Shown piece by piece: positions 1 through 34,464 of a stretch of DNA of 34,464 nt. A program made the translations under genes and the position numbers. Where the stretch lies: IMG/VR virus record IMGVR_UViG_3300046751_000486, positions 1 to 34,464 of that record; one strand, given 5' to 3'. Within the stretch, counting starts at the first letter, position 1. Each line of letters starts with the position of its first letter. The notes under the pieces are model-generated. The model had not been told where the DNA came from, did no database searches, and worked only from the letters and a program-made list of their open reading frames with translations. The DNA comes from a virus.

Positions 1-211
1 TTCCGTCTATAATTGTTGCAGAAGCTTCTATTGCGTTTAGTCCTTTGAGTTTAGAAGTAACCCAAGTTAGCATACTTTTGCCTCCCCATAGTAAATAAGA
101 AATGGTTCCGCAAGCTTCTGAGTTGCTAGAGTCGTAATATGTTTCTGCTCTAGATAAATAACTGTAGATCCTCTTGAGAGTAGGTAATGTAAATTTAGTA
201 CTTCCCTTTGC
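1..211. repeat. Terminal direct repeat, left copy (circular junction)
   Basis: These 211 bases recur at 34254-34464. The only difference I find is position 127 (T here, C at 34380). The repeat lies inside the protease gene and reading continues in frame across it, which shows that the window is a circular or terminally redundant genome cut open within a gene. The mismatch changes protease codon 278 (Ser here, Gly in the other copy). Confidence 0.97.
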
Positions 212-958
212 GATTTGTTGTCCTCTAACTTTTCCCACCTGGGTAGCACAACGATTTCCAACTTTCTCATTTAGTTCTATACCTCTTTTAGCGTTGTTGA
301 CAGCAGACTTTGGATATCCTCCATAAGATTCTAGATCTACCTCCTCAGAAAGCTCTGAGAGGGCTTCTAACAGTTCGTATTCTGCATTTAGTTCCTCAAC
401 GCATTCATCACAAAAAGACTCCGGTAAAGTATCCTTAGGGCCCTCATCAGCATTATCTGCAAAGTAGCCTTCAATAGAGAATCCGTGGACCTCTCCATCT
501 TTAACCTTTTTCCAGACATCATCATTATACACCTTCATAGAAACCATCCAGGTTCCTACTGGTACATCAAATCCATATTTCCTAGACTTATCTTTCTTCT
601 CGTCCTCTACTAGCCAGCTTTCTACGACAGTCATACCGTCAAGCTTTTCATTGTGCTCTAATGTAGAATTTGATTGATAGCCTCTCTTAAGGAAAAGCTC
701 TGAAGCTTTTCTTACAGTGTCTACAGAGAAGTAAATGTAGTAATCTCCATCTTCTCCCCTTCTTAGTATCTTCTTATCTGGGACTAAAGCTGCTCCCATT
801 AGTATACGCTTCTCACCGTCTACTTCAGCAAGCATAACTGACTCTTTTTTGAGCGCAATGAAGTCTTCTTCTATAGCTGGGTTTTCTACTACCGAGATAG
901 CTTCTATCCCACTAAATTCGTTTTCTTCGTCTATAATGAGTTCTATTACCTTCTCCAT
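1..958 (-). CDS. XkdF-type capsid maturation protease (5' part; continues at 34253)
   Basis: This is the first 319 codons of a 498-residue protein that continues in frame from base 1 to base 34253 and stops at 33715. The N-terminal ~170 residues match the PBSX XkdF-like serine protease family (Peptidase_S78-like). They carry VENPAIEEDF near residue 25, a MGAALVPDKKI strand near 54, the putative catalytic histidine H102 in LEHN, SWLVED near 114, and the putative catalytic serine S161 in HGFSIEGYF. The family cleaves scaffold and capsid precursors during head maturation. Residues ~215-300 form a second module (AVNNAKRGIELNEKVGNRCA, YLSRAETYYD, ACGTISYLLWGG) that I know from prohead proteases of Bacteroidota phages. 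It starts at ATG 958, part of the late-promoter motif, directly after the tape measure gene. A host or unrelated peptidase is unlikely given the capsid genes that follow. Confidence 0.88.
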   Translation of the reverse strand, partial: MEKVIELIIDEENEFSGIEAISVVENPAIEEDFIALKKESVMLAEVDGEKRILMGAALVPDKKILRRGEDGDYYIYFSVDTVRKASELFLKRGYQSNSTLEHNEKLDGMTVVESWLVEDEKKDKSRKYGFDVPVGTWMVSMKVYNDDVWKKVKDGEVHGFSIEGYFADNADEGPKDTLPESFCDECVEELNAEYELLEALSELSEEVDLESYGGYPKSAVNNAKRGIELNEKVGNRCATQVGKVRGQQIAKGSTKFTLPTLKRIYSYLSRAETYYDSSNSEACGTISYLLWGGKSMLTWVTSKLKGLNAIEASATIIDG

Positions 959-994
959 ACTATTATAACTATTTGTTTTGACTATTGTTTTATT
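956..994 (-). promoter_or_regulatory. Putative phage late promoter fused to the protease start codon
   Basis: Read on the minus strand: AATAAAAC (994-987), 17 nt, then GTTATAATAGTATG (969-956), whose ATG starts the protease. The same arrangement and 17-nt spacing precede three other late genes. The -10-like TATAAT sits so close to the ATG that transcription would begin at or near it, which predicts a leaderless mRNA. The upstream element overlaps the stop codon of the tape measure gene (993-995). Confidence 0.6.
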
Positions 995-2639
995 ATCCTA
1001 AAGTAGCAGATTGGATTATCTTATTGTCTAGGTCTTGTTGGTTACTTACCTCGCTTCCTACGACATAAGCTTTTAATGGTTCGCTTCTTGCCTCTGAAAT
1101 CGCTCTTCCTAGTTGATCTACGTTAGATTGGCCTACTACGTTGAATACTGGGGCTTGAGATGATCCTGCTCCTGCACCACCAGCATCTTGCCCTGGTGCT
1201 GTGCCTGAGTTAAGAGATCTTAAAGCAGCTACAGTTGAAGCAACCAAAGCTCCTTGTGTAGCAATAGCACCAACCAGCCTTGCAGGCGCAGGAGTAAGTG
1301 ATTTATCTTTAACAAACCAACTTTCCCATATACCTATACTAGCGGCAGCGGCAGAGGCTATAATAGATAATTTAGCCAATCCTTTGTTTTGTTCGTTCAA
1401 TTGTGCTGCTTTATCTAAAAAGTCCGCAAGTCCTCCAATCATATAGCTATAGTGATCAAATTTCTCTTGTCTTTCTATAACATCATACTTCTCGTTTATG
1501 GCAGCTTCTGCTAACTTAAATTCTTTTGTTTCGTGCAAAATCTCATCAAAAGTATCTCTTAAAACCTGTAACTCTTTCTCTCTAGAATTGGGGTCTAATC
1601 CTAAGAGAACCTTAAGTAAATTGGGCATTTGCTCATTAGCTACCTGAGTATTTATAACATCCTCAGCGTCTTCTATGAATGAGTCAAGAGCATCTTGTAC
1701 CTCTTGACGAGATGGTCCAAAATCAAGACCAAAGACCTCTCCAAATGTTAAAGGATCCTCAGGCTTCACTGTTTCTATATCAACTTTAGCTGCTTTTTTC
1801 TTTTCAACATTAAATTGCTTTTGAAGAGGAAGAAGCCTAGACTGTATTTCATAAATCTCTTGATAATCAACCTTTTCTTTTGCTAAAGCATCAGAAAGTT
1901 CATCTTGTGTTTCAAGGAGTCTTTGGTAGTCTAGCACTAATCTGAAAGCTCCACCTTGGGGCTGTAAACTTTTATCATCTAATCTCTCAAAAGCCGCAGC
2001 AAATTTTGGAGCTGTTTCTATTAGTTGTTCTAAAACAGCATTCATTGCATCCAATGTTCCTTGTTTTCTCTCTCCCCCTCGGCCAACAAGTTTATCGGTA
2101 CTAGCAATTCGTTGAATTTCTTTAGAGAATGCCATTGCTATTTTCCTAGCAGAGCTAAAAGCTTTTTCTATTTTCTTTGTGTTTCGAGCTACTTCTTCAC
2201 TCTTAATCGCCATACCTTCGAACACAGCTAACAATGTTTGAAACGCAAGAATAACCCCTAAAGGTCCCATTAATTGCGCTCCTAAACCTTTAAACGCAGA
2301 TATAACTCCAGCTAACCCTCCCTTGTTTTGTTTGCCAACAAATGTTATAAAAAGAGTAGAAAGTTGAGAAAGGTTGTTTGCCATACCTCGGATTCCATAA
2401 TTGGAATCAGATATGGTTCGACCAAGTTCAGTTAATGTTGCTCCTGCTAAACCAGCATTAGAAATTGTGTTATTAAGTCCAGTATTAGATTTACCTAACT
2501 CAGCTTGTTGACGCTTGAGATCAACACTAACCTTGTTTACAGCATTGTCTAAACTAACAAAGGATTTGGTCAGACCATCGACTTTAACCTTACCTTTATC
2601 GTTAATCTCAAAAGTAAATTGTATTCTATTGTCGGCCAT
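993..2639 (-). CDS. Tail tape measure protein
   Basis: This 548-residue protein starts with beta-type residues (MADNRIQFTFEINDKGKVKV) and then has long alpha-helical, coiled-coil-like stretches. It has hydrophobic segments near residues 95-145 (GGLAGVISAFKGLGAQLMGP) and 425-475, and a C-terminus with VFNVVGQSNVDQLGRAISE that I know from tape measure proteins of Bacteroidota phages. Tape measure proteins set tail length and are threaded through the tail tube. At the usual ~0.15 nm per residue this one would allow a tail of at most about 80 nm, so a short siphovirus-like tail. It is the last tail gene, overlapped by a 49-aa ORF upstream. The frameshifting chaperone expected to load it lies about 5 kb upstream in the same block. 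Confidence 0.8.
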   Translation of the reverse strand: MADNRIQFTFEINDKGKVKVDGLTKSFVSLDNAVNKVSVDLKRQQAELGKSNTGLNNTISNAGLAGATLTELGRTISDSNYGIRGMANNLSQLSTLFITFVGKQNKGGLAGVISAFKGLGAQLMGPLGVILAFQTLLAVFEGMAIKSEEVARNTKKIEKAFSSARKIAMAFSKEIQRIASTDKLVGRGGERKQGTLDAMNAVLEQLIETAPKFAAAFERLDDKSLQPQGGAFRLVLDYQRLLETQDELSDALAKEKVDYQEIYEIQSRLLPLQKQFNVEKKKAAKVDIETVKPEDPLTFGEVFGLDFGPSRQEVQDALDSFIEDAEDVINTQVANEQMPNLLKVLLGLDPNSREKELQVLRDTFDEILHETKEFKLAEAAINEKYDVIERQEKFDHYSYMIGGLADFLDKAAQLNEQNKGLAKLSIIASAAAASIGIWESWFVKDKSLTPAPARLVGAIATQGALVASTVAALRSLNSGTAPGQDAGGAGAGSSQAPVFNVVGQSNVDQLGRAISEARSEPLKAYVVGSEVSNQQDLDNKIIQSATLG

Positions 2640-2775
2640 ATTTTCTACGTTTAACTGTTTCTCTCATTTCTTTAAATGTTTCTGGAGCCTTATGACTTCC
2701 CTTTGCAAACTGAATTAATTCGTTTGCATCATAATAGTCCATAAGCTGCAATCCCTCTATAACTTGCTTTATCAT
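2626..2775 (-). CDS. Small ORF between the large tail protein and the tape measure gene
   Basis: A 49-codon ORF begins MIKQVIEGLQ and ends VKRRKYGRQ. Its ATG overlaps the TGA of the 763-aa tail gene as ATGA (2772-2775), and its own stop lies 14 bases inside the tape measure gene. It fills an otherwise empty gap in a tightly packed operon, which favours real translation, perhaps to couple tape measure synthesis to upstream genes. The product is soluble and mixed-charge with no motif I recognise. Confidence 0.6.
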   Translation of the reverse strand: MIKQVIEGLQLMDYYDANELIQFAKGSHKAPETFKEMRETVKRRKYGRQ

Positions 2776-5063
2776 ACTGTTCTGGTGGTTAAATCTACTG
2801 TTACTTTTGTTGTGTCGACAGTGTTGTATGTTTTAGACACATTATCTGTATAATCATTTTCATTATCCAAAGACTCTAATAAATTGGACTTATTAATCAA
2901 TTCTAACTGAGTCATTCCAGTCAAAAAGTTAGTTACAATTTTGTTTACTCTAAACGTGTAATCAAATATTATGACAGAATCGTTGAGTTTTAACTCTCTT
3001 AAAACATCATCTGGGATCTTAGCTTTGTATTTATAAATACGACTAGCAGGGTCAAAGGTCTGGGTTATATAATCATCATAATACTCTTCATATAAAGTAC
3101 CCGTGAATGGATTGCCAGAGTATTCGTTAGCTTCTGCATAGAAGTTTATGTTTTTAAGATCGGTGTCCGGCAACAGCTTCAAGCTGTTTGACGGAACATA
3201 ATAGCTGCTTATATTTTGAGACGCTGTTGTGGTTATAACTACTTCTATTTGTTCTTGTGTAATCCCCTCGGTAGAAGGAAGAATTGGGTAAAACAATAAA
3301 GGTTTACCAACAATACTATTTTCATCTGAATCTACGGAATATCCATATTGGATATTAGTTAAGTTATCTAGATTTACTACATCTCCAGCATAAAGTCTGT
3401 TGAATTTATGATGCTCAAAAGGCACAACAATCTCGTAACTTTCTCCTACCTCTAAAAAATCATCACTATTTGAATCCGCAGTTCTATTAGGCCACATTGC
3501 AGTCCCCCAGGGTTTACCATCAATCTCTTCGTGCTGAGAAGCAAAGATCGTCTCTAGCCCTTCATATTTGAATTCTATACTAGAGAAAGGAATGATTGAT
3601 TCTATAGTCGATTCTGTTATGTCTGTATACTCCGTCAAATTTACAGTTTGACCTGAAGCATAAAAGTTGTCTAATGTCTTTACTTCTATGACCCCATCAT
3701 TATTAACGAAAGCAGTTAAATTGAACATCTTGAACAATCCTGTCAAGAAATCAATTATTTTTATTTTATTGGGTATTAACTCAGAAGTGTTTTTTTCTAC
3801 TGCGGTCACAAATGAATATGATGCTGTGTAACTTATAACTTTAGTTCTGATTTCTCCAACAACACGGCCGAACCTGGCTGGCCTATTCCTCTTCACTGCT
3901 ATATTTAAATCAAAGTCTATAGCAGAGGTTGTTTCTAAATGGAACGTATATAAACCCTCGGGTAAATCTATCCTGGGGGTTCCCTCACTGCTATTCCCTT
4001 TCATATTCATAGGGTGTTTATCTCCCGATAAATCATTAACCCTAAAGAACTCTTGATTGTCCTTTTTAAGTACAAAGTTGTATGAATCTGAATTAGACGG
4101 AAATATCTTGACGTCTAAAAAATACTCTACTTTTGAGTGCTTAAAGAATATGTCTTGAGCACCATCAAATCTTCCGCCCGCTGGTGTTGAGCTTGGGCGT
4201 AATCCTGTTTCACTAGTATCCCCCCTAGCAGCAGTAAAATCAGAAGCCTTTAGCTTCCTCTGAGGCGATTCAATATCTATTTTGCCTTTCTCCTTGTTGA
4301 GCCACATAAATAAATTGTAATATGGCAAGTTTGTCGTGTTAAAAAAGGAACTATCAAACTGTATATTGGTATATTGATTTTCTATAGCCTTTATGATAGT
4401 ATGAATCCTAAGGGCTGGCTTTAAGTCTCTATAATCAACCCCCTTGTGATTTCCGTGAGGATATAAGTTGTTTTCCTTAGTGTTATCTACACTATCGTAA
4501 ACTAATCTTTGAGTTGATGTTATCAATGGAAACAGAAAACTGTCCGCAAAAGTATCTGACCCTATAGTAACATCGTCAGCGTTGCCCATAAGATCAATTA
4601 TGTCTGTGGACGTGTAATCAAAGCTTATATTAGAAAGATCAGCTAGGGTATTAAGTGTTTGGTCTCCTAAGGTTTCTGCTAACTTAACCGTATCTCCAAA
4701 GAAAGTTACTGTATAGGAGTAAGGCTTGTTGTCTTTCATATTGACTGCATCTAATTGCAATCTACCTTTCTTAAATAACAAAAAATTCAAATGTAACTCC
4801 GCATCCAGCCTTCGAGTAGCATCAAAGTTTAAGTTGTCTTCAGGATTTGACTCTCTTCCAATGTCTGGATTGTAGAAGTGCTTAAAGATATTATTATTTA
4901 TCCTACTGGCTGGGACAGTAAAAGTTCTAGTAAATTCAGCGAAAACCTTTGCTATATCCCGAACATCTTGAATGCTCTGAACAAGCTCTATACCTTCGAA
5001 ATCAAACAGTTCTATTTGATCGTAGCTAGAGGCCTTAGTTAGATATAGTTGTAGTTGCATCAT
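2772..5063 (-). CDS. Large tail/baseplate-like structural protein
   Basis: A 763-residue protein of a type common in Bacteroidota phages, marked by IELVQSIQDVRDIAKVFAEF, FTRTFTVPASRINNNIFKHF and a later KPYSYTVTFFGDTVKLAETL. It is mainly beta-rich, without signal peptide or membrane segments. Its place after the RSPYY-type tail proteins and before the tape measure suggests a distal tail, hub or baseplate component. I infer this from position and family resemblance; no enzymatic motif is visible. The start overlaps the stop of the upstream gene at 5063, and the stop overlaps the next small ORF as ATGA. Confidence 0.72.
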   Translation of the reverse strand: MMQLQLYLTKASSYDQIELFDFEGIELVQSIQDVRDIAKVFAEFTRTFTVPASRINNNIFKHFYNPDIGRESNPEDNLNFDATRRLDAELHLNFLLFKKGRLQLDAVNMKDNKPYSYTVTFFGDTVKLAETLGDQTLNTLADLSNISFDYTSTDIIDLMGNADDVTIGSDTFADSFLFPLITSTQRLVYDSVDNTKENNLYPHGNHKGVDYRDLKPALRIHTIIKAIENQYTNIQFDSSFFNTTNLPYYNLFMWLNKEKGKIDIESPQRKLKASDFTAARGDTSETGLRPSSTPAGGRFDGAQDIFFKHSKVEYFLDVKIFPSNSDSYNFVLKKDNQEFFRVNDLSGDKHPMNMKGNSSEGTPRIDLPEGLYTFHLETTSAIDFDLNIAVKRNRPARFGRVVGEIRTKVISYTASYSFVTAVEKNTSELIPNKIKIIDFLTGLFKMFNLTAFVNNDGVIEVKTLDNFYASGQTVNLTEYTDITESTIESIIPFSSIEFKYEGLETIFASQHEEIDGKPWGTAMWPNRTADSNSDDFLEVGESYEIVVPFEHHKFNRLYAGDVVNLDNLTNIQYGYSVDSDENSIVGKPLLFYPILPSTEGITQEQIEVVITTTASQNISSYYVPSNSLKLLPDTDLKNINFYAEANEYSGNPFTGTLYEEYYDDYITQTFDPASRIYKYKAKIPDDVLRELKLNDSVIIFDYTFRVNKIVTNFLTGMTQLELINKSNLLESLDNENDYTDNVSKTYNTVDTTKVTVDLTTRTV

Positions 5064-5821
5064 TATCTTACGTTATTTATGTAGTCAGAAGCAAAACTGA
5101 ATGTTACAGTATAATTTATAGTTTTGTTGTTTAAGCTAGTATTATAGATAAACTCTTTGTTTTGTGGGGTGGCCCCAATAGTACTCCCGTCATAAGTAAT
5201 CCAGCAGTTTTCTGTTAAGAATAACTCTTCTATTGTCTGGTTAAAATCCTCATTTATAAATCCAGTATTAAGCGTCAAGCTTTTATTGGCCTTAACATCG
5301 AATCTTTGAGACTGCACATCTCCAGTGTTGTAAGAAGCATTAGAATTAATTATGTTCCTTTTGAATATTGAGTCTGTTATATTAAAACTCTCTATGGACT
5401 TCTTAAAGAAGTACATCGTTTGAAGTACACCAAACTTATTTATGAATTGGCATTTAATAGGTGTGAATTTAGGTTCACATACTGGGATTAGGTTTATACT
5501 CTTTAATAGAGTGGTTTGTCCATCATTATAAACGTTTATAACGTAAGGAGTGTTATTCGTGTTGGGTGTAAAGGAAACATATCTAACAGCACTGTCTGCT
5601 TCATTTGTAAAGTCAGCGGCTGTGTCTATAGTTGTTTGTACGCCATCTCTAGTGTAAACAATCTCTATGTCATCCTCTGTAAAGAAAGGGATATCTATAG
5701 ATGTCCCTTCTGGAGTGTAAACATAATCCGAAGATACAAGAGCGTGTCTGCTAAGTTCAGGAGTGGCTCCCTCTTGGAAGTACCCATATCCATCAAATGC
5801 TAAATAATAAGATGTTGCCAT
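5063..5821 (-). CDS. Tail protein, C-terminal half of an RSPYY/FDGYGYF-type protein
   Basis: This 252-residue protein begins with YYLAFDGYGYFQEGATPEL and contains KCQFINKFGVLQTMYFFKKS near residue 123. In the related proteins I recall, such a segment follows directly after an N-terminal domain beginning RSPYY. Here that domain is a separate ORF just upstream (5823-6110), one base away and in another frame. The pair therefore looks like a natural gene fission or an old frameshift with reinitiation at TAATATG. Role: virion tail component, by family and position. Confidence 0.7.
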   Translation of the reverse strand: MATSYYLAFDGYGYFQEGATPELSRHALVSSDYVYTPEGTSIDIPFFTEDDIEIVYTRDGVQTTIDTAADFTNEADSAVRYVSFTPNTNNTPYVINVYNDGQTTLLKSINLIPVCEPKFTPIKCQFINKFGVLQTMYFFKKSIESFNITDSIFKRNIINSNASYNTGDVQSQRFDVKANKSLTLNTGFINEDFNQTIEELFLTENCWITYDGSTIGATPQNKEFIYNTSLNNKTINYTVTFSFASDYINNVR

Positions 5822-5822
5822 A

Positions 5823-6110
5823 TTAAGTGGTTATTGTTGATTCTATTTGAACCCATTTAACGTACGTTATATTGTTGTTTAATGGTGTGTTTATGTTCGG
5901 TGTTAATTTATCTCTAATAAGCTCTGATATCTCAAATATCACATAATCATCACCGGGCAAAGGTTTCTTTGTTAGTGTTGCCACCGCCGTACCTTTATCT
6001 ACTGTTTTTGTGCCTGAATAAACATAAATATCTATCTGAGTTTGTACCATACCCGATTGAGTATATTTTAAATAGTATGGACTTCTAGTGTTTATTTTAG
6101 TTTCAGGCAT
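5823..6110 (-). CDS. Tail protein, N-terminal RSPYY-type domain (95 aa), paralogue of the upstream gene
   Basis: The 95 residues (KINTRSPYYLKYTQ, PGDDYVIFEISELIRDKL, YVKWVQIE) align along their whole length with the first ~93 residues of the 187-aa protein encoded just upstream (KINVRSPFPLKYQ, SGNDYVIFELAEIIRDYL, YVKWVQIE), at roughly half identity by eye. This is a tandem domain duplication. The stop TAA is one base from the start of the 252-aa gene that looks like its missing C-terminal half. Structural tail role by context. Confidence 0.68.
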   Translation of the reverse strand: MPETKINTRSPYYLKYTQSGMVQTQIDIYVYSGTKTVDKGTAVATLTKKPLPGDDYVIFEISELIRDKLTPNINTPLNNNITYVKWVQIESTITT

Positions 6111-6673
6111 TATGATGAAGGTTGATCAGCGGTTAATACACATATTTTTTGCTCGTCCCCTTGGTGTCCGTGAAATCCTGAAGGAATATTAATGTACACC
6201 TTAACAGTTCTTGTTATTGGGCTTCCAGTAGTATTGGCATTCCAACTAGGTGGCAATGTTTCTGACCCAGCATAATCAAGATCAACATACTCGCTTTTAG
6301 CTATATTTATAAGAGATGAGGTTGGAGGTGTAATTGTTCCGTCTTGAGCGACAGCAAATCCAGTTATATCTGTACAGTCAGGTATATATTCTACTGTAAT
6401 AGCATCTTCTATTTGAACCCACTTAACATAATCACTCACATCATTAGATAGTAAGTTGTTATTAGGCTGCAAATAATCCCGGATAATTTCAGCAAGCTCA
6501 AATATCACATAATCGTTTCCGCTTACAGGATACTTCTTTAACGAATATTTCACATCCCCTTTATCAGTGGTTTTCTGCCCAGCATATATGTAAATATCTA
6601 ACTCTACATACACCAGATTAGAAGCTTGGTATTTTAAAGGAAAAGGACTTCTTACGTTTATCTTAGTTGACAT
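6110..6673 (-). CDS. Tail protein: RSPYY-type domain plus an Ig-like C-terminal module
   Basis: This 187-residue protein has two modules. Residues 1-95 match the 95-aa protein downstream. Residues ~97-187 (C100 TDITGFAVAQDGTITPP, RTVKVYINIPSG near 155, C178 then TADQP) match the repeated module of the 563-aa protein at 31392-33083: same opening (C-x-DIT-GF-VAQ-GTIT), same RT-x-x-V-x-I-x-(I/V)PSG strand and same closing Cys followed by QP. The module is probably a small beta-sandwich with one Cys pair. It is probably exposed on the tail; a glycan-binding or adhesion role is possible but unproven. The ATG overlaps the end of the upstream gene by 11 bases. Confidence 0.65.
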   Translation of the reverse strand: MSTKINVRSPFPLKYQASNLVYVELDIYIYAGQKTTDKGDVKYSLKKYPVSGNDYVIFELAEIIRDYLQPNNNLLSNDVSDYVKWVQIEDAITVEYIPDCTDITGFAVAQDGTITPPTSSLINIAKSEYVDLDYAGSETLPPSWNANTTGSPITRTVKVYINIPSGFHGHQGDEQKICVLTADQPSS

Positions 6674-7130
6674 TCTTGCTGGTTGAGTTTTTAAGATGTT
6701 CTTCTATATCTTTAATATATGCGGCTGATGAATCTTTGAGCAATGCGTTCATTATTCTAAGAGAAGCTTGGTATGATATGTTTCTTCCTTTATATCCATC
6801 CCTCCCTATAGCTCTAGCTATCGCAAAGGCAGCCGACTTTAAGCTTTTACCATTCCTTGGCCCAATACCCTTAGCCTCCATCCAAACCTCTATAGAAGTT
6901 CTTGGAGGAGCTTTAGCTCCCTTTCTTCTACCTGTATGCAGAGTAGCAAAAGATTTGCTTCCGCCAACGGCTATTCCTATGGAGTCTGTTGTTTCAAATG
7001 TATTAGAGTAAACGCTGCTAGCGGTTTGGCCAGTGGCATTTATACCTGCCTCCCCCATATAAGTCTTTATAGCCTCTTGTATCTTTGGGCCATAAGTCTC
7101 CATTACCACTCTGAGGTTGTTTCTATTCAC
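6663..7130 (-). CDS. HK97 gp10-like head-tail/tail completion protein
   Basis: 155 residues, basic and helical, with ASSVYSNTFETTDSIGIAVG, FATLHTGRRKGAKAPPR and AAFAIARAIGRDGYKG. The pattern of an early helix, a central segment ending in a TGRRKGAKAPP-like motif and a late AIARAI helix resembles the tail completion or neck proteins of the HK97 gp10 type found in Bacteroidota phages. The start overlaps the upstream gene by 8 bases. Assignment is by resemblance and position between the terminator-like protein and the tail proteins. Confidence 0.6.
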   Translation of the reverse strand: MNRNNLRVVMETYGPKIQEAIKTYMGEAGINATGQTASSVYSNTFETTDSIGIAVGGSKSFATLHTGRRKGAKAPPRTSIEVWMEAKGIGPRNGKSLKSAAFAIARAIGRDGYKGRNISYQASLRIMNALLKDSSAAYIKDIEEHLKNSTSKNVN

Positions 7131-7590
7131 AAGTGCTGAAGTTATCGTTAGGCATTTGTACAGATAGCGTTATTCCCCAGCCAGCTAATTCATTCTCAAA
7201 ACGATCTTGGAAGGGTTCAGCAGTGACTTCTCCAGTTATCTGGAGGTCACTGTTCTCTAATAGTGTACCTCTTCTTAAATGGCTCTGTAGGTCGTTTACA
7301 ACAGCAAGCTGAGTGTTTAATATATCTTGCAAGTTATCATTACCATAAAATGAATCGTAAGTATTCTCATTCTTATTCTTGTCGACAATATCCATAGACA
7401 ATACACTAATGTCTGCTGTCATAACGTAGTCACTAAAGACTACGTTTCCTATGCTTATATGTGATAACGGAAATATAGTTGTCTTTGTTAAGTCAACCTC
7501 CATTATATCACCAAAAGTTACCGTATTGGTAATATTGTTAGCTCTTAGCCTGTCTTTAATTTTGTCTAGTAAGTCGTATACTTCTTTCAT
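7123..7590 (-). CDS. Tail terminator/minor tail-like protein
   Basis: 155 residues with an N-terminal helix followed by TVTFGDIMEVDLTKTTIFPL, SFYGNDNLQDILNTQLAVVN and ENELAGWGITLSVQMPN. I know this set of motifs from a conserved protein of Bacteroidota phages that sits next to the gp10-like gene. By position it may be a tail terminator or neck protein. The ATG at 7590 overlaps the TGA that ends the -1 frame of the tail chaperone (7587-7589) as ATGA, which independently supports that frame being translated. Confidence 0.6.
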   Translation of the reverse strand: MKEVYDLLDKIKDRLRANNITNTVTFGDIMEVDLTKTTIFPLSHISIGNVVFSDYVMTADISVLSMDIVDKNKNENTYDSFYGNDNLQDILNTQLAVVNDLQSHLRRGTLLENSDLQITGEVTAEPFQDRFENELAGWGITLSVQMPNDNFSTCE

Positions 7591-8356
7591 TTTATTTTCT
7601 TGATAGCCGCAGCTTCTAATTGGTTCTTCTCTTTCTCAAACTCAAGCCAACTTAAGGCTTGCGTGACTTTAAGTTTTGTAACTTCTTCAAACTTGAGGAG
7701 GTCTCCCTGAGCGATTGCATAAATTGATTGATACCAACCCCATTTTCGTCCAAAGCTTGCCTCAGCTCCGAGTCCTCCCGTTGAATCTCCTTCTTCAAAT
7801 AGCCCGTCAAATAGATTGACAGTTCTTTCCCTAAACGATAAAAAAAAACCACAGCCCCCAGTGCTATATCAATAGGCATATCTTTCATTACCTCTGAGTA
7901 CTTATCTGAGCTTTCGTAGTCTTCTATGAGATACATTCCCTTCTTCTCGAAAGTAACCGGTCTATACAATACAGCCATAGCTTTATGCATATCAGTCCAA
8001 TCAGATATATAGGTGTCTAAGTCAACAAACTCTCCTAAAGAGATGCTATCGAGCTTGGGTATAAACCCAAACTCTACCTCTTCACCATTTGGATCCTTTA
8101 AGGAGAACCTGCTTATCATAGGAGTGTCCGCTTTAAACAACTCATTAAGGTGGTTTATTACAAAGTTGAAGTCAGTAAGCTTCATATTGTAGGCCTCCTT
8201 TAGAGTCAGCCCACAAAAGACCTCTAGCATCTTAAGATTAAGAAACTCTGGGTCTTCAGCTTCCTTGTTATCCTCAGATAGCTTATAGAACTTTTGGTAT
8301 TCTGAAAGCTTAATTCCTCTTAGCGACTTGGGGATGTCTATCTTTAACTGCTTCAT
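7587..8356 (-). CDS. Tail assembly chaperone, -1 frameshift product (256 aa)
   Basis: A slip of -1 at the T9 run (codons 171-172) joins residues 1-172 to 84 residues in the -1 frame, including FGRKWGWYQSIYAIAQGDLL and LSWLEFEKEKNQLEAAAIKK. That tail has no stop until TGA 7587-7589, which overlaps the next ATG as ATGA. Its KWGWYxSIYxIAxGD pattern is what I expect for this chaperone family in Bacteroidota phages, so the -1 frame is clearly coding. Production of a short and a long form by -1 slippage is the rule for tail chaperone genes. The alternative, a one-base homopolymer error in the assembly, cannot be excluded from sequence alone, but the zero frame downstream of the run also looks coding. 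Confidence 0.65.
7652..8356 (-). CDS. Tail assembly chaperone, zero-frame product (234 aa)
   Basis: Zero-frame product of the tail chaperone gene. It begins MKQLKIDIPKSLRGIKLSEY; an upstream in-frame ATG (8407) is rejected because the late-promoter motif ends on the ATG at 8356. Helical, with FLNLKMLEVFCGLTLKEAYN near residue 38, and ending NGVGINQFMQSLRETSSSLK. Small proteins just before the head-tail/tail genes that end in overlapping frames are typical of gpG/gpGT-type chaperones, which coat the tape measure protein during tail assembly. First gene of the tail transcription unit. Confidence 0.6.
   Translation of the reverse strand: MKQLKIDIPKSLRGIKLSEYQKFYKLSEDNKEAEDPEFLNLKMLEVFCGLTLKEAYNMKLTDFNFVINHLNELFKADTPMISRFSLKDPNGEEVEFGFIPKLDSISLGEFVDLDTYISDWTDMHKAMAVLYRPVTFEKKGMYLIEDYESSDKYSEVMKDMPIDIALGAVVFFYRLGKELSIYLTGYLKKEIQREDSELRQALDENGVGINQFMQSLRETSSSLKKLQNLKSRKP
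7841..7847 (-). promoter_or_regulatory. Slippery heptamer for -1 frameshifting, with downstream stem-loop
   Basis: In the zero frame the mRNA reads GTT TTT TTT TAT, giving the heptamer T TTT TTT inside a run of nine T (7840-7848 on the plus strand is A9). About 18 nt downstream the mRNA can form a 7-bp stem, CTGTCAA / TTGACGG with a 5-nt loop (7804-7822), which includes one G-U pair. The spacing is longer than usual for a stimulatory structure, so the run itself may be the main determinant. Confidence 0.5.
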
Positions 8357-8392
8357 ACTAATATAACCAATATTTGGTGTCGGTGTATCACA
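8354..8392 (-). promoter_or_regulatory. Putative late promoter fused to the tail chaperone start codon
   Basis: Minus strand: TGTGATAC (8392-8385), 17 nt, GTTATATTAGTATG (8367-8354), ending on the ATG of the first tail gene. It shares spacing and the 14-base core with the copies at 12809 and 29218. It lies downstream of the terminator at 8797-8826, so the tail unit would need its own promoter, which fits. Confidence 0.62.
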
Positions 8393-8401
8393 AGCAGACC
8401 A

Positions 8402-8437
8402 AAACAAAAGATGGAAAAATTAGTTATATTAATATAG
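8402..8437 (+). promoter_or_regulatory. Divergent copy of the late promoter motif (plus strand)
   Basis: On the plus strand AAAC (8402-8405), 17 nt, then GTTATATTAATATAG (8423-8437). Spacing and core equal those of the four copies fused to start codons, but here no ATG follows; the core continues AATATAG instead of AGTATG. It would drive rightward transcription into 8437-8800, the only place where plus-strand transcription seems likely. Confidence 0.5.
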
Positions 8438-8766
8438 AATTGGAATTTTGGGAGTCACAAACGAACAAAAATGAAAATTCGATATCCTTGCTGGGTATTA
8501 ATAAAGAGGCTTAGGGTAACTATACTTTTATCTGAAAGTCTATTCCTCTTTTCTGAATCGGTTGATTTTATTAAACCTGATATAACATAACCGTCCAATC
8601 TCGTTTCACGTTGATTTTACTAAACTGAATATAACATAACCGATTAAGCCCGTTTTACGTTCTTTCCCTGAGAGGCTCGCAAATCTCTGGCTAGGGGTAG
8701 GGTCCCGCTCCTATGTTTAAGGCCCTTAGAAGCGCTGTGAGCGCCTCCTGGGGCCTGTTTTCGTTT
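8437..8766 (+). ncRNA. Candidate plus-strand noncoding transcript
   Basis: Between the divergent promoter motif and a plus-strand hairpin (AGGCCC 8720-8725 with GGGCCT 8751-8756, enclosing GCGCT-GTG-AGCGC at 8732-8744, then GTTTTCGTTT) lie about 330 bases without a persuasive ORF. The longest start at 8471 gives only 39 codons. The 3' half is unusually GC-rich for this genome. I infer a possible structured RNA. The evidence is the promoter match, the hairpin with a T-rich tail and the composition; there is no known RNA family I can name. Confidence 0.3.
8562..8659 (-). repeat. Tandem 49-bp direct repeat with promoter-like elements
   Basis: Two adjacent 49-base units (8562-8610 and 8611-8659) share TTGATTTTA, ATATAACATAACCG and a CGTTT-CACG/CGTTTTACG end, roughly 80% identical. 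On the minus strand each holds AAAC, 16 nt and GTTATAT followed by CAG (AAAC at 8655-8652 and 8606-8603; GTTATAT starting at 8635 and 8586), a near match to the late promoter with one base less spacing. They may be auxiliary promoters for the tail block or binding sites of a regulator. Confidence 0.6.
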
Positions 8767-8796
8767 GGTTGATTAGTTTTAAGGGCTGAGTATACC

Positions 8797-8826
8797 CAAA
8801 AAAAAAGCCCGATTAAAAATCAGGCT
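8797..8826 (-). terminator. Rho-independent terminator of the accessory cassette
   Basis: Minus-strand RNA: AGCCTGATT, 3-nt loop, AATCGGGCT (9 bp with one G-U pair; 8826-8806), then a run of U from A 8798-8806. It lies just downstream of the 45-aa gene, so the cassette transcript probably ends before the tail unit. Confidence 0.8.
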
Positions 8827-8846
8827 GTTATAATTTTATTGATATT

Positions 8847-8984
8847 TTATTTCTGTTCTATGTCGGGCAATCCGTGATCGTTTAAACTTATGGACATATC
8901 TAAATAAAACCCGCACGCGCTGCAAAGAAAATTATCCTTTTCGTTGACGTGGCCGCAGCAACTGCAATCTTTGTCTATATTCAT
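8847..8984 (-). CDS. Small zinc-ribbon-like protein (45 aa)
   Basis: An unlisted short gene. Its ATG (8984-8982) overlaps the TGA of the upstream 63-aa gene as ATGA, the hallmark of translational coupling. The product has two Cys pairs, C7-S-C9-C10-GHVNEKDN and C21-SAC24-GFY, spaced like a one-zinc ribbon. Such ribbons bind nucleic acid or protein partners. It is the last gene of the cassette, right before the terminator. Confidence 0.68.
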   Translation of the reverse strand: MNIDKDCSCCGHVNEKDNFLCSACGFYLDMSISLNDHGLPDIEQK

Positions 8985-9172
8985 TTTGTTAAGTTTATAA
9001 ATTCAGTTTGTTTAATTCTTTTATAAAATGTTTTATTGTCTGTTATGTAATATTCCGCGGGGTCGGTTATATCGTATTCAATTATAGACAAAGCTTTTCT
9101 AATTGGATAAAGCTTTTTTATTTCTTTGCTTTGTTTTCTGTAGTGTTCAAACTGTTGCTTTGATTTGCTCAT
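8981..9172 (-). CDS. Hypothetical basic protein (63 aa)
   Basis: Begins MSKSKQQFEHYRKQSKEIKK, is rich in Lys and Gln at the N-terminus and ends KQTEFINLTK. No domain recognised. It overlaps the 254-aa gene upstream by 26 bases and the zinc-ribbon gene downstream by 4, so it is translated within the cassette operon. Confidence 0.6.
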   Translation of the reverse strand: MSKSKQQFEHYRKQSKEIKKLYPIRKALSIIEYDITDPAEYYITDNKTFYKRIKQTEFINLTK

Positions 9173-9911
9173 TTTGTTTTGTGTTTAGTTTATTGCTATT
9201 AATTACAAACCCGGACGCATCAAGCCGGGCGGCTTTTCCTTTTGCTTTGAGGCCCAATATAACGCCCGAGTGATTGATCATTACCAGGTCGGACGCGTCA
9301 CCGTCTACCACCTTAAAACCTTTGTAGTGGGTTGGCAATTGATCCGAGAAGACGGCCGAAACATTAGCCCCGAGGCTTAAGGCCTCGAGGGCCTCGGCTT
9401 CGTTATCTTCAGCCCTGGAAAAGGTTAATACATAGTTAGTCGCGTTAATATACTTTTTTACTTTGCCTAATATTTTTGTATAATCATAGAAGACCGCGAC
9501 CGGGGCCAGGTCGGTAATATCTAAGCCCGCGTATTTTTTCAATAGATATATAAAATCCTGGTCGCTGGTCCCGTTTAATCTAAATGCTATCTGTTCCCCT
9601 TTCTTTTTAGCTTTGGCAGTTTCTTTGACAATTTCCCCGGCCAGCTTTTTGATAAATAAAGCTTTATTATATATATAAAAGTTTGTTTTATTTATGCGCG
9701 AATTTTGGACGCTATTAAAAGCCCCGCGCCCGGCTACCCATAAGCAAGCCGCCGCGCAACCTTTGGAAGCATTAGGGCAAATATTAACCCCGGCCGCATT
9801 TTGATTATATGGTGCTAGGTATAAAATAAAAGTTTTTATTTCGTTCTTTGCTGTCTTTGCGTTGGTGTGGCCCGGGCTCAATAGCCGGGCCGGGATAGTG
9901 TAATTTTTCAT
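9147..9911 (-). CDS. Gp88/DUF7227-like protein, putative TIM-barrel enzyme
   Basis: A 254-residue protein that fits a phage family I know as Gp88-like or DUF7227. Key segments are FILYLAPYNQNAAGVNICPN with C45, C52 and C56 (C-x6-C-x3-C), VAGRGAFNSVQNSRINKT (59-76), FRLNGTSDQDF (110-120), FYDYTK (141-146), YVLTFSRAE (160-168), VVDGDASDL (201-209) and ILGLKAKGKA (219-228). The alternation of short hydrophobic strands with conserved polar ends suggests a TIM barrel, and the Cys triad could hold zinc or an iron-sulphur cluster. The reaction is unknown; the Cys pattern is not the CxxxCxxC of canonical radical SAM enzymes. A nucleic-acid modification role is only a guess. It is the largest gene of the accessory cassette, and its codons use visibly more GCC, GGC and CCG than neighbouring phage genes, a hint of separate origin. 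Confidence 0.68.
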   Translation of the reverse strand: MKNYTIPARLLSPGHTNAKTAKNEIKTFILYLAPYNQNAAGVNICPNASKGCAAACLWVAGRGAFNSVQNSRINKTNFYIYNKALFIKKLAGEIVKETAKAKKKGEQIAFRLNGTSDQDFIYLLKKYAGLDITDLAPVAVFYDYTKILGKVKKYINATNYVLTFSRAEDNEAEALEALSLGANVSAVFSDQLPTHYKGFKVVDGDASDLVMINHSGVILGLKAKGKAARLDASGFVINSNKLNTKQNEQIKATV

Positions 9912-9913
9912 TA

Positions 9914-10255
9914 TTATATATTTAAAAGTTTAGACTCTAAAAAGCTTTCGATAAATCCGTCGGGAAGTTTTAAAGTTCCTTTGCCGTCAACTATTAGCTC
10001 CGCCTCTATTATTTGAGTATCAACGGCACCGGGGGTATAATAGTCCCCGGCCCACTCGGTCAATTCTAAAGTATAATTAATAATAAAGTCATCACCGACG
10101 AAACATTCGTATTGTTTCCTTGTCTTTAAATGTGTTACTTTTCTTTGTTTCATTTTATTCTGTTTTTTATGTTCGTCAAAAGTTTGTGCATTTTCAAAAG
10201 CTTCATTTAGAAGCTCATTAAATTGCTGTTCCTGGTTTTGGTCAAAGTTGATCAT
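9914..10255 (-). CDS. Hypothetical protein (113 aa)
   Basis: The start at 10255 overlaps the TGA of the upstream gene as ATGA. An internal ATG at codon 35 (MKQRKVTHLKTRKQYECF) is an alternative start. The C-terminal two thirds look beta-rich (FIINYTLELTEWAGDYYTPG, IIEAELIVDGKGTLKLPDGF). No family recognised. It is separated from the Gp88-like gene by two bases. Confidence 0.6.
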   Translation of the reverse strand: MINFDQNQEQQFNELLNEAFENAQTFDEHKKQNKMKQRKVTHLKTRKQYECFVGDDFIINYTLELTEWAGDYYTPGAVDTQIIEAELIVDGKGTLKLPDGFIESFLESKLLNI

Positions 10256-10599
10256 CTATTAATAAAACTTGTTAATTGGTTAATATTATTAATGCGCTGG
10301 TCCATCTCGCCGCCGTCCGACCAAGGGTCACGAAAAAAAGTATACTCGACCCCGTCAATTTTTGCCGATATAATGCGCTCAAATTTTATTGTGCGATAGG
10401 CTTTCTTCCTGGTGTTAAATAAATTGATATTTTCAACAGCATCTAAATTATATTTTAGCTTTCCGCCCTTTAGATATTTAGTTACACCTTTGCGAAATAC
10501 ACCCCGGCCCAATGTTTGATTGGCCCTGGTGTAGGTAAGCGAAAAAAACCGCCCGCTTTTAATTTTGTTGTTTAATTCTGTAAAGTTTAAAGTTTTCAT
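10252..10599 (-). CDS. SH3-like beta-barrel phage protein (115 aa)
   Basis: The true start is MKTLNFTELNNKIKSGRFFS at 10599; an upstream in-frame ATG (10683) would read through the 27-aa membrane peptide in another frame and adds an unrelated hydrophobic stretch. Motifs FFSLTYTRANQTL, RKGVTKYLKGGKLKYNL, and KKAYRTIKFERIISAKIDG match a small SH3-fold protein common in tailed phages, in which a GVxKYLKGG loop is followed by a regular beta strand pattern. Its function is not known. First sizeable gene of the cassette. Confidence 0.6.
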   Translation of the reverse strand: MKTLNFTELNNKIKSGRFFSLTYTRANQTLGRGVFRKGVTKYLKGGKLKYNLDAVENINLFNTRKKAYRTIKFERIISAKIDGVEYTFFRDPWSDGGEMDQRINNINQLTSFINR

Positions 10600-10609
10600 T
10601 TTGTAATAA

Positions 10610-10693
10610 TTAAAGGTTAACAAAGTAATTGATAAAGTGCCCGACGATATAACCGCCAAAAGCAAATAAATAAAGATTAACAAATAGTTTCAT
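10610..10693 (-). CDS. Putative 27-aa membrane peptide
   Basis: The ORF MKLFVNLYLFAFGGYIVGHF... ends 10 bases before the SH3-like gene. It is almost wholly hydrophobic and could span a membrane once. It is the first ORF after the cassette promoter, 25 bases from the -7 element. It could be a leader peptide or a small membrane effector. Confidence 0.42.
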   Translation of the reverse strand: MKLFVNLYLFAFGGYIVGHFINYFVNL

Positions 10694-10717
10694 TGTGTAA
10701 ATGTTTTAAAGTTTATA

Positions 10718-10751
10718 CAAATATAAACATTTTATCAACACATACAACAAA
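10718..10751 (-). promoter_or_regulatory. Bacteroidota-type promoter of the accessory cassette
   Basis: Minus strand: TTTGTTG (10751-10745), then 19 nt from the last TTG, then TATATTTG (10725-10718), a perfect TAnnTTTG -7 element. This is the host primary sigma factor consensus, unlike the late promoters. Together with the terminator at 8797-8826 it makes the cassette an independent transcription unit. Confidence 0.75.
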
Positions 10752-10764
10752 TAAAAATAAAAAT

Positions 10765-11060
10765 CAAGTACCCCCCCTACTTTTTTTTTAATTGTGGGCG
10801 GGGGATCTTTGCCAGGTGAATACAACAAAAGAAAATAAACTGTATATAATAGGAACGGGTGCGCGTTATTTACAAAGAATTTTGGATATATCCAAACCCA
10901 AACCCTTATCAATAATGAGTCTAAATAGTGGATTTGCGGGGGGTACTGCGTTTAAGGGGGTACTGCGTTTAAGAGCCTGGATCCTGGCTCCTGGGCCTAC
11001 TGCGTTTAAGAATTTCGGGGCCACTGCGTTTAAGAATCTACCCCTACTGCGTTTAAGAAT
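10765..11060. other. Intergenic region with homopolymer tracts and inverted repeat
   Basis: No convincing gene occurs between the cassette promoter and the large terminase. The region has C7 (10771-10777) and T9 (10781-10789) tracts, a GC-rich part, an imperfect inverted repeat GAGCC (10973-10977) / GGCTC (10986-10990) around GGATCC, and the five iterons annotated separately. Candidate origin, packaging or regulator-binding region. Confidence 0.6.
10944..11057 (-). repeat. Five iterons CTTAAACGCAGTA
   Basis: On the plus strand TACTGCGTTTAAG occurs at 10944, 10961, 10998 and 11045, and CACTGCGTTTAAG at 11022. Spacings are 17, 37, 24 and 23 bases. The last three are part of a longer minus-strand unit starting ATTCTTAAACGCAGT. 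Related copies lie at 21379-21408. All are in the same orientation. Iterons usually bind a replication initiator or a regulator. Confidence 0.85.
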
Positions 11061-12272
11061 TTATCGGATCACATAAGTGCCGCGCTTGGCATTGATCTCT
11101 GCAAACTGAAGAGCATATCTCATTGCATCGATACAGTGATTCCACTTGTCTATTGGCCGCTCATTGCGAGCGTGCCATACATAGTTATTCAGCTCCTTGA
11201 TTATATTCTCTGACTTAGCATCTACTATAATCTCATAGTCTTGCATCAGGGCTATCCCTGAAAGGATAGACCCTTTGCCTTTCTTAGCTCCTTTTACATT
11301 ACAGCCATAAACCTCCCTGAGCTCCTGGATCATCCTAGGCTCATTGTTGTCTGTTATAATTATAGAGTCTAAGGCGTGTCTTATGTTCCTTTCCCCTATT
11401 TCCTTTGTAGATAGCCCAGGCTTAACGAAACACTCCTGGACCCACATTATCCTATGTTCAGTGTCTACAGAGCATCTGACGAGCGTTGTGGGGTCTGTAG
11501 AGAATCCGTAATCTTGTCCGTATACAATCTGATGGTAATCTTTGAATTGGCCAGTTCTCCAGTTGGTGATCACTACACCTTCAGCCTTGTCAATCCACCC
11601 ACCCATTATTTGGTGCAGATACTTCCTTGGGTTCTTCTTACGCATCATCTCTACCTGCTCAACAAAAGAATTAGATAGATTATCTTTGTTGTCCATATAG
11701 CTAGTGTGAATGTATGTTACGTTATCCTTCCATACATTCGACCCAGCTTCTACTCTTTTGGCTGCAAAGAACCTCTGGTATATCCAATGCTCCTTTGTGG
11801 TTGGGTTGAGTATTAGTATACATCTATTCTGTTTGTTCTTCTCTCTGACTGATTGGTCTATCTTATCAAAGCTGTCTTCGTCTATAAGCTCTTCTGCTTC
11901 ATCCAACACAAAGGTCGTAATACCTTGTAAGGACTTAAGCGCAGCGGTTTGATTACCGCTGCTAGTCTTGATACCTTTAAATATTATTGAGCTTCCGGTG
12001 GCTGTGTTTAAGATCTCATCCTTAGTTATCCTAAAGTGTTTAGCGATACCGAACAGCTCAAGCTTCTCTAGGAACTCTGGTATAATAGAAGTAGCAGCAG
12101 AGACCATCGTATACCTAGCGAACAGAATCTTATGACCCTTCTCCATCGTAAGGAAAGCTAGGAAGGTGTTTACTGCAAAGGACTTACCGGATCCCCTACC
12201 ACCCGTCACTACAAAGTAACGGGTGTCATTTCCTAAAGCCTGGTATTTATCGTGAAGTTGAGGTGCTGCCAC
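11061..12272 (-). CDS. terL: Terminase large subunit (main frame, GTG start)
   Basis: The ATPase-nuclease motor that packages DNA into the prohead. Walker A GGRGSGKS (residues 24-31), Walker B FVLDEAEEL (121-129), a coupling region near LILNPTTKEHW (153-163) and an RNase H-like nuclease starting YGQDYGFSTDPT (251-262), with further acidic residues in IIITDNNEP and HCIDAMRYAL. The only start in this frame is GTG at 12272, giving 403 residues, short for the family and lacking an N-terminal extension. In-frame codons upstream of the GTG (EGFLIQENL) still look coding until a stop, and a well-formed N-terminus lies in another frame (12247-12411). The full product is therefore likely about 449 residues, made by +1 frameshifting, or the assembly has an extra base. 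Confidence 0.92.
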   Translation of the reverse strand: MAAPQLHDKYQALGNDTRYFVVTGGRGSGKSFAVNTFLAFLTMEKGHKILFARYTMVSAATSIIPEFLEKLELFGIAKHFRITKDEILNTATGSSIIFKGIKTSSGNQTAALKSLQGITTFVLDEAEELIDEDSFDKIDQSVREKNKQNRCILILNPTTKEHWIYQRFFAAKRVEAGSNVWKDNVTYIHTSYMDNKDNLSNSFVEQVEMMRKKNPRKYLHQIMGGWIDKAEGVVITNWRTGQFKDYHQIVYGQDYGFSTDPTTLVRCSVDTEHRIMWVQECFVKPGLSTKEIGERNIRHALDSIIITDNNEPRMIQELREVYGCNVKGAKKGKGSILSGIALMQDYEIIVDAKSENIIKELNNYVWHARNERPIDKWNHCIDAMRYALQFAEINAKRGTYVIR

Positions 12273-12411
12273 TAGATTCTCTTGGATTAAGAACCCCTCT
12301 TGGGGATAATTTAGCTGGCTTTACATAATAGCCTAGTATTGGATTCACAAGGTAATTCCAAAAGTCCTTTGGAAAGTCCTTTGGATCATTGATCTGTCTC
12401 TTCTTGTTCAT
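12247..12411 (-). CDS. Overlapping ORF encoding the likely N-terminus of TerL (+1 offset)
   Basis: A 54-codon ORF starts inside the end of the small terminase gene: MNKKRQINDPKDFPKDFWNY then LVNPILGYYVKPAKLS. This resembles the start of large terminases of Bacteroidota phages. Moving +1 at the TCCCC or GGGG run (mRNA TTA TCC CCA AGA GGG GTT) enters the TerL frame as EGFLIQENLVAAPQLHDKY, giving one 449-residue protein. Either a programmed +1 shift, two separate chains, or a one-base insertion error could explain it. Beyond the run this frame looks low-complexity (SSGSTSTSR), as expected for noncoding sequence. Confidence 0.55.
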   Translation of the reverse strand: MNKKRQINDPKDFPKDFWNYLVNPILGYYVKPAKLSPRGVLNPRESSGSTSTSR

Positions 12412-12811
12412 CTTGTTCTGGTGTTATATCTATTGTGTTATCTATCTCAGGGGCCTGCTGAGTTCCAGCAAATATGTTTGTGATAGGTATGTCTAGCTTT
12501 TGACCTCCGCTAGTATAGTCTACACTTTCTGTAGGCTTACCATACTTATATTCAAAGAGTAATTTCATATGGGCGAAAGAGGACTTGGCTTGCTTCGCTA
12601 ACTCGGCCCAGGCCTCTTCTTCAGAGCCAAAGACCTCCTTCATTGCGTTCAGAGCATAGATACCCACTCTATCCTTCTTAGCTTCATTAATAGCAGCAGG
12701 AGTAGCGTTAACCTTATTGGCTAAGAAATGCTTATCTCCCTTCTTCCTACCATTGTTCCTACGACCATCATTCTTCTTAATGTACTTAAACTCTTTCGGC
12801 TTTCTACCCAT
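12386..12811 (-). CDS. terS: Terminase small subunit
   Basis: 141 residues, basic N-terminus (MGRKPKEFKYIKKNDGRRNN), a central helical part with AAINEAKKDRVGIYALNAMK and SSFAHMKLLFEYKYGKPTES, and an acidic tail ending in EQEETDQ. The KYGKP motif and the placement just before the large terminase fit small terminases, which bind phage DNA and recruit TerL. The ATG belongs to the late-promoter motif. Confidence 0.75.
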   Translation of the reverse strand: MGRKPKEFKYIKKNDGRRNNGRKKGDKHFLANKVNATPAAINEAKKDRVGIYALNAMKEVFGSEEEAWAELAKQAKSSFAHMKLLFEYKYGKPTESVDYTSGGQKLDIPITNIFAGTQQAPEIDNTIDITPEQDEQEETDQ

Positions 12812-12847
12812 ACTAATATAACTGATTATCTATCAGCGTGTTTATCA
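12809..12847 (-). promoter_or_regulatory. Putative late promoter fused to the terS start codon
   Basis: Minus strand: TGATAAAC (12847-12840), 17 nt, GTTATATTAGTATG (12822-12809). It lies in the last bases of the upstream early gene (stop 12826), so early read-through and a late start could both serve the packaging genes. Confidence 0.6.
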
Positions 12848-13089
12848 TAAAAGAAATTATACAGCTCCCAAGTCTTATTGGCCACACCTATATCAGTGTA
12901 TACCTTCTTAGACTTTTCCTTTTGAACTCCCCTCTGGACAATAACATAAAATTCAGTGCAACGACCAAAGCATTTCCCAGCAGGGACAGGATATATTTTA
13001 TATCCGTTGTCTATACACCAGGCAGCCTTCTTCTGGCTGACTAGCGAGTAGTCGATTTTCTCCTTTTGTGTTCTTCTATTCTTTCTGCC
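12826..13089 (-). CDS. Hypothetical basic protein (87 aa)
   Basis: Start chosen at MGRKNRRTQKEKIDYSLVSQ (13089), because the upstream ATG at 13131 adds an unconserved-looking stretch and doubles the overlap with the preceding gene. Motifs: KKAAWCIDNGYKIYPVP, then C-F-G-R-C. Last gene of the early block; function unknown. Confidence 0.6.
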   Translation of the reverse strand, partial: GRKNRRTQKEKIDYSLVSQKKAAWCIDNGYKIYPVPAGKCFGRCTEFYVIVQRGVQKEKSKKVYTDIGVANKTWELYNFFYDKHADR

Positions 13090-13301
13090 CATAGCTTTGG
13101 ATTCTCTTCTTTTAACCAAGTTGAATCCCAAAGATTATTATCTGTTAGGTTTTTTGGTTGTATAGGTTTGTCTTTATTAATGCCAGCGTCACTCCTTTTA
13201 AACCAGAGATCTACGATATCTTTTTGATGACTATCGGTTTTGGTTGTCCTGTGTTGATTGTCTGGAAGGTGTTTGTTTAATCTTTTGTTTTTCGGATTCA
13301 T
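13041..13301 (-). CDS. Hypothetical hydrophilic protein (86 aa)
   Basis: MNPKNKRLNKHLPDNQHRTT start, Lys- and Asn-rich, with NLWDSTWLKEENPKLWAERI near the C-terminus. No domain recognised. Its ATG overlaps the TGA of the 24-aa peptide as TGATG. Confidence 0.55.
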   Translation of the reverse strand: MNPKNKRLNKHLPDNQHRTTKTDSHQKDIVDLWFKRSDAGINKDKPIQPKNLTDNNLWDSTWLKEENPKLWAERIEEHKRRKSTTR

Positions 13302-13375
13302 CAGTCTATAAATAACATTACTAATAAAACTATCACTCCAAGCAAGAACACTAATGCAATTATATCAAACATCAT
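13301..13375 (-). CDS. Putative 24-aa membrane peptide
   Basis: MMFDIIALVFLLGVIVLLVM... is one hydrophobic span with an Asp at each end. It begins inside the 3' end of the SET gene and ends with TGATG onto the next gene, so it bridges the two ORFs exactly. This coupling argues that it is translated. Confidence 0.5.
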   Translation of the reverse strand: MMFDIIALVFLLGVIVLLVMLFID

Positions 13376-13703
13376 ACTTTCTATAATATACTGTTAGTTC
13401 TTCTCCCTTCTTTATTGGTTTAATTGTATGCAGAGTACTTTCTACAAAATCCCAGTGTTCTATATTATTGGAATCATTAACATAAGAATGAGCCTCGCGT
13501 ATAAAGCAGTTAGGTGTTGAGCTATGGTTTAAAAAGCCACCCAAAGGTGTCCTAAATAATTTTTCATAGTAAGGCGTATCAGGAAGTTCAACGTGTGTTA
13601 CTCCTAATTCACACCCTGCTTCTATATTTTGTGTTGCAAACACTCCTTGTCCGTGTATCTTACTATTCTTTATGGTAAGTTCGTCAGGTATTGGCTTATA
13701 CAT
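13365..13703 (-). CDS. SET-domain protein, putative lysine methyltransferase
   Basis: 112 residues with the parts of a minimal SET domain: IHGQGVFATQNIEAGCELG (residues 16-34), GGFLNHSSTPNCF (55-67, the pseudoknot NHS-x-x-PN) and IKKGEELTVYY (97-107). SET proteins move a methyl group from S-adenosylmethionine to protein lysines. No pre- or post-SET zinc region is present. In the early block, so it may act on host proteins early in infection; the target is unknown. Overlaps the DnaA-like gene by 8 bases. Confidence 0.8.
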   Translation of the reverse strand: MYKPIPDELTIKNSKIHGQGVFATQNIEAGCELGVTHVELPDTPYYEKLFRTPLGGFLNHSSTPNCFIREAHSYVNDSNNIEHWDFVESTLHTIKPIKKGEELTVYYRKYDV

Positions 13704-14097
13704 ATTCTTTAGTTATAAGGGTTCTATATTCATTCAGCAGAGTTCTATGCTCGACCAATAGGTCGGCATACTTATTCCGATAATACTTCTCCGGGTTAAT
13801 GTCCCGCTCTCTGGTCTTAGTGCATTTAGCTATAAGCTTATTGAGTTTGTCATATACCTCATATAGATTTATTTCATACTCGACAATCACGTCATCAAAT
13901 ATTTTGATTCCGTGAAGTACCGTGGCGTGATCTCTACCTACAGACATACCTATCTCACTAAGCGAGCAGAACGTATGCTGTCTGCATAGTTTAAAGTATA
14001 CAGCTCTAGCATATACTCTAGCTCTTAATCTACTAGGATGGCTTAAGTCTAAATCAAGTTCCCTTTCGACAAGCTCTTTTATTTCTCTAATTTTCAT
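13696..14097 (-). CDS. Stand-alone DnaA domain IV-like DNA-binding protein
   Basis: 133 residues. The N-terminal ~75 match the DnaA C-terminal DNA-binding domain: SRLRARVYARAVYFKLCRQH (22-41), SLSEIGMSVGRDHATVLHGI (45-64), with the signature GRDHATV. In DnaA this helix-turn-helix unit reads the DnaA box. The AAA+ ATPase domains are absent; instead a helical, probably coiled C-terminus follows (TRERDINPEKYYRNKYADLL). It could recruit or compete with host initiation at oriC, or act at the phage origin. Confidence 0.78.
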   Translation of the reverse strand: MKIREIKELVERELDLDLSHPSRLRARVYARAVYFKLCRQHTFCSLSEIGMSVGRDHATVLHGIKIFDDVIVEYEINLYEVYDKLNKLIAKCTKTRERDINPEKYYRNKYADLLVEHRTLLNEYRTLITKEYV

Positions 14098-14341
14098 ATA
14101 TATCTTTTTGTTTTTCTAGTTCTAATTCTACTCTATTAACTTCCAATTGTATTTCTTTTATAGTACACTTGTCTGCCTTCTCCAATGCTTTCTTTACACC
14201 AGCGCAAGCTTCATATAACTCTAAAGATTCAAAGTCCTTCATTTGGACTGCTATCTCTTGATAGGTAACGCCCATCAGTAAATCAACCAAAGCAAGATAG
14301 TAATAGTTCAAAACCTCAAAATCGTACTCTTCTTTAGTCAT
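14087..14341 (-). CDS. Hypothetical helical protein (84 aa)
   Basis: MTKEEYDFEVLNYYYLALVD start and a C-terminal stretch rich in Glu and Lys that is likely coiled coil (EVNRVELELEKQKDIYEN). No family recognised. Its start touches the stop of the nuclease gene at 14341, and its end overlaps the DnaA-like gene by 11 bases. Confidence 0.6.
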   Translation of the reverse strand: MTKEEYDFEVLNYYYLALVDLLMGVTYQEIAVQMKDFESLELYEACAGVKKALEKADKCTIKEIQLEVNRVELELEKQKDIYEN

Positions 14342-15141
14342 TATACAGTTCCGTGTATATACCTATTAAATATAACAGACTCTATTTCTTTGTCAGACTT
14401 TCCTAAGAAGTCTTCCTTATATCTGTCCGTACAAATGCGCACTTTCTCTTCTCCAGACTCGAAGCACTCTTCGGAGGCTTCGTATACTCCAATTCTACCA
14501 GTAACCTTTTCTACAACTAAGAAAGTAAATCTCTCTACATTAAATAGCTCTCTGTATATATATGGTTGGATATCATAATTGTATTTGCTTTTATATCTAG
14601 GATTCCAATTGTCTAATGATGCGGCAGTCTTTAGGTCTACTATATGATTGTTTTTTAAGTAGTCAGCCTTCCCCCTAAAAGGTATCCCATTTATAAGACC
14701 TATAGATGGCACTTCCTCTAGACCTCCCTGCAATAAGCTAGAAGCATATTCACACCTGTCTAGAGATTTCTTTTTCAATGCCCTCATAATATAGAAGTGC
14801 TTTAGCAACACAACTTCCTTATCGGATTCTTCAGCACGCTCCTTAAAGGCTTTAGTCTGAGACTGAGCATCAAAAAACTCATACCGCTGTTCAAGCTTCT
14901 CTGGTTCTAAAGTAAGCATATGAAAAATACTCCCGTGCAACAAAGCATCAGTTTGTTTTCTTTTTGTTGTTAAAGACTGGTAGTATGATATAGAAGACTT
15001 TAGCAGTTCTTTACAGGCGGATGAAGATAAAGCCGCTTTGCTTAAGTGACCAAAGTAAAATGGATCCGAATCCATATTGGATATAAGTTCGTCCTTATTC
15101 CAGCTTATTCCGTCTAGCAATGTTATTGTATCGTTGCTCAT
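14341..15141 (-). CDS. RecE/RecB-like PD-(D/E)XK exonuclease
   Basis: 266 residues. Nuclease core: LLHGSIFHMLTLEP (67-80), EVPSIGLINGIPFRGKADYL with D160, the HIVDLKT motif (166-172, D169 and K171), and YDIQPYIYRELF (189-200, QxxxY-type). This matches DUF3799/RecE-like phage exonucleases, which resect dsDNA ends in recombination together with an annealing protein. The Erf-like protein at 19870-20424 is the natural partner. Key catalytic residues seem intact. Confidence 0.8.
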   Translation of the reverse strand: MSNDTITLLDGISWNKDELISNMDSDPFYFGHLSKAALSSSACKELLKSSISYYQSLTTKRKQTDALLHGSIFHMLTLEPEKLEQRYEFFDAQSQTKAFKERAEESDKEVVLLKHFYIMRALKKKSLDRCEYASSLLQGGLEEVPSIGLINGIPFRGKADYLKNNHIVDLKTAASLDNWNPRYKSKYNYDIQPYIYRELFNVERFTFLVVEKVTGRIGVYEASEECFESGEEKVRICTDRYKEDFLGKSDKEIESVIFNRYIHGTV

Positions 15142-15181
15142 ATAGTTTTATTTTCAAGCAAGATAATAAACATTTTGTTAA

Positions 15182-15430
15182 CTACGAAATAGATTTAGGT
15201 TTTTCTTCGTAATAAGCCTTTAGTAGATATCCGTCTATTGGACTGATGTTGGATATAGATTTATAGATTAACTTGCTAATAGACTTAACATCCTTTCGCT
15301 CCGTAGCAGTAGAGTCTGTCCCTAGGTTTGTGTAGAGATTGCAATCAATCTCCAGCAAAGCATCTACTTTCTTTTGAACAGACCAGGTTCTATAACCTAC
15401 TATCTTTTGTATTCTGTCTCTAGTATTCAT
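15182..15430 (-). CDS. Hypothetical protein (82 aa)
   Basis: Start MNTRDRIQKIVGYRTWSVQK at 15430 overlaps the upstream TGA as ATGA; a longer in-frame start (15499) lies deep in the MazG-like gene and is less likely. Helical, with ISNISPIDGYLLKAYYEE near the end. No domain recognised. Confidence 0.58.
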   Translation of the reverse strand: MNTRDRIQKIVGYRTWSVQKKVDALLEIDCNLYTNLGTDSTATERKDVKSISKLIYKSISNISPIDGYLLKAYYEEKPKSIS

Positions 15431-15687
15431 CTCTGTTTCCTTAACTTCTGTATGTATAGAGCTGCATCGAGCAGCTCCTCTTGGAGTTCCCTTAACCATA
15501 CATAGAATCCATCCGGGTTATCTTGTAAGGTCATCCCATACTCCTTTATCCCACGCTGACTGCGTTTGTCCATAATCTCCTTCACCTCCTCCACAATAGG
15601 ATCCGTTTTAATCGGATCCCTTCTGGCAGTTGTGTTAGTGTTATACTGTTCTCTGTCTAAAAAATACTTGCTTACTGAATCTCCCAT
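15427..15687 (-). CDS. MazG-like/nucleotide pyrophosphohydrolase-like protein
   Basis: 86 residues with EVKEIMDKRSQRGIKEYGMT and WLRELQEELLDAALYIQKLR. The EEL-x-DAA-x-Y helix and the RGIKEYG motif resemble short all-alpha NTP pyrophosphatase-like phage proteins. If active it would hydrolyse a noncanonical or alarmone nucleotide. Length is short for a full MazG domain, so the call is tentative. Confidence 0.5.
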   Translation of the reverse strand: MGDSVSKYFLDREQYNTNTTARRDPIKTDPIVEEVKEIMDKRSQRGIKEYGMTLQDNPDGFYVWLRELQEELLDAALYIQKLRKQR

Positions 15688-15690
15688 AAC

Positions 15691-16122
15691 TTATAAATAT
15701 GAATAGCAATGCTTATCGTGAATAGATATATTAGCTACCAGCTTGTCTACCTTTGCTGTGTTCTTAAATTGTGTTGTCTTGTTGTGTTTCTGCACAAACC
15801 ACTCAGGCTTAATCCTAAGCAGGTTGAAGCAGTAAATCCCTTTTGGGGTTGAGCATATGTACATAGGAACCTCTAGGTTCTCGTGGGCCTTATCTACCAT
15901 ATAGTCGTACTTAGATTTCTCTATAAGCAAAGTGTCATAGTGTGCGCCCCTGCACTTAAGCTCAATCCTATGATTTAAGTGAGCTGAATAACAATCCCAC
16001 CTGCTCATCTTATCTTCTGACTTAACTAAATCAACATAATTGGAGAGTTTAATTTGGCTGAATAGATCAGCCTCATTATACTCACCAATAGGTTTATCGA
16101 CTATGTTATCCCAGATATTCAT
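15691..16122 (-). CDS. Putative PD-(D/E)XK nuclease (143 aa)
   Basis: W42-D43-CYSAHLNHRIELKCR (E54-L-K56) gives the D-x10-ExK signature of the PD-(D/E)XK fold, followed by YDTLLIEKSKYDYM (62-75), where the family often has a strand and helix with a conserved Lys. Likely a small endonuclease of Holliday junction or restriction type; the exact substrate is not visible. Overlaps the upstream Cys-rich gene by 17 bases. Confidence 0.6.
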   Translation of the reverse strand: MNIWDNIVDKPIGEYNEADLFSQIKLSNYVDLVKSEDKMSRWDCYSAHLNHRIELKCRGAHYDTLLIEKSKYDYMVDKAHENLEVPMYICSTPKGIYCFNLLRIKPEWFVQKHNKTTQFKNTAKVDKLVANISIHDKHCYSYL

Positions 16123-16522
16123 TATAGACTGCCTCTAACTTATTATAGACCCCGTTGATAAAGCAACTACTACAACCAGACATTTCTCTTTTTTCATTGA
16201 AAACCCTATTGTAAATATCTAGAAGCTCCTTTTGTGTTGTGGGGCTTATACTAGAATTAGACTTTGCAAAGAATGCTTTAAGATAATCAAACTCAGGCTC
16301 TGTCAAACAGTTGGGCTTCTGATAAGAAAACATCTTGTTCAGCTTTTCCTTACGCTCATCACATCCACAGTCCTTACCATCTGCAAATATCTCTACCACC
16401 TTCTTTATTCCGGTAGCCTTAGTAATCTTCTCTACTGTATCACCAAGGCCTTCTGAGGCCTTTTGGTGATTCTTAACCCATTCTTTATAGGCTTTGGTCC
16501 TTTTGTCTTTAGGTGCTTCCAT
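16106..16522 (-). CDS. Cys-rich conserved phage protein (138 aa)
   Basis: Residues KASEGLGDTVEKITKATGIK, KDCGCDERKEKLNKMFSYQK and, near the end, SGCSSCFINGVYNKLEAVYN match a protein I have seen in Bacteroidota phages. Two Cys clusters (CGC and CSSC) could bind zinc. Function unknown; directly downstream of the sigma-like gene (2 bases apart), so a regulatory role is possible. Confidence 0.6.
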   Translation of the reverse strand: MEAPKDKRTKAYKEWVKNHQKASEGLGDTVEKITKATGIKKVVEIFADGKDCGCDERKEKLNKMFSYQKPNCLTEPEFDYLKAFFAKSNSSISPTTQKELLDIYNRVFNEKREMSGCSSCFINGVYNKLEAVYNEYLG

Positions 16523-16524
16523 AA

Positions 16525-17097
16525 TTATATTTTATCAAAATCTCCGTTTTTAAAATCCTCCCAGTCCTCCAGGAGCTCGTTATTAATCTTTACCTTATAG
16601 TTCTTACAACTATTAAATATTGAGGTTAAGGATATGTTTGTTTTGCTAGCGATATCCCTCATAGACATATCACTTCTGTAATATAAAGCAAACAGCTTCT
16701 GGTCATACCAATAGTCCCAATCCTCAACTACCTTCATCACTTTGTCAAACAGTCTGTCGTGAGCCTCTATAGCCTCCATCTCTTTTACATCGTATGTTAC
16801 CTGGTTATTTATATGCAGAAAATCTGCCGAGTAATCAGACAGATCTTCTAAATAAACAGTACCATTCTTAGCTTTGTAAGTCCTTGCACTCATCCACATA
16901 TTTCTTATAGTGGTCCATATGTAGAACCTATTGATTGTGCCAGTATCTTTGTAGTAAACCTTGCTTTCGTCCTTTACATACCTATGCAGCCGAAGATACA
17001 TCTCCTGGATTAAATCCTCGGCAAGGGAGGGTGGCACTCCCATATTCAACGCCATAGCCAACCAAAGCTCGTGCTTTCTACCAAGATCTTCTAGCAC
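16525..17097 (-). CDS. Phage-encoded sigma-70-family (ECF-like) factor
   Basis: 190 residues. Sigma region 2-like part: SLAEDLIQEMYLRLHRYVKD (24-43) and INRFYIWTTIRNMWMS (55-70), where aromatic residues would help melt the -10. Region 4-like helix-turn-helix: DQKLFALYYRSDMSMRDIAS (132-151) and NISLTSIFNSCKNYKVKINN (154-173). A typical ECF factor has about this length and only these two domains. It starts at GTG 17097, overlapping the upstream stop (TAGTG). The window has a second promoter class, the late AAAC-N17-GTTATA sites, which this protein could recognise; that link is inference. Confidence 0.75.
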   Translation of the reverse strand: MLEDLGRKHELWLAMALNMGVPPSLAEDLIQEMYLRLHRYVKDESKVYYKDTGTINRFYIWTTIRNMWMSARTYKAKNGTVYLEDLSDYSADFLHINNQVTYDVKEMEAIEAHDRLFDKVMKVVEDWDYWYDQKLFALYYRSDMSMRDIASKTNISLTSIFNSCKNYKVKINNELLEDWEDFKNGDFDKI

Positions 17098-17249
17098 TAT
17101 CCCTGAACAGGTATATAAAGAGCAAAGAACCCAAGCTGGACTCTAAAGATATCTATTGTGCCTAAATCTCCTCCTCCTTCTACGTCAATGTCTGTAAGAT
17201 AATCTAAGCCAAAAGCAAAGCCCATTATCCATTCAAAATCTATCCCCAT
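17097..17249 (-). CDS. Small protein upstream of the sigma-like gene (50 aa)
   Basis: MGIDFEWIMGFAFGLDYLTD start, acidic Gly-rich middle (DVEGGGDLG) and a hydrophobic end (QLGFFALYIPVQG). Its TAG overlaps the GTG of the sigma-like gene by one base, and its start overlaps the preceding 38-aa ORF, so it is tightly coupled. Function unknown. Confidence 0.55.
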   Translation of the reverse strand: MGIDFEWIMGFAFGLDYLTDIDVEGGGDLGTIDIFRVQLGFFALYIPVQG

Positions 17250-17356
17250 AACTTATCAAATATTTTTATTGCAACCGTAAAAAATACTATACTCCATATT
17301 ACGGATACTGTTAAACAAAGCATTCTAATTAAACTATTTCTTAATAATCTTCTCAT
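17240..17356 (-). CDS. Putative single-span membrane protein (38 aa)
   Basis: Positively charged N-terminus (MRRLLRNSLIR) followed by one hydrophobic span (about residues 12-32) and IFDKLWG. It overlaps the next small ORF by 10 bases and lies 27 bases after the RusA stop. Orientation by the positive-inside rule: N-terminus in the cytoplasm. Confidence 0.5.
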   Translation of the reverse strand: MRRLLRNSLIRMLCLTVSVIWSIVFFTVAIKIFDKLWG

Positions 17357-17383
17357 TTTGTTATAAATTTAACATATTGTTGT

Positions 17384-17797
17384 TTAATAAACAAATTTTA
17401 CCTTTATGCAATCAGAATCGCTGTAGTACTTCTTCATTTGTTTTATCTCTACAATGTTCTGATCCTGTTCATAAATGAGTCCCTCCAAAGCATCAAAGAA
17501 TGCTTTGTTGAGGTTATCCTGTAAGTCTGGCTTGGTTGTTTTAGGTGTCTGACCTATCCTTCTTTTCTTAGGTGTAGCCTTAGGATATGCGTAACTATAT
17601 TCAATGTATTCCACAAAAATTGGTGTTCCCGCTTCTATTATAACGAAATTATCGGGTAACTGTTCCGAAACTAACGTCACAATGTACTTCTGGTAATCAA
17701 CAATTTTCTTTGGTTTGTACTTGATGCCATTCCTCCCAATCCTAAATGATTGGTGAGGTTGAGCCTTGATGTTGAGCTTAAATATTAGTTCGTTCAT
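17384..17797 (-). CDS. rusA: RusA-like Holliday junction resolvase
   Basis: 137 residues with the RusA signature KPDLQDNLNKAFFDALEGLI (89-108) followed by EQDQNIVEIKQMKKY (110-124). D91, D94 and D112 are candidates for the metal-binding acidic residues. RusA cuts four-way junctions formed in recombination and replication. Overlaps the upstream ATPase gene by 4 bases (ATGA). Confidence 0.85.
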   Translation of the reverse strand: MNELIFKLNIKAQPHQSFRIGRNGIKYKPKKIVDYQKYIVTLVSEQLPDNFVIIEAGTPIFVEYIEYSYAYPKATPKKRRIGQTPKTTKPDLQDNLNKAFFDALEGLIYEQDQNIVEIKQMKKYYSDSDCIKVKFVY

Positions 17798-18624
17798 AAG
17801 TTTATGTAGCTTCCCTCGGCTAAGAGGTCAATTTGTTTATCTATGTAAGGTATTCCATTTTTTATTCTAAAGCTGAATTTGTCGAAGGGCTGACCTCTAC
17901 TCCTCATACAACTGACTATGGTGATGTCATCATCTTCCTCGTCCACCTTTACTGATATTTGTGTTTCAGTCTTCTTCTCTAAGAACGATCCTAAGTGGCC
18001 AGTAGGCTTCATTGAATTGTAATTAGAGTGAATAACAGTAATGATATGTATCTTTAATTCCTTGGTCCATTTCATTAAGTACTGGACAAGTTCATTGCTA
18101 GCATTTATATCATTAACATCGTTTATAAGGTCAGCTATTCCGTCTATAATTACCAGACCTAGATTATCCACCTTGTTGATGTGCCAATCTATAAACTCAA
18201 GTCTCTCTTGTGGAGTGTATTCTCTTAGAGAGTAGGGCTTGTATGTCTCAAGCCCTCCAGCCATTTTATCTATCCGACCAAATACTCTTTGAGCGTGAAA
18301 CTCTCCTTGCTCAGTATCATAGTGAATAGTCATCTTGCCATCACTATGACCAAGCATTCTTTCAGAATATTGATTAGATTCGGAAATATAAGCACTAGCC
18401 ATAAGAGAAACCAAGAAAGTCTTACGACTCTTTGGGGGAGCCTGTATGAAGCTAAAATTGCCATATGTACCCACACATATAGGCAAGTCCCTTTCGCCGC
18501 CCGTAGACCCCATAGAAATGGCTACAGGAGGGTAGTCAACCTCCTTCTTAGGATCCACATAGGCATCCTTAAGAATTTGCTCAAACTTCTTGTTGTGATC
18601 TAGCTCTAATTCCTGGTATGGCAT
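17794..18624 (-). CDS. RecA-fold ATPase (RepA/DnaB-helicase-like)
   Basis: 276 residues. Walker A variant APPKSRKT (62-69), Walker B LGLVIIDGIADLI (156-168), then HIITVIHSN where DnaB/RecA-type ATPases have motif 3, and VSCMRSRGQPFDKFSFRI near the C-terminus. This architecture is found in RepA-like hexameric helicases and related ATPases in Bacteroidota phages and mobile elements. No primase domain is attached. Probably the replicative helicase or helicase loader. The start overlaps the upstream gene by 44 bases, somewhat long, so a later start cannot be excluded. Confidence 0.72.
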   Translation of the reverse strand: MPYQELELDHNKKFEQILKDAYVDPKKEVDYPPVAISMGSTGGERDLPICVGTYGNFSFIQAPPKSRKTFLVSLMASAYISESNQYSERMLGHSDGKMTIHYDTEQGEFHAQRVFGRIDKMAGGLETYKPYSLREYTPQERLEFIDWHINKVDNLGLVIIDGIADLINDVNDINASNELVQYLMKWTKELKIHIITVIHSNYNSMKPTGHLGSFLEKKTETQISVKVDEEDDDITIVSCMRSRGQPFDKFSFRIKNGIPYIDKQIDLLAEGSYINL

Positions 18625-19030
18625 CTGGCCTTGTGTTATCTTTTATAATACCTTCTACTAATTGTCTGATGAAGCCTTGGTGTTCTTCTACAGAATCCCC
18701 ATCGGGATTCATAAGAAACAGATCAACTGCTAGGGTCTGCTCCCACATTGACCTATCAGTTCTGATTATCTGTTCTATTTTAGATATAACCCTATGCGTA
18801 AAGAAATCTGAGGTGGCTTGGCTATCGCCAATCCTTAGGCTGAACACTTGAGCAAAGGCCCAAGTTGCAAGCCTATACAGAAATCTGCTTCTGTACTCTT
18901 CAATAGCTTCGTTATAATTCAATTCTTTGATAAGCTCGTTTAGAGCTTCTCTATCTCGATTAGAAGGTTTAATGCTGTTTTGTTTTAGCCTATACGTTAA
19001 GTGATCTAGGCTTCTGTAAATTTGGTTCAT
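18581..19030 (-). CDS. Hypothetical protein upstream of the ATPase (149 aa)
   Basis: Helical: AIEEYRSRFLYRLATWAFAQ, SDFFTHRVISKIEQIIRTDR and VDLFLMNPDGDSVEEHQGFI. No domain recognised. Shares a 44-base overlap with the RecA-fold ATPase, and may be its partner in replication. Confidence 0.55.
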   Translation of the reverse strand: MNQIYRSLDHLTYRLKQNSIKPSNRDREALNELIKELNYNEAIEEYRSRFLYRLATWAFAQVFSLRIGDSQATSDFFTHRVISKIEQIIRTDRSMWEQTLAVDLFLMNPDGDSVEEHQGFIRQLVEGIIKDNTRPDAIPGIRARSQQEV

Positions 19031-19035
19031 ATGTT

Positions 19036-19539
19036 TTACATTTTAGCTTTATTCAGAATATACCACAAAGTCCCCCCGCTACTTATCCCAAACTTATCTT
19101 TAGTCTTATTATATGAATTGCCAGAAGCCTTGTAAAAGTCCCTAACCTCTTTAGTGTTATATTTCTTGGTTTTAGCGGAAGCTTTTCTTGCTTGAGCGAC
19201 ACGGTCTTCTTTAGGTCTATCCATCATATTTTCCTTGTGTGTTCCTAAAGCAATATTGTCTTCTGAGTTATTTTTATTATTACCATCTAAGTGGCGAACC
19301 AGTATACCTTTACTATAAATAGCATTACCGTACTTTTGATAAGCTTGAAGTCTGTGAGCATATATTATAATATACTTTCCTTTCTTTTTAGTCCCAACCC
19401 TTATATATCCTTGCGTGTCTGAGTTGGTTATAACTTGGCCTCTTAGGCCATACATAGTGCCTTCAGGGGTTACTGTATACCCTTTATCGTGAGCAAATTT
19501 TTCGTTTCTACTAAAAGTTTCTTTGTTATGTGATATCAT
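19036..19539 (-). CDS. HNH homing endonuclease
   Basis: 167 residues. HNH core: YAHRLQAYQKYG (60-71, H62), VRHLDGNNKNNSEDNIALGT (81-100, H83, D85, N91) and H101. A DNA-binding tail follows (VRDFYKASGNSYNKTKDKFG) with a repeat-like helix-turn pattern seen in NUMOD-type modules. Such freestanding enzymes spread by cutting DNA that lacks them. The gene sits just after a terminator, between the SSB-like gene and the ATPase operon, as expected for an inserted selfish gene. Confidence 0.82.
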   Translation of the reverse strand: MISHNKETFSRNEKFAHDKGYTVTPEGTMYGLRGQVITNSDTQGYIRVGTKKKGKYIIIYAHRLQAYQKYGNAIYSKGILVRHLDGNNKNNSEDNIALGTHKENMMDRPKEDRVAQARKASAKTKKYNTKEVRDFYKASGNSYNKTKDKFGISSGGTLWYILNKAKM

Positions 19540-19556
19540 AGTTTATTTGGTTTAGC

Positions 19557-19585
19557 AAAAAAAAGGGAAGACTTTCGACTTCCCT
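19557..19585 (-). terminator. Terminator after the Erf/SSB-like genes
   Basis: Minus-strand RNA: AGGGAAG (19585-19579), 8-nt loop, CTTCCCT (19570-19564), then eight U (A 19557-19564). It separates the annealing/SSB-like genes from the HNH gene and would lower transcription of everything downstream, the ATPase included, unless antitermination or another promoter acts. Confidence 0.72.
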
Positions 19586-19604
19586 CTTCTTCTAACATTA
19601 ATAA

Positions 19605-19862
19605 TTAAAAATCAAGATCACCGGTTTCAATTTCAGCTTTCTTCTCCTGCTTGTCTGCTACGTTAATAGCACCATCAGTCCAAACAACCTTACCGTTACC
19701 GATAAAGTTTCTGTCTTCCTTAGCATCTCTCTGCTCTTTGGTTTGTTCCGCCCATACAGAGACATTCTTTCCGTACTCATTAGTGTTGTCGTAAATCTTA
19801 ACAGTAACATTTTTATACTTACCGTCTTTACCTTTTAATCCTAGTGATAGTAGTGCACTCAT
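19605..19862 (-). CDS. Putative ssDNA-binding-like protein (85 aa)
   Basis: MSALLSLGLKGKDGKYKNVT, NEYGKNVSVWAEQTKEQRDA, then FIGNGKVVWTDG. It is beta-rich with an acidic, phenylalanine-ending tail (ETGDLDF) reminiscent of SSB tails that recruit repair proteins. It directly follows the Erf-like gene, as small SSB-like proteins often do. No OB-fold signature is obvious, so this is inferred. Confidence 0.45.
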   Translation of the reverse strand: MSALLSLGLKGKDGKYKNVTVKIYDNTNEYGKNVSVWAEQTKEQRDAKEDRNFIGNGKVVWTDGAINVADKQEKKAEIETGDLDF

Positions 19863-19869
19863 AGTTTAT

Positions 19870-20424
19870 TTATTTAATTAGTGATTTAAGATCTTTCAAT
19901 AGATCGTTATTAATAGTATACTTTTGCATAACAGCAGCAACGTTGCCCCCTCCATCAAGGTAAGATACTACCTTTTTATGTTCAGGGGAGCCTTTGAGTA
20001 AGGCTGGTTTGCCTGGACTAGACTTGCTGTGATTATTTGTAGCGTCAGCATCTTTAGTATCGTCTATAAGTAATAAGTTCCCTATAGCATACTTTTTAGC
20101 GTAGCTAGAAGCAGCTCCAGTTCTCTGGGGCTGTTGCATCCCTTTAGCATCAAAATCTATAATAGCCTGGGCATTAGACTCAATCTGCATACTAGGGTCT
20201 TTAGCATCAATAAGCTTGGCAGTGGACTCAATATATAAGACTCCTCCAACTTCTTTAATCTCATCAGTCATCTTAAGCACAGCTTCGTGCTTCATAGCTA
20301 ATGGTTTAACAGCCTCCAAGATGTCCTCGGCAGATCTGTAATTGTACTTCCCAAAGGCATTCCTTTGGTTCTTAGGAGCCTTAAGCTCCGTCTGGATCGT
20401 TAGTAGTTTTTGTGTAATATTCAT
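19870..20424 (-). CDS. erf: Erf-family single-strand annealing recombinase
   Basis: 184 residues with the Erf core: RNAFGKYNYRSAEDILEAVK (21-40), the later QRTGAASSYAKKYAIGNLLL and the DDTKDADA run that ends the domain. Erf proteins bind single strands and anneal them in phage recombination. A linker follows (HSKSSPGKPALLKG), then a small helical C-terminal part. It probably works with the RecE-like exonuclease at 14341-15141 and the RusA resolvase. Confidence 0.88.
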   Translation of the reverse strand: MNITQKLLTIQTELKAPKNQRNAFGKYNYRSAEDILEAVKPLAMKHEAVLKMTDEIKEVGGVLYIESTAKLIDAKDPSMQIESNAQAIIDFDAKGMQQPQRTGAASSYAKKYAIGNLLLIDDTKDADATNNHSKSSPGKPALLKGSPEHKKVVSYLDGGGNVAAVMQKYTINNDLLKDLKSLIK

Positions 20425-20427
20425 AAA

Positions 20428-20619
20428 TTAGTATTTAGTAATTTCTCTTAATACAACTTGCTTGTATTCTTTAGGGCATTCCTCATCACAAAGCTCAACA
20501 ACATAAGATATCAATCTATCTATCTCATCCTGCTTTTCTGCATTGTATTTGGTTAGTGCCTCAATCCTCGCCTTGTAGTAATCGGTCTGATTGTAAAATG
20601 GTCTAAGTGTGTTCTTCAT
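20428..20619 (-). CDS. Hypothetical protein (63 aa), first gene of the recombination operon
   Basis: MKNTLRPFYNQTDYYKARIE start, coiled-coil-like middle and a Cys-containing end (VELCDEECPKEYKQVVL). Three bases separate it from the Erf gene. Function unknown. Preceded by the promoter at 20637-20666. Confidence 0.55.
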   Translation of the reverse strand: MKNTLRPFYNQTDYYKARIEALTKYNAEKQDEIDRLISYVVELCDEECPKEYKQVVLREITKY

Positions 20620-20636
20620 ATCAGTTAATTTTTGTG

Positions 20637-20666
20637 CAAGTTATAAAAAATAATTAACTAAACAAA
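20637..20666 (-). promoter_or_regulatory. Bacteroidota-type promoter of the replication/recombination operon
   Basis: Minus strand: TTTG (20666-20663), 19 nt, TAACTTG (20643-20637), a slightly short version of TAnnTTTG. It starts just after the strong terminator at 20675-20707 and 18 bases before the 63-aa gene. Confidence 0.55.
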
Positions 20667-20674
20667 TAATTAAC

Positions 20675-20707
20675 AAAAAAAAGAGAGCTGTATTTCTACA
20701 GCCCTCT
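20675..20707 (-). terminator. Strong terminator after the endolysin-like early gene
   Basis: Minus-strand RNA: AGAGGGCTGTA, GAAA tetraloop, TACAGCTCTCT (11 bp with one G-U pair; 20707-20682) and eight U (A 20675-20682). With the promoter at 21155-21184 it makes the upstream gene monocistronic. Confidence 0.88.
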
Positions 20708-20784
20708 CAACCAAATTAACTAAAACAATTCACAAATGAAAAACAATTAATAATGTTTGAACGGAACAAATGTATATTATTTTT

Positions 20785-21150
20785 TTAATATAACCAAAAC
20801 ATATTTGGTTTTTGATCATCATTATCTACATATATGGTCTTCTGGTCCCTAGACACAGCTATTCGACTAAAGCCTACCTCCATCAAGGAAGCTATCATCT
20901 TATATCGCTTCTTAGCATTCTCACAACGTATTATCGCAGCCTTACCTATAAGGTGGCTGCTTACACTAGAGTCTTCCCACCGTCTGTTTTGGAACTTAGT
21001 TCTGTAACCAGACACTATTAAGAACTGCAGCTTGCACAAATGTGCTGCTGCGTCTATCATAGCAAGAAATTCTCTATCCATATACTTCTCGGCAGACCCC
21101 GGTTGATCGGGACTGTCAAACTCTGTAATAAGAAAATGTCTTAATTCCAT
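20785..21150 (-). CDS. Catalytically degenerate M15 peptidase paralogue (early gene)
   Basis: 121 residues; start MELRHFL at 21150 aligns with the start of the phage's own M15 endolysin (22309-22668) and fits the promoter. The shared frame includes SPDQPGSAEKYMDREFL against [22 protein letters not shown] against NSGYRT, SSHLIGKA against SSHIVGKA, and DDQKPNMFWLY against [12 protein letters not shown]. The zinc-ligand set H65/D72/H104 of the active copy corresponds to H66/I73/Y107 here, so two of three ligands are lost and the enzyme should be dead. It is the first gene of the early region with its own promoter and terminator. Possible roles: binding a wall substrate, damping the endolysin, or blocking a competing phage; all are inference. 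An upstream start at 21183 would run through the -7 promoter element. Confidence 0.8.
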   Translation of the reverse strand: MELRHFLITEFDSPDQPGSAEKYMDREFLAMIDAAAHLCKLQFLIVSGYRTKFQNRRWEDSSVSSHLIGKAAIIRCENAKKRYKMIASLMEVGFSRIAVSRDQKTIYVDNDDQKPNMFWLY

Positions 21151-21154
21151 ACTG

Positions 21155-21184
21155 CAATATAATATTTTTTTATACATTTGCAAA
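21155..21184 (-). promoter_or_regulatory. Early promoter close to the start codon
   Basis: Minus strand: TTTG (21184-21181), 19 nt, TATATTG (21161-21155), then CAGT and the ATG at 21150. The host-type -33/-7 form with 19-nt spacing matches the other early promoters. Transcription would start at or beside the ATG, so the mRNA may lack a leader. Confidence 0.6.
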
Positions 21185-21204
21185 ACGTAGCAGTAGATCT
21201 ACGT
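21185..21204. promoter_or_regulatory. Inverted repeat upstream of the early promoter, candidate operator
   Basis: ACGTAG (21185-21190) and CTACGT (21199-21204) form an inverted repeat that also contains the perfect 10-bp palindrome GTAGATCTAC (21193-21202). It directly abuts the TTTG element, where an activator or repressor could sit. Confidence 0.45.
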
Positions 21205-21462
21205 TAAAAGCTACCAAACTTCAATAGAGATATTGTTGGATCAGATAGCGTTGAAAGTTTGTTTTTCTAGGGGGCTTTTTCTTTTCTTTCTTTTTCTTTT
21301 ACCCTTTTCTTTTTCTTTGTTTTCTTTTATTTAAACATAGCAAGGTAATCGGTGGCCCATTCAAAATGGGTCCACCAGCACTGCGTTTAAATATGTACTG
21401 TGTTTAACAAAGTTACTGACATTTAGTTAACACTATACCCTAAGTGCAACACATATGATAGC
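21205..21462. other. Origin-like intergenic region: polypyrimidine tract and hairpin
   Basis: No gene is visible. From 21275 the plus strand is nearly all pyrimidine up to about 21330 (26 unbroken at 21275-21300). Then a strong hairpin follows, GGTGGCCCATT (21351-21361) / AATGGGTCCACC (21365-21376), 11 bp with one bulged T, next to two iteron copies at 21379-21408. There is no U tract on either strand, so it is not a standard terminator. Hairpin, iterons and an unwinding-prone tract together resemble a replication origin; this is inference. Confidence 0.45.
21379..21408 (-). repeat. Two distant copies of the CTTAAACGCAGTA iteron
   Basis: Plus strand CACTGCGTTTAA (21379-21390) and TACTGTGTTTAA (21397-21408), 18 bases apart and in the same orientation as the five copies at 10944-11057. 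One has a G-to-T change inside the core. They flank the hairpin. Confidence 0.75.
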
Positions 21463-21597
21463 CTATCTACCCTGACCTCGATACTTCTTAGTGTAGTTCT
21501 TAGAGCTTTTTAGCACGCTAGTCTTAGACTTAGCGTGCGTACCAGGTCGCTTAACTCTTTTCTTCTTCTGGAATGTAGGTTCTGCTCTACGGGCCAT
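21463..21597 (-). CDS. Small basic protein (44 aa)
   Basis: MARRAEPTFQKKKRVKRPGT, then HAKSKTSVLKSSKNYTKKYR and GQGR. About 40% Lys and Arg; such tiny basic proteins recur in Bacteroidota phages. Its ATG overlaps the TAA of the holin-like gene as TAATG. It probably binds nucleic acid or anionic surfaces; function unknown. Confidence 0.65.
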   Translation of the reverse strand: MARRAEPTFQKKKRVKRPGTHAKSKTSVLKSSKNYTKKYRGQGR

Positions 21598-22013
21598 TAC
21601 TGATGCATCTTGTTACCAAACACCTTCTCGACTCCACGGCTGCCAAAATAGCCACCAATTACAATAGTTAATAAGCCTGTAATAGAGTCTAGTGGATAAC
21701 CTAAGTACCACCCGACAACATAACTGATAGTTAAAAACACTAATGTAAGTGGCCGCACATTTTGTGCGAGCCACCCACTTCTGCTGTCAGCAACCCATCT
21801 ACGGGTCACTCCGTCCATCTCAGCTCTCTCTAGGCGCAGTTTCTCTAGTGCTATGTCCTTATCCTCAGCACTCATATCAGAACCTCCTATAATAGCCTCT
21901 ATGACACTCCCAACAGGAGTGTCTTGTGCTATTGCTCCGACAACCTTAGGTATCTTTTGCAGTAGGAAAGAACCTACTGCTGTATCTTTAAATTTCTTCT
22001 TAGTCTTTGACAT
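21597..22013 (-). CDS. Three-TM holin-family protein
   Basis: 138 residues. Hydrophobic segments near 20-43, 88-110 (LTLVFLTISYVVGWYLGYPL) and 111-127 (ITGLLTIVIGGYFGSRG). The RWVADSRSGWLAQNVRPL motif and the closing GGYFGSRGVEKVFG fit the 3TM holin family. Holins open the inner membrane at lysis time. It lies in the lysis block with the M15 endolysin and a lipoprotein. Confidence 0.72.
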   Translation of the reverse strand: MSKTKKKFKDTAVGSFLLQKIPKVVGAIAQDTPVGSVIEAIIGGSDMSAEDKDIALEKLRLERAEMDGVTRRWVADSRSGWLAQNVRPLTLVFLTISYVVGWYLGYPLDSITGLLTIVIGGYFGSRGVEKVFGNKMHQ

Positions 22014-22170
22014 TTACAATCTCGTTATACAATATCTGAGCTAGTTTGACTTCGTGTGGATTATCTATGCAAACGTCTTTAGTTAATTCCTTAAACCTTA
22101 CCAGGTTCTTTTCTCTTGCACTTGCACAACTCATCAGAGTTGCAACAAGCAGTATTGTTATTAATCTCAT
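22000..22170 (-). CDS. Out-of-frame small lipoprotein, o-spanin candidate (56 aa)
   Basis: This hidden ORF lies largely inside the 63-aa gene in another frame. It begins MRLITILLVATLMSC with a lipobox L12-M13-S14-C15, so it should be processed by signal peptidase II and lipidated at C15. The mature part (ASAREKNLVRFKELTKDVCI...) is short and helical. Nested lipoprotein genes in lysis blocks are the pattern of Rz1-type outer-membrane spanins. No clear inner-membrane partner is overlapped, so the spanin role is tentative. It ends 14 bases inside the holin-like gene. Confidence 0.6.
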   Translation of the reverse strand: MRLITILLVATLMSCASAREKNLVRFKELTKDVCIDNPHEVKLAQILYNEIVNVKD

Positions 22171-22282
22171 TTTGTCTGTTTGTTTGTTGAAGTAGTAACA
22201 CTTCAGTTAGTTTGTCGATACTTTTGCGTATCTCCTTTAATTCGTTTCGAAGTCCATTAGACTTCACTTTTATTTCATTCAT
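22091..22282 (-). CDS. Small coiled-coil, Cys-rich protein in the lysis block (63 aa)
   Basis: MNEIKVKSNGLRNELKEIRK then SIDKLTEVLLLQQTNRQNEI is a probable coiled coil; the end has ACC and CKCKRKE. No membrane span. Its second half overlaps the lipoprotein ORF. Function unknown. Confidence 0.5.
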   Translation of the reverse strand: MNEIKVKSNGLRNELKEIRKSIDKLTEVLLLQQTNRQNEINNNTACCNSDELCKCKRKEPGKV

Positions 22283-22308
22283 TTATAAGGGTGTTGCCTA
22301 CGGTTGCG

Positions 22309-22668
22309 CTAATACGTCCAGATAACATTTGGGTCTTTGTGGTCATCTGAATCAACGTGGATGAAAGTGTTGGCAATACCAAACCTGGTGAACCCTGCAT
22401 TAATAAGGGCTTCAAGTATAAGCCATCTTTCTCTCGAACCCTGTATTGCGATATCAACTGCTTTTCCCACAATATGGCTTGAGTTCGGTCTTCCTCCAAC
22501 TTTTTCGTTATGTTCGATAGTTCGATATCCGGAGTTGATCTTAAAGGGAATCCCTGCAACGTGACGTGCGTGGTCGAGCATTTTAAGGAAGTCAGAATCC
22601 ATATACTCCCCAGAATGAGGAACATCTGGAGACGCAAATTCTTCATATGAAAAGTATTTTAAGCTCAT
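22309..22668 (-). CDS. M15 peptidase endolysin
   Basis: 119 residues. Peptidase M15-type zinc site: SGYRTIEHN (46-54), [16 protein letters not shown] (58-73) with H65 and D72, and FIHVDSDDH (102-110) with H104. Enzymes of this family cut the peptide cross-bridges of peptidoglycan, usually as L-alanyl-D-glutamate or D,D-peptidases. No signal peptide, so export relies on the holin. Length and motif order are normal for the family. Confidence 0.88.
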
Positions 22669-23048
22669 TTCTTACATTTACAATTTTTGTCATCACAATC
22701 CATAGCCTTGTTAAGCAGCAATCTATCAATGGTATCGTCTTGGACCTTTATAAGCATATTCTCTAGCATATCCTTAGCCTGTACAAGCATCTCTATTTTC
22801 ATCTCTAAGTTACTAATCTTCTTCTTAGCTGCCTCAAGGTCATCCGGGTTTCTACCCGTGATGGACGCAATAACCATAGCGATACTTGCAGCTATCATAC
22901 CAATCAAGGTATTGACTATTTGCGCATTATCACTAGGTATTGTATACTTAGTGAGATAGTATAAAATCAGTACTACTAAAAAGAAGACAATCAGACTACC
23001 TACATAGTGTCTGATGTCTTTTGCTACTCCATTAGTTGGCATCTTCAT
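22665..23048 (-). CDS. Membrane protein with coiled coil, holin or inner-membrane spanin candidate
   Basis: 127 residues. Two hydrophobic segments (about 17-34, [14 protein letters not shown], and 45-63, [18 protein letters not shown]), then a probable coiled coil ([20 protein letters not shown]) and a Cys-rich end ([10 protein letters not shown]). Placement just before the endolysin suggests a lysis role. Starts inside the 50-aa gene by ATGA. Confidence 0.6.
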
Positions 23049-23197
23049 TTTCTTAAAGCTCTATAAATTTGTATTATAGTAAATGTTAAAGTGGCTCCCA
23101 TTACAAGCATCTTTAGCACCTCGTTTACTTCACTAACGCTAAATGCTAATGCCATTAAATTGCCAAAGTATAATCCAAATATCTTCAAATCTTCCAT
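23045..23197 (-). CDS. Small membrane protein in the lysis block (50 aa)
   Basis: [20 protein letters not shown] start and a second hydrophobic stretch ([16 protein letters not shown]). Starts on the TAATG overlap with the 99-aa gene and ends by ATGA onto the next. Two short spans suggest a holin or antiholin-like protein. Confidence 0.55.
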
Positions 23198-23496
23198 TAT
23201 CTTAATTTGTAAAATAACCAAGCCTTTTCATCTCTTGGTTTACATACTACCATAGTTTCATTTCCTACATAGTAGCATAGCTGATAGTTGTCTAAGGTGT
23301 CTTTGCGTATAATACGCATACCTTCTTCTGTTAGTTCTATATTGCCTTTTGCTAAAGTAGATTCTTTGGTGTACCTTTCAAACGTATTGTTTTCTCTGAT
23401 GGTAACATACTCACCCTCTTGGCTAACCCATAACCCATATATATCCTCTTGGGCAAATGTGAATGTACTAAGTAGTATAAAAAATAGTTTCTTCAT
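23197..23496 (-). CDS. Secreted lipocalin-like protein (99 aa)
   Basis: Signal peptide MKKLFFILLSTFTFAQ with probable cleavage after Q16, then IYGLWVSQEGEYVTIRENNT, TEEGMRIIRKDTLDNYQLCY and MVVCKPRDEK, a small beta-barrel pattern seen in lipocalin-like periplasmic proteins of Bacteroidota. Phages seldom encode a secreted small protein of this kind; it may act in the periplasm during lysis or superinfection control. Function unknown. Confidence 0.55.
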   Translation of the reverse strand: MKKLFFILLSTFTFAQEDIYGLWVSQEGEYVTIRENNTFERYTKESTLAKGNIELTEEGMRIIRKDTLDNYQLCYYVGNETMVVCKPRDEKAWLFYKLR

Positions 23497-25841
23497 TATT
23501 TAAAAGCCATATATAAATAAGTACCTGAACCATTATTGTAACCACCAGCACCTCCATTTATTGTGAATCCATTTGTATTAAAAACTACTGCACCTGAGTT
23601 ACTTAATTCTTGGCTACTTACATCAGGAAACAAACCATTATTACCTCTTTGATTATCTACAATGTTCCAATTATCAGGAGAATCTGTTCTTTTAATTAAA
23701 ATAAAAGACGGTTGAAAGCCACCTGTGCCTGTACCATCCCCATTACTGTCTAAATAAATTGCATTTCCATCAATTCCTGTACCGGAATAACTCCCTATCT
23801 TACTATATCCTGCAACTGAATGGAAGCAGTAGGCAATCCAATCTCCTGCTGTTGATACATTCTTTATTGTTGAAGAAGTTGACCAAGTAGATGCAGAATC
23901 CGCTTTTGCATCAGTTTTATTTAACCTTAAATAATCCCAACTTCCATCAATTATATTTGTATAAACAGTCCAATTTGAAGTTGTATTAGTTCTTTTATAA
24001 ATAATCATTTCAGGTGCGGAAGGAAAAAGTCCGTGTCCTATTGTGTCGCTTATTGTCGCAGAAGAAGTAAACTTCACAATACTAAACCCTGATTCTGTAT
24101 TGGCACTTACTTGACTGTCAATATCACCCACTTCGTTTAAGACATCATCGCCTCCGCCTTTCCAACACCAAGCTACATAATCATCTCCACTTAGATTAAA
24201 ACTACTACTGTTACCATTTAAATCAAATCCTAAATGGTTAAAATCAAAAACAGAACCATAAGATGCCTCTGCATTTGTTTTATTTGAAATAAGGTATTTC
24301 TCTCTTATTGTATCCATTAAAACGTGGTCAGTTGCAGTAGTCGTTCTTCTTTTAATCCAAACAAGGTCAGGCGAAAAACCAACATTCGATATATATTGAG
24401 TACTACTATTCCCCTCATACAATACAGTCTTAAAGTTAGATGTATCTGCACAAGGTTTTTCTTCGTAAAGTTCGGTTACTTGACTACTTGAAAGGGCAGT
24501 TGAATAGATGCGTACTTGGTCTATTTTGCCTAAAAAAGGTCTAATTAGTGAACCTAAATCATTTTCTTGACCCCCTATAACATTATAGTCATATTGACTT
24601 GCTCCTGTACCATTTCTAAAAGTACCATCCCAAGAAGCTGATGATATTTCGACAGAACCATCTAAATAAGCAATAATTCCATTTGTAGAATCTCCTGTTA
24701 ATACAACGTGATGCCAAGCATCTTCAGTTATTGTTGTAGTCCCTGTGTTTTCTATATTTGTTGGTGTGGAATCTGATACTCTATATCTTAAAAACTGATT
24801 TGTAGGTATCTCTACCCAAATATAAATCCCATCAAATAAAGAAATCATTCTCCTTTGTGTAGAACCTAAACTTCCTGAATTAGCAAAAACCCAAAAAGAA
24901 ATAGAAAAAGCACCATTAGAATCTATACTACTTGTTGTGCTTTCAGGTAAAATAACTTTACTACTACTCCCATTAAAAACCGCTGCTTGACCATACCTTC
25001 CAAACCTGTACTCAACGTTCGTGTCTGAACCATCGTTACCTCCAGTAGAATAATCTTCTGAACTGTTGTCCATTTTGTAATAAGCGACTACATTTGTTCC
25101 ATCAGAAAAAGGATAGTTTACATCATCAGTAGTACACTCATATACACAAGGGGCTTCTGCGAAAAGGGTACCTACTTCTGTTGAATTTAACGCTTCAGAG
25201 AATATTCTTACTTGGTCTATTTTGCCAAGCATTGTATTAGATGTAACACTTGCGAAATATCTACCAATATTTATACTGTCGTGATAACCTGTAATTAATT
25301 GAGTAACTGTATCAGATTGAACATTACCATCAACATAAAGTTTTGTGAGTCCATTATTATAAGTCAATGCAATGTGATGCCAGTTTCCTGCTGTAATCAA
25401 GTCAGTTGATTCTATAATATCAACACCAGCCGAATCATAAACCAAAACCCTAACAATGCCACTTGTTAAAACGTGAACAGTAAAACCCTTTCTGTCAGTA
25501 CCACTATTTGTTATTGTAGAAAAAACTCCTCTAATTGCACTTAAAGAGTCTACATTTACCCAACCTGAAACACTAAATTGACCTGACCCTGTAGCAGGTG
25601 TTACTCCTGTTACTATTCTACTACTACTCCCATTAAACCTTGCACCATAGTTTATTTGACCGCCTACTCCGAACTCAACGTCAGTAGGTGTGCCTGAATA
25701 GTCAGTACCATCAGGGGCAGTACTTGCATCGTAATCCAGAGAATATAACGCCACTCCACTTGAATCGCCAAATGGGTCTGTGGAATCAGTTGTACAAGCC
25801 GCTACGCCTCCTGTATTTATTAGTCTTTTGCCTAAAGCCAT
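23496..25841 (-). CDS. Large adhesin: two LamG domains plus DUF7483-like domain
   Basis: 781 residues. Two concanavalin A/LamG units: about 35-235 (GARFNGSSSRIVTGV, WHHIALTYNNGLTKLYVDGN, MLGKIDQVRIFSEALNSTEV) and 245-465 (AAVFNGSSSKVILPE, WHHVVLTGDSTNGIIAYLDG, FLGKIDQVRIYSTALSSSQV). A C-terminal region from about 467 has a repeated pattern, FSPDLVWIKRRT, APEMIIYKRTNTTSNWTVYT and QPSFILIKRTDSPDNWNIVD, as in DUF7483-type domains of marine phage proteins. Probably the receptor-binding fibre; LamG domains bind glycans. No signal peptide. The two LamG units are an internal duplication. Confidence 0.75.
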   Translation of the reverse strand: MALGKRLINTGGVAACTTDSTDPFGDSSGVALYSLDYDASTAPDGTDYSGTPTDVEFGVGGQINYGARFNGSSSRIVTGVTPATGSGQFSVSGWVNVDSLSAIRGVFSTITNSGTDRKGFTVHVLTSGIVRVLVYDSAGVDIIESTDLITAGNWHHIALTYNNGLTKLYVDGNVQSDTVTQLITGYHDSINIGRYFASVTSNTMLGKIDQVRIFSEALNSTEVGTLFAEAPCVYECTTDDVNYPFSDGTNVVAYYKMDNSSEDYSTGGNDGSDTNVEYRFGRYGQAAVFNGSSSKVILPESTTSSIDSNGAFSISFWVFANSGSLGSTQRRMISLFDGIYIWVEIPTNQFLRYRVSDSTPTNIENTGTTTITEDAWHHVVLTGDSTNGIIAYLDGSVEISSASWDGTFRNGTGASQYDYNVIGGQENDLGSLIRPFLGKIDQVRIYSTALSSSQVTELYEEKPCADTSNFKTVLYEGNSSTQYISNVGFSPDLVWIKRRTTTATDHVLMDTIREKYLISNKTNAEASYGSVFDFNHLGFDLNGNSSSFNLSGDDYVAWCWKGGGDDVLNEVGDIDSQVSANTESGFSIVKFTSSATISDTIGHGLFPSAPEMIIYKRTNTTSNWTVYTNIIDGSWDYLRLNKTDAKADSASTWSTSSTIKNVSTAGDWIAYCFHSVAGYSKIGSYSGTGIDGNAIYLDSNGDGTGTGGFQPSFILIKRTDSPDNWNIVDNQRGNNGLFPDVSSQELSNSGAVVFNTNGFTINGGAGGYNNGSGTYLYMAFK

Positions 25842-25843
25842 AT

Positions 25844-26401
25844 TTATTCTATTTCGTCAGATGGGAAAAATTGTACTTTGTATTGCAATGCAGTCTTGTA
25901 AGACTTCTTAGCATTTACCTCTGCTTCTAACCTATCGGCTTCTGCTAAAATACCTGCTCTCTCTGTTGCAACATCCGTATCAATATCAATATCCCTTTCT
26001 GCTTTTCTTATAACTTGCCAGTCTGTAGGTTCTAATAGTTTACCTGCCTTAGACTTAATCTCTGCAATCTTACTTGCTTTGATGTCGGCTATCTTATATC
26101 TTTTTTCGGTTTCGCCTGTTGGTTCACCATCTTCTCCGATAATATCTACCTCTTGGCTAAAATCAATATCAGTAACATCATAGGTTACTATTGAATTATC
26201 TTCGTCAAAGTATAGACCACCTTTAGTTTGTGTCTGTGGGTCAAAGCTTGGCTTTACAACATCGTAAATACCTATTTCTTGTAGTTCTTCTGATGATAGG
26301 TTGTTAGCACCTCCTAAAATGTGTTTTGTAGGGGTTTTAAGCGAGTTAGGTAAACTCTTGTATATGGTTACTATTCTACCGTTTTCTACTGATGCTTTCA
26401 T
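25844..26401 (-). CDS. Tail fibre-associated protein, DUF4376-like
   Basis: 185 residues. N-terminal MKASVENGRIVTIYKSLPNS, middle GIYDVVKPSFDPQTQTKGGL and a helical C-terminus (GKLLEPTDWQVIRKAERDID, GILAEADRLEAEVNAKKSYK). The helix with TDWQVIRKAE resembles fibre assembly or fibre-linked proteins of the DUF4376 type. Fits between a fibre-like gene and the LamG adhesin. Confidence 0.5.
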   Translation of the reverse strand: MKASVENGRIVTIYKSLPNSLKTPTKHILGGANNLSSEELQEIGIYDVVKPSFDPQTQTKGGLYFDEDNSIVTYDVTDIDFSQEVDIIGEDGEPTGETEKRYKIADIKASKIAEIKSKAGKLLEPTDWQVIRKAERDIDIDTDVATERAGILAEADRLEAEVNAKKSYKTALQYKVQFFPSDEIE

Positions 26402-26403
26402 AA

Positions 26404-26838
26404 TTATATACTTTGTGAGATTGATAGGAAAAATGTGTTAGCACCAGTACAAACAACTTGAATGAAGTTTACTGCACCTGACGTATTGCTATACTCTCCA
26501 GCAACAGTTGTAGCTGTCAATCCATTATTAAGTGTCAATCCAGACGTTCCTCCTGAATCCGTAATAATAATGTCTTTCACATCGCCTATTGAGGCGTTTG
26601 TGAAATTCAATTCAATCGAAATACTTGAAGTTATTGTGAATACTGCTGCGGTGTCAAAATCTAAACTTACTGTAGATGCAGGCGAAATAGGTGAAGAACC
26701 TCTTAGGCTATCCCCTGTGCTGCTATTACCGTAAATGTCCGAAGTCATATTGTTAACCTTAATAAAGGCGGCTCTTAGCGTGTCTCCATCGCCTCCGTCT
26801 CCTGGATCCACTCCTACTCCTATTGGTTCTCGTGCCAT
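26404..26838 (-). CDS. Tail fibre/virion protein (144 aa)
   Basis: Starts MAREPIGVGVDPGDGGDGDT, followed by LRAAFIKVNNMTSDIY, a common attachment motif of phage fibre proteins, then a Ser/Thr-rich beta part (ISPASTVSLDFDTAAVFTIT). Fibre or spike component by pattern and position before the adhesin. Confidence 0.6.
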   Translation of the reverse strand: MAREPIGVGVDPGDGGDGDTLRAAFIKVNNMTSDIYGNSSTGDSLRGSSPISPASTVSLDFDTAAVFTITSSISIELNFTNASIGDVKDIIITDSGGTSGLTLNNGLTATTVAGEYSNTSGAVNFIQVVCTGANTFFLSISQSI

Positions 26839-26850
26839 AATTCTATTTTG

Positions 26851-27042
26851 TTATATTAATGTTTGATCTGCTGTTATTTGTATGCTATCTACTGTATATA
26901 ATGTACTATCTACTGACAACTCAAGTATATCTGATATCCAACAAGTAGGAGCTGAAGGTACATAGACAGCATCTGTTGTGTCATCTACATCTCCCCACCA
27001 GGAAAAACAATATATCCTACCCCAATTTATCCCGTTAGCCAT
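26851..27042 (-). CDS. Small virion-associated protein (63 aa)
   Basis: MANGINWGRIYCFSWWGDVD start with SAPTCWISDILELSVDSTLY after it. The NGINWGxIYC-SWWGD start recurs in small proteins near the portal of Bacteroidota phages. Function unknown. Confidence 0.58.
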   Translation of the reverse strand: MANGINWGRIYCFSWWGDVDDTTDAVYVPSAPTCWISDILELSVDSTLYTVDSIQITADQTLI

Positions 27043-27043
27043 A

Positions 27044-27127
27044 TTACTTCTTTATTCTTTTTAGATAGTTAGTCAATTTTATTATGTTAGCCACTTTAGG
27101 CTTATATGTTTTAATTATATTACCCAT
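27044..27127 (-). CDS. Short basic ORF after the head-tail adaptor (27 aa)
   Basis: MGNIIKTYKPKVANIIKLTN then YLKRIKK. It starts inside the 3' end of the adaptor gene and fills the gap before the 63-aa gene. Basic and helical; too short to assign. Confidence 0.45.
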   Translation of the reverse strand: MGNIIKTYKPKVANIIKLTNYLKRIKK

Positions 27128-27627
27128 CCGCCATATGTTGGGTCCTTATCTGGGTACATACCCGTATCTTGCGCTCCGGTATACTCCGGATAATCCTGGC
27201 TCTTCTCATCTATGAAATCAAAAAACCGATTCACATAGAAGTCAGCAAAGTCTTTTGCCCTTGCTGTTAAAGAATCCAGCTCACTCTTTGTAAGAGTATC
27301 ACTAGATTCAGTAGTATGTTTAAATATACCTCCGTTGCTGATTTGATAAGCAGCAAAAGGAATATAGCTATATTGACTATACCATATAAGCATAGGTTTA
27401 ATATGGCTATTCAGTAATGTCTTGTATGCAGCATTGGCGGAATCGTCAAGAGTTCCGCCAGTGATCAAACTTTGTATCTTCTCGTATAACTTAGTACCCA
27501 AAAAGTTCTGTATGTGTATATCCTGGGCCACCTCAACAAATTGAATTAGCTTATCTGTGTCTAAAGCTCCGTCTATGATAGACTTCCGCTTTAACTCCGT
27601 CATTGTTATAAATAATGCCTTACTCAT
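27115..27627 (-). CDS. Head-tail adaptor-like protein
   Basis: Start chosen at MSKALFITMTELKRKSIIDG (27627), which overlaps the portal stop by 8 bases; the longer in-frame start (27711) adds a Ser/Arg/Leu-rich shadow of portal codons. The 170-residue product is helical with IHIQNFLGTKLYEKIQSLIT and FADFYVNRFFDFIDEKSQDY. It resembles the DUF6712-type connector proteins that follow the portal in Bacteroidota phages. Confidence 0.62.
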   Translation of the reverse strand: MSKALFITMTELKRKSIIDGALDTDKLIQFVEVAQDIHIQNFLGTKLYEKIQSLITGGTLDDSANAAYKTLLNSHIKPMLIWYSQYSYIPFAAYQISNGGIFKHTTESSDTLTKSELDSLTARAKDFADFYVNRFFDFIDEKSQDYPEYTGAQDTGMYPDKDPTYGGWVI

Positions 27628-28867
27628 CTTCTTCGGTAGGTTTTTCCTCAACAACAGCCTCAGAAACGCTCTCAGAAGACTCCTGCTGGACGATCTCCTC
27701 TTCTTGGACATCTTCTACCGCAGAAAGCTTTTCTCCCGTCTCCTCTTCTCTCTTGATCTTAGTCTCTATGTTGTCTAGTTCTGTAAATTCTATTGGTTGC
27801 AGGGTAACAAAGTATAAATCCAACGAAATGTCGTTATATAGCAACAATTCCTTGAATGCATCTAGCAACATCTGCTGAAATGGTCTAATTACCATATTGT
27901 CCATCAAAATGGATGCTGTTCTAAGCTCTTCAGCATTATTTCCGAACCCAGTGTTGTCTTTTATCCCTAAAAGGATAGGAGACACCACTCCGTGGCCTAT
28001 CATTATCTTCTCTCGGCTTTCTTTGGCTAAAAACTCATATTGAGCGTGTGCATCAGGCAGATTTATGGGGTCTATGTTAGATTGGTTCTCTGAACCATCA
28101 TTAAAAGCCAAAATAAACCGTCCTGCGTTGCTAGTACCACTAAATTTATCGTAAATCTTACGTTCAATCAACTCCTGGACCTCCTCGTTAGGTATTCCGT
28201 TATTGAAATTGATCAACATACTTGGCTGAAGGCCATTTTGTATGTTTGACAGGTGATAATTACTCACTTCTTCCTCCAAGGTAGCATATTGAAGACATCC
28301 TTGGTAGTCTACGGGTGAATAATAGTAAAAACCAGCCTTGTAAGGCTTAATGACATATAATTCAATACGCTGAGACCTCGTGCCGTTGCGATAAGTAGGT
28401 ATTCTCTTAGGTTTGTCACTAGGTTTAATGTTTTTCCAGTCGCTGTGGTAATAATATGCTTCTATTTTACCGTTTTTAGCCTTCTCAGCACGCAATGTTT
28501 CCATTGGGAAGTGATACAGTCCGGCTATTTCTTTCTTTCTATTCTTATAAACCACTTGAATGGCCGCTTGGCCAAGCATCTTGTAGTCTGTCACTATCTT
28601 TCTTACATCAGTGGCATTTAAAATGCTCTTCATTTGAGCAAACATAAGAGGCTTCTCCTTAGAGTCGGTAGCCTCAAGACCTCTACCGTAAATCATATCA
28701 GAAATACCATTGATACATCTACTATTGGTCGGGCTTCCTAAATACCTCTCAATTAACTCACCAAAATAGTTATTATCTTCACCATACTCGACATAAGCAT
28801 TTCTGCTCTTCTCGACTATTTTAGGCACTTCGTACCCGGTTAGATTTACTACTTTTACATTCTTCAT
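27620..28867 (-). CDS. Portal protein
   Basis: 415 residues. N-terminal YVEYGEDNNYFGELIERYLG, SRCINGISDMIYGRGLEATD, TDYKMLGQAAIQVVYKNRKK; middle QYEFLAKESREKIMIGHGVV then SPILLGIKDNTGFGNNAEEL and MVIRPFQQMLLDAFKELL. This is the layout of HK97/SPP1-like portals in this phage group. The portal ring is the DNA entry and exit point at the head vertex. A long acidic tail (residues ~370-415, Glu-rich) ends the protein. It lies after the capsid genes rather than before them. Confidence 0.85.
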   Translation of the reverse strand: MKNVKVVNLTGYEVPKIVEKSRNAYVEYGEDNNYFGELIERYLGSPTNSRCINGISDMIYGRGLEATDSKEKPLMFAQMKSILNATDVRKIVTDYKMLGQAAIQVVYKNRKKEIAGLYHFPMETLRAEKAKNGKIEAYYYHSDWKNIKPSDKPKRIPTYRNGTRSQRIELYVIKPYKAGFYYYSPVDYQGCLQYATLEEEVSNYHLSNIQNGLQPSMLINFNNGIPNEEVQELIERKIYDKFSGTSNAGRFILAFNDGSENQSNIDPINLPDAHAQYEFLAKESREKIMIGHGVVSPILLGIKDNTGFGNNAEELRTASILMDNMVIRPFQQMLLDAFKELLLYNDISLDLYFVTLQPIEFTELDNIETKIKREEETGEKLSAVEDVQEEEIVQQESSESVSEAVVEEKPTEEDE

Positions 28868-29220
28868 ACCATTATATATTGTTGACTACTGTCACCAGAA
28901 TCGCTTTCTGTGTACTTCCCGTCATTTATAGTATATACTGAGTTTGATAAATAAGAGTCGGTGCAATAAGCTTTATCTCTAAACAATAGCGTTGACCCAT
29001 CGAAAATCTCGTAATTGTAAATACTGTTATCTGATAAAATACTAAAGGTGCAATCTAGGTCAATAAAGTTACCATTAACGGTAGACGATAAACCAGTCAA
29101 AGTCTCTGACTTGTTGGTGCCATCTTCTGTTATCTTAAGGGACAACCCAGTCTGAGCTGTGTTAACCCTAGGCAAAACTTTTATTGTTTGAGCATCCGTA
29201 TTCGGAAGTAGTCTTATCAT
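28864..29220 (-). CDS. Beta-rich virion protein before portal (118 aa)
   Basis: Start MIRLLPNTDAQTIKVLPRVN at 29220 fixed by the late-promoter motif; the longer frame to 29370 is a shadow of the upstream gene and crosses a terminator. Mostly beta (TGLSLKITEDGTNKSETLTG, YNYEIFDGSTLLFRDKAYCT). Function unknown; its stop overlaps the portal ATG. Confidence 0.6.
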   Translation of the reverse strand: MIRLLPNTDAQTIKVLPRVNTAQTGLSLKITEDGTNKSETLTGLSSTVNGNFIDLDCTFSILSDNSIYNYEIFDGSTLLFRDKAYCTDSYLSNSVYTINDGKYTESDSGDSSQQYIMV

Positions 29221-29256
29221 ACTAATATAACTAAAAAAAGGCTTCGCTGTTTTATA
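29218..29256 (-). promoter_or_regulatory. Putative late promoter fused to the start codon of the portal unit
   Basis: Minus strand: TATAAAAC (29256-29249), 17 nt, GTTATATTAGTATG (29231-29218), ATG included. It follows directly on the terminator at 29257-29282, so it restarts transcription for the portal genes. Confidence 0.62.
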
Positions 29257-29282
29257 TAAAAAAAGGGGCCATATAGGCCCCT
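29257..29282 (-). terminator. Terminator before the portal unit
   Basis: Minus-strand RNA: AGGGGCC, 5-nt loop, GGCCCCT (29282-29264), then U7 (A 29258-29264). Clean rho-independent form. Confidence 0.85.
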
Positions 29283-29302
29283 CCTTATCATCAGGTAAAA
29301 AC

Positions 29303-29869
29303 CTATGCTGGATCTCTCTGAGTAGTTTCAGTAGCAGTAGCTGAAGACATTCCCGCAAAAGGGTCTGCATCAGTTGCTCCGTCTACAAAATTAGGTAGAG
29401 TTGTTTCGTTAGCTGTTAAAGTCAACGTATATCCATTTAGATCTCCCATCGCTGTCCCGGTAACGGCAGTACCTCCAGTAACTTCCGCTCCGTGTTCTCT
29501 TCCAACTAATAGAAGCTTATTGTCGAATGTCTGTACGAAAACGTGAGGTCTTCCGTAAGTCATAAGCTTAAGCTCTTTGTTGTCCTCCTTAGTCATCTTA
29601 TGAAGAGTAAGGTTCACTACTTGCTCAAAGAATGTCGTTCCATTCTCGATTGAGCTATTTATATTTGATTCAAGAGAAGAATTACCCTTTACGTCGTAAG
29701 TACTGTAGTTAAAAGCGTTGCCTGGGGCATTAGGGATATCTGCAATCTCATCATCAGATCCCAATGGAATCGTCCCTAGATCGCCAAAATCAACAAAATG
29801 CACTTTTACTACGCCACCTACAGCATCTTTACACGGTTTTTTTCTTCCCCCGGTTAAATCACAAGCCAT
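29303..29869 (-). CDS. Major tail tube-like structural protein (188 aa)
   Basis: Begins MACDLTGGRKKPCKDAVGGV, a start I know from a conserved structural protein of Bacteroidota phages, followed by VKVHFVDFGDLGTIP, FFEQVVNLTLHKMTKEDNKE and LLLVGREHGAEVTGGTAV. Its beta-rich pattern and family fit a tail tube protein. It stands between two terminators, so it should be made by read-through from the capsid gene. If it is the tube protein, its place in the head block is unusual. Confidence 0.55.
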   Translation of the reverse strand: MACDLTGGRKKPCKDAVGGVVKVHFVDFGDLGTIPLGSDDEIADIPNAPGNAFNYSTYDVKGNSSLESNINSSIENGTTFFEQVVNLTLHKMTKEDNKELKLMTYGRPHVFVQTFDNKLLLVGREHGAEVTGGTAVTGTAMGDLNGYTLTLTANETTLPNFVDGATDADPFAGMSSATATETTQRDPA

Positions 29870-29883
29870 ATTTTTATAGTATT

Positions 29884-29919
29884 AAAAAAGGGTAGGCAGG
29901 CTCAAGGCTCACCTACCCT
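29884..29919 (-). terminator. Terminator after the major capsid gene
   Basis: Minus-strand RNA: AGGGTAGG (29919-29912), 15-nt loop, CCTACCCT (29896-29889), then U6 (A 29884-29889). Confidence 0.75.
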
Positions 29920-29939
29920 CTTATATTAAACAATTATTC

Positions 29940-30863
29940 TTATGCGTACAATACGATGTCTCCGCCAATAGCGTGCTGGATTCCAGCAGTAAATCTGACA
30001 ACGACTCTCACATTCTGACTTCCATCGATGTCAGCCATATCAATGACTTTTACTTCGTTAGTGTCAGACAATAAACCAGTTCCAAAGAACAAGTTTGACT
30101 TCTCAGCAGCTACCATTTTGTCGCTACCCATTCCGCTTGCAAGCTCTACGTTGATGCCATCAAAAGTTAAAGCACCTCCGTTGAACCACTGAGTTCCTTT
30201 AGAATCTGTACCAGCAGCACCTACGTTGCTAGCAAATCCACCCAAAGCTCTTACATAAGCTCTGTATACATTAGGAGCAGCATAGATAGTCAAATCTTCA
30301 GCACCGTAAACAGTAGAAGGAATAGCATCTACTACAGCTCCGATTTGAGCGATTACGTTAGAAGAAGTAACAGTTGTAGCAGTTACGTCATTAACGTCAC
30401 TATCAGCACCTAGAGTAGTTTGGAATCCGTCAAACTGACCTTCTGTGGCGTTAGTACCAGCCCAGATGTTAGTTTCGATTCTTTGCGCTACTTTAGAAGA
30501 AACGTGTGCAAGTAAGAAATCAGAGAAAGAAGAAGGTAGATCAGAATAAGCTGAATACCCCATAGAAATTGCTTCCCAGTCAGAGATAAAATCTTTCTTA
30601 CAAAGTTGTAGGTTAACTTGAAACTCTTCTGGTTGAAGAATTCTTTCAGTCAATGTCAAAGTAGAAGTAGCAGTAAAGTCGCAAGTGCCATTCTTAACGA
30701 TATCGTCAGAAGCCACCTTCTTCATTACTTCTTTGTACTTTACATTAGGCTTGATCGTGATCAACTCTTTTGAAAGAGTGGATCCGCTTAGTAAAGCAGC
30801 AGAGATGTACTTCCCTGCAAACTCACCAGCATAAGTAGTAGTAATTGATGTAGTTGTTGCCAT
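29940..30863 (-). CDS. Major capsid protein
   Basis: 307 residues. MATTTSITTTYAGEFAGKYI, FTATSTLTLTERILQPEEFQ, NLQLCKKDFISDWEAISMGY, KVAQRIETNIWAGTNATEGQ and near the end VRVVVRFTAGIQHAIGGDIV. This is the HK97-fold capsid protein type of Bacteroidota phages. It follows a scaffold-like gene and precedes a terminator, as fits a highly expressed product. Confidence 0.85.
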   Translation of the reverse strand: MATTTSITTTYAGEFAGKYISAALLSGSTLSKELITIKPNVKYKEVMKKVASDDIVKNGTCDFTATSTLTLTERILQPEEFQVNLQLCKKDFISDWEAISMGYSAYSDLPSSFSDFLLAHVSSKVAQRIETNIWAGTNATEGQFDGFQTTLGADSDVNDVTATTVTSSNVIAQIGAVVDAIPSTVYGAEDLTIYAAPNVYRAYVRALGGFASNVGAAGTDSKGTQWFNGGALTFDGINVELASGMGSDKMVAAEKSNLFFGTGLLSDTNEVKVIDMADIDGSQNVRVVVRFTAGIQHAIGGDIVLYA

Positions 30864-30871
30864 TTTTGTGT

Positions 30872-31342
30872 TTATTTATTAAATTTGCTCATATTGTTTA
30901 ATACTCTATCCAGGGTAGTCTGAGTTCTTCTTTGAGCAAAAAGATTCATCTCTACTTCTGGCTTTGCTTCTGGGGTGTGAACCATAGGCTCAACCTCATT
31001 TTCTACAGCGGCTAGTTCTTCCTTAGGAACTTCACTGTTGTACTTTTCAGAGGTAGACTTGATTTCACCCATAAGGCTTTCAACCATAGCTTTTAGTTCA
31101 GCAAACTCCTCTTTAGTAACGTAAGAAGCCTCTGTGGCTTCTTCCTCAGCCTCAACGGCTTGTTCTTCCTCTAGTTGATCACCTTCAGATAATACAACTT
31201 CCTCTCCTTCTGGAGACTCGTCTACTTTCTCTACCACTTCTTCAGTAGCGGAAAGCTCCTCTTGGGCCACTTCTTGATCTTCAATTTCTTGAGAACCGAG
31301 AAGAACCTCTTTTAGTTTTTCTACAATTTCTGTCGCTTTCAT
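30872..31342 (-). CDS. Scaffold-like acidic protein
   Basis: 156 residues, extremely rich in Glu (VAQEELSATEEVVEKVDESP, QLEEEQAVEAEEEATEASYV) with a predicted coiled coil (KEEFAELKAMVESLMGEIKS) and a basic C-terminus (RRTQTTLDRVLNNMSKFNK). Acidic coiled-coil proteins with a basic capsid-binding end directly before the capsid gene are usually scaffolds. It is a likely substrate of the XkdF-type protease. Confidence 0.7.
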   Translation of the reverse strand: MKATEIVEKLKEVLLGSQEIEDQEVAQEELSATEEVVEKVDESPEGEEVVLSEGDQLEEEQAVEAEEEATEASYVTKEEFAELKAMVESLMGEIKSTSEKYNSEVPKEELAAVENEVEPMVHTPEAKPEVEMNLFAQRRTQTTLDRVLNNMSKFNK

Positions 31343-31391
31343 AGTTTAAAATATATTAATATTACCAATTTTTAATATGCTTGTTGTATTT

Positions 31392-33083
31392 TTAAGGAGT
31401 TGACGTTATAGATGTAATAACTCCGCTAGTTACTATAAAGGTATATCCTATATATGTATAGTATCCGTCAGGCTGATATAGATCGGTGTATGTAAAATCA
31501 ACACCGAACTCTCCAGTAGATACTCCACTAGCTTTATATATACCCATACCCACTTCAGGAACAGTAATTAAGGTATCGTCACTGTTATATGCACTTATGT
31601 AGTAAGTAACACTCTGTGGAGTGTCAGTACCGCTAGGGCCTAGATAAGATCCTGATCTATTTGTTTTGCCTAGCAATCCGTGACGGCAACTGCTATCGTA
31701 TGACGAAGCATCTTTTGTATATGTAGGACTATCCGTTCTTCCAGAAACAACAGTAGGCGTGGACGTACTATAAAACGTGCTACTTATACTATCTATACCT
31801 TTTATGCCTCTAATTTCATAGGTGTTCCCAAAGCCATCACCAACACTATAGGTAGTGTATGTAGTGGATTGTTGAGTATCTATGTCATAAGTTTTAGTGC
31901 AAGGTTGTTGTTCTGTATTCTGATTTCCTGAAATAATTTGTCCTACGTTCAAAAACCCAGCAGGCACAGTCACCGAAATAGTACAGCTCCTAGAAGTAGG
32001 AGCGGTTACCAAGTCGTAATATTCCAGACCAAATATTGTACCGGGCTGTCCTGTTGAGGTTACAGACCCAGTATAAACAACCGTCATAGAAAGAGAATTT
32101 CCTGCATACTGAGCTATTGGAGCTGTAATATGAGCTAGGCCAGGATTTGCTTGATCGTCATCCTGTTGTCCCGCTTGAGATACAGAGAAGACCGTTGTAA
32201 ATACAATGTCACTAAATAAGAAGTTTCTCTGTGGAGGTTGTGTTGCTGTAGTCGTGCACGATAATGTATTGCCTTCGTTGAAGTACCCAGAAGGAACAGT
32301 AACATCTACAGTTAAAGTCCTCAGCGTTTCTGTAGATACAGGAGTGAATGACGCTGGACTCGTGCCAGATATTGTACCAATATCAGTAGTTGGAACCGTT
32401 ATAATCCCATCCGAAGCAACAGCGAAACCACTAAGCGTTATATCAGCGCACGATAAAGTAGGACTCAACGGCTGTGTGGCCGTTGTAGTACAGTTAAGTG
32501 TCGCTCCAGCGTTAAAGTATTCCGCAGGAACAGTAATGTCTACATTTAGAGTTCTTACAGTGCTCACGTCTACTATTGCAAATGAAGCTGGACTTGTACT
32601 AGATATTGTACCAATATCAGTGCTTGGAAGCGTAATAGTTCCGTTTTGAGCTACTTCAAAGCCGCTAAGGGTTATATCTGAGCAAGACAAGGTTGATGCG
32701 GCTGGCTGTGTTGCTGTGGTTGTACAAGTGATTGTACTGCCTGTATTTGTATATCCCGAAGGAACTATTATTACTACGCTTAATGTTCTTGAAGTATCCA
32801 CCCCAACAAGATCAAAATTAGATGGAGAAGTGGATTGTATAGTACCTGCATTTGTGGTAGGAATAGTTATTACTCCCTGATCGCTAACAGAGAACCCACT
32901 TAGAGTTAAGTCCGAACAACTAAAATCTTCGTCAGCAAAAATGCCTCCTCCAGAAAGAGGTCCTATGCCCTGGTTAATCAGTTCGCCATCACAGCACTTC
33001 CTTGAATATGTTCTGCCATCTTTACATAGACACGCTCTTCTTGATCCTCTAGGACTTGAATAACTTCCTCTTTTGCTTCTCAT
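31392..33083 (-). CDS. Head-side protein with Ig-like repeats (563 aa)
   Basis: N-terminal Cys-rich start (RRACLCKDGRTYSRKCCDGE) known from flavobacterial phages. Then three tandem modules with a 78-residue period (C56-C120, C134-C198, C212-C276), each SCSDITLSGF-type opening, GTIS/GTIQ-STSP middle, RTLxVxIxVPxxY and CTTTATQP end. A fourth degenerate copy spans roughly 288-395. The C-terminal part (from ~400) is a separate beta-rich domain. Each module probably forms one beta-sandwich with a disulphide or metal-binding Cys pair. Likely a capsid-decorating or fibre protein. The module also occurs in the 187-aa tail protein. Confidence 0.68.
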   Translation of the reverse strand: MRSKRGSYSSPRGSRRACLCKDGRTYSRKCCDGELINQGIGPLSGGGIFADEDFSCSDLTLSGFSVSDQGVITIPTTNAGTIQSTSPSNFDLVGVDTSRTLSVVIIVPSGYTNTGSTITCTTTATQPAASTLSCSDITLSGFEVAQNGTITLPSTDIGTISSTSPASFAIVDVSTVRTLNVDITVPAEYFNAGATLNCTTTATQPLSPTLSCADITLSGFAVASDGIITVPTTDIGTISGTSPASFTPVSTETLRTLTVDVTVPSGYFNEGNTLSCTTTATQPPQRNFLFSDIVFTTVFSVSQAGQQDDDQANPGLAHITAPIAQYAGNSLSMTVVYTGSVTSTGQPGTIFGLEYYDLVTAPTSRSCTISVTVPAGFLNVGQIISGNQNTEQQPCTKTYDIDTQQSTTYTTYSVGDGFGNTYEIRGIKGIDSISSTFYSTSTPTVVSGRTDSPTYTKDASSYDSSCRHGLLGKTNRSGSYLGPSGTDTPQSVTYYISAYNSDDTLITVPEVGMGIYKASGVSTGEFGVDFTYTDLYQPDGYYTYIGYTFIVTSGVITSITSTP

Positions 33084-33715
33084 TAGCTTAAACTACCGTT
33101 TTGTGTTCTTTGTATGAAGTATATAATATCCCAAACAGAAGATCCGTCTCCTACTGATGTTATCTTTAGTTGCACACCATCTTGCACGAATGTGGAATCG
33201 GTGTAATATTGCATCACCATACTTTCTTGATGCTCGACATTATTCCCTTTGGGAAATGCTAAAGTTCCCGACACTCTTGATATCTGACCAGACCCCTCAA
33301 GGTTATATTCTAAGTAAGTTTGATTTGCGTTTGGTGCTGATGCTTTAAATGCTAGAGTAAATATGTATACGTCATTTTCGTTTATCCCTAATATCTTTTG
33401 CGTTGAAGAGTCATAGAAAGCGATGCTTGAATGACTCCTAACTATGTTACCAGCATTATTAGGAACAACGACTTCCGTGTCTTGAGTTAACGACAACTTA
33501 TTGGAAGATGTATATATTGTGTCATCATACCTAGCCCACCCTAATTGCGTGGTTCCTCCTTGAGGATACACCACTACATTAGACCCATTATGGCCCATAT
33601 AGAGCGCATCAGTAGTATGCAACATTGCACCATTCTCAATATTCACATTATCCACCTCAGATTGATCTGTATGATGGACGTGAACTTTATATGATGTGTT
33701 TTTAGTTGTTGCCAT
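33083..33715 (-). CDS. Beta-rich virion protein (210 aa), capsid decoration candidate
   Basis: MATTKNTSYKVHVHHTDQSE start, TTDALYMGHNGSNVVVYPQG, then NDVYIFTLAFKASAPNANQT and QLKITSVGDGSSVWDIIYFI. Jelly-roll-like beta pattern. It begins with TAATG on the protease stop and ends with TAATG on the next start. Its place in the head block suggests an outer capsid protein; no family name is certain. Confidence 0.55.
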   Translation of the reverse strand: MATTKNTSYKVHVHHTDQSEVDNVNIENGAMLHTTDALYMGHNGSNVVVYPQGGTTQLGWARYDDTIYTSSNKLSLTQDTEVVVPNNAGNIVRSHSSIAFYDSSTQKILGINENDVYIFTLAFKASAPNANQTYLEYNLEGSGQISRVSGTLAFPKGNNVEHQESMVMQYYTDSTFVQDGVQLKITSVGDGSSVWDIIYFIQRTQNGSLS

Positions 33716-34464
33716 TACTTGCTAGACTTCGGATGTTTCTTTGGTAATAAATCGTAATCTGTAGTGTACTTTGCATTCTCTGGTCTGCCATTTTTAATTA
33801 AGTATAAAAAGGCATTAGTGCGTGCAAAAGCCCACTGAGAAGCTGACTTAACGTTAGGACTGTGGCTTGTATTAAAAGCTCCCAGACCACGTTGAAAAAC
33901 AGAGGCAAGCATACCAACAGTGACGCCATAACCCAATTTCTCTTTATATTTCTTGTTAAATTCATCTGCTTTATTTTGAAGTGTTGCTCTGTCTTTTGCA
34001 GAGACTTTGGCTCCAGTTTTGCCTGAAGCATCACCTTTAGCCGTACCCTTGCCTTTAGGGCTAGGGTTAGGCGTATCGGACTTAGGAGCTTTAGGGCTTT
34101 TCTTTACCCCTCCTTTTGGTCCAACCTCAGCCATATTGTGTTTCTCACAAGGCATATACCAAGTATCGCCTTCGTAATCGTGGGTGTGATATCCTTCACA
34201 CCCTATGTCTTTAGCTGCTTCTTCTGCCTCTTCCTTTGTGGAATATGCAGCTCTTCCGTCTATAATTGTTGCAGAAGCTTCTATTGCGTTTAGTCCTTTG
34301 AGTTTAGAAGTAACCCAAGTTAGCATACTTTTGCCTCCCCATAGTAAATAAGAAATGGTTCCGCAAGCTTCTGAGTTGCCAGAGTCGTAATATGTTTCTG
34401 CTCTAGATAAATAACTGTAGATCCTCTTGAGAGTAGGTAATGTAAATTTAGTACTTCCCTTTGC
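33715..34464 (-). CDS. XkdF-type capsid protease (3' part; continues into base 1-958)
   Basis: Continuation of the protease that starts at 958; bases 34254-34464 duplicate 1-211. After the ACGTISYLLWGG module comes a linker with YHTHDYEGDTWYMPCEKHN, a low-complexity part (PKSDTPNPSPKGKGTAKGDA), then a C-terminal domain with GYGVTVGMLASVFQRGLGAF and SASQWAFARTNAFLYLIKNG. That last domain resembles a stand-alone unit (DUF5824-like) found in other phage proteins; its role is unknown. The whole protein (498 residues) is far longer than the protease core. Confidence 0.8.
   Translation of the reverse strand, partial: AKGSTKFTLPTLKRIYSYLSRAETYYDSGNSEACGTISYLLWGGKSMLTWVTSKLKGLNAIEASATIIDGRAAYSTKEEAEEAAKDIGCEGYHTHDYEGDTWYMPCEKHNMAEVGPKGGVKKSPKAPKSDTPNPSPKGKGTAKGDASGKTGAKVSAKDRATLQNKADEFNKKYKEKLGYGVTVGMLASVFQRGLGAFNTSHSPNVKSASQWAFARTNAFLYLIKNGRPENAKYTTDYDLLPKKHPKSSK
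34254..34464. repeat. Terminal direct repeat, right copy
   Basis: Same 211 bases as 1-211 except C at 34380 for T at 127. The reading frame of the protease passes through both copies unbroken. Confidence 0.97.

Follow-up and report, generated by a model that had tools for sequence, protein, structure and literature searches.

GP88, a widespread phage protein family, as a probable compact and divergent radical-SAM enzyme

Enzymes built on the radical-SAM core, iron-sulfur enzymes that generate reactive radicals, such as viperin, QueE, NifB, MiaB and LIAS, carry a cysteine loop after the first strand (β1) of a TIM-like barrel, canonically with the spacing CX3CX2C. The canonical motif is also present in spore photoproduct lyase (SPL; PF20903; PDB 4FHC/4FHG), in which S142, D143, K174 and S195 reportedly contact SAM, according to work by Benjdia and others from 2012. 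When the 4FHC sequence is aligned to an SPL locus, these residues fall within C140-T-S142-D143 after β2, T173-K174 after β3 and S195-I-N after β4, positions being numbered by counting from C140. The spacing CX3CX2C is the usual and not an obligatory one, other cysteine motifs being mentioned in passages of two papers (PMC3742179, PMC9431491).

A second point of comparison is DUF5131 (PF07505, "phage Gp37/Gp68"), in which the motif C-x6-C-x2-C-[YF] was found in all 80 viral sequences compared. A model built from 43 viral sequences (pLDDT 92.4) matched SPL with a Z score of 13.5 (rmsd 3.0, 198 residues aligned), followed by viperin, RlmN and lipoyl synthase, and as modelled DUF5131 is a clear radical-SAM fold. 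Residue 2 of the model pairs with SPL residue 69, and ungapped continuation from there places C23 on SPL C90 (C91 in B. subtilis). The one member of the viral set compared with PADLOC (L222, among L222-L301) matches the candidates PDC-M41B and PDC-M30B.

The window analyzed here, the whole stretch of 34,464 bases, is a record of a tailed phage with genes for the terminase large subunit (11061-12272), the portal (27620-28867), an Erf-type annealing protein (19870-20424) and an exonuclease (14341-15141). The GP88 CDS occupies positions 9147-9911 on the minus strand as a single open reading frame of 254 amino acids, read from 9911 to 9147; frame 1 of the plus strand is interrupted by stops across the same interval. 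The terminase gene is upstream of it on that strand, and two small genes (10252-10683 and 9914-10255) separate the pair. Further small genes come after GP88, and beyond them is 7652-8407, whose best PHROG match carries no function.

Several other features of the window merit description. A stand-alone DnaA domain IV protein without the ATPase part (Bac_DnaA_C, E = 1.5e-12) is encoded at 13696-14097 on the minus strand, and a gene family resembling it by eye occurs, mostly upstream of GP88, at 53 of 144 loci. A small SET-domain protein (PF00856, E = 1.4e-9), here in a phage, is encoded at 13365-13703 (minus strand), and a 203-amino-acid protein with matches to DUF3721 and DUF5824 at 33715-34326 (minus strand). 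A 20-nt repeat with the core ACTGCGTTTAAG is present five times at 10942-11062, at and just past the end of the terminase gene, with a spacing of 17-37 nt, and a 49-nt tandem repeat of two copies that are 80% alike lies at 8561-8658, between the zinc-ribbon gene discussed below and 7652-8407.

The first-pass annotation had placed the product of 9147-9911 in a GP88-like family lacking an assigned reaction, and profile searches bear out both points. The protein matches Pfam GP88 (PF17338) with an E-value of 5.2e-34 and 118.5 bits (cut-off 24.4), residues 17-237 aligning to profile positions 7-228 of 230, and it matches PHROG 1617 with an E-value of 1.2e-58. It is thus a clear member by profile score as well as by conserved residues. 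PHROG 1617 is labelled "unknown function", and neither it nor PF17338 has a function in these libraries; the radical-SAM function is proposed here. The window protein and three relatives had no match in NCBIfam, and GP88 had none in PADLOC. A PDB sequence search with the single window protein returned nothing up to E = 10, and one with the GP88 profile gave six chance-level matches (best E = 0.52), none of them relevant; this lack of a PDB match by sequence counts against a radical-SAM reading. The dN/dS of the window gene against six close relatives ranges from 0.10 to 0.15, two of these pairs having a dS of about 1.9; dS was not computable for three more distant pairs.

A literature search by family names (GP88, DUF5131, DUF7227) found no paper on the family. 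PF17338 was absent among the matches listed in a search for gp88 or PF17338, where GP88 often stands for progranulin; none of the papers listed in further searches treats GP88 as a member of the radical-SAM enzymes, and a narrow search did not find the motif CX6CX3C. Nor does gp88 appear in the main text of papers on polyvalent proteins (PMC5512222), jumbo phages (PMC7824862) and Phold (PMC12774648). In the relevant passages of three papers on cluster K and F mycobacteriophages, gp88 is a gene number, examples being the toxic gp88 of Waterfoul and the gp88 endonuclease of Cabrinians (PMC11797047, PMC9339283, PMC4742673).

The cysteine site noted in the first-pass annotation, C45-x6-C52-x3-C56 (9744-9779, minus strand), is real and far from chance. 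When 235 homologues were aligned (208 of them distinct, with four genes, L146-L149, present twice), the three cysteines are found in every row that has a residue at the position (232, 232 and 233 rows, respectively; the rest are gaps). An earlier count gave C-x4..9-C-x3-C in 231 of 232 full-length proteins, the lone exception beginning at a contig edge inside the triad. Among 66 diverse GP88 sequences the first gap is x6 in 53, x5 in 7 and x7 in 6, and the second is x3 in all 66, so that 13 of the 66 have C-x5-C-x3-C or C-x7-C-x3-C. The canonical radical-SAM spacing CX3CX2C is absent from GP88, which counts against a radical-SAM reading. Beyond the triad, R111 and D117 are invariant (235/235), S165 is present in 233 of 233 rows with two gaps, Y144 in 234 of 235, and D143 in 232 of 235, the remaining three having Glu. 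No histidine is conserved, the best His column reaching 17 of 66.

An AlphaFold2 model from the 66 sequences is confident (pLDDT 92.6, pTM 0.89) and shows a TIM-like barrel, the fold originally suggested. Seven strands were assigned, in order, to residues 26-30, 108-111, 139-145, 160-165, 184-188, 199-203 and 218-222. The cysteine loop and a short helix (residues 50-56), which would hold the predicted [4Fe-4S] ligands, come after β1 (26-30), as in radical-SAM enzymes. Five sequence motifs, all on the minus strand, sit at or just past strand ends in the model: RLNGTSD (residues 111-117, 9561-9581) at the end of β2, FYDYTK (141-146, 9474-9491) at β3, LTFSRAE (162-168, 9408-9428) at β4, DGDASD (203-208, 9288-9305; D208 in 232 of 235 rows, 3 gaps) at β6, and GLKAKGKA (220-227, 9231-9254; K224 in 230 of 235, 3 gaps) at β7. 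As modelled, they could indeed form a pocket.

Structure comparison with VIA-align, in which the first 1000 PDB chains were sorted and counts were taken from the best 50 rows, favors the radical-SAM fold among those named at the outset (TGT/DpdA, radical SAM and aldolase). Rows 1-30, including all 21 with Z of 5 or more, are radical-SAM enzymes, most of them by title and a few of them presumably so. SPL is at the top (Z 6.9, rmsd 5.5, 183 residues aligned), and SuiB (6.5), QueE (5.8), NifB, viperin, EpeE, MiaB and LIAS are among the others. The first other fold is an aldolase at row 31 (Z 4.3), a tie with the radical-SAM enzyme at row 30 (Z 4.4), and further radical-SAM enzymes (LIAS, MiaB and RlmN) occupy rows 32, 33 and 35. 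The tool warns that a Z below 8 may reflect a mere common arrangement, and the best Z for GP88 is 6.9; we therefore take this support as good, not decisive. Foldseek against the PDB gave no match with E of 0.001 or less; its top row is UVDE (E = 0.073, probability 0.44), with RlmN, MiaB and SPL present among the best 50 of 463 and other metal-dependent barrels below UVDE. No TGT row was among the best 50 of either search, which we do not count as proof. With the GP88 model as query against viral structures, Foldseek ranks 1-27 are GP88-, DUF7227- or Gp37/Gp68-named, uncharacterized or unnamed, and ranks 28-50 include seven proteins named radical SAM, QueE or COG0820 (E = 0.06-0.72), besides GP88 proteins and entries that are unnamed or unrelated. 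The BFVD entry A0A514K2X2, from an archaeal virus, a Nitrosopumilus spindle-shaped virus, is named GP88 domain-containing; by its name, the family may reach archaeal viruses.

The likeness to SPL extends to individual residues. At equivalent strand ends both proteins carry [ST]-S-D, T-K and S, with S116-D117 of GP88 corresponding to SPL S142-D143, K146 to K174, and S165 to S195. These positions are occupied in the 66 GP88 sequences by S116 (Thr in 5), D117, T145 (Ser in 1), K146 (58 of 66) and S165, and in DUF5131 by S92 (42/43) and by D93, T123, K124 and S148 (43/43 each). Spacing is similar in SPL, DUF5131 and GP88: 31, 31 and 29 residues from D to K, and 21, 24 and 19 from K to S. A pattern combining triad and pocket occurs in 134 of 235 GP88 and 106 of 145 DUF5131 sequences and in 6 of 1,561 open reading frames of at least 180 amino acids that lack the families' own motifs, four of these six being, by eye, GP88, DUF5131, SPL or other CX3CX2C proteins; the limits of the pattern were set after the families had been seen, which counts against the radical-SAM reading. 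Its non-cysteine part arose in 145 of 20,000 shuffles of the tail of the window protein. SPL differs from GP88 in its canonical CX3CX2C, in being about 100 residues longer, and at two functional positions: the catalytic hydrogen-donor cysteine (C140/C141, two residues before Ser-Asp) is G114 in 64 of 66 GP88 sequences (Ala in 1, Val in 1), and Tyr98 of SPL is replaced by Leu, or by Ile in 2 of 66 sequences, directly after the third cysteine. On these two substitutions we rule out that GP88 is SPL itself.

The lysine shows a further regularity. K146 is replaced by Ala in 8 of the 66 diverse sequences, and the same eight have Lys at position 167, which the other 58 never do (Fisher 1.7e-10, not corrected for relatedness). 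A tree of the 66 rows requires three changes of the lysine label, forced by supported branches. In the 235-row alignment, K146 occurs without K167 in 215 rows and A146 with K167 in 19, with no exceptions in 234 rows (duplicates included); the remaining row, L144, an incomplete protein, has A146 and a gap at 167. From this exceptionless exchange we conclude that exactly one lysine is kept at the barrel mouth, contributed from β3 or β4. Such a swap is the expected behavior of a residue that must contact a substrate or cofactor, and the place agrees with that of SPL K174.

DUF5131 resembles GP88 in the first half of the triad, in the residues that close β2, β3 and β4 ([ST]-D, T-K and S), in strand order and in shared Foldseek neighbors. 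The sequence C-x3-[ST]-x-G-C is found in 75 of 80 viral DUF5131 and in 48 of 66 GP88 proteins, and the two families part at the third cysteine, C-x6-C-x2-C-[YF] in DUF5131 versus C-x6-C-x3-C-L in GP88. In the viral Foldseek list for the DUF5131 model, GP88-named proteins appear at ranks 5, 14, 15 and 39 (E = 0.005 to 0.2), the one at rank 5 with E = 5e-3 and probability 0.99; between them are radical-SAM proteins and also unrelated barrels (glycerophosphodiester phosphodiesterase, E = 0.015). A0A3Q8I2K9 is common to both lists, at rank 4 for DUF5131 (E = 7e-4) and rank 13 for GP88 (E = 1.4e-5). Profile comparison with hhalign, using 7, 65 or 145 DUF5131 sequences and several settings, was never significant (local probability below 1%, P = 0.066-0.17; global P = 0.98), which counts against the link; the cysteines and the β2 and β3 motifs came into register in a low-threshold realignment only, which we do not count as proof. 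PF07505 matches neither the GP88 protein nor anything in the whole record, and membership of DUF5131 by profile is ruled out. As a possible bridge family, phrog_1392 had two matches in 299 genomes, and one of the two was simply the GP88 locus.

Our preferred explanation, held with moderate confidence, places GP88 among the radical-SAM enzymes as a compact and divergent member of the SPL/DUF5131 structural type with an unusual cysteine spacing, a model-based reading that would explain the three fixed cysteines. It must be weighed against a zinc- or other metal-dependent TIM barrel of the UVDE/AP-endonuclease or aldolase kind, in which the triad would bind a metal, for structure or for catalysis, and SAM would play no part. 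UVDE heads the Foldseek PDB list with further metal-dependent barrels below it, class II aldolases reach a VIA-align Z of about 4, and acidic residues (D117, D143, D205 and D208) are conserved. UVDE and aldolases, however, have His/Asp/Glu metal sites, class II aldolase or UVDE-type barrels having a conserved histidine, whereas in GP88 it is three cysteines that are conserved and no histidine; the triad follows β1, and thirty radical-SAM rows stand, though at low Z, above the first other fold in VIA-align. We consider such a metal barrel unlikely. The absence of a conserved histidine also leads us to set aside an option raised by the first-pass annotation, a TGT/DpdA-like fold, here taken as a base-exchange enzyme that would modify DNA or tRNA with a zinc-bound cysteine site. 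A TIM barrel with three cysteines fits that idea, and tRNA genes are within a few kilobases of GP88 in three of the first eight phages inspected, but the zinc site of TGT/DpdA consists of three cysteines and one histidine, a signature without counterpart here, and this reading is barely credible.

Two further alternatives stay closer to the radical-SAM fold. GP88 might be a scaffold derived from a radical-SAM enzyme that has kept the Fe-S cluster and lost the SAM chemistry, serving in binding or sensing during host takeover; its lower structural similarity compared with DUF5131 (best Z 6.9 versus 13.5) and the lack of a partner gene seen across the family would agree with this, but the conservation of barrel-mouth residues (R111, N113, D117, D143, Y144, S165 and D208), together with the lysine swap, argues for an active pocket, and we regard the scaffold as distinctly unlikely. 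A DNA-lesion (photoproduct) repair enzyme, the phage counterpart of SPL, is suggested by the rank of SPL as top structural match, by the pyrimidine-dimer glycosylase and thymidylate synthase genes near GP88 in Roseobacter phage CRP-143, and by the marine origin of some carriers. The CRP-143 neighborhood is a single case, though, and the replacements of C140 and Tyr98 described above make such a repair activity highly improbable.

If GP88 is a radical-SAM enzyme, its three cysteines would hold a [4Fe-4S] cluster, with SAM bound to the fourth iron, and S116-D117, K146 (or K167) and S165 would hold the methionine moiety of SAM. One electron from a host reductase would then yield a 5'-deoxyadenosyl radical, and this would abstract a substrate hydrogen close to a conserved basic set made up of K19, K22, R72, K75, R111 and K224. 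A phosphorylated substrate (a nucleotide, DNA or RNA) may fit these basic residues best, although this is a guess; modification of nucleic acid or a nucleotide, one option of the first-pass annotation, is a possibility.

The family is as widespread in phages as had been claimed: at an E-value of 1e-5, GP88 is found in 267 of 50,697 phage records, 237 of them mycobacteriophages, the other carriers including phages of Pelagibacter, Roseobacter, Stenotrophomonas, Xanthomonas and Caulobacter. We kept at least 80 GP88 loci from 114 confirmed viral contigs, and 23 further loci are in genome contigs; because many of these contigs are metagenome-assembled, the 23 may themselves be phage DNA. The proposal that GP88 forms one complex with the neighboring SH3-like and zinc-ribbon proteins is not supported. 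Among close viral loci, 75 of 121 have the SH3-like gene (10252-10683) near GP88; it is there in 1 of 79 distant viral loci, in none of the 23 genome-contig loci and in none of 8 annotated phage loci, and is common only near close relatives. The zinc-ribbon-like protein (8847-8984, minus strand, 45 amino acids) matches Pfam at sub-threshold scores only (DZR, E = 5e-4), and its cluster adjoins GP88 at 10 of 144 loci. No partner gene conserved across the GP88 family was seen in the loci examined.

In at least 11 phages among the matches listed (HTVC309P, HTVC134P, HTVC120P, HTVC035P, HTVC024P, HTVC115P, HMO-2011, Lo5R7ANS, CRP-143, CRP-6 and CRP-235), the GP88 match begins less than 2 kb from one end of the record and points inward. 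Of six whose topology was inspected, five are linear and HMO-2011 is circular, so that its "end" position means little. In Mycobacterium phage Peaches, GP88 is gp85, with a single annotated gene between it and the right end; in cluster A phages this end carries Pleft, an early promoter, and is very highly expressed early on (PMC6550527). Location near a genome end among presumably first-expressed genes, in several unrelated phages, suggests that GP88 may act early, on host or incoming DNA. Against a general rule of this kind, GP88 is in mid-record in HTVC023P, in four Pelagibacter phages of 41,069 bases, in DC31 and in jumbo phages; it points outward near the right end of Rhizobium phage TRX32-1, and in the window it is placed after the terminase gene.

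Some members have unusual domain arrangements. In phage Tunturi_5 (L306:4398-10274), an InPase-GP88 fusion annotated "minor head protein" adjoins a 1489-amino-acid ART-PolyVal/GNAT/NUDIX protein annotated "MutT/NUDIX hydrolase", an arrangement in the style of polyvalent proteins, for whose InPase members packaging into the virion, and perhaps injection, has been proposed (PMC5512222). At three other loci (L351:1139-4036, L379:6405-8705 and L374:6720-8840) the GP88 domain is on the C-terminal side of open frames of 707-966 amino acids in which it is the sole Pfam match at E = 0.01.

Like many other widespread families of phages, GP88 has lacked a function, and assignment to the radical-SAM enzymes would make this orphan directly testable and add an unusual cysteine spacing to the superfamily. 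DUF5131, too, is possibly an SPL-like radical-SAM enzyme, as suggested by its model, and the PADLOC candidates matched by one of its members are defense candidates. Tentatively, and with the balance somewhat against it, we put forward a broader picture: GP88 may be a large overlooked phage radical-SAM family with a new C-x6-C-x3-C cluster motif and a movable active-site lysine, expressed among the earliest genes in many unrelated phages and securing infection by modification of nucleic acid or of some host target, and the same chemistry may serve both attack and, in DUF5131 as a candidate, defense. The assignment, if correct, points to a radical enzyme so far unrecognized in phages that infect mycobacteria or abundant marine bacteria.
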